From: Symmachiella macrocystis
GTDB lineage: Bacteria; Planctomycetota; Planctomycetia; Planctomycetales; Planctomycetaceae
DNA: 64,000 nt
Assembly: GCF_007860075.1 (NCBI RefSeq)
Contig: NZ_SJPP01000003.1
Span: 682,001-746,000, forward strand
Direction: 5' to 3'
Part shown: piece after piece, positions 1 through 64,000 of the stretch
Position numbering within the stretch: the first letter of the stretch is position 1
How the letters are laid out: every line of letters starts with the position of its first letter
Made by a program: the position numbers and the translations under genes
Notes under the pieces: model-generated
Database searches by the model: none
The model's input: the letters and a program-made list of their open reading frames with translations, nothing else
What the model was told of the DNA's origin: nothing

Positions 1-561
1 CCAGCACAATCCGCTGACGACCGACAGATTCTTTTCTTTGGCCTGTTTGCAAGTTTCCATCACCGCACGAACACCCGGCGCATCGACAGCGACCGGCTTT
101 TCGGCAAAGACATGCTTGCCCGCATCGATGGCCGCTTGCAGTTGTTGCGGGCGGAAGTGCGGCGGCGTGGTCAGCAACACCACATCGACGTCGGTCGCCA
201 ACAATTGCTTGTAGGCATCGAATCCGACGAACTTCATATCGTCGGCAACATCGACCTGTTCGGCAATTTTTTGTTTTTTCAACTCGGAAAGTTTGATTTC
301 GATCTTATCAGCGAACGTATCGGCCATCGCCACCAACTTAGTGTTGGGGTCGGCGCTCAATGCGTCCTTAGCAGCTCCCGTGCCTCGGCCACCACAGCCG
401 ATCAAACCGACTTTCAAGATATTCGTTTCCCCGGCATAAGCGCCGGTGGGAAGCATCAGATTTGCGGCCAACGCGCCGGTCGTGACGGCGGCGGTCGAGG
501 TTTTCAAAAAATTGCGGCGGGACGGCTGTGGGGAGCCGGTGCGGGAGGCGTGGTCACTCAT
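1..561 (-). CDS. Gfo/Idh/MocA family oxidoreductase, Tat-exported (3' part missing)
   Basis: The first 187 residues of an NAD(P)-dependent sugar or inositol dehydrogenase-like protein; the gene runs off the left edge of the window. The N-terminus carries a twin-arginine signal (SRRNFLK at about residues 14-20, then a hydrophobic stretch ending in AYA), so export through the Tat pathway is likely. A Rossmann nucleotide-binding start follows (VGLIGCGGRGTG, about residues 51-62). The family's catalytic EKP motif is seen as FAEKPVA near residue 151. Planctomycetes carry many such Tat-exported paralogues; the substrate cannot be told from this fragment. The start ATG at 561 is the only one upstream of the Tat motif. 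Confidence 0.93.
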   Translation of the reverse strand, partial: MSDHASRTGSPQPSRRNFLKTSTAAVTTGALAANLMLPTGAYAGETNILKVGLIGCGGRGTGAAKDALSADPNTKLVAMADTFADKIEIKLSELKKQKIAEQVDVADDMKFVGFDAYKQLLATDVDVVLLTTPPHFRPQQLQAAIDAGKHVFAEKPVAVDAPGVRAVMETCKQAKEKNLSVVSGLCW

Positions 562-858
562 TGAGTTTCTCTCCATTTGGATTTGCGGACGACCGGTTGC
601 CGGGGCATCAGACCAGAGTCCGAAAGTGGCGGGCAAAAAACAGTGCTGATGGGGAATCAGCAAAGCTCATTGTATTTTACAGGAATTGTGCGGGGCTTTT
701 CTACGGTAATCGTCCGATTTGCCTGCTATTGCTGCGACTTCTCCGAGACAGAGACTTGATCTGTCAGAGCGAGTCTCCAACAATACGCTGAGATTGCGTA
801 GCAAACAGACCATTTCCCCGATATTCCCCTCAGTCTTTCAAAGATCGACTTTTAAAAT

Positions 859-1344
859 ATGAGCATTATTGACACGACGACGAAACTTTGGATTTTCAAT
901 CGCGAGCGAACGTTGGCCACTTTGGACACGATTGCTGAATTGGACGATCCGCAAGGGGCTTTGAGTTATCGTCCAGGCACGGGGCGGGCTCACATTGCGT
1001 GGCAACTGATGCATATTGGCGTCACCGAGCAAATTTTTGCCACGGAGCGGTTGAAAGGGACGCCGCCGAATTTCGCGGATTTGATTCCCCGCTTTCGCGG
1101 TGGAAGCACGCCCGATGATATCATCCCGACGCTGGATTCCATCCGCGAAGTTTTGTCCACCAGCCGAGAACAATTGCTTGAAACCGTCTCCGAAATCAGC
1201 GATGACGATCTGGGGACGATTCCCGAATCGTTTCAGGATCGAGGCTGGACGCTGGGGATGATCTTGCAAATTGTCTCATGGCACGAATGCCATCACCAAG
1301 GGCAAGCGCATCTGACTTTGAACCTCTACAAGGCGGAGCGATAA
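859..1344 (+). CDS. DinB/YfiT-like four-helix metal-binding protein
   Basis: A 161-residue protein of the DinB-like fold, a four-helix bundle that usually holds a divalent metal through three histidines. Candidate ligands are H52 (or H45) in the AHIAWQLMH segment and H142 and H146 in the HECHH segment near the C-terminus. Some family members act as thiol-dependent S-transferases; the reaction here is unknown. The length is normal for the family. The gene stands alone, divergent from the oxidoreductase on its left and convergent with the sialidase-like gene on its right, 36 bp away. Confidence 0.85.
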   Translation: MSIIDTTTKLWIFNRERTLATLDTIAELDDPQGALSYRPGTGRAHIAWQLMHIGVTEQIFATERLKGTPPNFADLIPRFRGGSTPDDIIPTLDSIREVLSTSREQLLETVSEISDDDLGTIPESFQDRGWTLGMILQIVSWHECHHQGQAHLTLNLYKAER

Positions 1345-1380
1345 CCTCGCTCGAACGAATTGCCGTCACAGACAGTTCGG

Positions 1381-2559
1381 TCAATCGGAGATGCTCCACC
1401 GCGCCTGTCGCAGCACCGCATTGGGCGAACCCTTCATCAGTTCGTACCACACGGTGAGCAGCGTTCCGTCGTCGAGTTCGACTGTGGAGGGATATCCCAA
1501 GTCGCCGCCGAGACCGTCTGCACTGATCGTCATCGGTTTCGACCACGTTTGACCGTTGTCGCTGCTGACGCGGGCTTGGTTGCCGTAGGGTTTGCGGCGA
1601 TAACCATAGGTCATCAACAACCGGCCATCCTTCAATCGCAACAAATGCGAGGGCAGCCCCCATACGCCGATCGAATGGGGAACGGTCCAAGTTTTTCCGC
1701 CGTCACTCGATTCGCATTGCAGCGTCTCACGGTGATTGGTTTTGTTGTGGTTGCGAATTTGGACGATGATGGTTCCGTCGGCCGCTTCGACACCGTGCAG
1801 CTCGTGATAATTCTGCGGATCGTCGCCGGGGCGCGTGGGAATGTCGGAGAGGAATTTCCAAGACTTGCCGTCGTCGGTCGATTCGGCAACCGCCACACGG
1901 GCGTCCGGCTTGAGAACTTCTTTGCCCGGATACAACAACCTGCCGTCGGAGAGCAAAATCGGTCCGTGGGGGCTGTCGACCAGACAATTGGTGCGTGCCG
2001 AAAACGTCACGCCGTCGTCGTCAGAGCGGACCATCCATCGGCCGATATCCTTTTTGCGTTGCGCGTCGGAAATCCGATCATGGGCGGCTTGCCAACGGGC
2101 CAGCTTTTCAGCCGACATCGCACCGGGTCCTCCTGGCTTGGCGGCCAGCGCCCGCTTGAGAATCGGTTCATAGGCCAGCGAGGTGAATGTGGTGACCAGA
2201 ATCGATCCGTCAGCGGTTTCCACAACGCCGGCGTCGCGATCATCGATCGGTCCGTCCAGGACCACGCGCGGCCAACTCCAGGTTTTGCCTCCATCATGCG
2301 AGCGCATCAATTCGACGCGTCCGAACGGGCAGACATGGTGTTCACGCCCCCCGGAATAGACCAACAACAATTCCCCGTCGGCTCGCCGCGCGAGCGTGGG
2401 CCAGCCATGATAATATTGCGGCGTCTTGCTGATCACCTCGTTGGACTTGACAACCGCTTTGGGAGCGGCGAATGCGGAATTGCTCAAGCCCCAAACCATG
2501 GCCCAGGCCAAAATGCCGACCGTTTGCAGCATGCGGCGTCGCGTGAACTCCCCTGTCAT
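1381..2559 (-). CDS. Sialidase/BNR-repeat family exo-glycosidase-like protein, exported
   Basis: A 392-residue protein with a Tat-type signal (TRRRMLQTVG at about residues 6-15, then a hydrophobic segment ending in AFA). The body is a predicted six-bladed beta-propeller of the sialidase type. Asp-box-like motifs recur (SHDGGKTW, SDDDGVTF, STDDGKSWKF, SSDGGKTW, SSDNGQTW), each marking a blade turn. Planctomycetes encode many such proteins; the family includes sialidases and other glycan-acting enzymes as well as non-catalytic propellers. The ATG at 2559 is preferred over a GTG at 2565 because AGGA lies at a suitable distance upstream of it. It is divergent from proC. Confidence 0.88.
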   Translation of the reverse strand: MTGEFTRRRMLQTVGILAWAMVWGLSNSAFAAPKAVVKSNEVISKTPQYYHGWPTLARRADGELLLVYSGGREHHVCPFGRVELMRSHDGGKTWSWPRVVLDGPIDDRDAGVVETADGSILVTTFTSLAYEPILKRALAAKPGGPGAMSAEKLARWQAAHDRISDAQRKKDIGRWMVRSDDDGVTFSARTNCLVDSPHGPILLSDGRLLYPGKEVLKPDARVAVAESTDDGKSWKFLSDIPTRPGDDPQNYHELHGVEAADGTIIVQIRNHNKTNHRETLQCESSDGGKTWTVPHSIGVWGLPSHLLRLKDGRLLMTYGYRRKPYGNQARVSSDNGQTWSKPMTISADGLGGDLGYPSTVELDDGTLLTVWYELMKGSPNAVLRQARWSISD

Positions 2560-2784
2560 CGTCACGTTCCTTCAGCGAATGAGTTACTGTTCGTCAGTGG
2601 TGATCATCTCGTACTAACCACAGCCTATACGGACCATCACGGGATGAAAAGTCTGTCCCCCCTGATTGTTTACAAAACCGCTCCGGCAGCGATGGGATAC
2701 CGCGCGTTGTCCGAAATTTGCGGGACGCGTATACTCAATGGAAATATAACGTTGGGCGACAATTTAGACCAAGGAATACAAAAA

Positions 2785-3600
2785 ATGGGCGAGGCACAAC
2801 CTCGAATTGGATTCATCGGCGCGGGGCGGATGGCGACTGCGTTGGCAGCTGGTTTAACGACGGCTAAAATCACTGCAGCCTCGGAAATCATCGCCAGCGA
2901 CGTGCTAGCCGAGGGACGGCAGCGATTTTCCGATACGACCGGCGCAGCTGTCACCGAATCGAACGCCGATGTATTCGCCGCGGCGGAGATTGTTTTCGTG
3001 GCAGTCAAACCTCAGAGTTTGCCGAGTTTGCTCAACGAGATCCAGCCGTATATCAAACCGCAACATTTGTTGATTTCCATCGCCGCGGGCGTCGCGATGG
3101 AGACATTTCTTGAAGTGTTGGGAACTGATGCGCGGTTGGTGCGGGTGATGCCGAACACTCCCTGCCTGGTTGGCGCGTCGGCATCGGCCTTCTCACTGGG
3201 TGGGGCTGCTACGACCGAGGATGGCGCGTTGGTCCACCGGCTCTTGTCAGCGGTGGGCGTTGCAGTGGAGGTTCCAGAAAGCCTGCTAGATGCCGTGACC
3301 GGGCTTTCGGGAAGCGGTCCGGCGTACGGGTACTTGATGATTGAAGCCCTCAGCGACGGCGGAGTTCGCATGGGATTGCCCAGGGACATTGCGACAACGT
3401 TGGCGGCTCAGACGTTGTTGGGAGCGGCCAAAATGGTTCTGGAAACCGGCCAGCATCCCGGCGCGCTCAAGGATGCCGTTACCAGTCCAGGCGGGACCAC
3501 AATCGCCGGATTGCATGCTTTGGAAAACGGCGGATTTCGCGGCACCGTTATCAATGCCGTCGAAGCGGCAACACGGCGGTCTCAGGAACTCGGGAAGTAA
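2785..3600 (+). CDS. proC: Pyrroline-5-carboxylate reductase
   Basis: A 271-residue enzyme for the last step of proline synthesis, reducing 1-pyrroline-5-carboxylate with NAD(P)H. The N-terminal Rossmann motif IGFIGAGRMATAL (residues 8-20) and the C-terminal P5CR signature (SPGGTTIAGLHALE, followed by the FRGTVINAVEAAT helix) are intact, and the length is standard. The reading frame stays open far upstream, to 1360, but that extension overlaps the sialidase-like gene in antisense. The start is therefore placed at ATG 2785, where the family similarity begins. The next gene starts 21 bp downstream, so the two are probably co-transcribed. Confidence 0.96.
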   Translation: MGEAQPRIGFIGAGRMATALAAGLTTAKITAASEIIASDVLAEGRQRFSDTTGAAVTESNADVFAAAEIVFVAVKPQSLPSLLNEIQPYIKPQHLLISIAAGVAMETFLEVLGTDARLVRVMPNTPCLVGASASAFSLGGAATTEDGALVHRLLSAVGVAVEVPESLLDAVTGLSGSGPAYGYLMIEALSDGGVRMGLPRDIATTLAAQTLLGAAKMVLETGQHPGALKDAVTSPGGTTIAGLHALENGGFRGTVINAVEAATRRSQELGK

Positions 3601-3621
3601 TCTATCGGAGAGGGGAAACCC

Positions 3622-4470
3622 ATGCAGGTTGAACATGTGGCCATTTTGGGCGCGGGGGCAATGGGCCGGGGCATTACCGAAGCGGCTGCCGTTCACGGCG
3701 TCCAAATCACTGTGATCGAACCGGTTCAGGAACAACGCACGTTAGCGGCCGCCCACATCAAAAAGTCAGTTGAAAAGGGGATCCGCCGCGGAAAAGTGTC
3801 GGCCAAGTCACCAGAGGAAGTCCTGAAGTGTATCCGATGGACCGATCAACTTGAGGCGGCTCATGAAGCGGATTTTGTCATCGAGGCCGCTGTGGAACGG
3901 GAAGAGATCAAAACCGAATTATTTCGGAAACTGGATGTCATCTGCGGCCCTGATACGATTTTAGCGTCCAATACGTCCAGCATTTCCATCACTCTTTTGG
4001 CCGCAGCGACAACGCGTCCCGAACAGGTCGTGGGGATGCATTTTTTCAATCCTGTGCCCGTGATGGCGCCGGTGGAAATCGTACGTGGACTGCAATCCAG
4101 TGCGGAGACGATCGCGACGACGAAGACACTGGCGGAAAAAATGGGCAAACAGGCCCTCGTGGTGGCCGACAGTCCGGGATTTGTGGTGAACCGGATCTTG
4201 ATGCCGCTGATCAACGAAGCCATCTTCACGCTGCAGGAGGGAATCGCCGACGAACAGACAATTGATTCGCTAATGAAATTGGGTTGCAACCACCCCATGG
4301 GTCCGTTGGAATTGGCAGACTTAATCGGCTTAGATGTTTGTCTCGATATTTCAAAAGTTCTTTTCAAAGAACTGGGCGATCCTAAGTATCGGCCTTGTCC
4401 ATTGCTAGCGAGGATGGTCGCTGCCGGGCATATCGGCCGTAAATCGGGGCGTGGGTTTTACCAGTACTAA
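3622..4470 (+). CDS. 3-hydroxyacyl-CoA (3-hydroxybutyryl-CoA) dehydrogenase
   Basis: A 282-residue stand-alone dehydrogenase that oxidises (S)-3-hydroxyacyl-CoA with NAD, or runs in reverse in C4 metabolism. It has the Rossmann motif [11 protein letters not shown] (residues 8-18), the [10 protein letters not shown] segment and the catalytic-histidine motif HFFNPVPVM (H140). The C-terminal dimerisation domain contains [12 protein letters not shown] and ends [11 protein letters not shown], as expected. The length is typical of the short single-domain form (Hbd/PaaH). AGAGGGG lies just upstream of the ATG. It follows proC by 21 bp, though the two functions are not obviously linked. Confidence 0.94.
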
Positions 4471-5085
4471 ACCCCCACCTGACGTTGCCGTCTAAACCAT
4501 TATCGGCGAATAGGTGATGATGGCAATGAGCCTCGATCGGTGATTTTTTCGAAAAGAAAAAAAGGCATGCGTATTTTTTCGCACCCGTGCCAATCAAGTT
4601 CGTGTTCCCATTACGACTTACAACCCGATCACTCCTGTCGATTGCGCGGCTTTGTGTTGCGAACGTTTTTTGGAATTCTCAATTGTTAATTTCGGTAACT
4701 TGACTTTGCATCTGTATTCGATAAAACGGGATTCCTGAGAGGCGATCGTGTAACGGAGGCAGTTAAGTTCGGTGTCCTTATGGGACATGGTAGGACCCCC
4801 TCTCCTTTTGCCGTTTCTTTCTCGCGCGGCACACGCTGAACGTCACGACCGAGCACTGCATGCCGGTTGATGCACTGTTCCACACAGCATCACGCTGTGC
4901 GCTGATTGCGAAGGCTCGCTGTGCGCTAGACGCGAATTTGTGGGAACGGAGTCCCACTCACGCGGCATTCCCCACGACCCATCTGCCCATTGATGTCTTT
5001 GGGTGAAGCGAATTCTGAGCGGGGAATTTTCCGTCCTCTGCAGAATGGTGCGACGCTACCCTACGGGGACGCGGAAAGAATCGCC
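4471..5085. other. Intergenic region, no gene seen
   Basis: This 615-bp stretch lies between the convergent ends of the dehydrogenase and the retron reverse transcriptase. No open frame in it looks like a protein. Small hairpins are visible, for example GTGGGA...TCCCAC near 4939-4956 and TGTCC-TTAT-GGACA-like pairing near 4772-4788. A run of T and A residues at about 4542-4562 could end transcription from either side. No second copy of the retron msd hairpin was found here. Confidence 0.5.
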
Positions 5086-6375
5086 TTAGCTGCGCCAATC
5101 GATACGATCAAAGATGGCCTGCAGTTTGCGTGAACGACCGGGATGGATGCTCTGTACATGGCCGATGCGACCGCGCAGGTGTGCGGCAAAGTCTGCCCGT
5201 TGTTCACGGTTTTGCGTCGCAGCCCCGTGCCTGACGCAGTTCGTCAATATCGCTTTGAGACGGTCGTAATCTTTACGGCAAATATTTAACCGCTCATTGA
5301 CAACCACTCCCGTGACGCGTTGCTGTTGATTGTTGCGAACGACTTTCCGCTTTCCCGCGTGAACGGTGAATCGTTCGGACCGTACAATCTTTGTGACCAG
5401 CGGAATAAACACATTCAGACTGTCGATCAGGTGTTGATCGCCCGAAAATGTGAGGTCGTCGGCATAGCGGGTGTAGGTGGCACCGAAAGCGCGGGCCATG
5501 CCGGCCAAGCGCAGGTCCAACGCATAACAAGACAAATTGGCCAAGGCGGGCGACGTCGGAGCGCCTTGTGGCAAATGTCGCGACAAATAAGGACGGACCA
5601 CGTTCCGATCACCGCCCGGCGCCGGTAGGCCTTCGGGAGGCAACGCAGTTGTCAGCCGTCCCAACCAGATTGCCGCCTCGCGCGAAAATCCGACGCTACG
5701 AAATATTGCCACTACGCGTGAGAAGCTGACGTTGGCATAGAAATTCTCGAGGTCGAATTTCAATACCACGCGCTGCCCCACGTGCGGTTGGGCATTGGTA
5801 CAAATCGACCGACCGGCAACGAAACCATGAGCTGCGCCGTGCAGTGGAATCCGGTCAAGGATTTCACGGAGGATTTTTTGTTGGATCGCTTTGAGGATCG
5901 GTTTGGGAGCCTCAACGAGCCGATACCCACCGCCCCGTTTTTTTAACCAACTGTAATGATAATGGGCCTGCGCAACATGCGCTGCGCGCCCGCCGTCGTC
6001 AAAGCGATGGATCAGCCATGCCAATCGACCGCAGGGCACCTCCAACCATTCAGCAATGTGGCTGGGCGTGCAAAGCTGGGGCAAGCCGAATTGGTAGAGA
6101 CGTTCGGGGGTGCTATCCTTGCTGAGATCACGGTATTCGCCGTAACCTCCAAAACGCGCAAAGCGATAGGGGGATTCAGCGGATTCCTCACCCGCATCCT
6201 CAGTAGGATCAGCGGAGCGCTGGCCTTGCCGGCGACGCAAGGGGACCATGTAGATGTGTCCCAAACGGCCGCGACGGCGACGCAATTTCCCACGGCGCTG
6301 CTGTGCGTGATCCCGCCCCGTGGGAGGCGTGTTTTTCAATCCGAGCCAGCGGAGAATGGAATCGAAGAAGCTCAT
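5086..6375 (-). CDS. Retron-type reverse transcriptase
   Basis: A 429-residue RNA-directed DNA polymerase. Motifs in order: YRLVEAPKPILKAIQ (151-165, RT1), the retron-specific NAxxH as NAQPH (194-198), FDLENFY (207-213, motif A), QGAPTSPALAN (270-280), the catalytic YADD (304-307), the retron-specific VTG (354-356), and a thumb ending RGRIGHVQSIHPGRSRKL. NAxxH together with VTG separates retron RTs from group II intron and DGR enzymes. Residues 1 to about 92 are an extra arginine-rich extension, longer than in classical retron RTs of about 320 residues. The ATG at 6375 is used; a TTG lies two codons upstream. The ribosome-binding site is weak. The msr-msd-like RNA lies upstream on the same strand. 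No effector gene follows; the next gene downstream is on the other strand. Confidence 0.93.
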   Translation of the reverse strand: MSFFDSILRWLGLKNTPPTGRDHAQQRRGKLRRRRGRLGHIYMVPLRRRQGQRSADPTEDAGEESAESPYRFARFGGYGEYRDLSKDSTPERLYQFGLPQLCTPSHIAEWLEVPCGRLAWLIHRFDDGGRAAHVAQAHYHYSWLKKRGGGYRLVEAPKPILKAIQQKILREILDRIPLHGAAHGFVAGRSICTNAQPHVGQRVVLKFDLENFYANVSFSRVVAIFRSVGFSREAAIWLGRLTTALPPEGLPAPGGDRNVVRPYLSRHLPQGAPTSPALANLSCYALDLRLAGMARAFGATYTRYADDLTFSGDQHLIDSLNVFIPLVTKIVRSERFTVHAGKRKVVRNNQQQRVTGVVVNERLNICRKDYDRLKAILTNCVRHGAATQNREQRADFAAHLRGRIGHVQSIHPGRSRKLQAIFDRIDWRS

Positions 6376-6638
6376 ATGCAATTACGCCGCCGTTACTCGT
6401 GCCCGGTGCGGACGAATGGTTCTCCAACGTCCTCAAAATGACAAACCGATCGACGAATCACTGAGTGTTGCCCGTTGTTGGCAGCTGTCTCAGTCGATTC
6501 TCGACCCGTCGAGAAAGTTGCGACGGAGGCGAATGTATGGATTTTTTGTAGCACGTTGTGCGGGACGTACGTCCTTGGACGTGGCGTCTCTCTCCCAAAT
6601 CGGAACTTCGCCTGCAAGGCCCCCAACCATAAAAACAA

Positions 6639-6814
6639 TGACCGGCGGGCGGAACAACTGCTTCCTGTGGCGAATCGTGACTCACGTGACGATCCACGTG
6701 AGTCACGATTCACGATCGAATGTGAAACAATGTGGCTTCCGCGGGGTAGCCCCGCAGCAGACCGACATACCGGTCAAGGTAGGATCGGTCAAATCTTGTG
6801 CAACCCGCCGGTCA
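6639..6814 (-). ncRNA. Putative retron msr-msd RNA (template for msDNA)
   Basis: This 176-nt element upstream of the reverse transcriptase has the textbook retron order, read on the minus strand. The a1 repeat TGACCGGCGGG (6814-6804) is followed by TTGC, holding a candidate branching G at 6801. Two msr hairpins follow: GACCG-loop-CGGTC (6775-6760) and GCGGGG-CTA-CCCCGC (6755-6741). Then comes a long msd hairpin with a perfect 17-bp stem and 6-nt loop (6711-6672), and finally a2, CCCGCCGGTCA (6649-6639), exactly complementary to a1. Seen directly: the inverted repeats. Inferred: that the RNA is made and reverse transcribed. The gap from a2 to the RT start, 263 nt, is longer than in classical retrons. 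Confidence 0.8.
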
Positions 6815-6823
6815 CAATGAAAT

Positions 6824-6851
6824 ATCGTAACAGCCCCCCGATACGGGTCAA
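6824..6851 (-). promoter_or_regulatory. Predicted sigma-70-type promoter of the retron
   Basis: On the minus strand, TTGACC (6851-6846) is followed after 16 nt by TACGAT (6829-6824). The expected transcription start falls at about 6816-6818, within a few bases of the first base of a1 (6814). Retron RNAs normally start at or just before a1, so the position supports both calls. Confidence 0.55.
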
Positions 6852-6997
6852 TGCTCAACCTGAAAAACTGCAGTTCCGCGGCCAAACTGATGCAGCTCAC
6901 ATTGACGGGATCACCCTTGTGCGATGAAGTGAACCCCAGTACAAAACCCACGACGAACAAAGCGAAGTTCTTCCGAAGACGCGCTGAAAGGAATTCC

Positions 6998-7690
6998 ATG
7001 CTGGGCAACGTCGAGCCAACACAATATGACCTACGGTTTACGATTTTCGGGATCCCGGTCCGCGTACATCCATTTTTTTGGCTGTTGGCCGCCTTTATCG
7101 TCTGGGACGCGGTCGGCGGTCAACTGGAATTGGTAGTTGTCGGGATCGCGTGCGTCTTCATCTCTGTGCTGATCCATGAACTGGGGCATGCCGCAGTTGC
7201 GATCAAGTATGGTTGGCCACCCCGCATCACGTTATATCACTTTGGCGGACTGGCGAGTTTTGAACCGACAGGCGGCCTCACGCCAAGACGCTCGATCATC
7301 ATTTCCTTGGCCGGACCGCTGGCCGGCTTTGCACTGTATGGGCTCGTCTGGGGCATTGAGTTTTATTTAATACGAACCGGGAGCCCGCTACTACAGCGGC
7401 CAATGGTACTTGTCGCGATCTATTTCCTCAAATGGATCAACCTGTATTGGGGAATACTGAACCTGTTGCCGGTTTTTCCACTTGATGGCGGGCAAGTCAG
7501 CCGCGCACTTTTCACACAGTTCAGTCGCGGTAGCGGTATTTCGGCATCGCTCAAACTCTCGCTGATCACTGCCGGCGGAGTGGCGGCCTATTTCTTTTTG
7601 CACCAACGAATGTTTATCGGAATTATGATGGTGTCGTTGGCTGCCTCCAGCTACCAACAGCTGCAGGCCTATGGCAGACGCGGTTGGTGA
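6998..7690 (+). CDS. Site-2 protease family (M50) intramembrane metalloprotease
   Basis: A 230-residue polytopic membrane protein of the minimal S2P type. The zinc-binding HELGH is at residues 60-64 inside the second hydrophobic segment. The third ligand lies in NLLPVFPLDGG (about 155-165), the family's LDG motif. No PDZ or CBS domain is attached. Such enzymes cut transmembrane substrates such as anti-sigma factors; the target here is unknown. The frame is open from 6851, but ATG 6998, preceded by GAAAGGAA, gives the usual N-terminus. It is divergent from the retron, whose promoter lies in the same intergenic space. Confidence 0.92.
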   Translation: MLGNVEPTQYDLRFTIFGIPVRVHPFFWLLAAFIVWDAVGGQLELVVVGIACVFISVLIHELGHAAVAIKYGWPPRITLYHFGGLASFEPTGGLTPRRSIIISLAGPLAGFALYGLVWGIEFYLIRTGSPLLQRPMVLVAIYFLKWINLYWGILNLLPVFPLDGGQVSRALFTQFSRGSGISASLKLSLITAGGVAAYFFLHQRMFIGIMMVSLAASSYQQLQAYGRRGW

Positions 7691-7693
7691 TCG

Positions 7694-9046
7694 TTACGAA
7701 ATCACCGCCACGCGCAGATCCATCACGTTGGTATGCGTCGGACCGGTTTTGATCAATCCGCCACAGGCGTCAAAAAACGTATACGAGTCGTTGATTGCCA
7801 AAAAGCTGCGCGGGGCCAGATTATTTTCGATAGCTTTTTCCAATACGCCCGCATCGGCGAACGCGCCGGCCACATCGGTGGGGCCGTCTTCACCGTCCGT
7901 CCCGCCGGAAAGTATCGCGATCCGCGGCAACCCGTCGTGCCACAGCACCTCTAAAGCAGCCAACACCAACTGTTGATTGCGGCCCCCACGGCGCGGCTGA
8001 TCGGTCGGCACAACATGCACGACCGGCTCTCCACCGCTGATCACGCAGACCGGCGGAGCGACCAACTGGTGGTCGTCGCGAATGGACCGGCACAAATTCG
8101 CCAATTCGACGCCACAGTCGTTCGCTTCCCCCGCATTGTCCGAACCGAGATCGTGTACGGCATAACCCAACTCCCGCGCCCGCGCTGCTGCAGCAGCAAT
8201 GGCCATACGGTTATTGCCAATAACGTGATTCGTGACCGGCGATAAGGCAGCAGGGTGTGATGTTTTTTCCGTTTCGCTTCGTTTTAAGTAGTCCAACACG
8301 GCTTGCGGCACGTCGGGAGGACTGCCAGCGTATTTGTCTAAAACGGCGAGGGCCTCCTCGGCAGTGGATTGGTCTTCAACCGTTGGCCCGGAGGCGATGA
8401 TGTCCAACGGATCGCCAATCACATCAGAAATCAGCAGTGCAATCGTTCGTCCCGCCCGGCTTTGCCTGAGCAAGCCGCCCCCTTTGATCCGCGATAACTG
8501 TTTGCGAACCGTGTTGAGTTCGTGAATCGTCGCGCCGGCGTGCATCAAAAAGCGGGTCACGTCTTGCTTGTCGGCCAGCGAAATCTCGGGCACCGGTGCC
8601 GGGAGCAATGCGCTTCCTCCACCGGAAATTAGTACCAAACAAAGATCGCGGGGCCCCAGTTGTTCGACAATCTCCAGAATTTGGTTCGCCCCGGCCACCC
8701 CCTCGGCGGTCGGTTCGTTGACTCCCGCCGGGCGCGCCGCATGCAGATGAATCTTGTGCAGCGGTCGTACACAATCGGCGGGCACATTGATCCAGCCGGT
8801 GACCTTCTCATCCAGGAGTTGCTGCCCCAAGACATTTTCGAGGGCCGCCGCCATTCCCGCTCCCGCTTTGCCGCCGCCGACGACGGCAATTTTTCCGATA
8901 TCGGCCAGCGAGAATTGTTCATCACAAATCGTCAGTCGATCGCCTTTACGGCGGACGGCGGATTGCAGCAATCGTTCGGAACGCACGGCATCGACGCCGG
9001 ACAACCAGATTTCGAGTGCTTGTCGGCCAAGAGGAGTTGGATCCAT
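7694..9046 (-). CDS. Glycerate 2-kinase (MOFRL / DUF4147 family)
   Basis: A 450-residue protein of the glycerate kinase type II (GckA/TtuD) family, which phosphorylates D-glycerate to 2-phosphoglycerate. The N-terminal DUF4147 domain contains GGGKAGAGMAAALE (about 54-67) and LISGGGSALLPAP. The C-terminal MOFRL domain contains GGRNQQLVLAALE and ILSGGTDGEDGPTDVAGAFAD. Older annotation calls some members hydroxypyruvate reductase. Its stop lies 3 bp from the convergent S2P gene. It follows the GT9 gene by 21 bp on the same strand, suggesting one transcript. Confidence 0.93.
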   Translation of the reverse strand: MDPTPLGRQALEIWLSGVDAVRSERLLQSAVRRKGDRLTICDEQFSLADIGKIAVVGGGKAGAGMAAALENVLGQQLLDEKVTGWINVPADCVRPLHKIHLHAARPAGVNEPTAEGVAGANQILEIVEQLGPRDLCLVLISGGGSALLPAPVPEISLADKQDVTRFLMHAGATIHELNTVRKQLSRIKGGGLLRQSRAGRTIALLISDVIGDPLDIIASGPTVEDQSTAEEALAVLDKYAGSPPDVPQAVLDYLKRSETEKTSHPAALSPVTNHVIGNNRMAIAAAAARARELGYAVHDLGSDNAGEANDCGVELANLCRSIRDDHQLVAPPVCVISGGEPVVHVVPTDQPRRGGRNQQLVLAALEVLWHDGLPRIAILSGGTDGEDGPTDVAGAFADAGVLEKAIENNLAPRSFLAINDSYTFFDACGGLIKTGPTHTNVMDLRVAVIS

Positions 9047-9067
9047 GAGCGGCGAACCTTGTCTCGT

Positions 9068-10147
9068 TTATGCGAGGCGCGCGGTCAAATCGTTGCGGCT
9101 CATGACCATTCTAACCGCATCGAGGACGCGCTGCGATGACAATTCGCGCAGACAAGCCATTTGCTCCGCACCGCGATGCGGGCAGATTTTTTGATAACTT
9201 CCCGCGCAAGAGACGCACGTGGAGACCAGCTGATGTTGCGGTCCCGGGGGACCGGAACGTATCGGGTCGGTGCAGGTAAAAATCCCCACCACCGGTGTTC
9301 CCAATTCGGCTGCCAAATGCATCGGTCCGGAGTCGTTCGACACAACCATGTCGACCGACTGCAACACGGCAGCCAACTCTTTGAGCGAGGTTTGTCCCGC
9401 CAGATTACGGACGTTGTTGGCGGTTCCTGTCTCAGCGACGATTCGGCTTTCAACTTCCGCTGCCAATGGAGCTTCATCGCCGCTGCCCAGCACTACGATA
9501 CCGGCGACGTTTTCTAACATCGCCGCGCGGGCGACCTCCGCAAATTTTTCGGTTGGCCAACGCTTAGTGACCCAACGTGCCCCAGGGTGTATGGCGATCA
9601 ACGGTCGCGGCAGGCCGTCCAGCAGTCGCGCCGCGGCGGAGACATCGGCGTCCGAGAGGGACAACTGCAATTGCCGGGAAGAATCGCCAACCCCAAAGGC
9701 TTCGGCCACGCGCCAATAACGCGCATGGGCCGGCATCAATCGTCCGGTGTCCGGGATTTTGACATTACAGGCTAACCCCGCCCCTTCGCGAGCCGTCTCC
9801 AATCCAATCCGAAACGGTGCCCGTGTGGCGGCGCACATCACGCCGGTCCTCAACAATCCTTGGAGATCAATGACAACATCAAACCGAGCAGCATGGAGTT
9901 GCCGAAGCAGCTTGCCCCAACTCAACAATCCCCCTTGCCGGTCAAAGGGAATCACTTGATGCAAATCCGGCTGGTCCACCAACACCCCGGAGAGTCCACG
10001 ATTGACCACCCAACTGATTTCCGCTTGCGGAAATCGCGTGCGAAGCGGTGGCAGCAACGGCAACGATTGCACAATATCCCCCAAGGCGCTGGGTTTGATA
10101 ATGCAAATTCGTCGTGCGTCCAACGACGCAAGTTGGGAGAGGGACAT
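9068..10147 (-). CDS. Glycosyltransferase family 9 (heptosyltransferase-like)
   Basis: A 359-residue GT-B glycosyltransferase related to the ADP-heptose:LPS heptosyltransferases. The N-terminal domain begins ICIIKPSALGDIVQSLPLLPPL, the GT9 signature. The C-terminal nucleotide-sugar domain contains IAIHPGARWVTKRWP and the VVSNDSGPMHLAAELGTPVVGIF motif. A cysteine-rich stretch near the end (CVSCAGSYQKICPHRG) is also seen in many heptosyltransferases. It would act at the inner membrane on lipid A-core or a related surface glycan. An RfaE-like sugar kinase at 15045-16076 could help supply the donor. Confidence 0.92.
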   Translation of the reverse strand: MSLSQLASLDARRICIIKPSALGDIVQSLPLLPPLRTRFPQAEISWVVNRGLSGVLVDQPDLHQVIPFDRQGGLLSWGKLLRQLHAARFDVVIDLQGLLRTGVMCAATRAPFRIGLETAREGAGLACNVKIPDTGRLMPAHARYWRVAEAFGVGDSSRQLQLSLSDADVSAAARLLDGLPRPLIAIHPGARWVTKRWPTEKFAEVARAAMLENVAGIVVLGSGDEAPLAAEVESRIVAETGTANNVRNLAGQTSLKELAAVLQSVDMVVSNDSGPMHLAAELGTPVVGIFTCTDPIRSGPPGPQHQLVSTCVSCAGSYQKICPHRGAEQMACLRELSSQRVLDAVRMVMSRNDLTARLA

Positions 10148-10328
10148 CCGTTTTCACTCTATTCCATGGGCAGAACTTGACGAGCGCGGATCATATCGCG
10201 TCCGTGCGATTTGCCGCAAGGTTCATTTTCGCTGTTGCCAGGCACCGCGATGTGATTTCCGGTCAAGTCGCGTATAATGCAGGGTGTCCGATAATCGCCC
10301 CGGCATTTTAAACAAGGTGAGAGACGGT

Positions 10329-13211
10329 ATGCGCTACCTGTTGATTGGGATTGTCGTCGCCTGGGGAATCTCCCCTGTCAGCGTCAGAGCCGCAGAGGAA
10401 GTCTCCGCCGAGCGTCTGCATTTGCAAAAAGGACGCTATGCCGAGGCGTTAGAAGCCTACGACGCACTGCTCAAGACCGAAAAGCTCACCCCGCAAATCG
10501 CCATCGGCCGCAGCCAATGTTTTCAGGCCCAAGGAAAATGGCAGGATGCAACCACGACGCTCGAGTCTGCAACCAAGGAGTTCCCCGAGGATGCCGGCGC
10601 GTGGGCCCGGTTGGCGGAAGTGCAATTCCTGCAGGGCCGTTTTGAGCAAGCTGACGCTGCGGTCGACAAATCACTGAAAATCAATGACGACACCCCACTC
10701 GCCCGCATGATCCAGGCGGACTTGTTGGCCGAAACGGGAAAAATCGACGAAGCGGACGCCGCATATCGTTGGTTTGTGCAATATTACAACCGCGTGCAAC
10801 CGACCGATGCTGAAACGTTGGTGCTCGTCGCCCGCGGAGCAGCGCAATACGCACGGTGGAACAGCGTGTCGCAGATTTTCAGTTTCGTTATCAACACCGT
10901 CTGCCCCGACGCTCTGGAAGCCGACACCAATGCTTGGCAAGCGTATCATTTCTCCGGCAGTTTGTTGTTGGAAAAATACAATCGCGGGCAAGCCGTGCCG
11001 GAATTTCGTAGCGCATTGGCGATCAATCCTCGCTCGGCGGATGTCTACGCCGAGATGGCCCGGGCGGCGGCGCAGGATTTCGAACTGGATGAAGCCCGTG
11101 AATTCGCCGACCGAGCATTACAAATCGCTCCGAACCACGTGGCTGCTCTGCAAGTCCGCTCGGAGGTGGAATTCAGCGAAGGCAAAACCGAAGCCGCCTT
11201 GGCAACGCTGCAAGAGGCACTGAAGGTCAATCCCCGCGATCAAGAAACGCTAGCACGGACAGCCGCCTGTTATCTGATGTTGGATGGCTTTCCCAGTGAT
11301 GAATCGTTGGCAGCGCTGCTGGCTGCCTTTGACGCCGAAAAACCAGCCGATATGAAAGACGAAAGTCGATTCGGAAAATTGGTGGTCGACCTGGCGACGG
11401 TCAATCCTCGGCCGGGCAAGTTTTTTACGTTGCTAGGCGAACAGTTGGAATCGAAACGGAAGTTCGCGCTGTCGGAACGTTGCTACAAATTCGCCATGCA
11501 GCGCATGCCGATGCTGGCCGAACCGCAAACCGCGCTGGGCATGTTGTATATGCAAATCGGCCGCGTGGATGAGGCGGGCGTGATCCTCGACAAGGCCTTC
11601 GATCTCGACCCGTACCATGTCCGCGTGAGTAACATGCGCAAAGTCATCAAGGTGCTTTCGGGCTACGAAACGATCACCACGGATCACTTCGTGATTCGCG
11701 TCGACTCCGAATTCGATAAAGTCCTCGGCCGGTATATGGCGGAATACTTGGAAGAGGAATACGGCAAGTTGGTCAAACAGTTCGGCTACGAACCGCCGAC
11801 GCGGACGCATTTTGAGGTCTACAACAAATCGCAAGGGCTTTCAGCACACCAATGGTTCAGTGCGCGAATGGTGGGATTACCGTGGATTCAAACGATCGGC
11901 GCGTCCACAGGATTGATCGTGGCGCTCGCCTCCCCCACGGCGGTCGAAGAACCGTTCAATTGGGCTCGCGTGTTGCGGCACGAATTTGTGCACATCCTCA
12001 CGCTCCAACAAACGCATTTCAATATCCCGCACTGGTTCACGGAAGCATTGGCGGTCCGCAACGAAGGCTATCCACGATCGCAAACCTGGAACCTGATGCT
12101 GGCTCGCCGCGTCCCTCGCGACGAAATCATGACTCTGGAGACGATCAATCAGGCCTTCATTAAACCAGAGACTCCCGAAGACTGGCAGATGGCTTATTGC
12201 CAAAGCGAGATCTATGCTGAATACATGGTCAAGTTGGCCGGCGAGGAATCGCTGGGAAAAATGCTCAATGCCTATCGCGACAATCTCGACACAGCCGCCG
12301 CCATTCAACGTGTCTTTGGCATGGATCAGGCGGCGTTTGAAAAAGGTTACCGCGCGTATCTCGACCAGACCGTCGCCGCCATCCCTCGACCGGCATCCGC
12401 TGACAACGTGCAACCGAAAACATTAGCGGAATTAGAAAAAGCATTTCGCGCTGATCCAGATAACGCGACAGCACGCGGCGAATATGCCGCCGGACTGTTG
12501 GAAGCGGGACAATTCAAACAGGCGCGGAAATTCGCAAACTCCGCTCTGAAAAAGAATTCCGCCGAACCACAAGCCGCCATCGTGTTAGCGCAATTGGAAA
12601 TCAAGGGGGCCAATCCTGCTCAAGCGATTGAATACCTGAATGAAGCCTTGGACGAAGAGAATCCGCATCCCGGTGTGGTCAAATGGTTGGGGCAACTGCA
12701 ATTGAAAGCCCAAAACTACGCCGAGTCGGCTCGCGTTTACGAATTGATTCGCAAGGAGGATGCGGAGAATGTCGAGTGGGTTAAGATGCTGTCAGTCGCT
12801 TATTTGAACTTGGGCGACACAGAAAAACTCAAACCGCTGTTGAAGCAATTTGTGGAATTAGAATTCGACCAAATCGCCCCTCGAAAAAAATTGGCAGCGG
12901 TCTACCTCTCGGAAAAAAACTACGACGAGGCACTGCACTATGCCAAAACGGCTCTCTATATCGATGTGTTGGACGTGGAGGTACACCGCCTGCTTGGCGA
13001 AGCGTATGCTGGAAAAAAACAATACGACCGGGCCATCGAAGAATTCGAAGTCGCCCTAGAACTGAAACCCGAGGACGCCGATTTGACCTATAAGCTGGGT
13101 GAAGCCCAACACCAAGCGGGGGACAACCCAGCGGCGGAGAAAACATTGCGCGGATTGCTGCTCAAACATCCCAAACACACTGCCGCTCAAGAGTTACTTA
13201 AGAAATTGTAA
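10329..13211 (+). CDS. Exported TPR protein with gluzincin (peptidase MA-like) domain
   Basis: A 960-residue protein. A signal peptide (about residues 1-23, ending VRAAEE) is followed by TPR-like helical repeats to about residue 440. A metallopeptidase-like domain follows, with zinc motif HEFVH (551-555) and a downstream WFTEALAV glutamate as probable third ligand. A second TPR array fills the C-terminus from about 710. This matches the peptidase MA family fused to TPRs, common in Planctomycetes, with unknown substrates. ATG 10329, preceded by AAGGTGAG, is chosen over 10284 because it directly begins the signal peptide. The TIGR03790 gene lies 161 bp downstream on the same strand. Confidence 0.87.
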   Translation: MRYLLIGIVVAWGISPVSVRAAEEVSAERLHLQKGRYAEALEAYDALLKTEKLTPQIAIGRSQCFQAQGKWQDATTTLESATKEFPEDAGAWARLAEVQFLQGRFEQADAAVDKSLKINDDTPLARMIQADLLAETGKIDEADAAYRWFVQYYNRVQPTDAETLVLVARGAAQYARWNSVSQIFSFVINTVCPDALEADTNAWQAYHFSGSLLLEKYNRGQAVPEFRSALAINPRSADVYAEMARAAAQDFELDEAREFADRALQIAPNHVAALQVRSEVEFSEGKTEAALATLQEALKVNPRDQETLARTAACYLMLDGFPSDESLAALLAAFDAEKPADMKDESRFGKLVVDLATVNPRPGKFFTLLGEQLESKRKFALSERCYKFAMQRMPMLAEPQTALGMLYMQIGRVDEAGVILDKAFDLDPYHVRVSNMRKVIKVLSGYETITTDHFVIRVDSEFDKVLGRYMAEYLEEEYGKLVKQFGYEPPTRTHFEVYNKSQGLSAHQWFSARMVGLPWIQTIGASTGLIVALASPTAVEEPFNWARVLRHEFVHILTLQQTHFNIPHWFTEALAVRNEGYPRSQTWNLMLARRVPRDEIMTLETINQAFIKPETPEDWQMAYCQSEIYAEYMVKLAGEESLGKMLNAYRDNLDTAAAIQRVFGMDQAAFEKGYRAYLDQTVAAIPRPASADNVQPKTLAELEKAFRADPDNATARGEYAAGLLEAGQFKQARKFANSALKKNSAEPQAAIVLAQLEIKGANPAQAIEYLNEALDEENPHPGVVKWLGQLQLKAQNYAESARVYELIRKEDAENVEWVKMLSVAYLNLGDTEKLKPLLKQFVELEFDQIAPRKKLAAVYLSEKNYDEALHYAKTALYIDVLDVEVHRLLGEAYAGKKQYDRAIEEFEVALELKPEDADLTYKLGEAQHQAGDNPAAEKTLRGLLLKHPKHTAAQELLKKL

Positions 13212-13372
13212 CCGGCCCCGTGCCTGCCACAGTGCAATCATCTATGCGTGAGCCATGTGATCAACGCTCGCGGGGCGATGTCCGATCCGCTGGGAACTTG
13301 CTATGATGGCCCACCGCGGCTTGCCCTGCTTCGTGATGGATTCGTTTTACATTCAGCCGGAAAGTTCAGCCG

Positions 13373-15043
13373 ATGAGAATTGTTTTAGCCGCCCTAGTCT
13401 TGCTCCTCGTTCCGCAAGTGGTCCAAGCCGAACTGAAGCCGGCGGAGATCGCCATCGTAGCGATGCGAAATAGTCGGCAGTCTGTGGAATTGGCGGAGTA
13501 TTACGCCGAGGCCCGCGGCATCCCGCTGGAACACATTTGCCTCATCGACAGCAAAGCAGGAGAAGAGGTGTCCCGCGAGGAGTGGGAAATGGGGATCCGC
13601 CCGCAAATTCGCGGCTGGATTGTCGAAAACAAATTAGCGTCCAAACTTCGCTGCTTAGTGACGGTCTGGGACGTTCCGCTCAAGATCGGCAAAGAGGATC
13701 CGCAATTTCCCATCACCGTTGATCGCGTGGCCTATTTGAAAGGCGAGCGTGAGAATCGCATTTTTCGATTGCGAAGCTTGATCGCGTCCATCAATGAACT
13801 TCTCCCCGGCCCCGACGGGCCGCCACCCATGCCGGCAGAATCTACTGACCTCAAGGTGCTCATTAAAGACTTCCAGACTGCATTTGGTGCAATCCGTGAC
13901 CGCATGAAACCGGTAGCCGATACGCCCGAGGGGCGCGCGGCCAACACACAACTCTCCGCCATATTCACCGCAGGCGGCGGATTGGTGAACGTGGTGCGAA
14001 ACATACAAACCCAAATTCAACAGCAACCCGACAACAACGCATTGAAAAATTCGATGACCAATTCCCTCGGTCGCATCGCCGGTTTGACCGAAGGCCGTGC
14101 CGCGCTGGAACGCTTGTCCGACGGCATTGAAAAAGACGAAGCGATGCTGTCCTTAGTCGAAAAAAGCGACGGCTTGCTGGGTTCGCTCTCCTGGATCGAT
14201 GGACAGCTAGAACTGCTGAAGAAAAATGAGACCTATGCCAGTTTCGATAGCGAACTGTCACTGCTGTATTGGCCGTCGTACACATTGGGACGCTGGCAAC
14301 AAAATGTGCTCAACTATCGCTTCGACAATTCCTACACCCGGCAAGTACGGGCGACCCTCATGGTTTCTCGGATCGAAGCTCCCACGTTTGAACTCTCCAA
14401 GAAACTGATCGACACAGCCATCGCGGTCGAAAAAACCGGGTTGGAGGGCAAGGTATATCTCGATTCCCGCGGTCGGGGCAAACTCGGTGAAACGGCTCCT
14501 CGCGGATCGATCAAAGATTTTGACTCTCAACTTTTGAATCTGGCAGGCTTTCTCCGCAAGGAAACCGACCTGACTGTCGTTTTGGATGAAGTCGAGGAAG
14601 TCTTTCAACCCGGGGATTGCCCGCTGGCAGCGCTCTACTGCGGCTGGTATTCGTTGGCCAACTACATCGACGCTTTCGAATGGCAGCCCGGAGCGGTCGG
14701 GTATCATCTTGCTAGCGCCGAAGCCACGACGCTCCGCAAACCGACCAGCAAGGTCTGGTGCAAACGCATGTTAGAGGATGGTGTCTGCGCAACGATTGGC
14801 CCGGTCCAAGAACCATATCTGGCTGCATTTCCCCGACCCAATGAATTCTTCCTGCTCCTGCTCTCCGGCAAGCATACGCTGGTCGAATGCTACTATCGCT
14901 GCAAGCCTTACAATTCCTGGGTCATGGTCTTGGTGGGGGATCCGCTGTACAACCCGTATAAGGCCAACCCGAAATTCGTGGGAAAGAAACTGCCGTTGGC
15001 TATCGAGAACCTGATCAACGGGCCAGCCGCTGAGATGCCGTAG
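13373..15043 (+). CDS. TIGR03790 family exported protein of unknown function
   Basis: A 556-residue protein with a signal peptide (about 1-19, ending VQA). The mature N-terminus (IVAMRNSRQSVELAEYYAEARGIPLEHICLID) and the later LVTVWDVPLKIG and CALYCGWYSLANY-like segments match the TIGR03790 family as I recall it; no biochemical function is known to me. An inserted region of roughly residues 130-290, partly helical, sits between the conserved blocks. The C-terminus contains MVLVGDPLYNPYK, also typical of the family. It lies downstream of the TPR/peptidase gene and ends one base before the convergent sugar-kinase gene. Confidence 0.8.
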   Translation: MRIVLAALVLLLVPQVVQAELKPAEIAIVAMRNSRQSVELAEYYAEARGIPLEHICLIDSKAGEEVSREEWEMGIRPQIRGWIVENKLASKLRCLVTVWDVPLKIGKEDPQFPITVDRVAYLKGERENRIFRLRSLIASINELLPGPDGPPPMPAESTDLKVLIKDFQTAFGAIRDRMKPVADTPEGRAANTQLSAIFTAGGGLVNVVRNIQTQIQQQPDNNALKNSMTNSLGRIAGLTEGRAALERLSDGIEKDEAMLSLVEKSDGLLGSLSWIDGQLELLKKNETYASFDSELSLLYWPSYTLGRWQQNVLNYRFDNSYTRQVRATLMVSRIEAPTFELSKKLIDTAIAVEKTGLEGKVYLDSRGRGKLGETAPRGSIKDFDSQLLNLAGFLRKETDLTVVLDEVEEVFQPGDCPLAALYCGWYSLANYIDAFEWQPGAVGYHLASAEATTLRKPTSKVWCKRMLEDGVCATIGPVQEPYLAAFPRPNEFFLLLLSGKHTLVECYYRCKPYNSWVMVLVGDPLYNPYKANPKFVGKKLPLAIENLINGPAAEMP

Positions 15044-15044
15044 G

Positions 15045-16076
15045 TCAGACGCGTTCTTGAAAACGCTTACGCAGAGTCTCAGGCGAAGCGGTGCCTGTCA
15101 CGCCAATTTGCTGCACGGTGATCGATGCCACCAAACAGCCCAACTCGGCCGCTTCGACCGCAGTCGCTCCCGCTCCCAGCGACGAAACAATCCCCGCCGT
15201 CGTGCTGTCACCCGCCCCCACAATATCGATCTCGCCGGTCACCGGCACGGTCGGTATGTGCGTCGTCGTGTCCGCTTCGCAATACAGAATGCCCGCTTCA
15301 CCCAACGTGGTATAAACGGGCCGCCCGGTGGTTTGAGATAATTTTTTGCCCGCTGCCGCAATCGCGTCGCGATCTTCTGCCCGACTGGATGAGACCCCGA
15401 TCGATTTCAGCAATTCGGCGTTGTTTGGTTTCGTGGTGACATTGCGGTACATCCGAATTTGCGAACGGCTGTCGGCAAAAATTAACTTGTCCGGATGTTC
15501 GCTTCCCAGCCGGGAAATATGTTCCCGCACCGCATCGGTGACGACTCCGTTATTACGTTCGTCAACTTGATCCATCACGATGAGCGCATCGACATCGCTG
15601 AACACGGCATCGATGTGGGCGATTACCTGCTGGTTGATCTCACTGCCTTGCGGGACGCGATTTTTGATGTCGATCCGATTCAACTCAACCGCCGGTCCGT
15701 CGGATTGCGAGAGCATTGGCTTAGTATAAGTGGGTGTCATCCGCTCGTCACATTGCACGACGTGCGTGCTCTCGACGTTGATCCGATCCAAGCCGCGCAA
15801 CAATTCATAGGCGCCGCCATCGCAGCCGACGACGGAAATGGCTTTGAGCGTCCCCACCCCCAGCGCAGCTAAATTGTTAAGGACTGTTCCCGCAGCGCCG
15901 GGATAACAACGGTCGCCGACGACCTGATAAGCATCGAGGCCGGTTTCCACGGATTTTTCCGTCAAACCGGCATCAAGATCTAAGTACCGGTCCAGAAACA
16001 AATCTCCCACTACGGCAATCGACAGCGTGGAGAACTTAGCGAGGACATCTTCAAATTTAGCGGGAGTCAGTTGCAT
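15045..16076 (-). CDS. PfkB-family sugar kinase, RfaE/HldE N-domain-like
   Basis: A 343-residue carbohydrate kinase resembling the kinase half of HldE/RfaE, which phosphorylates D-glycero-D-manno-heptose 7-phosphate. The N-terminal motif VVGDLFLDRYLD (about 21-32) and the ATP-binding/catalytic motif DIVGAGDSTTAG (about 287-298, Asp as base) are intact. No adenylyltransferase domain is attached, so it would be a HldA-like stand-alone kinase. A GT9 heptosyltransferase-like gene about 5 kb away is consistent with a heptose role, but other sugars are possible. It lies downstream of, and in the same direction as, the suf cluster, 65 bp after the Rieske gene. Confidence 0.85.
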   Translation of the reverse strand: MQLTPAKFEDVLAKFSTLSIAVVGDLFLDRYLDLDAGLTEKSVETGLDAYQVVGDRCYPGAAGTVLNNLAALGVGTLKAISVVGCDGGAYELLRGLDRINVESTHVVQCDERMTPTYTKPMLSQSDGPAVELNRIDIKNRVPQGSEINQQVIAHIDAVFSDVDALIVMDQVDERNNGVVTDAVREHISRLGSEHPDKLIFADSRSQIRMYRNVTTKPNNAELLKSIGVSSSRAEDRDAIAAAGKKLSQTTGRPVYTTLGEAGILYCEADTTTHIPTVPVTGEIDIVGAGDSTTAGIVSSLGAGATAVEAAELGCLVASITVQQIGVTGTASPETLRKRFQERV

Positions 16077-16141
16077 GGGGGGCGTGCCGGGAATCTGTGC
16101 GGATCAAATATTCAATCCGACATTTAAGCAGACACGGCCCG

Positions 16142-16453
16142 CTATGTCACGCTCACCAACACCGCGCCGTCTTCAATTTTGACCTCGTAGGTCGGCACAG
16201 CTTCAAAGGCGGGCATGGAAAGTGCTGCGCCGGATGTGACATCGAAACGGGCGCCGTGTCGCGGACAGGTGATTTCGTTGCCTTCCAGCGGACCATCGGT
16301 CAGCGGCTGCCCATCGTGCGTGCAGACATCTTCGATGCAGTAATAGTTATCGCCGACGCGCAACACCAACACGGGGACGTCATCCACAATCGCCGCGATC
16401 CGCTCACCGGGAGCAATGTCGTCTACGGACGCCACACGCTGAAATTCCGACAT
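16142..16453 (-). CDS. Rieske-type ferredoxin (non-heme iron oxygenase ferredoxin-like)
   Basis: A 103-residue small Rieske [2Fe-2S] protein. Ligands are C44 and H46 (CTH) and C63 and H66 (CPRH), with the expected spacing. Such proteins carry electrons to dioxygenases, but this one is the last gene of the SUF cluster, a common placement for small Rieske ferredoxins in several phyla. The frame is open to 16531, but ATG 16453 gives the conserved N-terminus and is chosen. It begins 109 bp after the sufD stop. Confidence 0.93.
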   Translation of the reverse strand: MSEFQRVASVDDIAPGERIAAIVDDVPVLVLRVGDNYYCIEDVCTHDGQPLTDGPLEGNEITCPRHGARFDVTSGAALSMPAFEAVPTYEVKIEDGAVLVSVT

Positions 16454-16562
16454 ACTGTTTTTTCCATTCGCACGAAATCGCGCTGAATAATCGCGCCTGA
16501 TGAATATGTTCCACGACCCGCCGTCGCACACCGACAGTTTGCCTATATAGCAGTGAGCTCTT

Positions 16563-17903
16563 TTAGAGTCGTCCGATGCCCAGTTTTTTCTCTACGGCTT
16601 GGCTGAGCGTTTCGCGGACCATTTCCATCGGAATGCGGTCGTAGACGCCGTGGAAAAAGCCCTCGACAATCATATGCATCGCTTCGTGCTGGGTCATGCC
16701 GCGGCACATGCTGTAAAAAATTTGCTCTTCATCGACTCGACCAGCGGTGGCGCCATGCGTGCAACGCACGTCGTCCGCTTCTATTTCCAGGCCCGGAATC
16801 GCATCCGCGCGGCAGGTCGGCGTGAGCACCAAGCTATCGTTGCGCTGATAACCGTCGGTTTGTTGCGCTTCTTTTTCAACGCGAATCATACCCCGCCAAA
16901 TCACCCTCGAACGATCGCGCAGCACATCTTTATACAGCAAGTCGCTGTGAGTGTGCGGCGCTTCGTGGGCCTGTTTGGTGTAGTAGGACAGTACCTGCCG
17001 ATTGGTGGCAAAGGTCACGCCGTTGACTTCCGCACTGGCGCCGGTGCCTTTGAGGATCACGTCTTGGTGCACGTGAGCCAACTTCGATCCCAACGCCGCT
17101 ACGGTCCATTGCAACGAACCGCTTTGTTCGACAAGTCCCCCTTGATGGGCGAAATGCCATGTCTTTTGATTCCAGTTTTGCAATTGCACGTACCGCAAGT
17201 TGGCACGGGCACCGACGATCAATTCCACGGCACCGATGTGCAATCCCGGAGCGTCGGTCGTCGCCGAAGCGGTCTCTTCCAACAGCGTGGCTGAGGCCCC
17301 TTCTTCGAGGATGATCAACGTGTGACTCAACTCAGCAGCACCGGCGGCCGACAAGCCGATCAAACTGTGCAGCGGTTCTTCTAAATTCACGTTGCGGGGG
17401 ACGTATAAGACTGTTCCGCCCGTCCAAAATGCCGCGTGCAATGCGGAGAAGCGATCCGTTTCGGGATGTACCGCACGGGTCATCAGGTGTGGTTCGAGGA
17501 TGTCGCGGTGTTCGTGTACCAAATCGGCAAGGCTACCGAAGATCACGCCCCGCTCGGCCAACGATGCATCGACGCGTTGGGCGGTCGTATTGCCGTCGAC
17601 ATGCGCGACGGCACCGGCATAGGTCGCTCGGTCGTGCATCAGCGTTTCAAGCTCAGCGGCTGTGTCGGCCGTGGGATGGACCGTGAATGCCGACGGATCA
17701 AATCCGCGAATGTCGACCCGTTTCCACTCTTCGGGATCGAGTTCCTCTTGCGACTTTTTGCTATACAGCTCAAATGCCCGGCGCCGCAATTCGGTGACCC
17801 AATCGGGTTCGTCGCGTGCATCTAAAAAACGGGCAAAGGCCGCTTCATCAAATCCGCCGTCGGTCTTCGCGGGAGATGTCATCGTGTCCACTGGTGAGTT
17901 CAT
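16563..17903 (-). CDS. sufD: Fe-S cluster assembly scaffold subunit SufD
   Basis: A 446-residue member of the SufB/SufD family, which forms the SufBC2D scaffold where Fe-S clusters are built. The C-terminal beta-helix core is recognisable: DLLYKDVLRDRSRVIWRGMIRV, then CTHGATAGRVDEEQIFYSMCRGM, the conserved 'H-G-A/E-x-x-G/x' segment. The family C-terminus with a terminal helix near VRETLSQAVEKKLG is also present. It is shorter than SufB and lacks SufB's long N-terminal region. ATG 17903 is chosen over a TTG at 17918 and an internal ATG at 17882; the ribosome-binding site is weak. It is separated from sufB by an inverted pair of GC-rich repeats. Confidence 0.94.
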   Translation of the reverse strand: MNSPVDTMTSPAKTDGGFDEAAFARFLDARDEPDWVTELRRRAFELYSKKSQEELDPEEWKRVDIRGFDPSAFTVHPTADTAAELETLMHDRATYAGAVAHVDGNTTAQRVDASLAERGVIFGSLADLVHEHRDILEPHLMTRAVHPETDRFSALHAAFWTGGTVLYVPRNVNLEEPLHSLIGLSAAGAAELSHTLIILEEGASATLLEETASATTDAPGLHIGAVELIVGARANLRYVQLQNWNQKTWHFAHQGGLVEQSGSLQWTVAALGSKLAHVHQDVILKGTGASAEVNGVTFATNRQVLSYYTKQAHEAPHTHSDLLYKDVLRDRSRVIWRGMIRVEKEAQQTDGYQRNDSLVLTPTCRADAIPGLEIEADDVRCTHGATAGRVDEEQIFYSMCRGMTQHEAMHMIVEGFFHGVYDRIPMEMVRETLSQAVEKKLGIGRL

Positions 17904-17970
17904 GTCTCGTGTGCGCAATATGTGTGTGTTGTACGGGGATGTTTTCTATGAGCGCCGGTATGCCGTGCAC

Positions 17971-18053
17971 TAACCCCCCGGCAAAGCCGGGGGCTGAAAC
18001 GGTTGGTGCGTGTCAAATGGAATCCATCAGCCCCCGGATTTGCCGGGGGGTAA
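17971..18053. repeat. Inverted pair of 27-nt GC-rich hairpin elements
   Basis: Two copies of one element lie head to head: 17971-17997 and, as its reverse complement with two mismatches, 18027-18053. Each copy also folds on itself: CCCCCGGC-AAA-GCCGGGGG (17975-17993) and CCCCCGG-ATTTG-CCGGGGG (18031-18049). The pair resembles REP/BIME elements. It lies in the sufB-sufD gap, where it could stabilise or attenuate the transcript. Confidence 0.85.
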
Positions 18054-18083
18054 CGGCAACATGGGTTGACCATCGACCCATAA

Positions 18084-19505
18084 TTAGCCGACGGAGCCTT
18101 CCATCTGCAGTTCAATCAACCGGTTCATCTCCACGGCATATTCCATGGGCAACTCTTTAACGAGCGGCTCGATAAATCCGGTTACGATCATCGATGACGC
18201 CTCCGCCTCGGAAAGGCCGCGGCTCATCAGATAAAACAGTTGTTCGTCACTGATCTTCGACACACTCGCTTCGTGCTCGATCGTGACGTCGTCATCGTCG
18301 ATTTCGATGTAGGGGTATGTATCGCTGCGGCTGATGTCGTCGAGAATCAACGCATCACAAATCACATTCGATTTTGAACCGTGTGCTCCCTTGGCCACCT
18401 TGGCCAAGCCACGATAACTCGAACGGCCGCCTCCTTTGGAGATACTCTTAGAAATAATCCGGCTGTACGTGTCCGGGGCACAGTGCACCATCTTCGCACC
18501 GGCGTCTTGGTGTTGGCCATCGTTGGCAAAGGCAATCGACAAGGTCTCGCCGCGGGCACCCGGTTCCATCAGGAAAATGGCCGGGTACTTCATCGTCAAC
18601 CGCGAACCCAGGTTGCCATCGACCCACTCCATCAGCGAATCGCCATAAGCCATCGCTCGTTTGGTGACGAGGTTATAGACATTGTTCGACCAGTTTTGGA
18701 TCGTCGTGTAGCGGAACCGGCCTCCTTTTTTGACGATGACTTCCACCACCGCCGAGTGTAGGCTTTCGCTGCTGTAGGTCGGAGCGGTACAGCCTTCGAC
18801 ATAATGCGCCGAGGCGCCTTCGTCGACAATGATCAACGTCCGCTCGAACTGGCCCATATTTTCCGAGTTGATGCGAAAATAGGCCTGCAACGGAAATTCG
18901 ATGTGCACACCCGGCGGAACGTAGATAAACGATCCCCCCGACCAGACGGCCGAGTTCAGAGCGGCAAATTTATTGTCGTTGGGCGGAATGACCGTGCCGA
19001 AGTATTCGCGGAACAATTCCGGATGATCTCGCAAAGCAGAATCGGTATCGGTGAAGATCACCCCCTGCTTTTCCAGGTCTTCCTGCAGGCTGCCGTAGAC
19101 GACTTCGGACTCGTATTGCGCTTTCACGCCGGCGAGATACTTCTTTTCTGCTTCCGGAATTCCCAGGCGATCGTAGGTCTTACGAATGTCATCGGGAACA
19201 TCATCCCAACTGCCTTCGGGACGGTCCGATGCGCGGACATAGTAATAAATGTCCTGATAGTCCAACTGCGACAGATCGCCGCCCCATTCCGGCTGCGGCT
19301 TGTTGAAAAATGTCTCCAGCGCTTGCAGACGGAAATTGAGCATCCATTCCGGCTCTTTTTTCATCTCGGAGATTTGCCGGACGATTTCCGTATCTAAGCC
19401 TTTACGGCTTTTGAAGACGTAGGCCTCTTCCGAATCGTGAAATCCATATTGGTATTCACCGATGTCGGGCTTTGCTGTGGATTGTGTGTCGAGTTCGGTC
19501 GTCAT
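18084..19505 (-). CDS. sufB: Fe-S cluster assembly protein SufB
   Basis: A 473-residue SufB, the scaffold partner of SufC and SufD. Diagnostic blocks are KNEPEWML-like [16 protein letters not shown] near residue 50, [54 protein letters not shown], and C-terminal [34 protein letters not shown]. The length and the conserved cysteine in EGCTAP are normal for SufB. It lies between sufC and sufD, all on the minus strand, in the usual C-B-D order. The start ATG at 19505 is followed by a short polar N-terminus. Confidence 0.97.
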
Positions 19506-19640
19506 GTCGTTATCGCTCCCAGCGTGATGTTAGCTTCACGCGGTTTTCTAAGCCCGTTTCAAAACCCGGTTACGCCGGTTTGCAAAGCTGTTACACACAG
19601 AATTGCAAAATCGCCTGAGAGTTTAGAAGCAACTTGATAT

Positions 19641-20450
19641 TCAGCCAGCAACTTGTTCAGTGACTTCTTCGGCAGCCGCCTCAGGATGTCTCTCGCGGAC
19701 ACCGGCATAACCTTGATTGTGCAATTCGGCCGCCAACGATGCGTCGCCGGTTTCGACGATGCGTCCCGCTAGCATCACGTGCGTGAATTGCGGAGTGTTG
19801 AATTCCAATAAACGTTCGTGGTGCGTAATGATCAACACACCCATCTCGGTGCTGCCGGACAGTCGAGCCACGCCTTCGCTCACAACGCGAACGGCATCGC
19901 TGTCCAAACCGCTATCGGTTTCATCCAAAATCGCAAATTTGGGATTGAGCATCGCCAGTTGCAGAATCTCCATCCGTTTCTTTTCGCCGCCGGAGAAACC
20001 GTCGTTCAAATAGCGTCGGGCGAATTCCAGATCCATGCCCAACTCTTCCATTTTGCCTTTCAGTTCCTTACGGAACTCCCGCATCGGGATCAGATTTTCG
20101 CCTTCTTTGCGATCCGGATTCCGAACGTTGGTCACCGCATGCCGCAAAAAGTCGGCCACTTTGACGCCGGGGATTGTCACCGGATATTGAAATGCCAGAA
20201 ACAAACCGAGTCGCGCTCGTTCGTTTGGATCCAAATCGACTAGGTTCACGCCGTCGATTTCAACCGTGCCTCCGGTGATTTCGTATTTGGGGTGCCCCAT
20301 CAATGCGAACGCCAGTGTGCTTTTCCCCGAGCCGTTGGGGCCCATTAAAGCATGGACTTCGCCTTGGCGGATGTCGAGATTGACTCCCTTGAGAATGGGA
20401 GTGCCATCAACGCTGACCCGCAGATCTTCAATTTTCAGTAAACTGGTCAT
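19641..20450 (-). CDS. sufC: Fe-S cluster assembly ATPase SufC
   Basis: A 269-residue ABC-type ATPase that drives conformational change in the SufBC2D complex. The Walker A motif is GPNGSGKST (37-45). The signature region is FSGGEKKRMEILQLA, the SufC form of the ABC signature, followed by Walker B FAILDETDSGLD. The insertion MREFRKELKGKMEELGMDLEF and the C-terminal GRIVETGD are typical. A 20-residue alanine- and glutamate-rich tail follows the core. It is upstream of sufB (135 bp) and downstream of nuoB (96 bp) in the same direction. Confidence 0.97.
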   Translation of the reverse strand: MTSLLKIEDLRVSVDGTPILKGVNLDIRQGEVHALMGPNGSGKSTLAFALMGHPKYEITGGTVEIDGVNLVDLDPNERARLGLFLAFQYPVTIPGVKVADFLRHAVTNVRNPDRKEGENLIPMREFRKELKGKMEELGMDLEFARRYLNDGFSGGEKKRMEILQLAMLNPKFAILDETDSGLDSDAVRVVSEGVARLSGSTEMGVLIITHHERLLEFNTPQFTHVMLAGRIVETGDASLAAELHNQGYAGVRERHPEAAAEEVTEQVAG

Positions 20451-20546
20451 TCCGGATTCGCTAACTTGCCTTTCAGCATTATCGGTTTCAAAACTCCCTG
20501 GTGGTTAAAACCAAGGTTCGTCACTCGTGATTCGCGGCGCGGCGAA

Positions 20547-21098
20547 TCAAACTTCCAGAACTTCTGGAATCGCCACTTGGCCACTGTGGTGCGGCACCGG
20601 CAATTCATCGATTGCCCCTTTGGCAATACGCTTGGCTTTGATTTTATCCTGCACCCGCATCAGGCCTTCCAACAAGGCCTCAGGACGCGGAGGGCACCCG
20701 GGGACATAGACGTCGACCGGTACAACCAAATCGACACCCTTGACCACGTGGTAACCATATTTGAAATAAGGGCCGCCCCCCACCGTGCATGCGCCCATGG
20801 CGATGACGTATTTGGGATCGGGCATTTGTTCGTAAAGTCGACGCACACGGCTGGCCATTTTGTGGGTCACCGTGCCGGCAACGATCATCAGGTCAGCTTG
20901 ACGCGGAGTTGCGCGAAACGCACCCGCTCCAAACCGATCCAAGTCAAATCGGCTGGCTCCGGCGGCCATCATTTCGATAGCACAACACGCCAACCCAAAC
21001 GTCATGGGCCAAATACTGGACTGCCGCGCCCAGTTCATCCCTTGTTCCAACGTAGTGACCACAACGTTTTCTTCAAAGCGTTCGTCGATCCAGGGCAT
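20547..21098 (-). CDS. nuoB: NADH-quinone oxidoreductase subunit B (complex I)
   Basis: A 183-residue NuoB, the subunit carrying the terminal cluster N2 that passes electrons to quinone. The four cluster ligands are visible as the tandem C38-C39 in [10 protein letters not shown]104 in GACTVGGG and C135 in PGCPPRP. The length is standard. No other nuo gene is in this window; instead it lies between sufR and sufC, same strand, with gaps of 149 and 96 bp. It could be a second nuoB copy or the only one, relocated next to the machinery that makes its cluster. A 7-bp hairpin (20529-20548) overlaps its stop codon. Confidence 0.95.
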
Positions 21099-21247
21099 TT
21101 GAGGTTGTCTACTTTCGAATGTCTACGGAACTAAAGTGGCTTGAACAATGCATTTGTGTCCAGCCAGGACAAGTCGGCTTCACTGTCAAACCGCCGACCG
21201 ATTATGTCCACTTTAGCAACTCTATCCTCTATCGCAATCCATGGGGA

Positions 21248-21907
21248 CTACCGAGAATCTGCTGCATCATTAACAGGGGGTGAAGCCATTTCAGCCGGCT
21301 CAAATTCGCAGCAGGAATGACCATCTAAAAAACACTGGGAAAGCCGCAGCGGCACTCCCAAAACCTTTTCGAAAACTTCTTCTTCCATCTCGCAAATCCC
21401 GCGATCGCTATCCGCCAATTCTTGATACGGACAGTTATTTTCACGGAGTACCGGTAACTCGGACGACTGATCAACTTCGACGTCATATCCGCGTTTCGCT
21501 AAGACCTCACCCAATTGTTGAAAGCGATCTCTCAACTGCGGACTGTTGACCGCATGTGCGTATTGCGAAACCATCGCGTCGCGAATCCGCGACTCGACTT
21601 TGGCACGGACCGCTTCGTCGGGGATGCACTGCAATTCCCGCCAAAGCACAAGCGCCAAATCACCGTAATTGTCCCCCAACTCACGTTGTCCCGCCTGCGT
21701 GACGCGATAAACGTGATGCGGACGACCGCGTCCTTCACGGACAAGATCACGGCCGACAAATCCCAAACTCTGTAGTCGAACCAGCCGGTGGCGAACGGCG
21801 GTCGCCGTCACCCCCAACTCTTTGCAAATCTCCTGCACGGTTCCGCAGCTGAGTCGCTGCAACCGTTCAAGGAACTCGCGATCCTGACTCTCAAGTGTTT
21901 TCTTCAT
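21248..21907 (-). CDS. sufR: SufR-like Fe-S sensing transcriptional regulator
   Basis: A 219-residue regulator with an N-terminal winged helix-turn-helix (about 17-75, with TVQEICKELGVTATAVRHRLVRLQSLGFV). A C-terminal cysteine-rich domain follows: C159-x12-C172, C192 and C199-C200, in NNCPY...RGICEMEEEVFEKVLGVPLRL...CC. That layout is the SufR family pattern, in which a bound cluster controls DNA binding and the protein represses suf genes. It is the first gene of the leftward cluster sufR-nuoB-sufCBD-Rieske, so it probably controls nuoB as well. A sigma-70-like promoter is seen about 60 nt upstream. Confidence 0.87.
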   Translation of the reverse strand: MKKTLESQDREFLERLQRLSCGTVQEICKELGVTATAVRHRLVRLQSLGFVGRDLVREGRGRPHHVYRVTQAGQRELGDNYGDLALVLWRELQCIPDEAVRAKVESRIRDAMVSQYAHAVNSPQLRDRFQQLGEVLAKRGYDVEVDQSSELPVLRENNCPYQELADSDRGICEMEEEVFEKVLGVPLRLSQCFLDGHSCCEFEPAEMASPPVNDAADSR

Positions 21908-22360
21908 AAGGATTTACAGCCGATCATTTGTGTCGCTCAGGCAGGAAATACACCTTCGCTACAACGTCATCTTATACATTTCAAGTAATTTTGACAACTA
22001 AAAATGCGAAAAAGAAATCCTCGGGGTTTGACGTGATGAATTGACCATGACATCGAGTGGTTCTCGCTCCCCGCCCAGCCGGGTAACACCTGCATTTTTC
22101 AAAGCGGGGACGTTGTGCATGAGATAGAAGAAGGCAGCTGCTCTCTCAAAACAATCCTGGCAAATTTGCGTTTGGCAACTCGACAATTGACACTGAGAAC
22201 TCAACGGCATCAATCGGATGCAGTAACAGCTTGGCGTGTTGACTGGCACAATCACAGTTTCTTCATAACTATTGGCCTGTTATATTCGTTCGAGCGCAGT
22301 CCCCAGTCGGGCCTGCTTCCGGTCACCACTACTTGGAACCGAAGGGGAAACAAGTTCGAC
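21908..22360. other. Divergent intergenic region sufR / AGCS symporter
   Basis: These 453 bp separate two divergent genes. Apart from the sufR promoter candidate at 21969-21997, no gene or strong hairpin was seen. An open frame from 22115 runs into the symporter gene, but its upstream part has no protein-like features. Confidence 0.45.
21969..21997 (-). promoter_or_regulatory. Possible sigma-70 promoter of the sufR cluster
   Basis: On the minus strand TTGTCA (21997-21992) and TAAGAT (21974-21969) are separated by 17 nt, about 60 nt upstream of the sufR start. TATAAG two bases earlier is an alternative -10 box. No clear CAAC-N6-GTTG operator, the one known for cyanobacterial SufR, was seen. 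Confidence 0.4.
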
Positions 22361-24049
22361 ATGCGCAAAACCTTTTCCTGCGTCATCGTAGCCCTCGCCG
22401 CGGCAACGTTTTTTGCCTTCCCCCCACCTTCCTCCGCTCAAGAGACACCCTCATCGTCAGCCAGCGAATCAGCCGCTGATACCAATGAGGCGACCGACAC
22501 ATCGTCAGTCCAATCTAACTGGATCGCCAAGGTCGATGAGTTTTTTGGGAAGTATCTCGTGGCACCGGTCGCGACCTTTGCGTTTTACCCCGTGCCATAT
22601 TACGACTTTTCAGCCGGGGAATGGCGACCTTATGTCGATCCGGCCACAGCCGACTTGCCCCAGGACCAACAGGTGCTGATCGGCACAAAATTGCCGGTGG
22701 TCGTTGTGTGGCTCGTCGTCGGGGCGATCTTTTTTACGATACGTATGGGCTTTATCAACATCCGCGGCTTCTGGCATGCGGTGCGGGTGGTGAAGGGAGA
22801 CTACGACGATCCCAACGACGTGGGCGAGGTCTCGCACTTCCAGGCGCTCTCCTCCGCACTGTCGGCAACCGTAGGTTTGGGGAACATTGGCGGCGTGGCG
22901 ATTGCTGTTGGCACCGGCGGACCGGGCGCTTTGGTCTGGATGCTTGTCGCCGGCGTGCTCGGGATGAGCAGCAAATTTGTGGAATGCACGCTGGCCCAAT
23001 CGTACCGGCACGTCGATCCGGACGGCCAGGTTTCCGGCGGACCTATGCGGTATCTGGCCGATGGTTTGCGTGAAAAAGGCCTGGGAGCCCTCGGCAAATG
23101 CCTAGCAGTCATGTTTTCGATCTTCTGTATATTGGCCTCATTCGGCGGTGGCTGCGCGTTTCAGGTGGACCAGTCGTTGGGCGCCATCAAAACCAAGCTT
23201 CCCTGGCTGGACGGAAACGAATTCGTTTACGGGCTGGTCATGGCTGTTGCGGTTGGGGTTGTGATTATCGGCGGCATCCGCCGGATTGCCGCGACGGCGG
23301 AGAAAATCGTTCCGCTGATGTGCGGAATTTACATTCTGATTTCGCTGTATATTCTGTTCGTCAACTTCGACCGTATTCCCTGGGCGATCGAAGAGATCTT
23401 CCGCACAGCATTTCAAGCCGACGCCGCCAAGGGCGGAATCCTGGGGGTGCTTGTGATCGGCTTTAAACGGGCGGCATTTTCCAACGAAGCGGGGACCGGT
23501 TCGGCCGCCATTGCCCATGCCGCCGCAAAAACCGAAGAACCGGTTCGCGAAGGCGCAGTCGCGTCGCTGGGGCCGTTTATTGACACGGTCGTGGTCTGTA
23601 TGATGACCGGTTTAGTGATCGTGATCACCCAAGTCTACGATCCAGCGAAACATCCGGATCTGCAAAAATATGTCATCGGCGACAATGGTGCAGCGCTAAC
23701 ATCCGAAGCGATGAAGCTCCAAGTCTGGTGGTTCCCCTATGTGCTCGCGGTGGCGGTTGTTTTGTTCGCGTATTCGACGATGATCAGTTGGTCTTACTAT
23801 GGCGAACGTTGTGCGACATCGCTGCTGGGCCGGTGGGCCTCATTGCCTTACAAGATCGTCTTTTTGGTATTCGTTTTTCTCGGGGCAATTGTGTCGGCCA
23901 AAAACGTTTTGGATTTTAGCGACCTGATGATCCTCACGATGGCCTTCCCCAATGTGTTGGGCGTGGCACTGCTCAGCGGTAAGGTCCGTAAGGATCTTGA
24001 CGACTATTGGCGGCGCTACAAGGCGGGCGAGTTTAAGAAACACAAATAA
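22361..24049 (+). CDS. Sodium:amino-acid symporter, AGCS family
   Basis: A 562-residue polytopic membrane protein of the alanine/glycine:cation symporter family. Hallmark segments are VGLGNIGGVAIAVGTGGPGALVWMLVAGVLGMSSKFVECTLA and, later, FKRAAFSNEAGTGSAAIAHAAAKTEEPVREG; the latter corresponds to the family signature. It imports alanine, glycine or a similar amino acid with sodium. Unusually it begins with a cleavable-looking signal (about 1-27) and a serine/threonine-rich stretch before the first transporter helix. ATG 22361 directly starts this signal; GAAGGGG lies upstream. The universal stress gene follows 124 bp later. Confidence 0.94.
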   Translation: MRKTFSCVIVALAAATFFAFPPPSSAQETPSSSASESAADTNEATDTSSVQSNWIAKVDEFFGKYLVAPVATFAFYPVPYYDFSAGEWRPYVDPATADLPQDQQVLIGTKLPVVVVWLVVGAIFFTIRMGFINIRGFWHAVRVVKGDYDDPNDVGEVSHFQALSSALSATVGLGNIGGVAIAVGTGGPGALVWMLVAGVLGMSSKFVECTLAQSYRHVDPDGQVSGGPMRYLADGLREKGLGALGKCLAVMFSIFCILASFGGGCAFQVDQSLGAIKTKLPWLDGNEFVYGLVMAVAVGVVIIGGIRRIAATAEKIVPLMCGIYILISLYILFVNFDRIPWAIEEIFRTAFQADAAKGGILGVLVIGFKRAAFSNEAGTGSAAIAHAAAKTEEPVREGAVASLGPFIDTVVVCMMTGLVIVITQVYDPAKHPDLQKYVIGDNGAALTSEAMKLQVWWFPYVLAVAVVLFAYSTMISWSYYGERCATSLLGRWASLPYKIVFLVFVFLGAIVSAKNVLDFSDLMILTMAFPNVLGVALLSGKVRKDLDDYWRRYKAGEFKKHK

Positions 24050-24173
24050 CAGAGCCTGACCGAAAACAATCAAAATCAATTGCAGCGACCCTGCGACATC
24101 ACGGTGTTGGGCGACGGATGTATTGACCCTGAAAACAACTCGCTGAATTCACAATATTAAGGATACGAAAACC

Positions 24174-24614
24174 ATGTCATGGCTTCCCAAGCGTAAGGTC
24201 GTGATCCCGGTCGATTTTTCTGAGACTTCTCTGGACGCGATTGCCACTGCCGTGGAAATGGCCGCCAGTCCGAGCGATGTGCATGCCGTCCATGTGCTGA
24301 TTCCGCTGGAAGGGCTTTCTCCCGGTGTGATCTGGGGCGAAGTCAACGATGAATCACGGGAAAAAGCTGTGCGGAAGACGTTCGCCACGTATGCTCACGA
24401 ACATGGACTGGACGGCGTCCAATTCGACGTGAAATTTGGTGATCCCGGTTTTCTGATTACCGAGTTTGCAACGGATCTTGCAGCGGACTTGATCGTAATT
24501 TCGTCACATGGTTATGGTGGATTCAAACGGTTAGTATTGGGGTCGGTCGCCGAACGCGTTATTCGCCACGCGGATTGTCCCGTACTGGTTTTACGCCGCA
24601 GCGACGCGGAGTGA
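24174..24614 (+). CDS. Universal stress protein (UspA family)
   Basis: A 146-residue single-domain Usp protein. It starts with the beta strand KVVIPVDFSETSLDAI. It ends with the ATP-binding-type motif SSHGYGGFKRLVLGSVAERVIRHADCPVLVLR, matching G-2x-G-9x-G(S/T), which suggests the nucleotide-binding subgroup. Usp proteins act in the cytoplasm during stress; the specific role is unknown. It lies between the symporter and a DUF971 gene, all on the same strand. Confidence 0.95.
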   Translation: MSWLPKRKVVIPVDFSETSLDAIATAVEMAASPSDVHAVHVLIPLEGLSPGVIWGEVNDESREKAVRKTFATYAHEHGLDGVQFDVKFGDPGFLITEFATDLAADLIVISSHGYGGFKRLVLGSVAERVIRHADCPVLVLRRSDAE

Positions 24615-24646
24615 ACGACAGTTTCCACTGAATAGGTTATGAAGAA

Positions 24647-24973
24647 ATGCCCAGTGAATTGATGCCCCTCAACCTAAGCAGCCAAGATGGCAATCTGATC
24701 ATTGTCTGGAACGACGGTGTCCGGATGGAGTACGCGGCAACGGTCTTGCGTAACAGTTGCCCCTGCGCGACATGCCGCGCACAACGGAACGCTCCCGCCC
24801 CAGACCCGCTGGGTCTGCCCGTGCTCTCGATCGAAGAAGCAGCACCGACAAAAGTGGCGGGCATGAAACCGTTGGGTAATTATGCGTACAACATCGCCTT
24901 CAGCGACGGACACGCAACGGGAATCTATTCGCTGGAACTGCTGCGGGATTTGGGAAGCGCCACGGTGGAATAA
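24647..24973 (+). CDS. DUF971 domain protein
   Basis: A 108-residue protein made of one DUF971 domain (gamma-butyrobetaine hydroxylase-like N-terminal fold). It contains CPCATCRAQR (about 38-47), which resembles the zinc-binding cysteine motif of this fold, followed by the conserved GNYAYNIAFSDGHATGIYSLELLR. In bacteria such proteins are often encoded near Fe-S or Mrp/ApbC-type genes; the function is not settled. It begins 32 bp after the universal stress gene, so it is probably in the same transcript. Confidence 0.9.
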   Translation: MPSELMPLNLSSQDGNLIIVWNDGVRMEYAATVLRNSCPCATCRAQRNAPAPDPLGLPVLSIEEAAPTKVAGMKPLGNYAYNIAFSDGHATGIYSLELLRDLGSATVE

Positions 24974-25006
24974 GTCGCGGCGAAATACAACATCGCCGGA
25001 CAACCG

Positions 25007-25822
25007 CTAATTCAGCGGGCGTTTCCAAAAATTGCGGAAGCGGACTTCCGCCCCTTCGCTTTGCAAAGCGATAAAGCCTTTGGTCGGCATACAGCCCTTC
25101 ACAACGCCAAAATCCTGGCCGTTGATTTCCAAAGAGATCGTGTCGCCGCGGCAGGTGACGACACACGTGTTCCATTCACTGGCCGGTTTCTCCAACATCT
25201 TGCCGGGAAGTTGTGGATCGCACGTCGCGTCTTTCATCGGAAACACGCTGCCGACTTTCGGTCGGTGAAACTGAATCTGAATCGACTTGGGCCAGATCTC
25301 GTCTTTGCCGACGCCATACACCAAGATGCCGCTATTGCCGTTTTCATCCTTAGGAAAACGCCACTCCAGTCCAAACTGACAATTCTCGTAGATTTCCTTA
25401 GAGCGTAAATAGCCGAACGGTTTTCCGGTGCAGAGCAAAACGTTATCAATTTTTTCGACCGTCTGTCCGTCCTTTTCCACCGTTACCTTTTCCTGGACAA
25501 TCCGCCACACGTCTTCCAGTTTCGTTCCCTCTTCGGCGGAGTAGTGTTCCCAGGCTTCGAAGAACTTGGGCGAATCGAGCAAGTTCGGCGGTTGATCATT
25601 GTCAGGCTTGGCCGGTTGTTCTTTAGCTGGTTCTTCTTTGACCGGTTCTTCTTTGGCTGTCGCTGCCTTGACCGGTTGCTCTTCTTGCGCGGCAACCATC
25701 AACCCGGATAGCAGAACGCCCAACAGCGACGCAAAGAAAACCTCGGCCCGCAACCGCCCGGCAGGCTGGCGCTGGCTTGCGATTCTCCGTACGGGTTGCG
25801 GAAGTCCGAAATGCGATTTCAT
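25007..25822 (-). CDS. Exported DUF1080 (3-keto-disaccharide hydrolase-like) protein
   Basis: A 271-residue exported protein. A signal peptide or signal anchor is followed by a low-complexity linker of repeated EPVKEEPAKEQPAK units (about 50-80). A concanavalin-like DUF1080 domain then fills the rest; it contains LLCTGKPFGYLRSKEIYENCQFGLEWRF, GNSGILVYG and the C-terminal GFIALQSEGAEVRFRNFW. DUF1080 proteins are greatly expanded in Planctomycetes, and some members act on 3-keto-glucosides; the activity here is not proven. The start is placed at ATG 25822, directly before the basic N-region of the signal. Confidence 0.9.
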   Translation of the reverse strand: MKSHFGLPQPVRRIASQRQPAGRLRAEVFFASLLGVLLSGLMVAAQEEQPVKAATAKEEPVKEEPAKEQPAKPDNDQPPNLLDSPKFFEAWEHYSAEEGTKLEDVWRIVQEKVTVEKDGQTVEKIDNVLLCTGKPFGYLRSKEIYENCQFGLEWRFPKDENGNSGILVYGVGKDEIWPKSIQIQFHRPKVGSVFPMKDATCDPQLPGKMLEKPASEWNTCVVTCRGDTISLEINGQDFGVVKGCMPTKGFIALQSEGAEVRFRNFWKRPLN

Positions 25823-26000
25823 GAACACAATTGAATTTGAATCAAGACGGGATAATAGCAATCAATGAGATTTGTGGACGCATGGGGAAAAACCCTTGGC
25901 CCGTACCTCAATTCTAAGCCTCCCGCGCCGCGCATTCAATCGCCTAACCCGCATCCGGCAGTGAAACCCGAAAAAACCAATCCAGCTCGACTGCTTGGTT

Positions 26001-26579
26001 TTAGGCAGGAAAGTACGATGGTTCGTTGCCCGCTTTCCACTTAATATTGCAGCCAATGCTCGGTTTTTGCTCGCTTGGAATCGCTGAGTCGGCCAGCAGG
26101 GCATCGAGCGCTCCGCGCAAGTCTTCGCCGGTCACAGGGATCCCGCTATCGGGCCGGCTAGCGTCCAATTGTCCCCGATAGACCAGTTTGTGATCGGCAT
26201 CGAACAAGAAGAAATCGGGCGTGCAAGCGGCACTGTAGGCCTTGGCGACCTCTTGGGATTCGTCGTAAAGATAGGGGAACGTATACCCCGCACTGGCTTT
26301 TTCGTCACGCATTTTCTCAGGACTGTCCCCGGGATGCGTTGAGACATCATTGGAACTGATCCCCACCATAGCGACACCTTTGCCTTGATATTCGCTACCC
26401 AACATCGCCAAACACTCCCGCACGTGAATCACAAACGGACAATGGTTGCAGATGAACGCAACCAACAACGGCTTGCCGGAGAAGTCTGATAACGAAACAG
26501 TATTTCCATCCGTGTCGGGAAGCGAAAATTCAGGAGCAGCAGTCTCTAACGGCATCATCTGTGACGGGGTCATAACCAT
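26001..26579 (-). CDS. Thioredoxin-fold redoxin (AhpC/TSA-like)
   Basis: A 192-residue thioredoxin-fold protein. It opens with APEFSLPDTDGNTVSLSDFSGKPLLVAFICNHCPFV, placing a CxxC at C44-C47 (CNHC), and has the cis-proline region in SAACTPDFFLFDADHKLVYRGQLD. This matches the stand-alone thioredoxin/peroxiredoxin-like proteins sometimes annotated as AhpC/TSA family. A cytoplasmic thiol-disulfide or peroxide-detoxifying role is likely. ATG 26579 is chosen because GAGGAG lies 12 nt upstream; the frame is open to 26675 without further similarity. Confidence 0.91.
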   Translation of the reverse strand: MVMTPSQMMPLETAAPEFSLPDTDGNTVSLSDFSGKPLLVAFICNHCPFVIHVRECLAMLGSEYQGKGVAMVGISSNDVSTHPGDSPEKMRDEKASAGYTFPYLYDESQEVAKAYSAACTPDFFLFDADHKLVYRGQLDASRPDSGIPVTGEDLRGALDALLADSAIPSEQKPSIGCNIKWKAGNEPSYFPA

Positions 26580-26779
26580 GATTGAATTCTCCTCAATAAG
26601 TAATCTTGTTTCGCCAGCGCGAGCAATGTTTGTTTGAAATCGTTGGGGCTGAACAGCCGACTGCACAACGAACATGGGCAGGCAGCCTCACCCAAAACTG
26701 GGAGCGAAGTTTCTCTCGCCCGACAGTGAACCAGTTCTACAGTGAACCAGTTGTAGTACAACTCATCAACAGGGAACGG

Positions 26780-27307
26780 TCAACTCTTCGGGACCGATTG
26801 TCCAAATTTCTCCAATAACGGGGCGATGACCGGTTCGGGTACGAATTTGCGCAAGTTTTCCATATTCGGTTCGGCTCCCATTTTGGCGATTTGTTTGATC
26901 AGGGAACTGGAGACATGCGAGTAATTTTCGCTCGCCATTAAAAACATCGTCTCAATTTCCGGTGCCAACGCGCGATTGGCCAATGACATAGTGAACTCCG
27001 CTTCCATATCAGAAAGCGTCCGCACGCCGCGAAGCATAACCACGGCCTCGTGCTGCGCGGCGAAGTTCACGGTTAATCCCTCGAAAGCTTTGACGGTGAT
27101 ATTCTCGTGATCGGAGACTGACTGCTTGATCAGTTCCAACCGCTCTTCGACAGAAAAGAGGGTCTGTTTCTCGGGATTGATGCCGATCCCGACATACACA
27201 TGATGAAAGATCCGCGCCCCGCGTTGGATGATGTCGACATGCCCCAATGTCACCGGATCAAAACTGCCTGCATAGACGGCATAGCGCGGTTGTGGCGACG
27301 AATTCAT
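26780..27307 (-). CDS. coaD: Phosphopantetheine adenylyltransferase
   Basis: A 175-residue enzyme for the fourth step of coenzyme A synthesis, joining 4'-phosphopantetheine and ATP to give dephospho-CoA. The nucleotidyltransferase motif GSFDPVTLGHVDII (about 14-27, TxGH at 20-23), the RGVRTLSDMEAEFTMSLAN substrate region and the NYSHVSSSLIKQIA motif are intact. The length is normal plus a short C-terminal tail. ATG 27307 is chosen over the frame start at 27361 because the conserved N-terminus begins there. Confidence 0.97.
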   Translation of the reverse strand: MNSSPQPRYAVYAGSFDPVTLGHVDIIQRGARIFHHVYVGIGINPEKQTLFSVEERLELIKQSVSDHENITVKAFEGLTVNFAAQHEAVVMLRGVRTLSDMEAEFTMSLANRALAPEIETMFLMASENYSHVSSSLIKQIAKMGAEPNMENLRKFVPEPVIAPLLEKFGQSVPKS

Positions 27308-27784
27308 AACAGCACTTGACCCCATTGGTGATTTTTTAAAAAAACCGCAGACCGGCATCACGGTTGTTGAGATATGCCCAATTTCTGTGAACGTGTTTTA
27401 CACAGACAGACTGCAACAAGATTCTCCATTCCACGTTCCCCAGGCATCATATCGCTGACCGTAGAGAGGGCAATGCCTGCCAACGTCGCGATGCGTTTGA
27501 AACAGTGGTCTGCCAATTTGACGGCCAATTTGACAGTAGATTCTCTCCGCGCGACTTACTGCCATATTGACAGGGGCGAGTCTTCCTGACAACATCGACT
27601 TAAGTCCTTTTATAAATAGAGATTAAACATGCCCAGCTAATCTTGGCCCTATAGATCACCCACGGCACGGGCTTCCGGTACGAGGTTTGCATTATGAACC
27701 AGGACCTAAGCCGCTGGTTTTGCCGAGGCGAATGATCAAAGCCAGTGCGGCGGAATTGTTTGTATGCACGAGGAGTGTTGAATC
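27308..27784. other. Divergent intergenic region coaD / hsp20
   Basis: No gene is seen in these 477 bp. Two direct copies of GCCAATTTGAC (27512-27522 and 27524-27534) lie 12 bp apart. A TTGACA at 27567-27572 is a possible -35 box for the hsp20 genes, without a convincing -10. No CIRCE element (TTAGCACTC-N9-GAGTGCTAA) was found. Confidence 0.45.
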
Positions 27785-28225
27785 ATGCCTGTTTTTCAGT
27801 GGCGTCAGAGTTGGGATCAATTTCGCGACTTAGAGCGCGAAATGGACCGGCTATTGGAAAGCATCAAACTACCGTTCCACAATCTGCGGCAGCAACACCA
27901 ATTCCCAGCGGTGAACTTTTACGAGTTGGATGATAAATACCTGTTGGTTGCCGAAATGCCAGGGATCGTTGCGCAGGATGTGGAACTGACGGTCGCCGGA
28001 GGGATGTTAACGCTGGCAGGAAATCGGACCGCGCCGCCGGACGTGTCCGACGATGCGTTTCGCCGTCGCGAACGTCCGCATGGAGCGTGGCAACGTTCGT
28101 TGTCGATTCCGGAGCGGGTTCACGAAGATAAAGTGACGGCCGAATTTAGCGAAGGTGTGCTCTCGGTGCATTTGCCCAAGGCGGACGACGTCAAACCCCG
28201 GCAGATTCCCGTAGCAACCAGTTAA
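27785..28225 (+). CDS. Small heat shock protein Hsp20, first of three
   Basis: A 146-residue alpha-crystallin chaperone that holds unfolding proteins in the cytoplasm. The alpha-crystallin domain covers about residues 40-138: NFYELDDKYLLVAEMPGIVAQDVELTVAGGMLTLAGNR, then GAWQRSLSIPERVHEDKVTAEFSEGVLSVHLPK, with the A-x-x-x-x-G-V-L-x-V signature. The N-terminal arm starts MPVFQWRQSWDQFRDLEREMDRLL, the form typical of class A-like bacterial Hsp20. Two further Hsp20 genes follow, at 75 and 53 bp spacing. Confidence 0.95.
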   Translation: MPVFQWRQSWDQFRDLEREMDRLLESIKLPFHNLRQQHQFPAVNFYELDDKYLLVAEMPGIVAQDVELTVAGGMLTLAGNRTAPPDVSDDAFRRRERPHGAWQRSLSIPERVHEDKVTAEFSEGVLSVHLPKADDVKPRQIPVATS

Positions 28226-28300
28226 AACATGCAACGCCGACGGTCAGATTTGGCAATACGAATTTGATCCCGGACGGATAATGAATAGAGGCGCGATACC

Positions 28301-28711
28301 ATGTCTCAAGAAATTCGCAAAACTAGCGAAGAACAAAATGAACAGCAGCCGTCCACGGGCGATACGGCGCCCCCATCACGCGCTGTGATCACGGCTCCGA
28401 TTGATATCTACGAAACCGACGAGGGATTGGTTTTGATGGCGGACTTACCCGGCGTCACGACCGACACTTTGGAACTGCAGGTCCAGGACAATAAGCTGAC
28501 CATCTTTGGCCGCGTTAGTCCGGTTGCCCCTGCAGGGGCGCGGTTACTGCATCGCGAATATGAACAAGGCGACTTTTTGCGCTCATTTATTCTGAGCGAC
28601 GAAGTCGATTACGATGGCATTACTGCCAAGTTGAACAACGGCGTATTGGAAGTCAATTTGCCTCGCATGCCCCGCGCTGAACCGCGACGAATACAGGTGG
28701 ACGGCGACTGA
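28301..28711 (+). CDS. Small heat shock protein Hsp20, second of three
   Basis: A 136-residue Hsp20. A polar, disordered N-terminus (about 1-28) precedes the alpha-crystallin domain: [40 protein letters not shown], then [31 protein letters not shown]. It differs clearly from its neighbours in the N-terminal arm, so the three proteins are not recent copies. They may form mixed oligomers. It is the middle gene of the probable hsp20 operon. Confidence 0.95.
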
Positions 28712-28764
28712 CGAACACTGCGGACTACGGTCCGTGACGATCATTTCACAAGCAGGAGACGAAC

Positions 28765-29277
28765 ATGTCGAGCACATCCACGGATCCCTTCGAGCCGCGA
28801 CAAACCGGTGATAAAGTCCGTCAAGAATTGGAAAAGTTGGTCGAAACGGTCTGGTCCGGCAGCGAGCGCGCATTGGGCGCACTGGGCTTGAGCGGATTGA
28901 CCGGACATGAAATACATCCGCGATTGGACATTACCGAAACCGAAACCTCGATAGAGATTGTCGCCGACATCCCCGGCATCGATCCAGAGAACGTCAATAT
29001 TTCTCTCGCCGGCAACATGTTGACACTTTCCGGAACCCATCCGCTGCGAGCCCCTTCAGATCATAATGTCGTGCACCGTCAAGAACGGCCGGCCGGCGAG
29101 TTTTCGCGTTCCGTCCCGCTCCCTTGCCCTGTCAATGCCGACGATGTCAGCGCCACGGCCAAGAACGGAGTCCTAGAGATCACCCTCAATAAACCAGAGG
29201 CCGAAAAGGTTCACCAGATTCAAATCCATGTGAAATCGCACGAAACAGACCCCGTCGGCAATACAGAACCCAGCTGA
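28765..29277 (+). CDS. Small heat shock protein Hsp20, third of three
   Basis: A 170-residue Hsp20 with a longer N-terminal helix (QTGDKVRQELEKLVETVWSG, about 13-32). The alpha-crystallin domain runs about 50-150: RLDITETETSIEIVADIPGIDPENVNISLAGNMLTLSG, then GEFSRSVPLPCPVNADDVSATAKNGVLEITLNKP. It ends the probable three-gene operon; an intrinsic terminator lies about 280 bp downstream. Confidence 0.95.
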   Translation: MSSTSTDPFEPRQTGDKVRQELEKLVETVWSGSERALGALGLSGLTGHEIHPRLDITETETSIEIVADIPGIDPENVNISLAGNMLTLSGTHPLRAPSDHNVVHRQERPAGEFSRSVPLPCPVNADDVSATAKNGVLEITLNKPEAEKVHQIQIHVKSHETDPVGNTEPS

Positions 29278-29554
29278 TGTTCGCCAGCGAGATGGCGCAC
29301 GGCGATTGCTGCCACACGGAAAATTGAATTCGGTTGGTAAAAGTCTACCGATTTTGCAGCATTAATCACCACTGCCGAAAACAGACTGCGCACTCCCCTG
29401 CCCCGGCGCGTTGATCGACCGCAAGGTCTGCCTGAATTGCCCAACAACGACAAACGGCATGTCGAATTCGGTAAAACAGCAAATCAAAAACCAATCAGCC
29501 GCCTGTTAGGCGTCTATGTGTCAGAATGGTGTGTAGCATTATTTTCCCCTGAAG

Positions 29555-29587
29555 AAAGCCGCCGGGATGGTCCCTGCGGCTTTTTTT
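29555..29587 (+). terminator. Intrinsic terminator downstream of the hsp20 genes
   Basis: AAAGCCGC (29555-29562) pairs with GCGGCTTT, giving an 8-bp stem followed by a run of seven T residues from 29581. It is the clearest rho-independent terminator in the window. The remaining intergenic space between 29278 and 29716 holds no other evident feature. Confidence 0.8.
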
Positions 29588-29716
29588 GTGCGCGATGCGA
29601 TTACGTATCGGGAAAGCCTCGACAGTTGAACCAACGATGCAATTCACTCAGCAGGCAACTACAATACAAAGGACGTCACACTCTATTCCTTTCCCTGTTC
29701 GTGTTGCCATTACGTC

Positions 29717-31066
29717 ATGTTCAAACTGACACCAATTCGCATTTTCCTTTTGATAATCTGCTGCGTTTTGTGGGCGGGGCCTGGATCGTCGATCGCGGTC
29801 GCTCAAGATTTTCAAAAGGGCGATCAAGTCACCGTGACCGCCAAGACTGCCGAATTGAAGGCGGGCAAACGGGTCGTCGCTGTCGTTCGGCGGGGACAAA
29901 AGCAAACCGTCGAACAAGTGAATGGCAAGTGGCTATTGACTACGGTAACGATCGACGGAAAGGCCCAACAGGGTTGGATCAATGCCAAAGACGTGGCGCC
30001 CTTCAAGCCGACTCCAACCAAGCCAAATACGACAAAGCCTCCTGCAAAACAGCCGCCGACAATGCGCGCCCGTACCCCAAAGCTTAAGAAAACTATTCCG
30101 CCGAGAAACTCGTCAACGCCGCTGTTTAAACAAGTCGGGACGCTCCGCGGGCATACCGAAGATGTCAATTGCCTCACGTTCTCGGCTGATGGTCAATCGA
30201 TCGTCACCGGCGGCAGAGACCGTAATATTATCGTGTGGGATGTTGGCGACCACAAACCACTGTCCATTTTGACCGGGCACAAACGCCGCATCCGCTGCCT
30301 GCAATTTTCTCCGGTGATGGATGTGATTCTTGCCAGCGGCGGGGGCGAAATCTCTCATGGCGAGTTGAAATTGTGGAACCTCAAGGAGCAAAAGCTGATC
30401 ACTGACTTGCCTGTAGGTGATACAGAAGTTACATCGCTCGGATTTTCGCCGGACGGGACACGGTTGTTCACCGCTGGATGGAGTCAATCGGTTTCGGTAT
30501 GGGACGTCATCACCACGCGCCGCCGCGGATCGGCGCGGACCTCCTTTGGCGAAATCGTGACCTACCTTGCGGTTTCTCCACTTGAGGAGATGATAGCCGT
30601 CGACGGAAAACAGGGGCTGGTGTATCTCCAAAACTCGGAGAGCCTACTGGAAACCGAACGTCCGACAACAGCCACGCAGCACGTCTTGTCGGACCACAAG
30701 AAAAACATCTCCTCCCTCTGCTTTTCAGGCGACGGACGTTTATTGGCTACGGGTAGCGAAGGCCAATTTGCCATTGTCTGGGATCCCAAAACCGGTGAAC
30801 CCGTGCGAAACTTCGATACGCAAAACGGACCGATCACCGCGGTTGGACTTTCGTATGACGGCAAATGGTTGGCGACGGCAAATCGGCCAACGGATGCTCC
30901 ACTAAAAATCTGGGACGTTGCCGCTGGACGGCTCGCGGGAGAGCTCGACGCCGGATCGGTACGTGCCGTGGCCTTTTCTCCAACCGATTCGCTGTTAGCA
31001 ACCAGCGATGGCACAGAGGTGCGACTGTGGTCGCTGCGGCCGCCGGCGGTTTTAAGAGCGCGTTGA
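29717..31066 (+). CDS. Exported WD40-repeat protein with N-terminal SH3-like domain
   Basis: A 449-residue protein with a signal peptide or signal anchor (about 1-31). A small SH3-like domain (about 35-95, FQKGDQVTVTAK...WINAKDVAPF) is followed by a threonine-, proline- and lysine-rich linker. A WD40 propeller covers about 140-445: LRGHTEDVNCLTFSADGQSIVTGGRDRNIIVWD, then LTGHKRRIRCLQFSP, and further blades ending in LWSL. Such proteins are common in Planctomycetes and probably act as periplasmic scaffolds; no partner is known. It stands alone behind the hsp20 terminator. Confidence 0.87.
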   Translation: MFKLTPIRIFLLIICCVLWAGPGSSIAVAQDFQKGDQVTVTAKTAELKAGKRVVAVVRRGQKQTVEQVNGKWLLTTVTIDGKAQQGWINAKDVAPFKPTPTKPNTTKPPAKQPPTMRARTPKLKKTIPPRNSSTPLFKQVGTLRGHTEDVNCLTFSADGQSIVTGGRDRNIIVWDVGDHKPLSILTGHKRRIRCLQFSPVMDVILASGGGEISHGELKLWNLKEQKLITDLPVGDTEVTSLGFSPDGTRLFTAGWSQSVSVWDVITTRRRGSARTSFGEIVTYLAVSPLEEMIAVDGKQGLVYLQNSESLLETERPTTATQHVLSDHKKNISSLCFSGDGRLLATGSEGQFAIVWDPKTGEPVRNFDTQNGPITAVGLSYDGKWLATANRPTDAPLKIWDVAAGRLAGELDAGSVRAVAFSPTDSLLATSDGTEVRLWSLRPPAVLRAR

Positions 31067-31195
31067 TGTTTCCGCTTTGAATCACGACTTAACTCGCGAC
31101 AAAGGGAACCGGTAGCACTCTCGACGGTCAACTAACGCACTGCTGGACGAGCCTGCAGAGGCACCCGACCCCGAGAATATTTTCTTAACCGACTG

Positions 31196-32731
31196 TCAAG
31201 GCGTTTTCGTGGTGACCGTTAATTCCTTACCGCCAAATTTTCCATACACGCCGCTACGTTGGGTCATTTTTCCGCTGCGGAGAGCATCAAACATTTCGCG
31301 GGTGATGCGGGCGCTGTGGGATTTCCCGCCCGCTTGGCGCAAGGTTAATTGGTCGGACGTGGCGGTGATTTCAAAAGTGATCGGGCCGGCTTTCCACTCG
31401 GTATCAATGGAAACTTGTCCCGGCAACGTCAATTGATACACGCGGCCGTACTCCTTCCATTTGTCGTCTTCGTTCAGAAAACCAAAGCTCGGATCGTAAG
31501 GAGTCGATCCTTTGGAGGAGGTGGAGACGAATAGCGAATCTCCCAGTGGGATTAAACCCGTGATGCGGTGGCCCCAGCGATTGAGTACGTGCCCCAATCG
31601 CGTCGCTTCCTGCTCGTAAGGATGGACTTGTGAATCGGTCAGCGGCGGATGCGTGAACATGCGGCGGCTGAATTTCCATTGGTGCGAGTTGCTGTCCAAA
31701 CGCCACAACTCCGCCCAGGGCCAGACGCCGACATACAGGTCGCCACCATAGATCGCGGTCGTTTGCGCTTCGCGTGCCGAACTGGAAACCCCGGGCATGA
31801 CCGGGGGTTGGTCCTGCAAATGCCGCACTTCTTGGCCATCGTATTCAAACAGGTTCCCGGTTGGGTACTGCCCCAGCAACAAGCGATCGTAATAGTTGAT
31901 CATCGTATATACTTGATAACTAACGTCAGCAATCGGCTCAACGAGACATCTCCACTCTTGCCCATTGAAGCGGTAGACGCCGCCGGTATTTGTGGCTGCC
32001 AGCACATCGTCGCCCAACTGACCGTAGGAATAAATAAATTCGCGGGGCATCCGCATTGGAATTTTGGGAGCGGATGCGTAGTCGATCTCTGCCGACTGCG
32101 ACGGACGCCAAGGGCAGGCGGCGATTTCATTCACTCCTTCACCGTAGACACGGACGAACAAATGGCCGCCAGCATAATAATACCGCGCGATTCCCACCTC
32201 TTTGCTGGTCAAATCGAGTATCGGCTTGCCGCCATACAACACGCGGGGCGAGACAACTTCCAGGACCTTGTCAGCGACATAGGTGGCAAAAGGGACATGT
32301 TTTTGGTCGGGCACCCAACGTGAACCGTCCCAGGCCATCAACTGCCGATCTTTTCCTCCGGAGGCGCTTTGTGCCTGCAACCTTCCATTGAAATCCGCCA
32401 GATAGACCCCCGCATCGGTCGTGGAACGGGGCAGCGGTTTGACATCATACTCAAGCGGTTGGCCCGGCGTTTTCACAAACAACTGCAGCCGACGACGATT
32501 GCCGCGACCGGTCGTGTTATACACGCCCTCAAACCCCGCTCCCCCAACGACCTTACCGTTGCGATTCTTGATCTCAAACAGCGACCCGTAATTCTGGCCG
32601 AGGTCCTCTCCCAGATTCACGACAATCGTCATCCGTAGCGCCGCGGGATCGTCCGCTGCGCGAACCGAGGCGGCGAACAGTGTCGAGAGAAAGACCACAA
32701 ACCCAACAGCTGCGATAAAGATCTTTGTCAT
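31196..32731 (-). CDS. Exported hypothetical protein, possible beta-propeller
   Basis: A 511-residue protein with a clear signal peptide (about 1-25, ending VRAAD). I do not recognise the family with certainty. Recurrent tryptophan- and glycine-rich units (LMAWDGSRWVPD, VYRFNGQEWRCL, NLFEYDGQEVRHL, LWRLDSNSHQWKF) look like blades of a Kelch- or BNR-like propeller. No catalytic motif is evident. It is transcribed leftward, convergent with the WD40 gene and 63 bp downstream of the universal stress gene on the same strand. Confidence 0.7.
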   Translation of the reverse strand: MTKIFIAAVGFVVFLSTLFAASVRAADDPAALRMTIVVNLGEDLGQNYGSLFEIKNRNGKVVGGAGFEGVYNTTGRGNRRRLQLFVKTPGQPLEYDVKPLPRSTTDAGVYLADFNGRLQAQSASGGKDRQLMAWDGSRWVPDQKHVPFATYVADKVLEVVSPRVLYGGKPILDLTSKEVGIARYYYAGGHLFVRVYGEGVNEIAACPWRPSQSAEIDYASAPKIPMRMPREFIYSYGQLGDDVLAATNTGGVYRFNGQEWRCLVEPIADVSYQVYTMINYYDRLLLGQYPTGNLFEYDGQEVRHLQDQPPVMPGVSSSAREAQTTAIYGGDLYVGVWPWAELWRLDSNSHQWKFSRRMFTHPPLTDSQVHPYEQEATRLGHVLNRWGHRITGLIPLGDSLFVSTSSKGSTPYDPSFGFLNEDDKWKEYGRVYQLTLPGQVSIDTEWKAGPITFEITATSDQLTLRQAGGKSHSARITREMFDALRSGKMTQRSGVYGKFGGKELTVTTKTP

Positions 32732-32794
32732 AATCAGGAAGCTTGGAAGGTGTTTTGTTATTGAGAAGAGTCTTGGCCATCCCGAGCAAACGCG

Positions 32795-33745
32795 TTACTC
32801 GGTTTCGACGGGACAGACAAAATCAGCCGGTTTCACGGCGAGAACTGAGCAAGGGAGTTCGGGCAGAATCCGCTCCGCGGTATTGCCAACAAGAAATCGC
32901 GTCAAACCAGCGCGGGCGACTGTCCCCATGACAACCAGATCGATGTTGTGCGTTTGGATCAATTCGATGATCGCGGATTCAGGAACGTCGTCGGACAAAT
33001 GGACCTGTGGTGGTTTCACAAGACCCGCAACGTCGTCGTTTACCAATTGCTGTTTCAGTGTCTCCTCAGCCTTGGTGCGGACATCTTTCCGATACTGCTG
33101 GATTTCTTCAGGCAGGGTTTGCGAAAGACGTAGTGGACGTTCCAACGGATATTCCACGGCATGCAAAACATGCAATTCTGCCTCCTCGGCTTTGGCTAAC
33201 CGCGCACCAATCTGTACCGCACGATCTCCCACGGGAGTCAAATCGGTGGCCACCAGAATCGATTTCGTATCCGTTTCCGATTCTGCTTTCGTCACCCAAA
33301 CCGGGCACGGGCAATAGCGGAGTAGCTTCATAGCCGTGCTGCCCATCAACATCCGTTTGACGCTGGACAGATTCCGTGTGCCGACGATGACAATGTCATA
33401 GGGCCGGGCGAGCACTTCGGTGATGATCTCATGCCAAGCGGCACCGTACGCCAACCGGCAGTCGGCTTTGATCCCCTGTTGCTCCGCCTGCTCGACAAAT
33501 TCCTTGAGCACGCCCAAGGCGGCATCGTCGACGTCGGAAAAATTACGAGGGTCTTGTTGAATGAGATGTTGCGTGTGCGCCGATAACTCCAGCGCGGATA
33601 TAAATGTCAATTTTGCTCCGGTATGCTCGGCCAGCCAAAGGGCTTTATCGATCGCATGCCGGTTGGAGGTACTAATATCTGCGGCGACCAATCGGTCCGC
33701 CTTGGAAAGATCAATACCGACCAAAATATTCTGAACCTGGGTCAT
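32795..33745 (-). CDS. Tandem universal stress protein (two Usp domains)
   Basis: A 316-residue protein with two Usp domains in series. The first starts at NILVGIDLSKADRLVAADI and ends near GTRNLSSVKRMLMGSTAMKLLRYCPCPVWVTKA. The second starts at KSILVATDLTPVGDRAVQIG and ends near GTVARAGLTRFLVGNTAERILPELPCSVLAVKP. Both domains keep the G-x2-G-x9-G(S/N)-type nucleotide motif. The start is placed at ATG 33745, with AGGAAG about 12 nt upstream, rather than at 33931, because the extension shows no Usp similarity. Confidence 0.93.
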   Translation of the reverse strand: MTQVQNILVGIDLSKADRLVAADISTSNRHAIDKALWLAEHTGAKLTFISALELSAHTQHLIQQDPRNFSDVDDAALGVLKEFVEQAEQQGIKADCRLAYGAAWHEIITEVLARPYDIVIVGTRNLSSVKRMLMGSTAMKLLRYCPCPVWVTKAESETDTKSILVATDLTPVGDRAVQIGARLAKAEEAELHVLHAVEYPLERPLRLSQTLPEEIQQYRKDVRTKAEETLKQQLVNDDVAGLVKPPQVHLSDDVPESAIIELIQTHNIDLVVMGTVARAGLTRFLVGNTAERILPELPCSVLAVKPADFVCPVETE

Positions 33746-33991
33746 TCGCTCAACTTCCTTATGGAGTGGTTTCACCATGGTGGCGTGCTGCCGTTGGTAT
33801 GGTAAAACAAACGCCCGACTAGGGGAAGCGCGCCAGCGGCACAGCGAGGATACATAGCGATCCCAAACGAACGCCCGCATGGGAATCGAGCGACTGCGAG
33901 CGACCCCGGCGCAAAAACAGCCGCGCAACATTGGAAGGTCGCGCGGCTGATCAAAATGCTAAGGACGGCCGGTTTCACACGGCGCTGGCTA

Positions 33992-35509
33992 TTAGAACAG
34001 CCCAGCGATGAAGTCAATCAAGGCGCCCGATTGTACCACAGAGTCGGGGTTGGAATTGCCCCACATGGTGCGGACCACATCGAACATCATCAACAGTCCG
34101 GCAATCATCGTCAAACTGCCGATCCACAGTCCAATGTGTGTGGCCATGCCCCATTCTTGCTCAACGGGGCGGGAGAGTCGACCTGAGGGGACACCCAAAC
34201 CGGCAGCACTTTCGCCAGTCAGCATATCATCGTCGAAATGCTCTTCGTCAGCGCCGATGAGGTCCACGGCATCGCTGGATCCGAGCACGTCGTCGTCCAG
34301 CCCGTCGTCACCGAAATCTAGTTCTTCACTATCTTCGAAAACAGCCGATTCGACACTTTCTTCGTCGTCGTCCAACGTGATCACGCTGGTTTCGCTGTCG
34401 GTGTCGAGCAAATTGGTGGAGAATTCGAAATCGCTCTCCTCATCGACAATCGCCGGAACGTCCAAGTGGGTATCGTGCCCTTCGCTGCTGTCATCGTCGA
34501 TGACGGAAAACGCTTCGGTTCTGTCCGTTCCACCATCCAAGGAGATTCCGCTATCGTCCGGCCCCGCCAGGGAAATGCCGCTATCGCCGGCTAAGGACAA
34601 TCCGCTATCGTCGGCAAGAGAAATACCGCTATCGCTGGCCAATGACAATCCGCTATCAGACTCCAGGGCGATGCCACTGTCGGAATCGAGTGCGATCCCG
34701 CTGTCTTCATCCAGGGACAGCCCGCTGTCCTGGGCCATCACCGAACTTCCTTCGGAGTCCTCTGGCGCGTCGCTGCCCAAGGTGACGTCGTATTCCGAAA
34801 CCAAATTCGTGGGCGGGGCGATGAAATTCTCCGCTTGATTTTCCGACGTCTGAATCAATTGCACGTCGCTATCGCTACCACTGCCGCTGCCACTGCCTTC
34901 GTCGGAACTGGAACCGACGAGACTCACATCACTATCGCTGCCACTACCAAGCTTTTCGATCTCGACACTCGAACCGCCGACGAGTTTGACGTCGCTGTCG
35001 CTGCCCGCATCGAGGGAGGAATCGGCGGAGAGGCGGACGTCGCTGTCGGACTCGTTGATGGGGGAAAGCGAGATTTCCTCGCTGCTGCCTCCATCGGACA
35101 TCAAGGCATCGTCAAACACCAATTTGACATCGCTGTCAGAACTCGAGGCGTCCCCTTCACGACGGCGGACAATGGTACTGTGTTCATCGTTGTGGCTGTC
35201 TTCGTCGTCGTCAAGCACCATGTCGGCTCCCGAATCGCCGAGCACGATGTCCGCGCCGGAGTCGCCATCGGCAAACGTGGCGCCGAAGTCGTCTTCGGAA
35301 TCATCCGAGACATCGGAGAGATCAGCCTCTTTCGACGAGTCGACCTCCAAGCTTCGTTTGAGGTTCTCCACATCTTCTGGGCGAAACTTCCAAGACCCAC
35401 GATCCGAAAACGCGCGAATCCCCCGTTTTTCACGTTTTTGGTTCAGTGCCTCGGGTTCAATTCCCAAAACCTCAGCGGCTTCTTCAAGACTCAAATACTT
35501 CTTTGCCAT
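33992..35509 (-). CDS. Acidic repeat protein with N-terminal helix-turn-helix and C-terminal membrane segment
   Basis: A 505-residue protein. The N-terminus (about 3-55, KYLSLEEAAEVLGIEPEALNQKREKRGIRAF...WKFRPEDVENLKRSL) looks like a MerR/excisionase-type winged helix-turn-helix. The centre is acidic and low complexity, with several SDSDV(K/R/S/Q)L units followed by eight DSG(I/L)(S/A)L units at an 8-residue period. A single strong hydrophobic segment near the end (GLWIGSLTMIAGLLMMFDVV) suggests C-terminal membrane anchoring. I know of no function; similar 'helix-turn-helix plus DSGxxL' proteins appear restricted to Planctomycetes as far as I recall. ATG 35509 is chosen because it begins the helix-turn-helix. 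Confidence 0.8.
   Translation of the reverse strand: MAKKYLSLEEAAEVLGIEPEALNQKREKRGIRAFSDRGSWKFRPEDVENLKRSLEVDSSKEADLSDVSDDSEDDFGATFADGDSGADIVLGDSGADMVLDDDEDSHNDEHSTIVRRREGDASSSDSDVKLVFDDALMSDGGSSEEISLSPINESDSDVRLSADSSLDAGSDSDVKLVGGSSVEIEKLGSGSDSDVSLVGSSSDEGSGSGSGSDSDVQLIQTSENQAENFIAPPTNLVSEYDVTLGSDAPEDSEGSSVMAQDSGLSLDEDSGIALDSDSGIALESDSGLSLASDSGISLADDSGLSLAGDSGISLAGPDDSGISLDGGTDRTEAFSVIDDDSSEGHDTHLDVPAIVDEESDFEFSTNLLDTDSETSVITLDDDEESVESAVFEDSEELDFGDDGLDDDVLGSSDAVDLIGADEEHFDDDMLTGESAAGLGVPSGRLSRPVEQEWGMATHIGLWIGSLTMIAGLLMMFDVVRTMWGNSNPDSVVQSGALIDFIAGLF
34538..34729 (-). repeat. 24-bp coding repeat array encoding DSGxxL octapeptides
   Basis: Eight in-frame units of 24 bp encode octapeptides of the type DSG(I/L)(S/A)L plus two variable residues. 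The DNA copies are close enough (CCGCTATC recurs on the plus strand) to allow slippage or unequal exchange in whole-codon steps. Confidence 0.8.
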
Positions 35510-36063
35510 AGGTCGATTTCTCCGGAAGTTGCCTAATGCCCGAGTGTTCGCTCCGGCAAAATTCCCCACACTATCCGCAACGAAGCTGTAGGGGAACCGG
35601 ACAAGCAATCAGTTAGGTGCGTACGAAACAGCCACGTGCGATTGTGAGAGTTGAGAGCAGGGTGTTGTTATCAGGTTGTTATTGGTTTTGCGATTCCGTA
35701 CCGCCAACCACGCAAGGAAATGAATTCAAGCGAACCGTTCCTGTTTACTTCAACGAAAAACGATACGATTGTTATTCCCGCGCCAATCGATCCATCCCGC
35801 AGGTTTGAATACACAAACCGATGCCCGACAGGTTGTTATGTCGAGACAATTGCCTAGCAATATTTATTCTAAACGTCGTGGGACGCATTGCAAGTGGATT
35901 GCTACCGAGGATGCACAGATTTTTCAGTTTGCACAACCCGCGCAGAATGGGTGTGGACCGCTGACAGGATTGAATCTTGCCCTCCAACGCCCTAAAACGG
36001 GGCGGAATCCGCATTTTGCACCTCCACAGGACAAACTCTCCGAAAGACAGGATCACGACTCTG
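35510..36063. other. Divergent intergenic region before rph
   Basis: These 554 bp separate the acidic repeat gene from rph. No convincing gene, hairpin or promoter pair was identified. The reading frame of rph is open back to 35977 without protein-like content. Confidence 0.4.
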
Positions 36064-36795
36064 ATGACACGTAATGACGGCCGTACGATTGACGCGCTGC
36101 GTCCCATCTCCATCAAACGGGGTTTCACCGGCTCCGCACCGGGCAGCATCTATATCCAAGCTGGACGGACCACAATCCTGTGTACCGCGAGCATTGATAA
36201 TGCTCAGCCGCCTTGGATGAAGGACGAAGTCTCGGGCTGGGTGACAGCCGAATACAATATGCTGCCCGGCAGCACATCGCCCCGCAAACGGCGCGAACGC
36301 GGCAAAACCGACAGCCGTTCCACAGAAATCCAGCGGCTCATCGGACGTAGCCTCCGTGCAGCCGTCAATATGGAAGCCCTCGGACCGCGGACGATCACCG
36401 TCGATTGCGATGTCCTTGAGGCAGACGGCGGAACGCGAACGCTGGGAATTACCGGCGGCTGGTTGGCGTTGGCCGACGCAATTGCCAGCATCGCAGGCGA
36501 TTTGCCCGATGCCGGGAAAGTCTTCCGTTCCAGCATTGCCGCCGTAAGCGTAGGTGTGCATGAGGAACGGGTGCTGTTGGATCTTGATTATTCCGAAGAC
36601 AGCACGGCGGAGGTTGATTTGAATGTGGTCATGACAGGCGATGGGGACTTCGTGGAAATCCAAGGGACAGCCGAAGGCCGCACGTTCGGCCGCGAATTGT
36701 TGGACCAACAACTCGATGTCGCCGCCGCCGGCATCGCGCAGTTGACTACAATTCAACGCGAGACACTCGGCGACGCCTGGCCGCTGGCAAATTGA
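36064..36795 (+). CDS. rph: Ribonuclease PH
   Basis: A 243-residue phosphorolytic 3'-5' exoribonuclease that trims tRNA 3' ends. It starts [20 protein letters not shown], has the conserved arginine-rich segment ([29 protein letters not shown]) and the active-site region [25 protein letters not shown]. The C-terminal [29 protein letters not shown] is also intact, and the length is standard. It stands alone; a 12-bp inverted repeat about 90 bp downstream may end its transcript. Confidence 0.97.
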
Positions 36796-36883
36796 CTCCC
36801 CCCTTCTTCCTCTTCGAAAAAACGAATACCGCCTAGTGAAATGCAGCACCTGATATCTGGGGCGCCCCTGACAAACCACTAGG

Positions 36884-36925
36884 CAAACGGCTCAACGGGT
36901 TGCAAGATGCCCATTGAGCCGTTTG
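36884..36925. terminator. Possible terminator hairpin after rph
   Basis: CAAACGGCTCAA (36884-36895) is perfectly complementary to TTGAGCCGTTTG (36914-36925), with an 18-nt loop. No T run follows on either strand, so it may act as a weak or bidirectional terminator or as an mRNA 3' end stabiliser. Confidence 0.5.
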
Positions 36926-37066
36926 CGATCTCTTTGCAATACCTCTTTCTTTTCGTAGAGCCGACTCGCATTGCCGGTCGTGAATATCTTACCCTTCACG
37001 TAACGTATTCCAATATTTAGCTGCGAACTAGATTCAAACCGTGTTGTCAATTCTATTGTGAAACAG

Positions 37067-37096
37067 ACAAGGGGCCGCGCTATTGCGGCCCCTTGT
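37067..37096 (-). terminator. Strong hairpin, probable terminator of the small gene to its right
   Basis: ACAAGGGGCCGC (37067-37078) pairs perfectly with GCGGCCCCTTGT (37085-37096) around a 6-nt loop. It lies 64 bp past the stop of the small minus-strand gene. A second hairpin, CACTGTCC-GC-GGACAGTG, lies between them at 37111-37128. Confidence 0.55.
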
Positions 37097-37159
37097 TGGT
37101 TATCATGGCGCACTGTCCGCGGACAGTGTGCATCTTTCGCATTGAGTGATGAGCTGGTC

Positions 37160-37351
37160 CTAAAAGTGCAAAAGCTGGAGCAACATCAGCGACATTCCTC
37201 CGGTCAATCCTGCAGCAATGACGGACCGAACGCCCGACGTGATTCGAGCACGACGTTCTTCTTGCTCGACTTGGGCAACTTGTTCCCGTAGCTCATCGCC
37301 AATCCAACTGAGGACCGAAATACTTAGATCGGTCGCTGGATACGATTTCAT
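37160..37351 (-). CDS. Small single-span membrane protein, hypothetical
   Basis: A 63-residue protein. The N-terminal half is amphipathic and charged (ISVLSWIGDELREQVAQVEQEERRARI) and the C-terminal half is one hydrophobic span (VIAAGLTGGMSLMLLQLLHF). ATG 37351 is chosen because AGGGAGA lies 7 nt upstream; an upstream ATG at 37369 lacks this. Both hairpins on its left would serve as 3' signals. I do not recognise a family. The coding call rests on the ribosome-binding site, the domain-like composition and the bounded transcript. Confidence 0.55.
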   Translation of the reverse strand: MKSYPATDLSISVLSWIGDELREQVAQVEQEERRARITSGVRSVIAAGLTGGMSLMLLQLLHF

Positions 37352-37822
37352 CGGGTTCTCCCTATTCATTGTCGATGCCAGCCAACACGCTGCCGGCTGT
37401 CATCCACGATATCCGAAGTAGAAACCTTAAAGCTGACCTCCAAACCCTTTGCCGCAGTTGATAGCTCCTCGGAATTCCGAAGAGATGTTTAACACAGCCG
37501 GGTTTGGAAGGTGTTGCTAGTACACCATTTCGCCGAAATTGATGCTTTGACCAATCCGCAGCGAGCGCGAATTCCACAGGGTTTCGCGTCGAACTCGCAA
37601 ACGGCAACACAATCATTTCAAGTGGTTGTGCCACTAGCGAACAGTACATGTATCGACCCGTTTTGAGACGCGACTGCGGCACTTTCGAGACGTTGGTCGG
37701 GAAAACCGGGGAATGGGGTGAAGGCACACAGATGTTACGCGTTGTTCCGATTGCGACCAGTCGCGCGCCTTTATCGACTCCCCACCTGCACAGCCGTCGA
37801 GCATTCGCGTTGCCATAACTCA
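37352..37822. other. Intergenic region, no gene seen
   Basis: A 471-bp region. A long minus-strand open frame (37362-37952) crosses it and the next gene's 3' end, but its translation lacks protein-like features. I see no repeat or regulatory element. Confidence 0.4.
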
Positions 37823-38803
37823 TCATTCGCAACTCATTCGTAATAAGAGGAGCATCTCCCATAACTGAATCTGTCGCGCAGCCTCTGACAAACTGTCGTC
37901 GGCGCCGTCTGACTGCACCTCGCAAAAATCGATGAATGCGAATGCATCCCAATCGCGCGGAGTTCGCAACTTATGACGTTGCTGTTCGGCAGCGGCGGAT
38001 TTCTGTGCGGTCAAAATTCGGTCCGCGTGCTGAGCCAATTCGGGAAACAGCGGCGACTGGCCAATGCGGCGATACCAATACTTTGCATTTGAATAATCAG
38101 GTTCGCGGCGATGCATAATACCGTGCCAATGATCCCCCAACGCGGTGTCTTCCATGTTCTGTGAAACCGAATGACTTTCGTCGAGGTAATCGTGCACCTG
38201 TAACAACCCCGCCAACAAAGCCGATCCTGCCGGCGCAACTTCGTAAAGGCGTTTGCGGAGCCAATCGCGATCCGGTAACGGTTCAGCCGGGGCCAATGCT
38301 GGGAGTTCCAGTTGCCCTGCTGGTATGGTGGCTTCGCATTCACAACTGGCAATCGCAGCCGGATTCGTCTGCGCAATAGTCATGAACCAATCCCAAAGCG
38401 GCTCGTCGACGTCACGGAACGGACCGAATTTCGTCAGGGCGTCCTTGCGAATTAATGCCGCATGGAGCGTCGCTGCGGGTTGAATCAATGTTGCCAGTTG
38501 TGCGGGAAACTCCTCCCAAATCCACTTCGAAATCTCATCGTCGCGTCCAACCGGCAGCACGGCTTGCAGTTCCGCAGATCCCTGCATCCGCTCACCAAGT
38601 TGCTCCAGAACCGCCGGGAACTCCTCCGCCGCCTCGGCCACGAAAGCCAAGAACTCGCTTTGCGATGCCTCGACGAGGGCATTCAACTGTGGCCCACCTG
38701 TGAACTCAGCTCCAGCATCTACGATCTGAAATCGCGGCGCGAATGCATCCCAAGCCGCATTCTCTCGGTCGCCAAACACAAACACATCGATCGGGGCTGT
38801 CAT
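37823..38803 (-). CDS. Hypothetical protein with glycosyltransferase-like and helical C-terminal parts
   Basis: A 326-residue protein. Residues about 1-160 resemble a divergent glycosyltransferase GT-A fold: FLAFVAEAAEEFPAVLEQLGERM, AALIRKDALTKFGPFRDVDEPLWDWFMTIA. No clear DxD motif is seen, so catalysis is doubtful. The C-terminal part contains LLAGLLQVHDYLDESHSVSQNMEDTALGDHWHGIMHRREPDYSNAKYWYRRIGQSPLFPEL, a block I recall as a conserved standalone domain of unknown function in Planctomycetes. It may therefore be a fusion. It stands alone on its strand. Confidence 0.7.
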   Translation of the reverse strand: MTAPIDVFVFGDRENAAWDAFAPRFQIVDAGAEFTGGPQLNALVEASQSEFLAFVAEAAEEFPAVLEQLGERMQGSAELQAVLPVGRDDEISKWIWEEFPAQLATLIQPAATLHAALIRKDALTKFGPFRDVDEPLWDWFMTIAQTNPAAIASCECEATIPAGQLELPALAPAEPLPDRDWLRKRLYEVAPAGSALLAGLLQVHDYLDESHSVSQNMEDTALGDHWHGIMHRREPDYSNAKYWYRRIGQSPLFPELAQHADRILTAQKSAAAEQQRHKLRTPRDWDAFAFIDFCEVQSDGADDSLSEAARQIQLWEMLLLLRMSCE

Positions 38804-39254
38804 GCAAAATCCCTTAACTCATGTCGAAAAACGCAAATTCCGGGGCGATGGCATCAAACAATGGACGCCACCGGGCCTGCTGGGGGTGGAATCGCAACGA
38901 GTTTACAAAAACCATCAATCCATGCGGATTTTCGTGAAAATGTAGGGAAAATCAAGCAATTATGACGGTGACATCCGTTACGACCCAAAACCAGTGAAAT
39001 CCCAACAATTTGTCGAAGCGATCCCTCGTTCCCCTTGGCGAAATGCCACTCACTGCCGTATCCTTACGTTCAGTAGCTGTGAAACGGGACTGGGACTCCT
39101 GCGTACCGGCTACTGTGGGTCAATTACATTATTTCGGCGGTCGACCTCAGGACGAGTGTCTCATCGCCCTTACTGGGTTAGGACGCAGAACCGTATGCGT
39201 TACGGCAGGGGTTCCCCTGTCGTGACAAGTGTCGGCTCACTGCGCGGCTGAGGT
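38804..39254. other. Divergent intergenic region, no gene seen
   Basis: A 451-bp region upstream of the polytopic membrane protein. GAGGT precedes the start at 39255 closely. An open frame at 38994-39251 shows no protein-like character, and no known riboswitch consensus was recognised. Confidence 0.4.
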
Positions 39255-40646
39255 ATGGACGAGATCCTCACCGGTTACGACGTGAATGAACCAACGTGGT
39301 TCTACCTGTCGTTTCTACTGATCACCGCCGTATTCTTCAAGTTCGGGCGGATTTGGTCGCTGCGCAATATCGACTTGGTGTTGCTGCTGCTGATTTCGCC
39401 CGGCCTACTGATCCTGCACCGCGGTGATGACATCGGCGATGGCGCGTTGAAAGATTATGGGTTCGTGTGGATGTTCTCCATCACGGGCTTGCTACTCGTG
39501 CGCATGTTTTTCGACACCGCACTGACGCGCCGCCCGCAATTGGGGCAAAATCTGAATACGGCGGGGATGTCGTTTTTGTGTCTGGCGACGTTTTTGTTTT
39601 TGATGACAAAAGCCATGACTGAGGAGCCGGCCCCCTCGACGCTTCAATCGATTCACCGCGCTCAAAAAATCCTTGAACGGCAAGATACGTCATTGGCCGA
39701 TGATCAAGAGCGCGATGCCGGACCGGCAGCCGACCTACTCAATACCGGTGCTGCTGTCGCCAAGGACGTGCTCGATGAAGGTACCGGCGACGGGGAACGT
39801 GTCGCCGCCGTGATCATGGCCATTGCCGCTCACTTGGCGGTCGTGCTCGGACTGCTGTTCTTAGCGCGGTTGCATTTTGGCAGCTTGGAACCGGGCTTGG
39901 CGATGGTCTGTTTGTATTTACTGCTCCCCTGCACCGCGTATGACGTGGGCAATGTGGTGCATGTCCTGCCACCGGCGCTGATCATATGGGCCTTGACCGC
40001 CTATCGTCGGCCGTTGATTTCAGGAGCTTTAATGGGGTTGGCGTGCGGAACGTTGATCTTTCCCATATTCTTACTGCCGATCTGGTTGGCCTTTTATGGA
40101 CGTCGCGGTGCGTTGCGATTTATGGCCGCACTGGGGCTGATTGCCCTGTTACTGCTCGGTACGCTGGCGGTGACTTCGGTCGACATGAATTCGTTTATGG
40201 AAAAAGCCTGGGGACAATTGGGTGTGAGTCAAGGATTATTGACCAACCCCGTCGCCGACGGGTTTTGGGAAGCACGACTTTCCGCCTATCGGATTCCGGT
40301 GATGGTCACCTTCGGTGTGATGGTCGCTTCAATGACAATTTGGCCGCGGGCCAAAACCTTAGCGCACTTGATGTCCTATTCAGCGGCCATCGTTGTGGGG
40401 ACTCAGTTCTGGTATCCCAACGAAGGCGGCATTTATGTGCTGTGGTATTTACCGCTGCTGCTGGCCGTCATGTTCCGTCCCGCGCTGCTGAAAGAAACGC
40501 CGCCGGAATTGAAACCGCTGCCGTGGTTTAAGAAATCGCGGCCAACGTCGCGCGACAATGCGACGCCAACAACCGCGCATTCCACCGCCAAAGGGAGCAC
40601 GCAAGCACTGGCCACCGGCATGATCCGCCGCCCGTTCTTGCGCTAA
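39255..40646 (+). CDS. Polytopic membrane protein, hypothetical
   Basis: A 463-residue integral membrane protein with about ten hydrophobic segments, starting FYLSFLLITAVFFKFG and LVLLLLISPGLLILHRGDD. A polar loop of about 60 residues lies near residues 125-185. The later segments (LVMCLYLLLPCTAYDVGNVVHVLPPALIIWALTAYRRPLISGALMGLACGTLIFPIFLLPIWLAFYGRRG-type pattern, about 215-290) recall GT87/GT-C mannosyltransferase-like proteins, but a catalytic motif is not evident. A basic tail with serine and threonine residues closes the protein. Confidence 0.8.
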   Translation: MDEILTGYDVNEPTWFYLSFLLITAVFFKFGRIWSLRNIDLVLLLLISPGLLILHRGDDIGDGALKDYGFVWMFSITGLLLVRMFFDTALTRRPQLGQNLNTAGMSFLCLATFLFLMTKAMTEEPAPSTLQSIHRAQKILERQDTSLADDQERDAGPAADLLNTGAAVAKDVLDEGTGDGERVAAVIMAIAAHLAVVLGLLFLARLHFGSLEPGLAMVCLYLLLPCTAYDVGNVVHVLPPALIIWALTAYRRPLISGALMGLACGTLIFPIFLLPIWLAFYGRRGALRFMAALGLIALLLLGTLAVTSVDMNSFMEKAWGQLGVSQGLLTNPVADGFWEARLSAYRIPVMVTFGVMVASMTIWPRAKTLAHLMSYSAAIVVGTQFWYPNEGGIYVLWYLPLLLAVMFRPALLKETPPELKPLPWFKKSRPTSRDNATPTTAHSTAKGSTQALATGMIRRPFLR

Positions 40647-40688
40647 CAATGTGGCAACGAACGGTCTGTGCCGGCTGTCGCCAACGTC

Positions 40689-40994
40689 CTATTGCTGGAC
40701 GTCATACCAGACTTCGCGATCGTATTGGACATCGGCGTTCGAGCCATTCCAAATACGAATGTTGTTGATGCGAAATCCACTGCGGATATGGCCCCGCGGG
40801 CCGGGACTGCGATAAGGCCGACGATAGGCCGACTTCGCTTTCGGAGCGATCCCGTATTGGTACCCCGGACTGTCGGCGTGACTGTAATAGGACTTGGCAA
40901 AGATCCAATCCTCAGCCTGCACACTGCTCGCGGTTGCAACTGTGAAAGCCACTGCCAAGCATCCGCCGCACAACCATTGTTTGATATTTTTCAT
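40689..40994 (-). CDS. Small exported protein with SYYSH motif
   Basis: A 101-residue protein with a signal peptide (about 1-27, ending VQAED). The mature part is short and basic and contains KSYYSHADSPGYQYG followed by an arginine- and proline-rich stretch. SYYSH-containing small secreted proteins recur in Planctomycetes, with unknown function. ATG 40994 starts the signal directly; the frame start at 41051 has no support. It lies 169 bp downstream of the DUF2063 gene on the same strand. Confidence 0.75.
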   Translation of the reverse strand: MKNIKQWLCGGCLAVAFTVATASSVQAEDWIFAKSYYSHADSPGYQYGIAPKAKSAYRRPYRSPGPRGHIRSGFRINNIRIWNGSNADVQYDREVWYDVQQ

Positions 40995-41163
40995 CACCTT
41001 CACCCACTTGCCGACATGATGCCAGCAATCCACATCCGTCAATGTTGTCATCTTGAAACTGTCTATTCATCACAACACAATGTTGAGCAATGTCAATACG
41101 TTTCAATGTTGACGAATATGCGGGCGCAACGACAACCGCCGAAAGTCGCTGCCACAAGTGGAG

Positions 41164-42042
41164 TTAGGGCAATTCGACTCGCAGGAAGAACTGCTCCGCT
41201 GCCCATTGACGAAACCAGTCGCCCAGGTCCGCGGCGAATTGCTGAACGTCTTCTTCATAGAATTCCGCCGCTTGGGCGATCGCGTCGCCCACGGTTTCAC
41301 CGGCCACGATGCATTGCAGCAACTCGTATTGCGCGCGATTCAAATCAAACCGCCGCACGATGTACTCGCGACGACTGATGGCCAAAAAGCTTGCCTGCGG
41401 ATCAGGGATCGGTGTCGTCGCTTCGCGGCGCTTGGCGGAAAAGAACTGGCTCACCGGATGCGAGAACTGCATCAACCGCAAACAAGGCACGACCGCAAGC
41501 TTCGCATCGGGCCATTGAGCAGCAGGCACCTCGTGTAATTGTTCGGGCGAAAGTTTCGGATCCTCTTCGGCGCCCGGTCCGTCAAACACCTCGTTAAAAG
41601 CCCATTCCAAACGGGCCAAGTCGATCACAAATTCGGCCCATTGCGTGATCTGTCCTTCGTCGCGCGGAGATGTCTCGGCGAGGTAATTGGCAAAGTTTTC
41701 ACCGAGGTGGCCCAGCGAGTAACTGCGTGAAGGGTAGGCGTTCAAATATCCAACCACGAACTGGTCAAACAAATCCTCCCCGACCGTAGCCTGCGTGACA
41801 GGAAATTCGCCCCGCATGCATTCCAGCAATCGCGCGAAGTAAGCCCCGGAATAGACCTCCATACGGTGAACCGCATCGAGTTTTTCCGAACGGGTCACAA
41901 CGTGTTCGATCTCAGCAGCCGTGATCGCAATCTGCTCCTGCGCCGCAGCCGTTTCCACCCCAGCCGTCACCCCGCCGGGATACGAAATCACGGACTGCAT
42001 CCAGCGTTGAATCGTGGCCAGGTCGTATTGGGGGGCGGACAT
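41164..42042 (-). CDS. DUF2063 (HvfC/BufC N-domain) protein
   Basis: A 292-residue protein with the DUF2063 domain at about residues 10-110 (LATIQRWMQSVI, later RMEVYSGAYFARLLECMRGEFPVTQATVGEDLFDQFVVGYLNAYPSRSYSLGHLGENFANYL). The rest is helical and ends with a winged-helix-like tail. In bufferin clusters BufC partners BufB (DUF692) in modifying the small cysteine-rich BufA; neither is encoded here. The downstream small exported protein is not BufA-like, having almost no cysteine in the mature part. Its role in isolation is open. Confidence 0.87.
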   Translation of the reverse strand: MSAPQYDLATIQRWMQSVISYPGGVTAGVETAAAQEQIAITAAEIEHVVTRSEKLDAVHRMEVYSGAYFARLLECMRGEFPVTQATVGEDLFDQFVVGYLNAYPSRSYSLGHLGENFANYLAETSPRDEGQITQWAEFVIDLARLEWAFNEVFDGPGAEEDPKLSPEQLHEVPAAQWPDAKLAVVPCLRLMQFSHPVSQFFSAKRREATTPIPDPQASFLAISRREYIVRRFDLNRAQYELLQCIVAGETVGDAIAQAAEFYEEDVQQFAADLGDWFRQWAAEQFFLRVELP

Positions 42043-42222
42043 GATCGTATTTTATAACGCTGTAAGGACAGATAAAATTGAGAGCATCAATCTTCGATGG
42101 TATCGAGTTAGACCGCGATACTGAAGACTAACGCAACCAACCTGTCATCGTTACCACAGCGGGGACTAATATTGCGAACAGTTTGATTCCACCGTCATTC
42201 CCCAAATCAATGCATACGCACG

Positions 42223-43734
42223 TTAAGTCGAGGGGCTGGCCGAAATCAATGGCGAGGTCGCCACCCGCAAGCCGCTTGCCTGTGCGGCTTCACCCAACCA
42301 ACGGCCGAAAAGTGCGATATCATTGGGCGGTTCTGCTCCGGCGAGGTCATTGAGAAATGCGGTCCGGATCAAGCAGAACCGCGGTTCAACGGCAGCGACG
42401 CTGCGTGGTTTTAACCAGAGCGAAAACGGTCCAGGTGCCAAAGCATCGCGCCCTCGTTCGGGGCAAGCATAGGCGTCGTCCGCACCGCGAATTTCTCCAG
42501 AACCAATGACGATCCCCGCATGATTCACAATTCGCCCGGATAGCAACGCGACATCCGTATGAAGTTCAAAAAGGCCGATCGCTTCCCAGATTGATTCCTC
42601 ACTGGGCAACAGATTGTCGGCAGTCATGACCACAAACTCCGCCGGTGAGTTGCGCGCCGCATCTAGAATCACAAAAGTTTCATTGGTGACGACTTGCTGA
42701 GCATTGAAGGGAAACCCAATCTCCTCGCGGGGAGTTGCGTGCGCGGCAGTGTGATGAATCCAATCGACCACCGGTGGATCAATCGGCTTACGACAAATCG
42801 CCCATTCTTTACCGCCGCGCTCTAAGGGAAAGGGGCGGACCTCGTAACGTTCAGGATGCGGTTGCGTAGCAATGTGTGTTTCCAAGACGTGTCGTTGGGA
42901 TTGCACCGAACCGGGATGAGGTTGGCGACGATTGGTGTGCGATACGGCGTGCGTCCGCCAATGATAGAGGATCTCCGCCACATGTTGCGGCGAATGCCCA
43001 CCACGGGCGAAACGAAAAACCGAATCCCAGTCATGGCAGTAGTTGCTACCGGGGTCGCTATACACCCCCAGATCAAGCGCCACCAAGCGGTCGAACGCGC
43101 AAAGATGCCAGATATAAGACCCCGCTTGGTTCAACACCGGGTCCCAAGCGGGACGCTGAAAGGGCGCAAAGGGACGACCGTCGGCGACGTGGTCTTCGTC
43201 GCTGTACAGAAACGCCGGCGCATCGTGGTCGGCAATAGCCTGTGCGAAAACCTGCACCGCGTCGGGAAATAGCAAGTCGTCCGCGTCGAGAGGAATCACG
43301 TAGTCTCCCGTCGCCGCTTCAAGGCAAACGCGCATACCGCCAATGATGCCACGGTTCTCAGCCAATTCAATCAGCCGCACGCGCGGGTCGGCAGCGACGT
43401 CGGCAATCACGCGCTGTAAGGTTTCGGGAATCGCGCCGTGCGACAGTACCACCCATTCAAACTCGCAGGAGGTCTGCGCGAAGAGAGCGGCGGCCGTTTC
43501 CTGAAACAGTTGCGGCGGGGTTTTTTCGTAAACGCCGGTCAGAAAAGAAAACTGTCCAGGGGCCGCATGTCCCTTCAAACGTGCTTGCCGCTGAGCCACG
43601 TGTGCTTCCAACCAACGTGGATAGACGAAACGCCGCTCGCTCAGTTTTTCGCGTACCCGACCAACCCAGCGACGCGCCGTCCGACGTGCGCGGTGAACCA
43701 ATGGGGGACGCTGAAGGGAGTTGGAGAACGCCAT
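42223..43734 (-). CDS. Family 2 glycosyltransferase
   Basis: A 503-residue GT2 enzyme. A basic N-terminal region (about 1-60) is followed by the GT-A domain with FSFLTGVYEKTPPQLFQETAAALFAQ, LIELAENRGIIGGMRVCLEAATGDYVIPLDADDLLFPDA (DAD motif) and YSDEDHVADG. The C-terminal half resembles its upstream neighbour, so the two genes probably arose by duplication. ATG 43734 has GGGAGG 10 nt upstream; GTG 43740 would overlap the previous stop by 4 bp. It is probably translated from the same mRNA as the upstream gene. Confidence 0.9.
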   Translation of the reverse strand: MAFSNSLQRPPLVHRARRTARRWVGRVREKLSERRFVYPRWLEAHVAQRQARLKGHAAPGQFSFLTGVYEKTPPQLFQETAAALFAQTSCEFEWVVLSHGAIPETLQRVIADVAADPRVRLIELAENRGIIGGMRVCLEAATGDYVIPLDADDLLFPDAVQVFAQAIADHDAPAFLYSDEDHVADGRPFAPFQRPAWDPVLNQAGSYIWHLCAFDRLVALDLGVYSDPGSNYCHDWDSVFRFARGGHSPQHVAEILYHWRTHAVSHTNRRQPHPGSVQSQRHVLETHIATQPHPERYEVRPFPLERGGKEWAICRKPIDPPVVDWIHHTAAHATPREEIGFPFNAQQVVTNETFVILDAARNSPAEFVVMTADNLLPSEESIWEAIGLFELHTDVALLSGRIVNHAGIVIGSGEIRGADDAYACPERGRDALAPGPFSLWLKPRSVAAVEPRFCLIRTAFLNDLAGAEPPNDIALFGRWLGEAAQASGLRVATSPLISASPST

Positions 43735-43736
43735 GC

Positions 43737-45509
43737 TCACAGCGCCTCCCGTGCGTAGATTTTCACTTCATCGTTTTCCACAACCACCGGTTGATACGCG
43801 CGGCTGACATCACGGTCCAGCGCCGCCGAGTAATACCGCGATTCACCGGGCGGGAGTTGTTGTTCAATGGATGACGGTATTTCCACTGTGTGCGATTCGG
43901 ATGACGTCGCTGATAAAAATGGAGAGTAGACCACCCGCCATTCGCTACAAGCCGCCTGGCTGGCAGCGGCGTAGCCGAGTTCATCCAGCGTCATCCGTGG
44001 TTGTTGCGTGTCGCTGATGAGTTCAGCCAGAAAACCAGCTGCGAACACACAGAAACGAGGCGAGACAGCATCGACGGTTCGCTGTTTCCACATCTGATGA
44101 AAATATCCCGGATCGTCCACCCTGCGGCCAACGTCGGGACAAGCGAAGGCATTTCCACAACCCCGATAATACCCCGCTCTCAACACTCGCTGCCGACTAT
44201 CCAAGATCCGTCCGCCGACCATGCCGATATCGGGATGTCGTTCCATCAGTCCTAGCGGCTCCCAAGCCCACTCGTCACCGTCGATCGCTATAGTGTCATC
44301 CACGAATGCGACAAGACCGTCGGCGGCAGCGACCTGGGTGATGCGGTCTTGCAATATCACCGGATCGGCTGCGCGGGGTATGGCGATCGTTTCTTCACAC
44401 GGATAGTCACCCGTAATAGCGGCGGACAGCGCGGGGGGACGATGTTGGTCAGCGGTTGTCACGACCAACAACAAAGGACGCGGGTCAACATGTCGGCGGC
44501 GAATCCACCAATCGGGGGTTCCGGAGAACAGTGGGCTGGGGATGATTTCATAGCGGTCCGCATCGCGGAGACTTTGCAGAGAGCGGGTGAGCATCGCACA
44601 GTGGGAAGCGGAGACGTCGTTTTTGCTATGCATGTTGGCCGACGTCGATCCGGCATGCATCCGCCAACTGTAGAGGATTTCCGGAATATGAACCGGTGCA
44701 TGCCCCGCCATAGAAAACCGCAAAAAAGCATCCCAATCGGGGCAACTATTGGTGTTGCTGTCGCCGTAGACATCGAGTTCCAAGGCCAACCGGCGATCCA
44801 TCACCCCCAGGTGCGCGGTGTAAGCGGAATTGAGAAACAGCACCGGGTCCCAGTCCGGTTTGAAATAGGGCAGCAGTCGGTTCTGGCCGCAGATGTGGTC
44901 TTCGTCGCTGAATAATAATGGCGGATAATCGTGTCGCTGGATGTGGTGCGTCACAATTTTTAGGCAGTCGGCATCCAACCGGTCATCGTGGTCGACCGCC
45001 ACAATATACCGCCCGGTCGCTTGCTCTAGGCAATACCGCATGCCGGCGATGATGCCCTGGTTCGTTTCAGAACGGAACAACCGCACGCGCGGATCGCGGG
45101 CAAGCACATTGCTCAAAACCTCGAGCGTCTCGGGACGCGTTGTGCCGTTATCGAGTACGACCCACTCAAACGGTTGGTCGTCCGGCTGTTCCAAGACACT
45201 GGTCGCCAACGCGCGAAGAAACTCCGGCGGGGTATTCCAAACCGGAGTGATCAGTGACAGCAACCCCGGTTCAGTGGCGTGAGCATACTTGTCACGGCGT
45301 TGGTGGAGCCGCGCAGCGATCCAATTTTCATAGTTCGGGTCAGCAGGGGGAAACCATTTGGCCGCTGTTGCTAGAAAAGTCGCAGCCAGTGGGTTCATCA
45401 ACAAGCGCCGCAGCGCGGGAATCCGCTTTGCGCGCATCACACATTGTCGAGCCCAATTGCCGATTGTCCGAGACACTGACGCATCCTTGCCGTCTGTGTT
45501 GAAATTCAA
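43737..45509 (-). CDS. Family 2 glycosyltransferase, longer paralogue
   Basis: A 590-residue GT2 enzyme. The GT-A domain contains LLSLITPVWNTPPEFLRALATSVLEQ, LFRSETNQGIIAGMRYCLEQATGRYIVAVDHDDRLDADCL and FSDEDHICGQN. A second region of about 250 residues (GMVGGRILDSRQRVLRAGYYRGCG...) resembles the end of a GT2 fold, as in two-part rhamnosyltransferase-like enzymes. The frame begins with TTG at 45509; no ATG earlier than residue 25 exists, so the start is uncertain. It lies 90 bp downstream of a dedA-family gene. Confidence 0.88.
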   Translation of the reverse strand: MNFNTDGKDASVSRTIGNWARQCVMRAKRIPALRRLLMNPLAATFLATAAKWFPPADPNYENWIAARLHQRRDKYAHATEPGLLSLITPVWNTPPEFLRALATSVLEQPDDQPFEWVVLDNGTTRPETLEVLSNVLARDPRVRLFRSETNQGIIAGMRYCLEQATGRYIVAVDHDDRLDADCLKIVTHHIQRHDYPPLLFSDEDHICGQNRLLPYFKPDWDPVLFLNSAYTAHLGVMDRRLALELDVYGDSNTNSCPDWDAFLRFSMAGHAPVHIPEILYSWRMHAGSTSANMHSKNDVSASHCAMLTRSLQSLRDADRYEIIPSPLFSGTPDWWIRRRHVDPRPLLLVVTTADQHRPPALSAAITGDYPCEETIAIPRAADPVILQDRITQVAAADGLVAFVDDTIAIDGDEWAWEPLGLMERHPDIGMVGGRILDSRQRVLRAGYYRGCGNAFACPDVGRRVDDPGYFHQMWKQRTVDAVSPRFCVFAAGFLAELISDTQQPRMTLDELGYAAASQAACSEWRVVYSPFLSATSSESHTVEIPSSIEQQLPPGESRYYSAALDRDVSRAYQPVVVENDEVKIYAREAL

Positions 45510-45599
45510 TCAAAACCGAACGATTTTCCGGGAGGGTGAGGCTCCCGCCCAATCCGCGTCGCAAACCGGGCGGTACTGTTACACAAGGCCTCTCATGCG

Positions 45600-46250
45600 T
45601 CAAGCGGGATTTTGAGATGCCGCTGCCCGAGCGACGCGCATTCGGTGGCGAATGACATAGAAGCCGATCATCAACACCACTGCCACCAGGATTCCGGCGG
45701 TGATCAACGTTTTATGACCTTTCCACAGTTCAATGGCAGCATCGCCAAAGTAATAGCCGGTGAGCGTCAGGATGATGACCCACAACCCGGCTCCCAGTCC
45801 GGTAAAGAAGCAAAACCGCGCTAAATTCATGCGGGCCAGACCGGCTGGGATACTAATGAGTTGTCGTACTGCGGGTATTAAGCGACAAACAAAGGTCGTC
45901 ATTTGACCATGTTTTGCGAAGTAGCCTTCGACCATCAACATCTTGTCCTGTGGAACAAAGAAATACTTGCCAAATTTCAGCAATAGCGTCCGCCCCAGCG
46001 AAACAGCCAGAAAGTAATTGATCAAAGCGCCGGCAATACTTCCGCCGATGCCCGCTGCGATACAGCCCCACAAATTGAGATCGCCTTGGGCAGCGGAGTA
46101 CCCGGCGGGAATCATCACAATCTCGCTGGGAAAGGGGATGAACGAACTTTCGACCGTCATCAGGAGGAAGATGCCCCAATAACCAAGGTCTTCTAGTCCG
46201 CCGACCCACCCGACAACAATTTTCTGGATCAGTTCCGAAAGTTCGTGCAC
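45600..46250 (-). CDS. DedA-family membrane protein
   Basis: A 216-residue membrane protein of the DedA/SNARE-associated family, several members of which flip undecaprenyl phosphate or lipids. Signatures: ESSFIPFPSEIVMIPAGYSAAQG (about 35-57), with the conserved E and P residues, GGSIAGALINYFLAVSLGR, and FVCRLIPAVRQLISIPAGLARMNLARFCFFTGLGAGLWVIILTLTGYYFG with the conserved R and P residues. It precedes two GT2 genes on the same strand, fitting a role in supplying lipid carrier for surface glycan synthesis. Confidence 0.95.
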   Translation of the reverse strand: MHELSELIQKIVVGWVGGLEDLGYWGIFLLMTVESSFIPFPSEIVMIPAGYSAAQGDLNLWGCIAAGIGGSIAGALINYFLAVSLGRTLLLKFGKYFFVPQDKMLMVEGYFAKHGQMTTFVCRLIPAVRQLISIPAGLARMNLARFCFFTGLGAGLWVIILTLTGYYFGDAAIELWKGHKTLITAGILVAVVLMIGFYVIRHRMRVARAAASQNPA

Positions 46251-46413
46251 GCCACAGTTCCTCGCAACAAAATTCTCAAAGCAGTGTTGGAATAGGTTTG
46301 GTCAAGATTCGCGAATCTAGGGAGGATAGCTGAGAACTGTCAATGCGGGAATCCACATTCGTAATCGGTCCCGATTTGGCAGCCCGGGCTGGAACTTTTG
46401 TATCGCAGACACG

Positions 46414-47229
46414 ATGATGCTTACAGGAGGCAGTTTTCAAAAACCATCGTTTCGGCGAACAGGGAGCGGTACGATCAAAGGACCAGGATTAAAAATTAGC
46501 CTCGACGTCCGTCGGCAATGGCAATGCCCGACGTGCGATTATCGGGCCAAAATGCCGGGAAACCGAGTCGCCGAACGTTGCCCGCATTGCACCGACGTGG
46601 TTTGGCTGCAGTTGGTGGAAAAACAACGGGTCTGGAAAGAATTCACCGTTCCGCACGCCACCGATATCGAAATCGACCTCGATGACGAAGAGGAAATCGT
46701 CGAGTCCTCAGCAGAGACAACGGCCCAAACCGCTGTCAGCGACGAGCCGGCGGTGGAAGCCCCCCCTGCGGTCGAGCCAACTGCCAGCGAAACGGCAAAA
46801 AGCGAAGCTGAGATCGTTGAGCAGCCCAGCACCGAGCCAGCTACTCCAGAATCCGTCGACACAGTTGAGCCGGTAATCGAAATCGAAGTCGTGACTGAGA
46901 AAATCACTGTCGAAGTTGTTGAGACAGTGCAATCCGCAACGGATGCGAAATCGGTCTCGCCAACGGAAACATCTGGCGAAACTGCGAAACCTCGCAAAAA
47001 ACGCAGCCGCCGACGCCGACGACGTCGGGGAAATTCGTCGCCTGACGAGGCAACACAACCCACAGCTGAATCGGCATCCGCAGCACCACCGTCACAGGAA
47101 CAGTCCCAGGAAAAAGAACCAACATCTCCCGAGACTCCCCCTGCCGCTGCCCCCCCCAAACCAAGCCAACCCGACGCTGCGCAGCCTGACTCGCCCCAAG
47201 AAGATGGTTTCGGATCTGGGGTTTTTTAA
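46414..47229 (+). CDS. Zinc-ribbon protein with long acidic/basic disordered tail
   Basis: A 271-residue protein. The N-terminal domain has a zinc-ribbon pattern, CPTC (C38, C41) and CPHC (C56, C59). The rest is low complexity: an acidic and hydrophobic-alternating stretch rich in E, V, T and P (about 88-180), an arginine/lysine block (RKKRSRRRRRRRG, about 192-204) and a proline/glutamine-rich end. The basic block recalls the RNA-binding tracts of RNase E-type or ribosome-associated proteins. I do not recognise a family. It precedes ispD by 161 bp. Confidence 0.65.
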   Translation: MMLTGGSFQKPSFRRTGSGTIKGPGLKISLDVRRQWQCPTCDYRAKMPGNRVAERCPHCTDVVWLQLVEKQRVWKEFTVPHATDIEIDLDDEEEIVESSAETTAQTAVSDEPAVEAPPAVEPTASETAKSEAEIVEQPSTEPATPESVDTVEPVIEIEVVTEKITVEVVETVQSATDAKSVSPTETSGETAKPRKKRSRRRRRRRGNSSPDEATQPTAESASAAPPSQEQSQEKEPTSPETPPAAAPPKPSQPDAAQPDSPQEDGFGSGVF

Positions 47230-47390
47230 AGCCCGTTATGGACGCATTTCAAGACAATGTCCGTCGGAGGACGATCCCGTTAGAAGAATATTGCGTTCGC
47301 GGATAAGTTCGGCACATCGATCTTACAGCGAATAAATACTGAGAGATTTCCGACGAGATATTCGGATCGTTTGGCGAAAAGAGAAGTGTC

Positions 47391-48131
47391 ATGGCAACAT
47401 TCGCAGTCATCTTGCCGGCGGCCGGGCAAAGTTCCCGGTTTCAACATCAACAACGCAAAAAGCCGTTCGCCGATCTGAAGGGGCGCGCGGTTTGGCTGCG
47501 GTCCGCTGAGCATTTCACCAATCGTGACGACGTGCTGCAAACCATCGTCGTCGTCTCGCCGGATGACATGGAATGGTTCAAAGAAAAGTATACCGCGAAT
47601 CTGGCATTCATGAATGTGGATATTGTTCCGGGGGGAGACAGCCGCGCCGCGTCCGTCAAAAATGGCCTGGCCATCGTCAAACCTGAGGTCGAGTACGTCG
47701 CTGTCCATGATGCGGCGCGACCACTGCTCACCAAACAGTGGGTGGATCAAGTCTTCGCCAAAGCCGCCGAAACCGGTGCTGCCCTGTTGGGCGTGCCGGT
47801 CGCCAGCACCTTGAAAAAAGTAGCCGACGAACGGATCGCGGAGACGGTGTCACGAGAATCGCTGTGGGAAGCGCAAACGCCGCAAGTCTTTCGGCGTGAC
47901 TGGCTGGAGGCGGCCTATGCGAAACAGGGGACGCTGGAACCGACCGACGAAGCCCAGTTGGTAGAACAGCTCGGAAAGCCGATTTCGATGGTTGCCGGAT
48001 CGTCGCTGAATTTTAAGATCACGACCGCCGACGACTTCCGCCTCGCTGCACTGGCGCTTGATGCACTTCCCAAGGCTGCTGGCCTGCGCGCGCTGCATCC
48101 GTTTGAAGATGAAGATCCGCGCCGTATTTGA
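47391..48131 (+). CDS. ispD: 2-C-methyl-D-erythritol 4-phosphate cytidylyltransferase
   Basis: A 246-residue enzyme of the MEP isoprenoid pathway, forming CDP-ME from MEP and CTP. The N-terminal VILPAAGQSSRF...QRKKPFADLKGR motif, VPGGDSRAASVKNGL and VAVHDAARPLL blocks are present, as is a C-terminal NFKITTADDFRLAALAL. It is slightly divergent in the CTP-binding loop (residues between GQSSRF and KKPF), which has an extra glutamine- and histidine-rich turn. The start ATG follows GAGAAGTGTC. It stands alone. Confidence 0.95.
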   Translation: MATFAVILPAAGQSSRFQHQQRKKPFADLKGRAVWLRSAEHFTNRDDVLQTIVVVSPDDMEWFKEKYTANLAFMNVDIVPGGDSRAASVKNGLAIVKPEVEYVAVHDAARPLLTKQWVDQVFAKAAETGAALLGVPVASTLKKVADERIAETVSRESLWEAQTPQVFRRDWLEAAYAKQGTLEPTDEAQLVEQLGKPISMVAGSSLNFKITTADDFRLAALALDALPKAAGLRALHPFEDEDPRRI

Positions 48132-48515
48132 CGAAGCGGCGCCCGTTCCTTCCGGCGAACTTCAGGAAATCTGGAATACTAGCCACGATTTCTACGATGC
48201 GGGTACGGCACAATGCTCCGATTGCGCAAAGCAGTCTGAGGGGAAATGCTTAGATCGCATGTCGCTTAACTAGAGAAGTTCAAGTCGACTCAAGGCCAAC
48301 GATCGTTCATCCGATTGACTATCTTAGTGTTCTACTGCTTAGGGGATTACCCGAAACAGATGACCGCGACGGTAAAGCCAATCGACATCCCAACGACGCA
48401 GTCATTGCGGAATCGCGAGTGAATAATTCCTCCTCGCTGGAATCCAGAGAATAGTTGATTCCAATCCGCGACGAAATCGAAGTGCTTCCTCCCATTCTCA
48501 ACCACCGAGGGCCCG
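48132..48515. other. Intergenic region, no gene seen
   Basis: A 384-bp region between ispD and the chemoreceptor. No convincing short gene, hairpin or promoter was found. GAGGG lies 9 nt upstream of the GTG start at 48516. Confidence 0.4.
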
Positions 48516-51137
48516 GTGGCGGAGACTTATCGCCAACAATTCGCTTTTTCTAATGGATCCGCATTGGCTCTTAACGCACCAGCCCTGAAAAGATCCTTCC
48601 AGGCGGTCGCGCCCCGTGCCGACTATTTGGCGGACCGTTTTTATAGCCAACTGTTTCTGGATTATCCCGAGCAAATCATTCGCTTTGGCAGTACCGATTT
48701 TGCCGACCAGCAACAGAAACTCATTGCAGCGCTCTCGGCAATCATTCGCCAACTCGACGATGAGACCGGACTGGTCGAATTCGTAACCCGGTTGGGCGAG
48801 CGACATGCCGCATATGATTTGTCCGAGCATGACTATTTGGCGGTCACAGAGACACTCATATCGGTGTTCGCTGAGGTCTTGGGTTCTGAATTTTGGAACA
48901 GCGAATACGAAGACGCATGGCGCGAGGCATTGGCAACAATCACTGAATTGATGCAACAAGGCGCGCGCACGCAACTGACTAAGCAGGCAGCGTCGGTAGC
49001 GGTAGCGGTTTCAGAAACAACCGTCGAGTACAACTCCAACGCCCTCACGACTGCTGAGAATGATACACAATTTTCTGATAAAGCAAATTCTCCGGCCCCC
49101 CTGCCCGGAACACCGGCGGTAACAACAGAATTCATCCCCCCCGAACCGGCACCGGCCGCGGGTCACCACACTGGAGATAGAAATACGATGATCAGCACGG
49201 CACAAACAGAGGGACGCATGGCAACGGAAGCACAAGCCGATGCGGGCCTAGACCAGCAACAGCTTTTAGAACTGGCTGCTAAAGTCGAAGCCATCAGTAA
49301 ATCTCAAGCGGTGATTGAATTTGAGTTGGACGGCACGATCATCACGGCCAACGACAATTTCTTGAACACCCTTGGTTACTCCTTGGGCGAAATTCAAGGC
49401 CAGCACCACAGGATGTTCGTCGAAGACGGCTATGGTCATAGCAATGAATATCAACAATTCTGGGGCAAATTGAACCGTGGCGAATATGTGACCGACACGT
49501 TTAAACGCATTGGTAAAGGGGGCACTGTCGTTTGGATCCAAGCCTCGTACAATCCAATTCTCGATCCGAACGGCAAGCCGTACAAGGTCATCAAATTTGC
49601 CGTGGATGTCACCGAGCAAATTGAAATGGCCCGGATGAGATCCATGGTGGAGGAAATGCCAACCAACGTGATTTTGGCAAACTCGGATCTTGAGATCACG
49701 TATATGAATCCGGCGTCAATGAAAAAACTGTCGGAGCTGCAAGATTTCCTACCGGTCAAAGTCAAAGACATCATTGGGCAATCGGTCGACATCTTTCACA
49801 AAAACCCCTCCTATCAACGGGGAATTTTGAACAACCCCGATAATTTGCCCTACCGTGCAAACATCAACGTTGGCCCCGAGACTCTGGACCTGCTGGTGAG
49901 CGCCGTTCGGGACGTCAACGGTGATTATATCGGACCGATGGTGACCTGGGAGGTCATCACAGAAAAACTGCGGTTGGAACAAGAAGCGACGCGTGTCCAA
50001 AACATGATGGACAGCATTCCGATCAATGTCGCGCTGGCCAATCGCGATTATGAATTGGTGTACATCAATCCGGCGTCGATGAAAACGCTCAAGTCTGTCG
50101 AAAAGCTGCTGCCCATGCCGGTGGATCAGTTAATGGGACAGAAAATTGACATCTTCCACAAAGTGCCCGAACACCAACGTCGAATCGTGGATGATCCCAG
50201 CAATCTACCTCACCGGGCCAAAATCAAACTTGGCGAGGAAACATTGGATCTGTTGGTCTCCGCAATCTATGACAAGGACAACCAGTACATCGGCCCCATG
50301 ATCACTTGGTCAATCATCACGGCCCAAGAAAATATGGGATCGAATGTCGCCGAAGTGGTCAAAGTCGTTTCCGCATCAGCATCGGAGTTGCAAGACGGTG
50401 CCAAGAACATGGCCGCCACTTCAGAGCAAACGGCACGACAATCGCAAGTTGTCGCCGCTGCCAGCGAAGAAGCGACGCGTAACGTAGAGACGGTCTCCTC
50501 TGCAGCCGAGCAATTGACAGCCTCGATCAGCGAGATCTCACGACACGTCCAAGATGCTTCAAAGATCTCCCATCAGGCCGTACAGGAAGCTGCTTCTGCC
50601 AATACGACGGTCCAAGAACTCGGCGAATCCAGCACCGAGATCGGCAAGGTGATCAAGGTTATCACGTCCATCGCCCAGCAGACGAATCTTTTGGCTCTCA
50701 ACGCGACAATCGAAGCCGCGCGGGCCGGCGAGGCTGGCAAAGGCTTTGCTGTCGTCGCCAACGAAGTGAAAGAACTCGCACGGCAAACCGCAAAGGCTAC
50801 TGAAGAAATCAGCCAGAAGATCGAAGCGATCCAAGGTTCCACAAACGTAGCCGTGAACGCAATCGGGACCATTGGCGAGATCATTGGCCAGATCAACGAG
50901 ATCTCAACGACAATCGCCGGTGCGGTCGAAGAACAGACCGCTGCCACCAACGAAATTTCCCGGAATGTTTCGGAAGCAGCCCGCGGGACCGCCGAAGTGA
51001 CGCAAAACATTGCTGGAGTTTCACAGGCCGCCGATGAGTCCGGTAAGGCTTCCGGAGACATGCTGGCCGCCGCTGATGGACTGGCTGCCGAAGCGGATCG
51101 CTTGCAGCAAATCGTCGAAGAGTTCCTCGCCGATTAA
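48516..51137 (+). CDS. Soluble globin-coupled methyl-accepting protein with three PAS domains
   Basis: An 873-residue cytoplasmic chemoreceptor without membrane spans. Residues about 10-150 are a globin-like sensor: [17 protein letters not shown] resembles the B-C helices of FHb-type globins, and H97 in RLGERHAAY is the likely proximal heme ligand. Three PAS units follow (about 260-365, 375-485, 495-610); the second and third are close copies of each other (MNPASMK...DIFHK... and INPASMK...DIFHK...). The MCP signalling domain (about 620-873) contains the canonical hairpin tip [19 protein letters not shown]. Start GTG at 48516 has a good Shine-Dalgarno. No che gene is in the window. A strong hairpin follows at 51171. 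Confidence 0.9.
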
Positions 51138-51170
51138 TTGGACGCCTAGTGACCATCGCGTAGACACGCC

Positions 51171-51205
51171 AATGCCACTGACGGGCCGATTCCGTCAGTG
51201 GCATT
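51171..51205 (+). terminator. Terminator hairpin after the chemoreceptor gene
   Basis: AATGCCACTGACGG (51171-51184) pairs perfectly over 14 bp with CCGTCAGTGGCATT (51192-51205) around a 7-nt loop. The downstream bases GTCTATTG are only moderately T-rich. Confidence 0.65.
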
Positions 51206-51314
51206 GTCTATTGTGGAGGGATCGATCCGCTCCGTTTTCCTCACGCTGCCATTTGACCACCCATTGACACTCCTCTAAGATCGACGCCACCTAGCCTCCC
51301 CCCAATTAACGACG

Positions 51315-52424
51315 GTGCATTCCCCCGTGGCGGAAGTCGACCTGCAGCACGTTTCGAAGACCTACGACGGGAACATCCCCGCCGTGGTGGATGTGTCATT
51401 GACCGTTGCCGACCGAGAATTCCTGGTACTGGTTGGTCCCTCAGGCTGTGGGAAATCGACGTTATTGCGGATGATCGCCGGACTGGAAGAGGTCACAGAC
51501 GGCACGATTTGCATTGGCGGAAGACCGGTGAACAACGTCCCGCCCAAAGACCGCGACGTGGCGATGGTTTTTCAAAACTACGCGCTCTACCCGCACATGA
51601 CCGTCCAACAGAATTTGGCATTCGGTCTCAAACTCCGCAAGCTGCCCAAAATGCAAATCGCCGAGCGAATCCAACAGACCGCCGCCCTGTTAGGAATTGA
51701 GGAGTTAATGCAGCGCAAGCCGCGAGAACTTTCCGGAGGTCAACGGCAGCGCGTCGCTGTGGGGCGCGCCATCGTCCGACAGCCGGCGGTGTTTTTATTC
51801 GACGAACCGCTCAGCAATCTTGATGCACGTCGACGAACAGAAATGCGCCGCGAATTGGCAGATCTACACCGAAGGTTGGAGGCGACAATTGTCTATGTCA
51901 CGCACGACCAAGTCGAAGCGATGACTTTGGGAGACCGCATCGTAGTGATGAACGAGGGCCAGGTCCAACAAATCGGCCCGCCGTTGGAATTATACGACCA
52001 CCCCGCCAATCGTTTCGTCGCTGGATTCCTGGGAACGCCATCAATGAATTTTTGGGATGGCGAATTGCACGTCACTGCGGAAAGGGTTTCATTCCACAGC
52101 GGCGACATCACGCTGCCCTTACCGAGGAACACCACGGATCAATGGGCGGCCCTTGATCAGCAACCGGTGACTTTAGGCCTGAGACCCGAACACTTGAGCA
52201 TCGTCAACAACGACATCAACACCGCGACATTCCCAGCCACCGTCGAAGACATCCAACCGCTCGGCGGCGAAAGCCTAATCTATCTAAAAGCCGGCAAGCA
52301 AGAATTCATTCTCCGCGACCAAACACATCAAGCCCCTCAGCGCAACCAAAAAGTCACCCTAAAACCCAACCTACCCAAAGCCCACCTCTTCACCCCCCAA
52401 GGAACCATCCACCCCACCCACTAA
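51315..52424 (+). CDS. ABC transporter ATP-binding protein, MalK/UgpC type
   Basis: A 369-residue importer ATPase. Walker A GPSGCGKST (41-49), Q-loop VFQNYALYPHM, signature LSGGQRQR (about 139-146), Walker B VFLFDEP and the H-loop THDQVEAM are intact. A C-terminal TOBE-type regulatory domain (about 235-360) places it in the carbohydrate-uptake subfamily (MalK/UgpC/MsmX). Such ATPases can serve several permeases; no permease or binding protein lies next to it. Start GTG 51315 is used; GTG 51327 is an alternative. Its last 100 bp are extremely poor in G on the coding strand. Confidence 0.94.
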   Translation: MHSPVAEVDLQHVSKTYDGNIPAVVDVSLTVADREFLVLVGPSGCGKSTLLRMIAGLEEVTDGTICIGGRPVNNVPPKDRDVAMVFQNYALYPHMTVQQNLAFGLKLRKLPKMQIAERIQQTAALLGIEELMQRKPRELSGGQRQRVAVGRAIVRQPAVFLFDEPLSNLDARRRTEMRRELADLHRRLEATIVYVTHDQVEAMTLGDRIVVMNEGQVQQIGPPLELYDHPANRFVAGFLGTPSMNFWDGELHVTAERVSFHSGDITLPLPRNTTDQWAALDQQPVTLGLRPEHLSIVNNDINTATFPATVEDIQPLGGESLIYLKAGKQEFILRDQTHQAPQRNQKVTLKPNLPKAHLFTPQGTIHPTH

Positions 52425-52426
52425 CC

Positions 52427-53372
<946 letters not shown>

Positions 53373-53517
53373 CGTGGAGCCTCGTTGGGGTCGTGAGATT
53401 TCTGGTTCCCAAACACTGCTGGGGAACCCATTTCACCGAAGTTCCGCTTCGGAGGTATTACTCAATGCGGCGGGATATTTGTTGATCATCGAGCGAAGCG
53501 GAGCTTTGCAGTGGTTG

Positions 53518-53542
53518 CGTTCCCAAACGGAGTTTGGGAACG
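53518..53542. repeat. Palindromic GTTCCCAAAC hairpin element
   Basis: CGTTCCCAAAC-GGA-GTTTGGGAACG forms an 11-bp stem with a 3-nt loop in the gap between the aminotransferase and FG-GAP genes. A degenerate relative (GGTTCCCAAACACTGCTGGGGAACC) lies at about 53405-53429. The motif resembles short interspersed palindromes found in many bacterial genomes. Confidence 0.75.
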
Positions 53543-53569
53543 AGGGGAATGGGGGAATGCAGATTTAGC

Positions 53570-56500
53570 TTAACGCGGCGAGATGCCGGGTACGACTCGC
53601 CAAAACTGGTTCCAGTCCTGGACGCGGGTTTGGTATTTCAACAAGTAGGCGCGATTTGCCGGCGTTAAGGGATACCTCTCATCGTCCGGATAAGGATAGC
53701 CGCTCATGGCGTTAAACGGTAGCGGCGCGACGTCTTGTCCAAAAGCGGTATTCAGATTGGCATCCTTGTCCCAGCCGACGTTGTGCATCACAAAATCACG
53801 CTTCCAACCCAACGGTGGCGCGTTTGGGGGGAGCGCAAATTTCAATGTCATTTCATCCCCGCTACCGATGATTGCCATGCGGTCGTCGGTGGCGGTTAAC
53901 AATTCGCTCACATCGCCGTACCGCGTAAAATGCCCGCGCATCGGGGGCCAAGAAAAATCTTTTTGGAGTCGCCCATAAAGATAACGATCCGGACCGTAAC
54001 CGGTCGGATGTTCGATTTCCGAATACCCACGATAGTGCAAGTCGGCCGATTGCAGCGTTAGCTCTGTTGTCCGTATCTCCGCTGGCGGTTCATCCGTCGT
54101 GACGAACACAGCATCCCAATAGAATTCCATATTAGTGGCTAACCGCAGGCGAAAGTCGTCAGTCAAAAACGCGTCTGAAATATTGATGGCAATCGTTTTC
54201 GTTTTCCCGCCGGGGAATCCGGTATACGGCATCGTTTGCTGCCATGTTCCCTCTGCATCCGGAACCCACAAAGACGGGGATTGCGGCGAAGGCAATTGGT
54301 CATTGCGTGACAAGCGAATATTCAGCGACGTATCGGTCGGATAAACCCAGCCGGTCAAGTACAACATGATCTGCTTCGCCCCGCTAAGGTCCCCCAAATC
54401 AAGTTCCAGATAATGGTCTTCCACAAGCCCTTGCTTGATTCGCTGCTCAAACGGTTTGGCAAAGTGACCGTCGATAACACTCAAGTCGGACAGTAGATCG
54501 TGGCCCCGCTTGTCGTGAGCAGCGACCGGTGAGCGTGGGTTGCGGACAGTATGAATCTTGTGTTCAGCCATCGAAGCGGGACCGACTTTTTCGTTGGTGA
54601 AGACATCAACATCCGCGGGATGATCGATGGCAATCAAGCTGATGCGATCGAAATAGGCCGCCTCCCACAATTCCTCAGTGACCTGCAATTGATAACTGCC
54701 GTCGCGCGGCTGCAGTTGATCACCGTCTACCTTCAGATACTCCCACGCGCGCGACGGGGCATAAACGTCGTCGGCGAACTTCAAACCCAACGGCGCCGCC
54801 CAGCATAGGTCGGTGGCAAACACAAACTCTTCACCATTCCACGTGTACAGATACGGGCAAGATCCAAGCAATAATTTCTGGTCACAAATATGCGCATCCG
54901 CCTCGGGGGCCATAATGTTCTGTGGAAAACCGTTGGCCCACACAATCCGTACCCGTTCGACCTGCGGTTGCGGACCGAGGCCAAAGTGCGTGACCTGGCC
55001 GCTGACAATTTGCGGGATGTATTGATCACCGCGCCGCAACTCCAACAAACTGCCGATACCGTGATAATTCACCCGCCCCCCGGGATCGGGCGACGCCCCG
55101 CCCTTTTCCTGTTCAGCCAAGAGACGAATGTTCAACCAGTGGTTTTGGTTGCCCCCTTGGTTGTCATAAATGGCGATGCCCTGCGACGTGGCGATCAGCA
55201 AATCCAGATCACCGTCCGCATTGACATCATCCACACGGCATTGACGGATTTCGGTGAGTGGAGTTTCAATGATCTCCTCTTCCAATAAAAATTCGCCACT
55301 GCCCTCGCCGCGAAAGATCTCCAAGCCTTGCCGATTCCACGCCAACAAGTCGGACCGGCCATCGTTGTCGTAATCCCAAACCAACACACCGTCGGCCGCT
55401 GTTTGAGAGATCTGAGTCACTCCGATTTCCCGCACGACACCCGCGTCGAGCGTGGCTGTGCGAATCAAGGTCACCCCGCTAGTTCCGGCTGTCACAATGT
55501 CCCACGATCCATTCCCATCGGCGTCTAAGACGGCAAGGGCCACGGCCGGCGAAACTTGAGAAAACTCTTCCCCCAGTGATTCCCGCGAAAAACGTCCGTG
55601 ACGATGATTCCGCAAGATCTCCACTGCGGGTGATTTTTCACCGGCCATAATCACATCGACATCAATGTCGCGATCCCAATCGACAGCCGCCATTGCCTGC
55701 GGAAGCGGGGTTTCCTCATCGACGCCCAGCGTCTGTAACAACTGAAACTTGAGCCCGCTTCGATTTTGCCAAACTTGGATTCCCGCGTCGCCTGCAAGGA
55801 CCAAGTCCAATAGCGCGTCGTGATCGACATCAAACAGCACAGCTGCGGAAATATTCTTAGTTTGCGCGAATACCTGTGTCTGCTCGATACTCACCAGCGA
55901 CCTTAGTTTCGTGGTGCTGTCCAGCACATTCTCAAAAATCACCGCGCCGGAAGTGCCATAGACCACCACATCGAGATCCGTATTGTGACAACGGACCGTT
56001 TCCGGTGTCGCATCAACGGTCACATCTTCATCGAGATCCGCCGTGAGTAGATGCTGCATGCCGGGCGGCACCGGTGTCTCACAGATTTTCGTCCAGGGTG
56101 CCGCTTGGGTACCACCTGCATAAACTTCGATGCGGTTTTCGAGCAGCACGATCAGATCGCTCCGCTCATCCAAATCGAAGTCCGCCACCACAAAATCGAC
56201 GACAGCGGCCTGCAACGGCAATTGCGGCAGCGCGGGTGATTCGGCGAAATTGACAACGATCCGCGTTTCGTCGCCGGGGTCGTCCATGGCGGGCTGCGGC
56301 TTTGTCCAATTCGCGTAAAACTCAGGCGTGAAGTCCTGCAAGACGTACGCCAATGGATGGGGCGAAGCCCGCAATCCGTCGCGACGCGCGAAGGGGTGCG
56401 CCTTGATCACATTCGCCACGATGAACGCATGCTGATACAAATCGTCTGTGCGCCCGACGTCCGCTGCTCGCAGCGCATCGTCAATCTCGCGCAACAAATC

Positions 56501-57244
56501 CACACCCGCTTCAGTCGCCTGTGGGGCAATGGGTTCTACCAACGGGCGGGCCGAGCGCATGGTTTCCACAACGTCGGCCTGTTGGCTATCCGCTTGGCTT
56601 TGCAGGAGGTTCCACAACACGGCTAGATTGTCAGGGGCCAATTCAAACGCGCGTTGAAACGACGCCGTCGCTTGGCGGCGCACATCAGGCTTGGGGGAAT
56701 CGCGCTGCAGTTGCCCCAATTCAAACCAGAGGGTCAGTTCCTGGGGCGAAGACTGCGTCGCCTGTTGCAACCGCCCGATAGCAGCCGCCGCATCGCCGCT
56801 TTGTGCCAACACCTTTGCCGCCAAGATTGAGGTCGCGACCGCATCGGGTTGTACGTTTTCTAGCTCTGCTACGGCGGCTCGGGCTGCGTCGGCAGTCGCT
56901 GGGTTGGTTTCCATGGCCAACAACAGCGCAATCACCGAATCCCGCGGCCCGAGCGGATCGTTCGGTAGAGCGGCGGATAGCTGCGACAGCGGCTCAATGG
57001 CGCTGGCGTATTTGTGGTTTTCGAGCAATCCCACTCCCCGCTCTTTGTCTTGCCACAACTCCAACCTGCCGGCATCGGTTAAAGCCTCGTTGACACCGGG
57101 CACGGCTGGTGGTTGGGCTATCTGGAGGGCGGCCGGCTGCTTGAAGAAGACCCACCAGCCAATGCCCAGCAAAATGACAAGGACTAAACCGCACAACAAC
57201 ACGGTGCGTAGGGGGTGAGACGAATCGTCGTTCTGTGTAGGCAT
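53570..57244 (-). CDS. Membrane-anchored TPR and FG-GAP/UnbV protein
   Basis: A 1224-residue protein, probably displayed on the outside of the membrane. One N-terminal anchor (about 13-34, TVLLCGLVLVILLGIGWWVFF) is followed by TPR-like repeats to about 260. FG-GAP/VCBS repeats follow (for example DFDLDERSDLIVLL, DVDHDALLDLVLAG, DYDNDGRSDLLAWN, DVNADGDLDLLIA), which bind calcium in known members. The ASPIC/UnbV domain contains GGRVNYHGIGSLLELRRG...HFGLGPQPQVERVRIVWANG. A further 370-residue C-terminal domain begins YLYTWNGEEFVFATDLCWAAPLG. ATG 57244 is chosen as it precedes the anchor; a 14-nt palindrome lies 27 bp upstream. Confidence 0.85.
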   Translation of the reverse strand: MPTQNDDSSHPLRTVLLCGLVLVILLGIGWWVFFKQPAALQIAQPPAVPGVNEALTDAGRLELWQDKERGVGLLENHKYASAIEPLSQLSAALPNDPLGPRDSVIALLLAMETNPATADAARAAVAELENVQPDAVATSILAAKVLAQSGDAAAAIGRLQQATQSSPQELTLWFELGQLQRDSPKPDVRRQATASFQRAFELAPDNLAVLWNLLQSQADSQQADVVETMRSARPLVEPIAPQATEAGVDLLREIDDALRAADVGRTDDLYQHAFIVANVIKAHPFARRDGLRASPHPLAYVLQDFTPEFYANWTKPQPAMDDPGDETRIVVNFAESPALPQLPLQAAVVDFVVADFDLDERSDLIVLLENRIEVYAGGTQAAPWTKICETPVPPGMQHLLTADLDEDVTVDATPETVRCHNTDLDVVVYGTSGAVIFENVLDSTTKLRSLVSIEQTQVFAQTKNISAAVLFDVDHDALLDLVLAGDAGIQVWQNRSGLKFQLLQTLGVDEETPLPQAMAAVDWDRDIDVDVIMAGEKSPAVEILRNHRHGRFSRESLGEEFSQVSPAVALAVLDADGNGSWDIVTAGTSGVTLIRTATLDAGVVREIGVTQISQTAADGVLVWDYDNDGRSDLLAWNRQGLEIFRGEGSGEFLLEEEIIETPLTEIRQCRVDDVNADGDLDLLIATSQGIAIYDNQGGNQNHWLNIRLLAEQEKGGASPDPGGRVNYHGIGSLLELRRGDQYIPQIVSGQVTHFGLGPQPQVERVRIVWANGFPQNIMAPEADAHICDQKLLLGSCPYLYTWNGEEFVFATDLCWAAPLGLKFADDVYAPSRAWEYLKVDGDQLQPRDGSYQLQVTEELWEAAYFDRISLIAIDHPADVDVFTNEKVGPASMAEHKIHTVRNPRSPVAAHDKRGHDLLSDLSVIDGHFAKPFEQRIKQGLVEDHYLELDLGDLSGAKQIMLYLTGWVYPTDTSLNIRLSRNDQLPSPQSPSLWVPDAEGTWQQTMPYTGFPGGKTKTIAINISDAFLTDDFRLRLATNMEFYWDAVFVTTDEPPAEIRTTELTLQSADLHYRGYSEIEHPTGYGPDRYLYGRLQKDFSWPPMRGHFTRYGDVSELLTATDDRMAIIGSGDEMTLKFALPPNAPPLGWKRDFVMHNVGWDKDANLNTAFGQDVAPLPFNAMSGYPYPDDERYPLTPANRAYLLKYQTRVQDWNQFWRVVPGISPR

Positions 57245-57659
57245 AGAATTTTCAGCGTTGGAAACAATGGGGGGAACGTTCCCCGATTCTTGAACGTCTG
57301 CTGCCGGGACGCAAGCGATCCGCTTCGAATTCCACTGTAGGTTTGAGGGATTTTGGCAACACACCCTGTGGTTAAACGGCAACATGGATGCGAAGGGGAA
57401 TCGGTAAAACCCTCACGAACCATACTGCGAGCGGCTGTAAACACTGAAAATCAGCTGTTCGACTCCGTTGGCATGCGGTTTGCAATTTGATACAGCGGAT
57501 CGCTGTTCTTTGAGCGCTCCGTTCAGACACGCATTATGCTCCCATTGACTAAAACCAGTTTTGAAACCCAGTTGTGATCGTTCATGTAACGTGCCGATCT
57601 GCGTCAGCGGGACGCGTCGAAGGGTTTAGAAACAACTTTACAGATGAAGCGAATCAACC
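57245..57659. other. Divergent intergenic region with a 14-nt palindrome
   Basis: A 415-bp region. GGGGAACGTTCCCC (57271-57284) is a perfect palindrome 27 nt upstream of the FG-GAP gene start and could be an operator. No gene is seen. Confidence 0.45.
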
Positions 57660-58565
57660 TTGAGTATTCACCAAATCACCGAATTCGCGGCAATGATCGC
57701 CGCGCAAAGTCGTTCGTTCATCGAATCACCGCAACCGCTCGGCGACGCGCAATTGCAGGTCTGTTGGCAGGCAACGCGAAGCCGACTGATCGACGAACTG
57801 CAGCGGATCGATGCCTGCATCGATGACGAAACGACTTCTGGAATCAATGCGCATCCAAGCGAACCATTGTGGGACCGTTTGGCACCGCTGATCGAGGAGG
57901 TGTTTGCGACGGAAATGTTGACGCGCGTCTGGAGCGGTGTGTTGGCTGCACGGGACCGGCTTTACCCAACATGCGGTTATGGCGCCTTGGCCCGCAACAT
58001 TTTGGTCCTGCAATTGAAGGTCCGGCAACGGGCCTTGCGGTTATTGGTCGACGGCGCCGCAAACGATAAGGACGTCCGACGCATCGCCGCCACGGACCGT
58101 ACGCGGCGCAAACTCGAACGCTGGAACGATTTGCTGCTGGCTGAGATGGTACTGCGCGACGAGGTCGTCGACTACGCGTGCGATGCGCGTCGTGCCCACG
58201 AGTTCGGTATTGATTATTTCCAAAATCAAACACACGCCACTTATCACGCGACTTGGACCCTGCTAATCGCCGGCATGCGTGCGGCATTTCCAGCGACCGA
58301 CGGGGCAAACGCTGACACCGCTTCGCTCCCGGAAGATCTGTTTCGCGCCATCTTAGCCTGTCTACCGGTCGACGGATTTCTCGAGGATGGGCCCTCGTTG
58401 TCGCTGCGTTCGACACGCAACAAACGCATTCATCTGACGACCGATTGCCTACCATCGGACGCCATCACGGGAATGACTTCGAGGATTGTGAAACCGCGCG
58501 ACTCAAAATTTTCCCGACCGGCGAATGGAATTAGCTTTTCTCAACTGCGGCGTCCCCAAGATTGA
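57660..58565 (+). CDS. Hypothetical helical protein
   Basis: A 301-residue cytoplasmic protein, mostly helical, with no signal peptide, membrane span or known catalytic motif. Conserved-looking segments are LWDRLAPLIEEVFATEMLTRVWSGVLAARDRLYP (about 70-103) and RKLERWNDLLLAEMVLRDEVVDYACDARRAHEFGIDYFQ (about 149-187). I do not recognise the family. The frame starts with TTG at 57660 (weak ribosome-binding site); an ATG at 57693 is the alternative. Codon usage and the terminator at 58779 support a real gene. Confidence 0.65.
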   Translation: MSIHQITEFAAMIAAQSRSFIESPQPLGDAQLQVCWQATRSRLIDELQRIDACIDDETTSGINAHPSEPLWDRLAPLIEEVFATEMLTRVWSGVLAARDRLYPTCGYGALARNILVLQLKVRQRALRLLVDGAANDKDVRRIAATDRTRRKLERWNDLLLAEMVLRDEVVDYACDARRAHEFGIDYFQNQTHATYHATWTLLIAGMRAAFPATDGANADTASLPEDLFRAILACLPVDGFLEDGPSLSLRSTRNKRIHLTTDCLPSDAITGMTSRIVKPRDSKFSRPANGISFSQLRRPQD

Positions 58566-58778
58566 GTCGACGATCTTGACCGACGGGTGGCAGTGCCTTA
58601 ATAATGGGGGTCCACCGGCGAAAACGCGTAGTTTTTCCCCCTTATTTTAACGGGGGCAAACATCGCTACACACCGGTTTTTTCACCGGCAGTAGACTGCC
58701 CTAGCATTTTCGTACGCGATTCGCCAAAATACCCGTTCGTCGCATCTGCGATTGAATTGACACAATTTGAAAATCCCG

Positions 58779-58811
58779 CTGCCCAAGGAACAATTGCTCC
58801 TTGGGCAGTTT
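58779..58811 (+). terminator. Intrinsic terminator upstream of greA
   Basis: CTGCCCAAGGA (58779-58789) pairs perfectly with TCCTTGGGCAG (58798-58808) around an 8-nt loop, followed by TTTGC. It would end the transcript of the hypothetical gene at 57660-58565. A weaker hairpin with CCCCC...GGGGG arms lies upstream at about 58639-58658. Confidence 0.7.
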
Positions 58812-58940
58812 GCTATCTATCACACATGTTTTTGCGCCGTGAACTCGCACAATGACTGCGAGTCGTGCGGCCTGGAGTCGGAGGCGGTGGCATCGCCGAC
58901 CGCGCCGGCAAAATTTCGTATCTTGCAGTGAGTAATTGTT

Positions 58941-59426
58941 ATGGAGAAACAACCGATTTCGCGTGAGGGTTTTGACAAAATCCGCGAGGATGTTCGGCGT
59001 ATGGAAGAGGAAGAAATGCCTTTCATTGCCGAAAAAATCGCCGAAGCCCGCGCCGAAGGGGATTTGAGTGAAAACGCGGAGTACCATGCGCAGCGGGAAG
59101 CCCAAGGGCTCCTGCAGGCCAAGATCAATCAACTGCGCACAAAACTCGCCGATTCCTATATCGTTGATAAAAGCAAATTGCCCAAGGGGATCGTCACGTT
59201 CGGCTCGGTGGTGACAATCAAAGACCTTTCCGACGACATGGAAGAAAAGTACGAATTCGTCGGCCCCGGCGAAGACGACTATACCGGTGAGATTATGAAA
59301 ATCCTCACTAGTAGTCCGTTGGCAACCGCGCTCATGGGGAAAAAACCGGGCGACAAAGTCGAAGTCCCGCTTCCCAAAGGGACAGCGGAATACGAAGTCG
59401 TCGCGATCGATGACGCTGACGACTAG
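58941..59426 (+). CDS. greA: Transcription elongation factor GreA
   Basis: A 161-residue GreA/GreB factor that rescues backtracked RNA polymerase by transcript cleavage. The N-terminal coiled coil contains [26 protein letters not shown] (about 29-54), with the acidic tip DLSENAEY that reaches the polymerase active site. The C-terminal globular domain contains [23 protein letters not shown]. The length is standard. It stands alone and is followed by a DapA-like gene 94 bp downstream. Confidence 0.97.
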
Positions 59427-59520
59427 GTTGCCCTGCCACTTCGTAGCAGAACACCGGCGCGCAAAGTCTGTCCCCCAATCTCCCACGGGTTCGTCTCATT
59501 GAAGAAGGAAACGTCGTTCC

Positions 59521-60477
59521 ATGTCGCCCGATTTTCGTCCGTCTGAAATGATTCGACCGCAGCGGAAGCTGACCGGAATCTCCGCAATCTTGCTGCCGTT
59601 CACCGAAGCGGGCGAAGTCGACTGGACCGCGCTGCAAGCGCACATTCTCCGCACAGCGGAAACTGGATTGATGCCCGCGGTCAATATGGACACCGGGTTC
59701 CTAAATCTGATCGACGAACCGACGAAGCTCCGCGTACTGGAAATCACACGAGAAGTCCTGCACGGCGCGCCGTTTTGCGCCGGAGCTTACTCCGCCGATG
59801 AGCCAGGCGCTGCGTGGTGCGCGGATGAATACCTGCGGCAAATGGAGCTGATTCAGCAACACGGCGGCATGCCGGTGATTTTTCAATCCTATGGACTCAC
59901 CGGCCAAGCCCCGGCGGAGATCGTCGCCGCCTATGAACAACTCGCCGCCAGTTGCGACCGTTTTCTGGCCTTCGAACTGACCGAGGATCTGCTGCCGTTC
60001 GGGAAGACTTACGATCTCGAAACCTATGCGGCGCTGTTAAAAATTCCCCAATGCGTGGGAGCCAAGCATTCCTCGTTTCGCCGTGAACCGGAATGGCAAC
60101 GCCTCAAATTGCGCGACGAATTACGGCCTGACTTCAAAGTCTACACCGGCAACGATCTGGCAATCGATATGGTGATGTACGGCAGCGATTACCTGCTGGG
60201 CTTAAGCACATTTGGCCCCGATTATTTCGCCCGCCGCGACGCCTATTGGTTGGCGGGAGACGCGCGGTTTTATGAACTCAACGATTGGCTGCAGTATCTG
60301 GGAATGTTTGCCTTCCGTGATCCCAGCCCCGCTTACAAGCATTCGGCGGCACAATTTTTGAAATTGCGAGGTTGGATCCCCTGCGATAACACTTGCCCCG
60401 GCAGCCCAACCCGCCCTGATTCGGACGTGCCCGTTTTGGCCGAGATCATGCAAAAACTCGATGCCCTGATTGCGTAA
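59521..60477 (+). CDS. Dihydrodipicolinate synthase/N-acetylneuraminate lyase family protein
   Basis: A 318-residue TIM-barrel aldolase of the DapA/NanA superfamily. It opens LTGISAILLPFTEAGEVDWTALQAHILRTAETGLMPAVNMDTGF; the family GTTGE motif appears altered to the NMDTGF region, so it is not a standard DapA. The Schiff-base lysine is expected in VGAKHSS (about residue 180). Later YTGNDLAIDMVMYGSDYLLGLSTFGPDYF matches the barrel's end. The substrate is unknown. Confidence 0.85.
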   Translation: MSPDFRPSEMIRPQRKLTGISAILLPFTEAGEVDWTALQAHILRTAETGLMPAVNMDTGFLNLIDEPTKLRVLEITREVLHGAPFCAGAYSADEPGAAWCADEYLRQMELIQQHGGMPVIFQSYGLTGQAPAEIVAAYEQLAASCDRFLAFELTEDLLPFGKTYDLETYAALLKIPQCVGAKHSSFRREPEWQRLKLRDELRPDFKVYTGNDLAIDMVMYGSDYLLGLSTFGPDYFARRDAYWLAGDARFYELNDWLQYLGMFAFRDPSPAYKHSAAQFLKLRGWIPCDNTCPGSPTRPDSDVPVLAEIMQKLDALIA

Positions 60478-60554
60478 CGCCCTGACTGCCGTTCATTTCG
60501 GCTTCGGCAGCTTTTGGATCCATTGACCGGTCGACTGCTGAACTTCCTGTTCTC

Positions 60555-62156
60555 TTAAAGCTGAGAAATCAGCAGCGGCGCCAGAATCGTCATCAGGATC
60601 AGCGCCAGCGGATAGACGGCGGCGTAGCTGGTTGAAGGGATACTGGAATCGACCATCGACGTGACCGCGCCCAAACCGGGGGTCGACGTCATTGCTCCGC
60701 AGATCCCCCCTGCCGCTTCCAGTCGTCCGAGGCGGCATACATATTTAGCCAGCAGAACGCCCACTGCGAGGGGAACGATCACAATGATCACCGCCCCCAA
60801 CGGCAAAACGACTCCGTATCGCTGGATCACGGAGAATAACTGGCCGCCAGCTTGCGCACCGGCCTGAGCGAGGAATAGCGACAACCCAATTTCTGAGAGC
60901 AGAAACCGAGCAGCGCGAGGCATCCATCCCGCAATCGGCCCGATGTGCCCCATGTGCCCTAACACCAATCCGACAAGCAACGGCCCTCCGGCCAATCCGA
61001 GGGAAACGGAAAGTGTGCCCAATTCAAAATTCACATGCCCAACAAAGATCCCCAAGGTCAATCCCAATAGAAGGCTGATCAGATCGGTCTCTTCCAATGT
61101 TCGCTCGCGATGCCCCGCGAATTCGACAAACTGTTCCAGTCCGCTCAACTCTCCCACAGCGGTCAAGGCATCGCCAGATTGTAGGATTTCCGAAGGACTG
61201 GGAACAAATTCAACGTCCTGCCGAGTGATCCGGGAAATGGTCACACCAAATTTCGATAGCAAATGCAGTTGTTTTAACGATTGGCCAATGACGTTTTTCG
61301 AAGTGACGACGACGCGGCGGTGTTGCCGTTCGACATCCAACACATATTCCACATCTTGGCACTCCTGCCCCAACACTTCCACGACTTCGGGGATGTGGCA
61401 CTTGGCCCCCACGACGAGAATCCGCTGTCCCGTTTCCAATTGAAACGACGCAGGTGGGGGCTGCAGTTTATCATTCACCATAACTCGCGAGATTTGACAA
61501 TTGGCCTTGGCAAAAATAGCGAGATCGCGTGATCGTTTGCCAGCAACGTTTGGATTGGTCACATCCACGAGCACGCGCGTAATGGAGCGGTCCAGCGGTG
61601 TGTTGCCATTGGTACCATGCGTGGAACTGGATCGATCGGACAGTAACCGCGGCAGGATGTTGATGAACAACACGACTCCCACAACGCCAAACGGATAGGC
61701 GATGCCGAAGCCCACGGCCACCTCTGTGTCCAACGGAAGTCGTTCGGAGGCAGCGGCGAGCGCCGGCGTACTGGTGAGTGCCCCAGCAAATAATCCCGCA
61801 GCCAGTCCCGGACTGAGCCCCAGCATTTCCGCGACGCCCCAGGCAATCAGGCCCGCTGAAATGATCATGCAGACAGCCAGTATGATTAGCGACCGTCCTC
61901 GCTGTAAAAACATGCCGAGAAAGCTCGGACCGGCACCGATCCCCAGGCAATAGACGAATAACACAATCCCCACGGTGCCCGCGGTCTGTGGGACAGCGTA
62001 CCCCAAGTGCCCAGCCGCTAACGCGACGAACACGACGCCGGAGGTTCCCAGCGAAATCCCACGCCAGGTAATACGTCCCAGCATCAATCCGAGGCATATC
62101 ACTCCGAATAAGGTGACTATCTCTTCTGTTGACTCACTCACAGTTGTCGGCTCCAT
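60555..62156 (-). CDS. AspT/YidE-like transporter
   Basis: A 533-residue membrane protein of the aspartate:alanine exchanger family. Two membrane halves, each with the AspT pattern (GGLFAGALTSTPALAAASERLP-type and GGICGAMTSTPGLGAVTSMVDSSIP), flank a central soluble part. That part contains two TrkA-C/RCK-like domains (about 190-265 and 275-350; GKRSRDLAIFAKANCQISRVMVN and NVIGQSLKQLHLLSKFGVTISRITR). The ligand is unknown. The gene stands alone, convergent with the DapA-like gene. Confidence 0.93.
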   Translation of the reverse strand: MEPTTVSESTEEIVTLFGVICLGLMLGRITWRGISLGTSGVVFVALAAGHLGYAVPQTAGTVGIVLFVYCLGIGAGPSFLGMFLQRGRSLIILAVCMIISAGLIAWGVAEMLGLSPGLAAGLFAGALTSTPALAAASERLPLDTEVAVGFGIAYPFGVVGVVLFINILPRLLSDRSSSTHGTNGNTPLDRSITRVLVDVTNPNVAGKRSRDLAIFAKANCQISRVMVNDKLQPPPASFQLETGQRILVVGAKCHIPEVVEVLGQECQDVEYVLDVERQHRRVVVTSKNVIGQSLKQLHLLSKFGVTISRITRQDVEFVPSPSEILQSGDALTAVGELSGLEQFVEFAGHRERTLEETDLISLLLGLTLGIFVGHVNFELGTLSVSLGLAGGPLLVGLVLGHMGHIGPIAGWMPRAARFLLSEIGLSLFLAQAGAQAGGQLFSVIQRYGVVLPLGAVIIVIVPLAVGVLLAKYVCRLGRLEAAGGICGAMTSTPGLGAVTSMVDSSIPSTSYAAVYPLALILMTILAPLLISQL

Positions 62157-62569
62157 CGTAGACGGTAGACCAAAGTCCGCAAATGACGTGCCGCGGTACG
62201 GCGTTCCGCCATGAGTTTTGGCCTACTTCAATATTCATCCCACAGATACACTGGTTTCAGCATGAAGAAACCGGCGCTCGTTTTCTCTAACTCATCAAAC
62301 TGTTTTTACTGCCGCTCTCAGTGAAAACAGTATGTGCGCAGAATTTGAGCAGATGTCTAGTCGTCCTCAAAGAAACTTTGGAACTTAAATTCTTCGCAAA
62401 CCTTGCTAAGTCCAGAAGGACGATCGAATCAATGCGAGGTTTGCCTGTCATTTCCGATGGCTTACTAGATTTTTGTGGAACTGTTTCATACGAATCATCG
62501 TCTCACTTCTCGAAGTTGCTGGTCACATCACTTCAGCACGTACTCCCAATCCGCTCACGGAGGTGAAGC
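62157..62569. other. Divergent intergenic region with an unexplained hairpin
   Basis: A 413-bp region. ACTGTTTTTACTG (62299-62311) pairs with CAGTGAAAACAGT (62319-62331) over 13 bp with one wobble. It lies between two divergent genes, where no terminator is expected. An open frame at 62321-62566 does not look like a protein. The ribosome-binding site GGAGGT lies at 62559-62564, for the next gene. Confidence 0.5.
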
Positions 62570-64000
62570 ATGTTGCGCTACCGTAGTCTCCCGTTTATCG
62601 CCAGCCTGATTTGTCTGTTCGCCTCAACCAGCGCAGATGCCCAAGTGATTGTGATTAATCCCGAACGCGATCGGATTGCCCGCCCCAGTCCGCGGCCGAT
62701 TCGGCAGGACTACGAGATCAAATCGGTCGACATCCAAGCCGACATCCGCGATCAGGCGGCTGAGGTTCAGGTCTCGCAAGTTTTCGCCAACAAAAGCAGC
62801 CGCACCTTACAAGCGACTCTCTTTTTTCCGCTGCCCGATGAGGCAACGATCAGTGGATTGACGTTGATTGTCGACGGGAAAGAATTACCCGGGCGATTGT
62901 TACCCAAGGACGAAGCGCGGCGGATCTATGAAGATATCGTCCGCCGCAGCCAAGACCCCGCTTTGCTGGAATATATGGGGCGCGGATTGTTTCGCACGAG
63001 CGTGTTTCCCGTCCCGCCTAATGCCCAGCGCAAAGTCGAGATCCGCTATTCGCAATTGCTCAAAAAAAGCGATGGGCTGGTCGACTTCTCATTGCCCTTG
63101 GGCAACTCCAAGCACTCGACCAAACCAATCAAACAATTGAATCTCACAGTCCGCGTGCATGCGAACGAGGGCATCAAAACCATCTACAGCCCTTCGCACG
63201 ATGTGAATATCGAGCGTCCCGAATCCAAGCGGGCGATTTGCAAAACCACGCTGTCCGACGTCGCCGCAGCGGACGATTTTCGTCTATTGTTCGGCACCGA
63301 GAGCGGGCCGGTCGGTATGAACGTGCTCAGTTATCGCCCCGACAAATCTCAGGACGGTTACTTTTTGCTATTGGCTGCGCCGGAAATCGCCGCCGCCGAG
63401 GCCCAAGCGGTCCCCAAGACGGTGGTGTTCGTGGTGGATCGATCCGGCAGCATGAGCGGACAAAAATTTGAACAGGTTCGCAAGGCTTTGCGATTCGTCC
63501 TGGATCGACTCGGCCCCGAGGACCTGTTCAATATTGTCGCCTACGATTCCAAAGTCGATGCCTTCCGACCGGAATTGCAGCGGGCGGACGAAGCGACGAT
63601 TGCGCAAGCCCGTGGTTTTGTCGATGGGCTTTATGCCGGCGGCAGTACAAATATTGACGGGGCACTGCAAAAATCGCTGGAGATGCTCAGCGATGCTGAC
63701 CGCCCAAACTATGTCTTGTTTTTGACCGATGGACTGCCGACGGTCGGCGAGCAAAACGATGTGAAAATCGCTGCACGAGCCCAAGCGGCCAACACCGTTC
63801 GCGCTCGGCTGTTCAATTTCGGCGTCGGATTCGACGTCAATAGCCGCCTGTTGGATCGACTGTCACGTGAACAGCGCGGACAATCGATTTATGTGCGTCC
63901 CAACGAAGACATCGAAGCCCAGGTCGCCACGCTGTACAACCGCATCGCCTCGCCAGTGCTGACCGATCTGGCTATTGAATTTTTATTCGAAGCAAAACCC
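62570..64000 (+). CDS. Exported VIT and von Willebrand factor A domain protein (3' part missing)
   Basis: The first 477 residues of an exported protein that continues past the right edge. A signal peptide (about 1-24, ending ADA) is followed by a VIT domain (about 45-185; QVFANKSSRTLQATLFFPLP, LPKDEARRIYEDIVRRSQDPALLEY, FPVPPNAQRKVEIRYSQ). A VWA domain follows (about 285-460) with an intact MIDAS, DRSGSMSGQK, and the later LFLTDGLPT. The architecture is that of inter-alpha-trypsin-inhibitor-like proteins, widespread in Planctomycetes, and suggests metal-dependent protein binding outside the cytoplasm. GGAGGT 5 nt before the ATG gives a strong start. Confidence 0.92.
   Translation, partial: MLRYRSLPFIASLICLFASTSADAQVIVINPERDRIARPSPRPIRQDYEIKSVDIQADIRDQAAEVQVSQVFANKSSRTLQATLFFPLPDEATISGLTLIVDGKELPGRLLPKDEARRIYEDIVRRSQDPALLEYMGRGLFRTSVFPVPPNAQRKVEIRYSQLLKKSDGLVDFSLPLGNSKHSTKPIKQLNLTVRVHANEGIKTIYSPSHDVNIERPESKRAICKTTLSDVAAADDFRLLFGTESGPVGMNVLSYRPDKSQDGYFLLLAAPEIAAAEAQAVPKTVVFVVDRSGSMSGQKFEQVRKALRFVLDRLGPEDLFNIVAYDSKVDAFRPELQRADEATIAQARGFVDGLYAGGSTNIDGALQKSLEMLSDADRPNYVLFLTDGLPTVGEQNDVKIAARAQAANTVRARLFNFGVGFDVNSRLLDRLSREQRGQSIYVRPNEDIEAQVATLYNRIASPVLTDLAIEFLFEAKP

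Follow-up and report, generated by a model that had tools for sequence, protein, structure and literature searches.

An apparently old, mostly vertically inherited planctomycete retron with a covarying RNA and without a linked effector

The window, a 64,000-nucleotide stretch of DNA from Symmachiella macrocystis, carries on its minus strand what is very probably a genuine two-part retron, composed of an RNA and a reverse transcriptase (RT), that forms an old, mostly vertically inherited, single-copy pair without a linked effector and is putatively membrane-associated. The original prediction of a complete retron at 5086–6851 holds, in that all of the named elements are present in the order given, and the retron interpretation is supported both by the placement of the RT in profile and fold searches and by a conserved, covarying RNA. 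The co-occurrence of RNA and RT, the RT motifs, the RNA structure, the linkage of the two parts, their inheritance and a promoter-like site are all read from comparative sequence analysis.

The window encodes a retron reverse transcriptase

The RT gene (5086..6375, minus strand) encodes a 429-residue protein and runs from an ATG at 6375 to a stop at 5086. An in-frame TTG at 6381 is present in the open reading frame list as an alternative start; the ATG at 6375 aligns with the starts of the orthologs. PMC6868368 defines a retron RT by YADD and by the motifs of region X (NAxxH) and region Y (VTG). The window RT contains all three, as YADD, NAQPH and VTG, and these motifs, which had been read beforehand from the single sequence, are conserved over 56 aligned orthologs (alignment A3): no ortholog departs from YADD, from the A or H of NAxxH or from the G of VTG, and the N of NAxxH and V of VTG are conserved in at least 90%, with the T of VTG in neither class. 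The GC3 of the gene is 0.607, and that of neighbouring genes is 0.60–0.71. A contig scan with this one protein returned a single relative, which is 59% identical and lies on a Planctomycetaceae contig.

Based on sequence profile and fold searches, the window protein is a retron RT. It belongs with the PADLOC profiles RT_other (428 bits), RT_outgroup (406 bits) and RT_XIII (353 bits); the first two outrank RT_XIII, and the best profile is thus not one of the numbered retron types I–XIII. No effector is named for these three profiles, and the planctomycete RNA and the first 87 RT residues (for RT_other) lie outside the match. PADLOC retron RT profiles are matched by 56/56 orthologs of A3. For the curated NCBIfam retron RT models, the window RT scores below the cut-offs (retron_St85_RT, 188.9 bits vs 235; Ec67 fusion, 186.4 vs 450; TIR retron, 181.9 vs 600). 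This shortfall is not treated as defining because these models describe particular retron types and not retrons at large.

Placement of the RT among known classes, named as a check with the original prediction, was carried out in part, by profile and by fold. When the A3 profile was compared with solved structures, the best match was the RT of retron Ec86 (E = 8e-49), ahead of group II intron RTs at 1.6e-7 or worse. An AlphaFold model of the window RT (mean pLDDT of 91.7) likewise has Ec86 as its best fold match (E = 5.5e-23, TM of 0.83 by target), compared with 3e-12 for group II enzymes and about 1e-9 to 1e-10 for DRT2 and DGR enzymes. The PADLOC, profile and fold searches thus place the RT closer to retron RTs than to enzymes of the group II, DGR or DRT kinds. 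A group II intron, DGR or DRT-type RT beside an unrelated upstream RNA would share the general RT fold, yet this reading is very improbable: retron RTs lead by many orders in both profile and fold searches, the group II intron RT model TIGR04416 and the Drt2 model score only 37.6 bits (cut-off 300) and 31.8 bits (cut-off 390) on the window RT, and the upstream RNA has retron architecture.

A conserved, covarying RNA precedes the RT gene

The retron ncRNA (msr-msd), approximately 180 nt in length, is located at 6639..6818 on the minus strand. It is matched by covariance model R1 with 134.5 bits, a score obtained for one of R1's own building sequences, and the fold of 6639–6818 has a z of −8.34, with 0/200 shuffles as good. 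A promoter, an a1 repeat, two small hairpins, a 17-bp msd hairpin and an a2 repeat had been predicted upstream of the RT on the same strand, and coordinates could be assigned to each. The a1 repeat (6796..6814, minus) forms the 5′ side and the a2 repeat (6639..6657, minus; alignment and covariation) the 3′ side of the a1/a2 duplex, which comprises 19 column pairs. Over 37 sequences, 95.4% of the a1/a2 cells are paired; in the window, the inner part of the duplex contains two mismatches, which recur in its genus. The first base after a1 (6795, minus) is the predicted priming (branch) guanosine, by analogy with known retrons as described in PMC6868368. This G is found in 37/37 sequences, but it lies inside the anchor by which the sequences were picked; as to the AGC context looked for around it, the next base is C in 20/37 (counted by eye on alignment A1) and A in the window. 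The duplex mismatches and this A are points against the retron reading.

Two hairpins follow in the msr. The first (GACCGATCCTACC..GGTATGTCGGTC; 6760..6790, minus) is suggested by the fold and by A1; its length varies between genera, and as MAFFT aligns it poorly, the pair counts do not include it. The second (CUGCGGGG-CUA-CCCCGCG; 6740..6757, minus) covaries, with 99.7% of cells paired and both-side changes in 3/8 pairs. The msd hairpin (6672..6711, minus) can be read directly from the window as a perfect 17-bp stem with a 6-nt loop, and both-side changes are observed in 14/15 of its modelled pairs (78.1% of cells paired). Identity to the same-genus genome G152 is 82% for the RNA (145/176 aligned bases), compared with 70% for the RT gene and 65% for the spacer between RNA and RT.

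Covariation was assessed on alignment A1. Candidates were collected with a regular expression that matched in 52/80 ortholog loci; after exclusion of L043, L110, L078 and of sequences more than 90% alike, 36 remained and, with the window, gave 37. As its core letters served as anchors, they are partly selected, and the variable stems are not. The sequences were aligned by MAFFT without structure, and the structure was then drawn by hand from A1. Its 42 pairs (a1/a2, 19; msr hairpin 2, 8; msd, 15) are paired in 90.1% of cells, and 28/42 show both-side changes, so that the stems covary, as a test proposed with the original prediction had asked. There are 195 compensatory cells compared with 61.4 in shuffles, and covariation is 0.359 compared with 0.144 for shuffles and at most 0.098 for slid structures. 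On any of five measures, 0/500 shuffles are as high as the A1 structure. Judged by these measures, the upstream RNA is not a chance structure.

In Rfam 15, searched in both modes, no family matched the retron RNA; the sole match, a microRNA on the msd hairpin, was judged to be chance. A small helix at 158–172 proposed by RNAalifold was dropped, and an extension of a1/a2 was preferred. The msd stem of the window has no second copy in its own genome, where one site with two mismatches occurs, and for this reason no msd target site is suggested.

A degenerate retron, with remnants of RNA and RT that no longer make msDNA, is highly unlikely. In G028 (L016/L045) a frameshift-like break, which is either a sequencing error or a real loss, interrupts the N-terminal linker of the RT, and several ortholog matches are flagged with one internal stop. 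In the other 79/80 loci, however, the best tblastn stretch is free of stops, and the flagged stop of G038 is the terminal one by coordinates. YADD is invariant across the aligned orthologs, and the RNA has accumulated compensatory changes, both of which argue against decay.

Aside from the retron RNA, an intergenic element at 4690–4815 of the window has a near-identical counterpart in the sister species and is located elsewhere in G152. As a candidate second RNA it was rejected, being conserved in the genus but without a fold signal.

Promoter-like and terminator-like sites frame the RNA, which is linked to the RT

Upstream of the RNA, a −35 element (TTGACC; 6846..6851, minus) and a −10 element (TACGAT; 6824..6829, minus) are separated by a 16-bp spacer and constitute a promoter-like site. 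A promoter-like score of 9/12 or better is reached in 60/76 loci, compared with 4.3% of mononucleotide shuffles; TTGACC or TTGACG is present in 54/76 loci, TACGAT in 25/76 and the 16-bp spacer in 44/76. Just after a2 there is a T-run (6631..6635, minus), which together with the a1/a2 stem looks like an intrinsic terminator. A T-run of at least four is found after a2 in 46/76 loci, with a background of 5%.

The RNA is conserved next to related RTs, as expected from the original prediction. It is found by R1 in 76/80 ortholog loci (the window stands for L034), and in 75/75 of the loci checked by script it lies upstream of the RT on the same strand. In one of the remaining loci (L038), the RT contig runs out, and the RNA lies at an end of a different contig. 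The other three (L091, L101 and L103) are all three species of genus g16, in which the RNA is on a different contig from the RT. These lone RNAs (L251:4621-4788, L252:4754-4923 and L253:4671-4841) have kept the promoter-like site and the T-run in 3/3 species; if they are the template of the RT, they must act in trans. In a further genome (G061), two tandem copies of the retron RNA (L095:3934-4084 and 4253-4403) lie upstream of one RT.

The core retron is widespread and mostly vertically inherited

About two thirds of the order's genomes carry the core retron. R1 matches the RNA in 106/170 genomes of the family, 86/130 near-complete genomes and 41/58 genera, with 37 of the matched sequences having built R1, and an order-level R1 search gave the same tally over the 170 genomes. 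Core-type RTs were called from 103 strong and 3 partial matches, typed by hand. RT and RNA are found together in 104/170 genomes and, as a rule, in a single copy each; two genomes have the RT alone (G042 and G065), two the RNA alone (G035 and G037, which are 76% and 74% complete) and 62 neither. Across a sample of the phylum, R1 matches 31/392 genomes, 26 of them in the family and five, weakly (E of 7e-8 to 1.5e-4), outside it. Each of these five RNA matches adjoins an RT that is 43–48% identical.

A tree of rpoB from 80 genomes, 60 with and 20 without the RT, was used to follow the inheritance of the core retron. Presence and absence require 7 changes on this tree compared with 17.9 when shuffled (0/500), and three of the changes are forced by starred branches. 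Among the 56 genomes with both proteins, 23/26 RT splits with an SH-aLRT of at least 95 are also found in the rpoB tree, and quartets agree in 89% of well-resolved cases and 66% of all those sampled. The correlation of RT and rpoB distances is moderate (Spearman 0.45, compared with a maximum of 0.30 in 2000 permutations). Three strong RT splits conflict with rpoB. One of them groups G099 with genus g25, and the core retron of G099 (L061) is an apparent horizontal transfer into an otherwise retron-less clade, with g25 as the nearest genus. A sub-clade and some single lineages have no retron, and the retron is therefore not essential. Taken together, the tree comparisons indicate a core retron that would be old and mostly vertically inherited in the order.

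A second set of retron RTs in these genomes, here called type B (L151–L170), behaves differently. In the 20 loci fetched, its RTs are 41–47% identical to the core type, and many loci have an upstream GGGG-CCCC hairpin (seen by eye), with R1 matches of E ≤0.001 in 4/20. A tree built from 105 RTs has a branch (SH-aLRT of 96) that parts the 80 core rows from the 20 of type B; L263–L265, which come from outside the order, can also be placed on the core side in this tree. Type B also differs in its RT N-terminus. By eye, there are at least 27 full-length and at least 7 partial type B matches among the 170 genomes. On the rpoB tree, type B takes 12 changes for 13 full-length carriers and 15 changes for 16 carriers when partial matches are included; a separate tally gives 13 changes for 14 carriers. 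Because of the congruent trees and few changes of the one and the 12–15 changes of the other, the core type is regarded as mostly vertical and type B as patchy.

The neighbourhood holds flanking genes and no dedicated effector

Two genes frequently flank the retron. A divergent M50 peptidase gene is found upstream in 29/80 loci (6998–7690 in the window) and a gene for a multi-helix membrane protein downstream in 36/80 (for example, L045:7497-8291); both are present in 21/80 and at least one in 44/80. Among the retron-less genomes fetched, 6/7 (L255–L260) have the M50 and membrane-protein genes adjacent, with approximately 40–280 bases between the aligned parts. The adjacency is an empty site, which for the basal genomes may reflect either loss or the pre-insertion state.

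The downstream membrane protein has no match in Pfam, NCBIfam or PADLOC. It occurs in 147/170 genomes, retron-less ones included, and is unlinked to the retron in the window's genome. Being widespread in the order and also present without the retron, it was rejected as a dedicated effector. Among open reading frames of at least 110 residues over 80 loci, no conserved dedicated neighbour was found, nor was one seen among smaller frames near the RT, which were judged by position only; the eight largest small-frame clusters coincide in position with the RNA, the M50 gene or the gene of the membrane protein and were set aside as presumed overlaps. Pfam identifies RVT_1 and nothing else in the window RT, and so no fused effector domain. 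Neither a linked effector gene nor a fused domain, one of which a tripartite anti-phage retron would have, was thus found by a search that covered neighbours and would miss an unlinked effector.

These observations bear on two readings of the retron's function. In the first, which is possible though far from favoured outright, it is an ordinary anti-phage retron with its effector or toxin elsewhere in the genome, and its wide vertical spread reflects a stable, low-cost defence. Characterised retrons defend with an effector, according to PMC12548924; the 56 scanned orthologs all match PADLOC retron RT profiles, and absence from a sub-clade and from single lineages is as for a dispensable defence gene. 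Against this, no linked effector is seen, the only frequent same-strand neighbour being the widespread membrane protein, and neither this protein nor the eight window neighbours scanned match any PADLOC model. The congruence with rpoB is also unlike that of the patchy type B. In addition, none of the relatives in phage (27) or plasmid (132) records reaches 60% identity, the best listed being 34% and 44%, and the best relative on viral contigs is 36% identical among the best 80 of 385. The original prediction pointed to phage defence as the activity of known retrons. That role is not carried over to this retron because it is mostly vertical, its window neighbours have no PADLOC match and no linked effector was found.

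In the second reading, which we consider somewhat doubtful, the retron is domesticated and serves a non-defence role, with constitutive msDNA at the membrane performing a housekeeping task in, for example, the chromosome, the envelope or stress. It is as a rule single-copy, widespread and mostly vertical, lies amid non-defence genes and has a conserved promoter-like site, and its RNA is retained also in genomes in which RNA and RT are unlinked. On the other side, the functional link in this reading comes from position only, and the lack of the retron in a whole sub-clade indicates that it is dispensable there. Defence, through an unlinked partner or the RT's own N-terminus, and a housekeeping role are given about equal weight.

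A conserved N-terminal segment may tie the RT to the membrane

The RT begins with a conserved segment (MSFFDSILRWLGL; 6337..6375, minus) that is a candidate membrane-binding helix. With starts set by a rule that prefers ATG and small or hydrophobic residues, and so favours the motif, 62/79 RTs start with MG and 71/79 with M-[GSAPT]-[LFWIV]. The typical N-terminus is MGLFDFLRRLLFG, and it is followed by a long linker in which basic residues, proline and serine are often abundant. In 3/79 RTs (L073, L106 and L110) transmembrane-like segments are found instead. The mean hydrophobicity of residues 2–13 is 0.42, compared with −0.3 to −0.5 further in, and their mean helical moment is 0.42, compared with 0.28 when shuffled. 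Because an average of 18% of the shuffles of a sequence attain as high a moment, the case for an amphipathic helix is moderate, and conservation is the stronger point. In the AlphaFold model of the window RT, residues 3–10 form a helix (pLDDT of about 76). The out-of-order RTs L263–L265 share the motif (MGLSFLKKLFGG, MGLGFLKRLFGG and MGLGFLRRLFGG); by eye, L266 and the type B RTs do not have an N-terminus of the MGLF type. GLFD-type segments presumably resemble membrane-active peptides, which we take as a lead. As the N-terminal segment is conserved, and transmembrane-like in three species, the RT complex is probably membrane-associated, and the tail may be what ties it to the cell membrane.

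Proposed mechanism

By extension from known retrons, the RT would bind the msr hairpins and prime from the 2′-OH of the G after a1 (6795), as set out in PMC6868368. Synthesis of cDNA is predicted to start opposite about 6658, and copying of the msd would yield a branched msDNA that contains a long hairpin and is very roughly 75 nt in length. At the inner membrane face, the RT–msDNA complex may then be held by its N-terminal segment, amphipathic or, in three species, transmembrane-like, and by a flexible linker of basic character. Output would come from an unlinked protein of the host or from the N-terminal helix of the RT itself and not from a neighbouring toxin gene. Tentatively, the most likely role is that of a membrane-tethered guard of nucleic acid with output by one of these two routes. 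More speculatively, the retron could be a core, effector-less, membrane-anchored machine of the order that makes msDNA continuously at the inner membrane, uses the N-terminal helix as anchor or output, has a role other than the toxin-guarding phage defence of known retrons and can draw on its RNA even in trans.

Comparison with known retrons

The best solved relative of the planctomycete RT, by sequence and by fold, is Ec86 (Eco1), and the RNAs share the a1-msr-msd-a2 order. Ec86 works with an effector, as stated in the title of entry 7v9x, whereas none was found for the planctomycete retron. The planctomycete RT also has approximately 80–90 additional N-terminal residues; the profile match starts at residue 93 here and at residue 10 in Ec86.

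The closest precedent is provided by the myxobacterial retrons (Mx162 and Sa163), which, according to PMC6868368 and PMC8867640 with their citation of Rice and Lampson 1995, are vertically inherited and have msDNA in 27/28 strains tested. Common to both are an RNA and RT and vertical inheritance within a bacterial group. The planctomycete retron differs in its phylum, in the conserved membrane-type N-terminus of its RT and in that its msDNA is a prediction. Judged by the Rfam search, in which the planctomycete RNA matches no family, the two RNAs would also differ. To our knowledge, no functional partner of the myxobacterial retrons has been described.

Retrons as a class, and vertical retrons in myxobacteria, are already known. 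New here are an RNA family absent from Rfam, a retron with no linked effector that is inherited mostly vertically across an order, an RT N-terminus of a conserved membrane type and, in one genus, an unlinked RNA. No paper on a planctomycete retron RNA was found in a literature search that did not extend to the main retron classification, where an earlier mention is possible. We know of no earlier case of a membrane-associated retron RT or of a retron whose RNA and RT are encoded apart; if true, both would be new features of retron design. At present, retrons are nearly always interpreted as patchy phage-defence units with three parts. A single-copy, mostly vertical retron that is effector-less by linkage revives the question of an msDNA role outside defence, last raised for myxobacteria, and supplies a set of related species for testing such a role. 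With a covariance model and empty sites at hand, the locus is easy to locate and to delete.

The window's genome contains a second RT (G000:C2:353306-353731; L002:817-2289, minus), which has a strong PADLOC match to Drt5 (526 bits).
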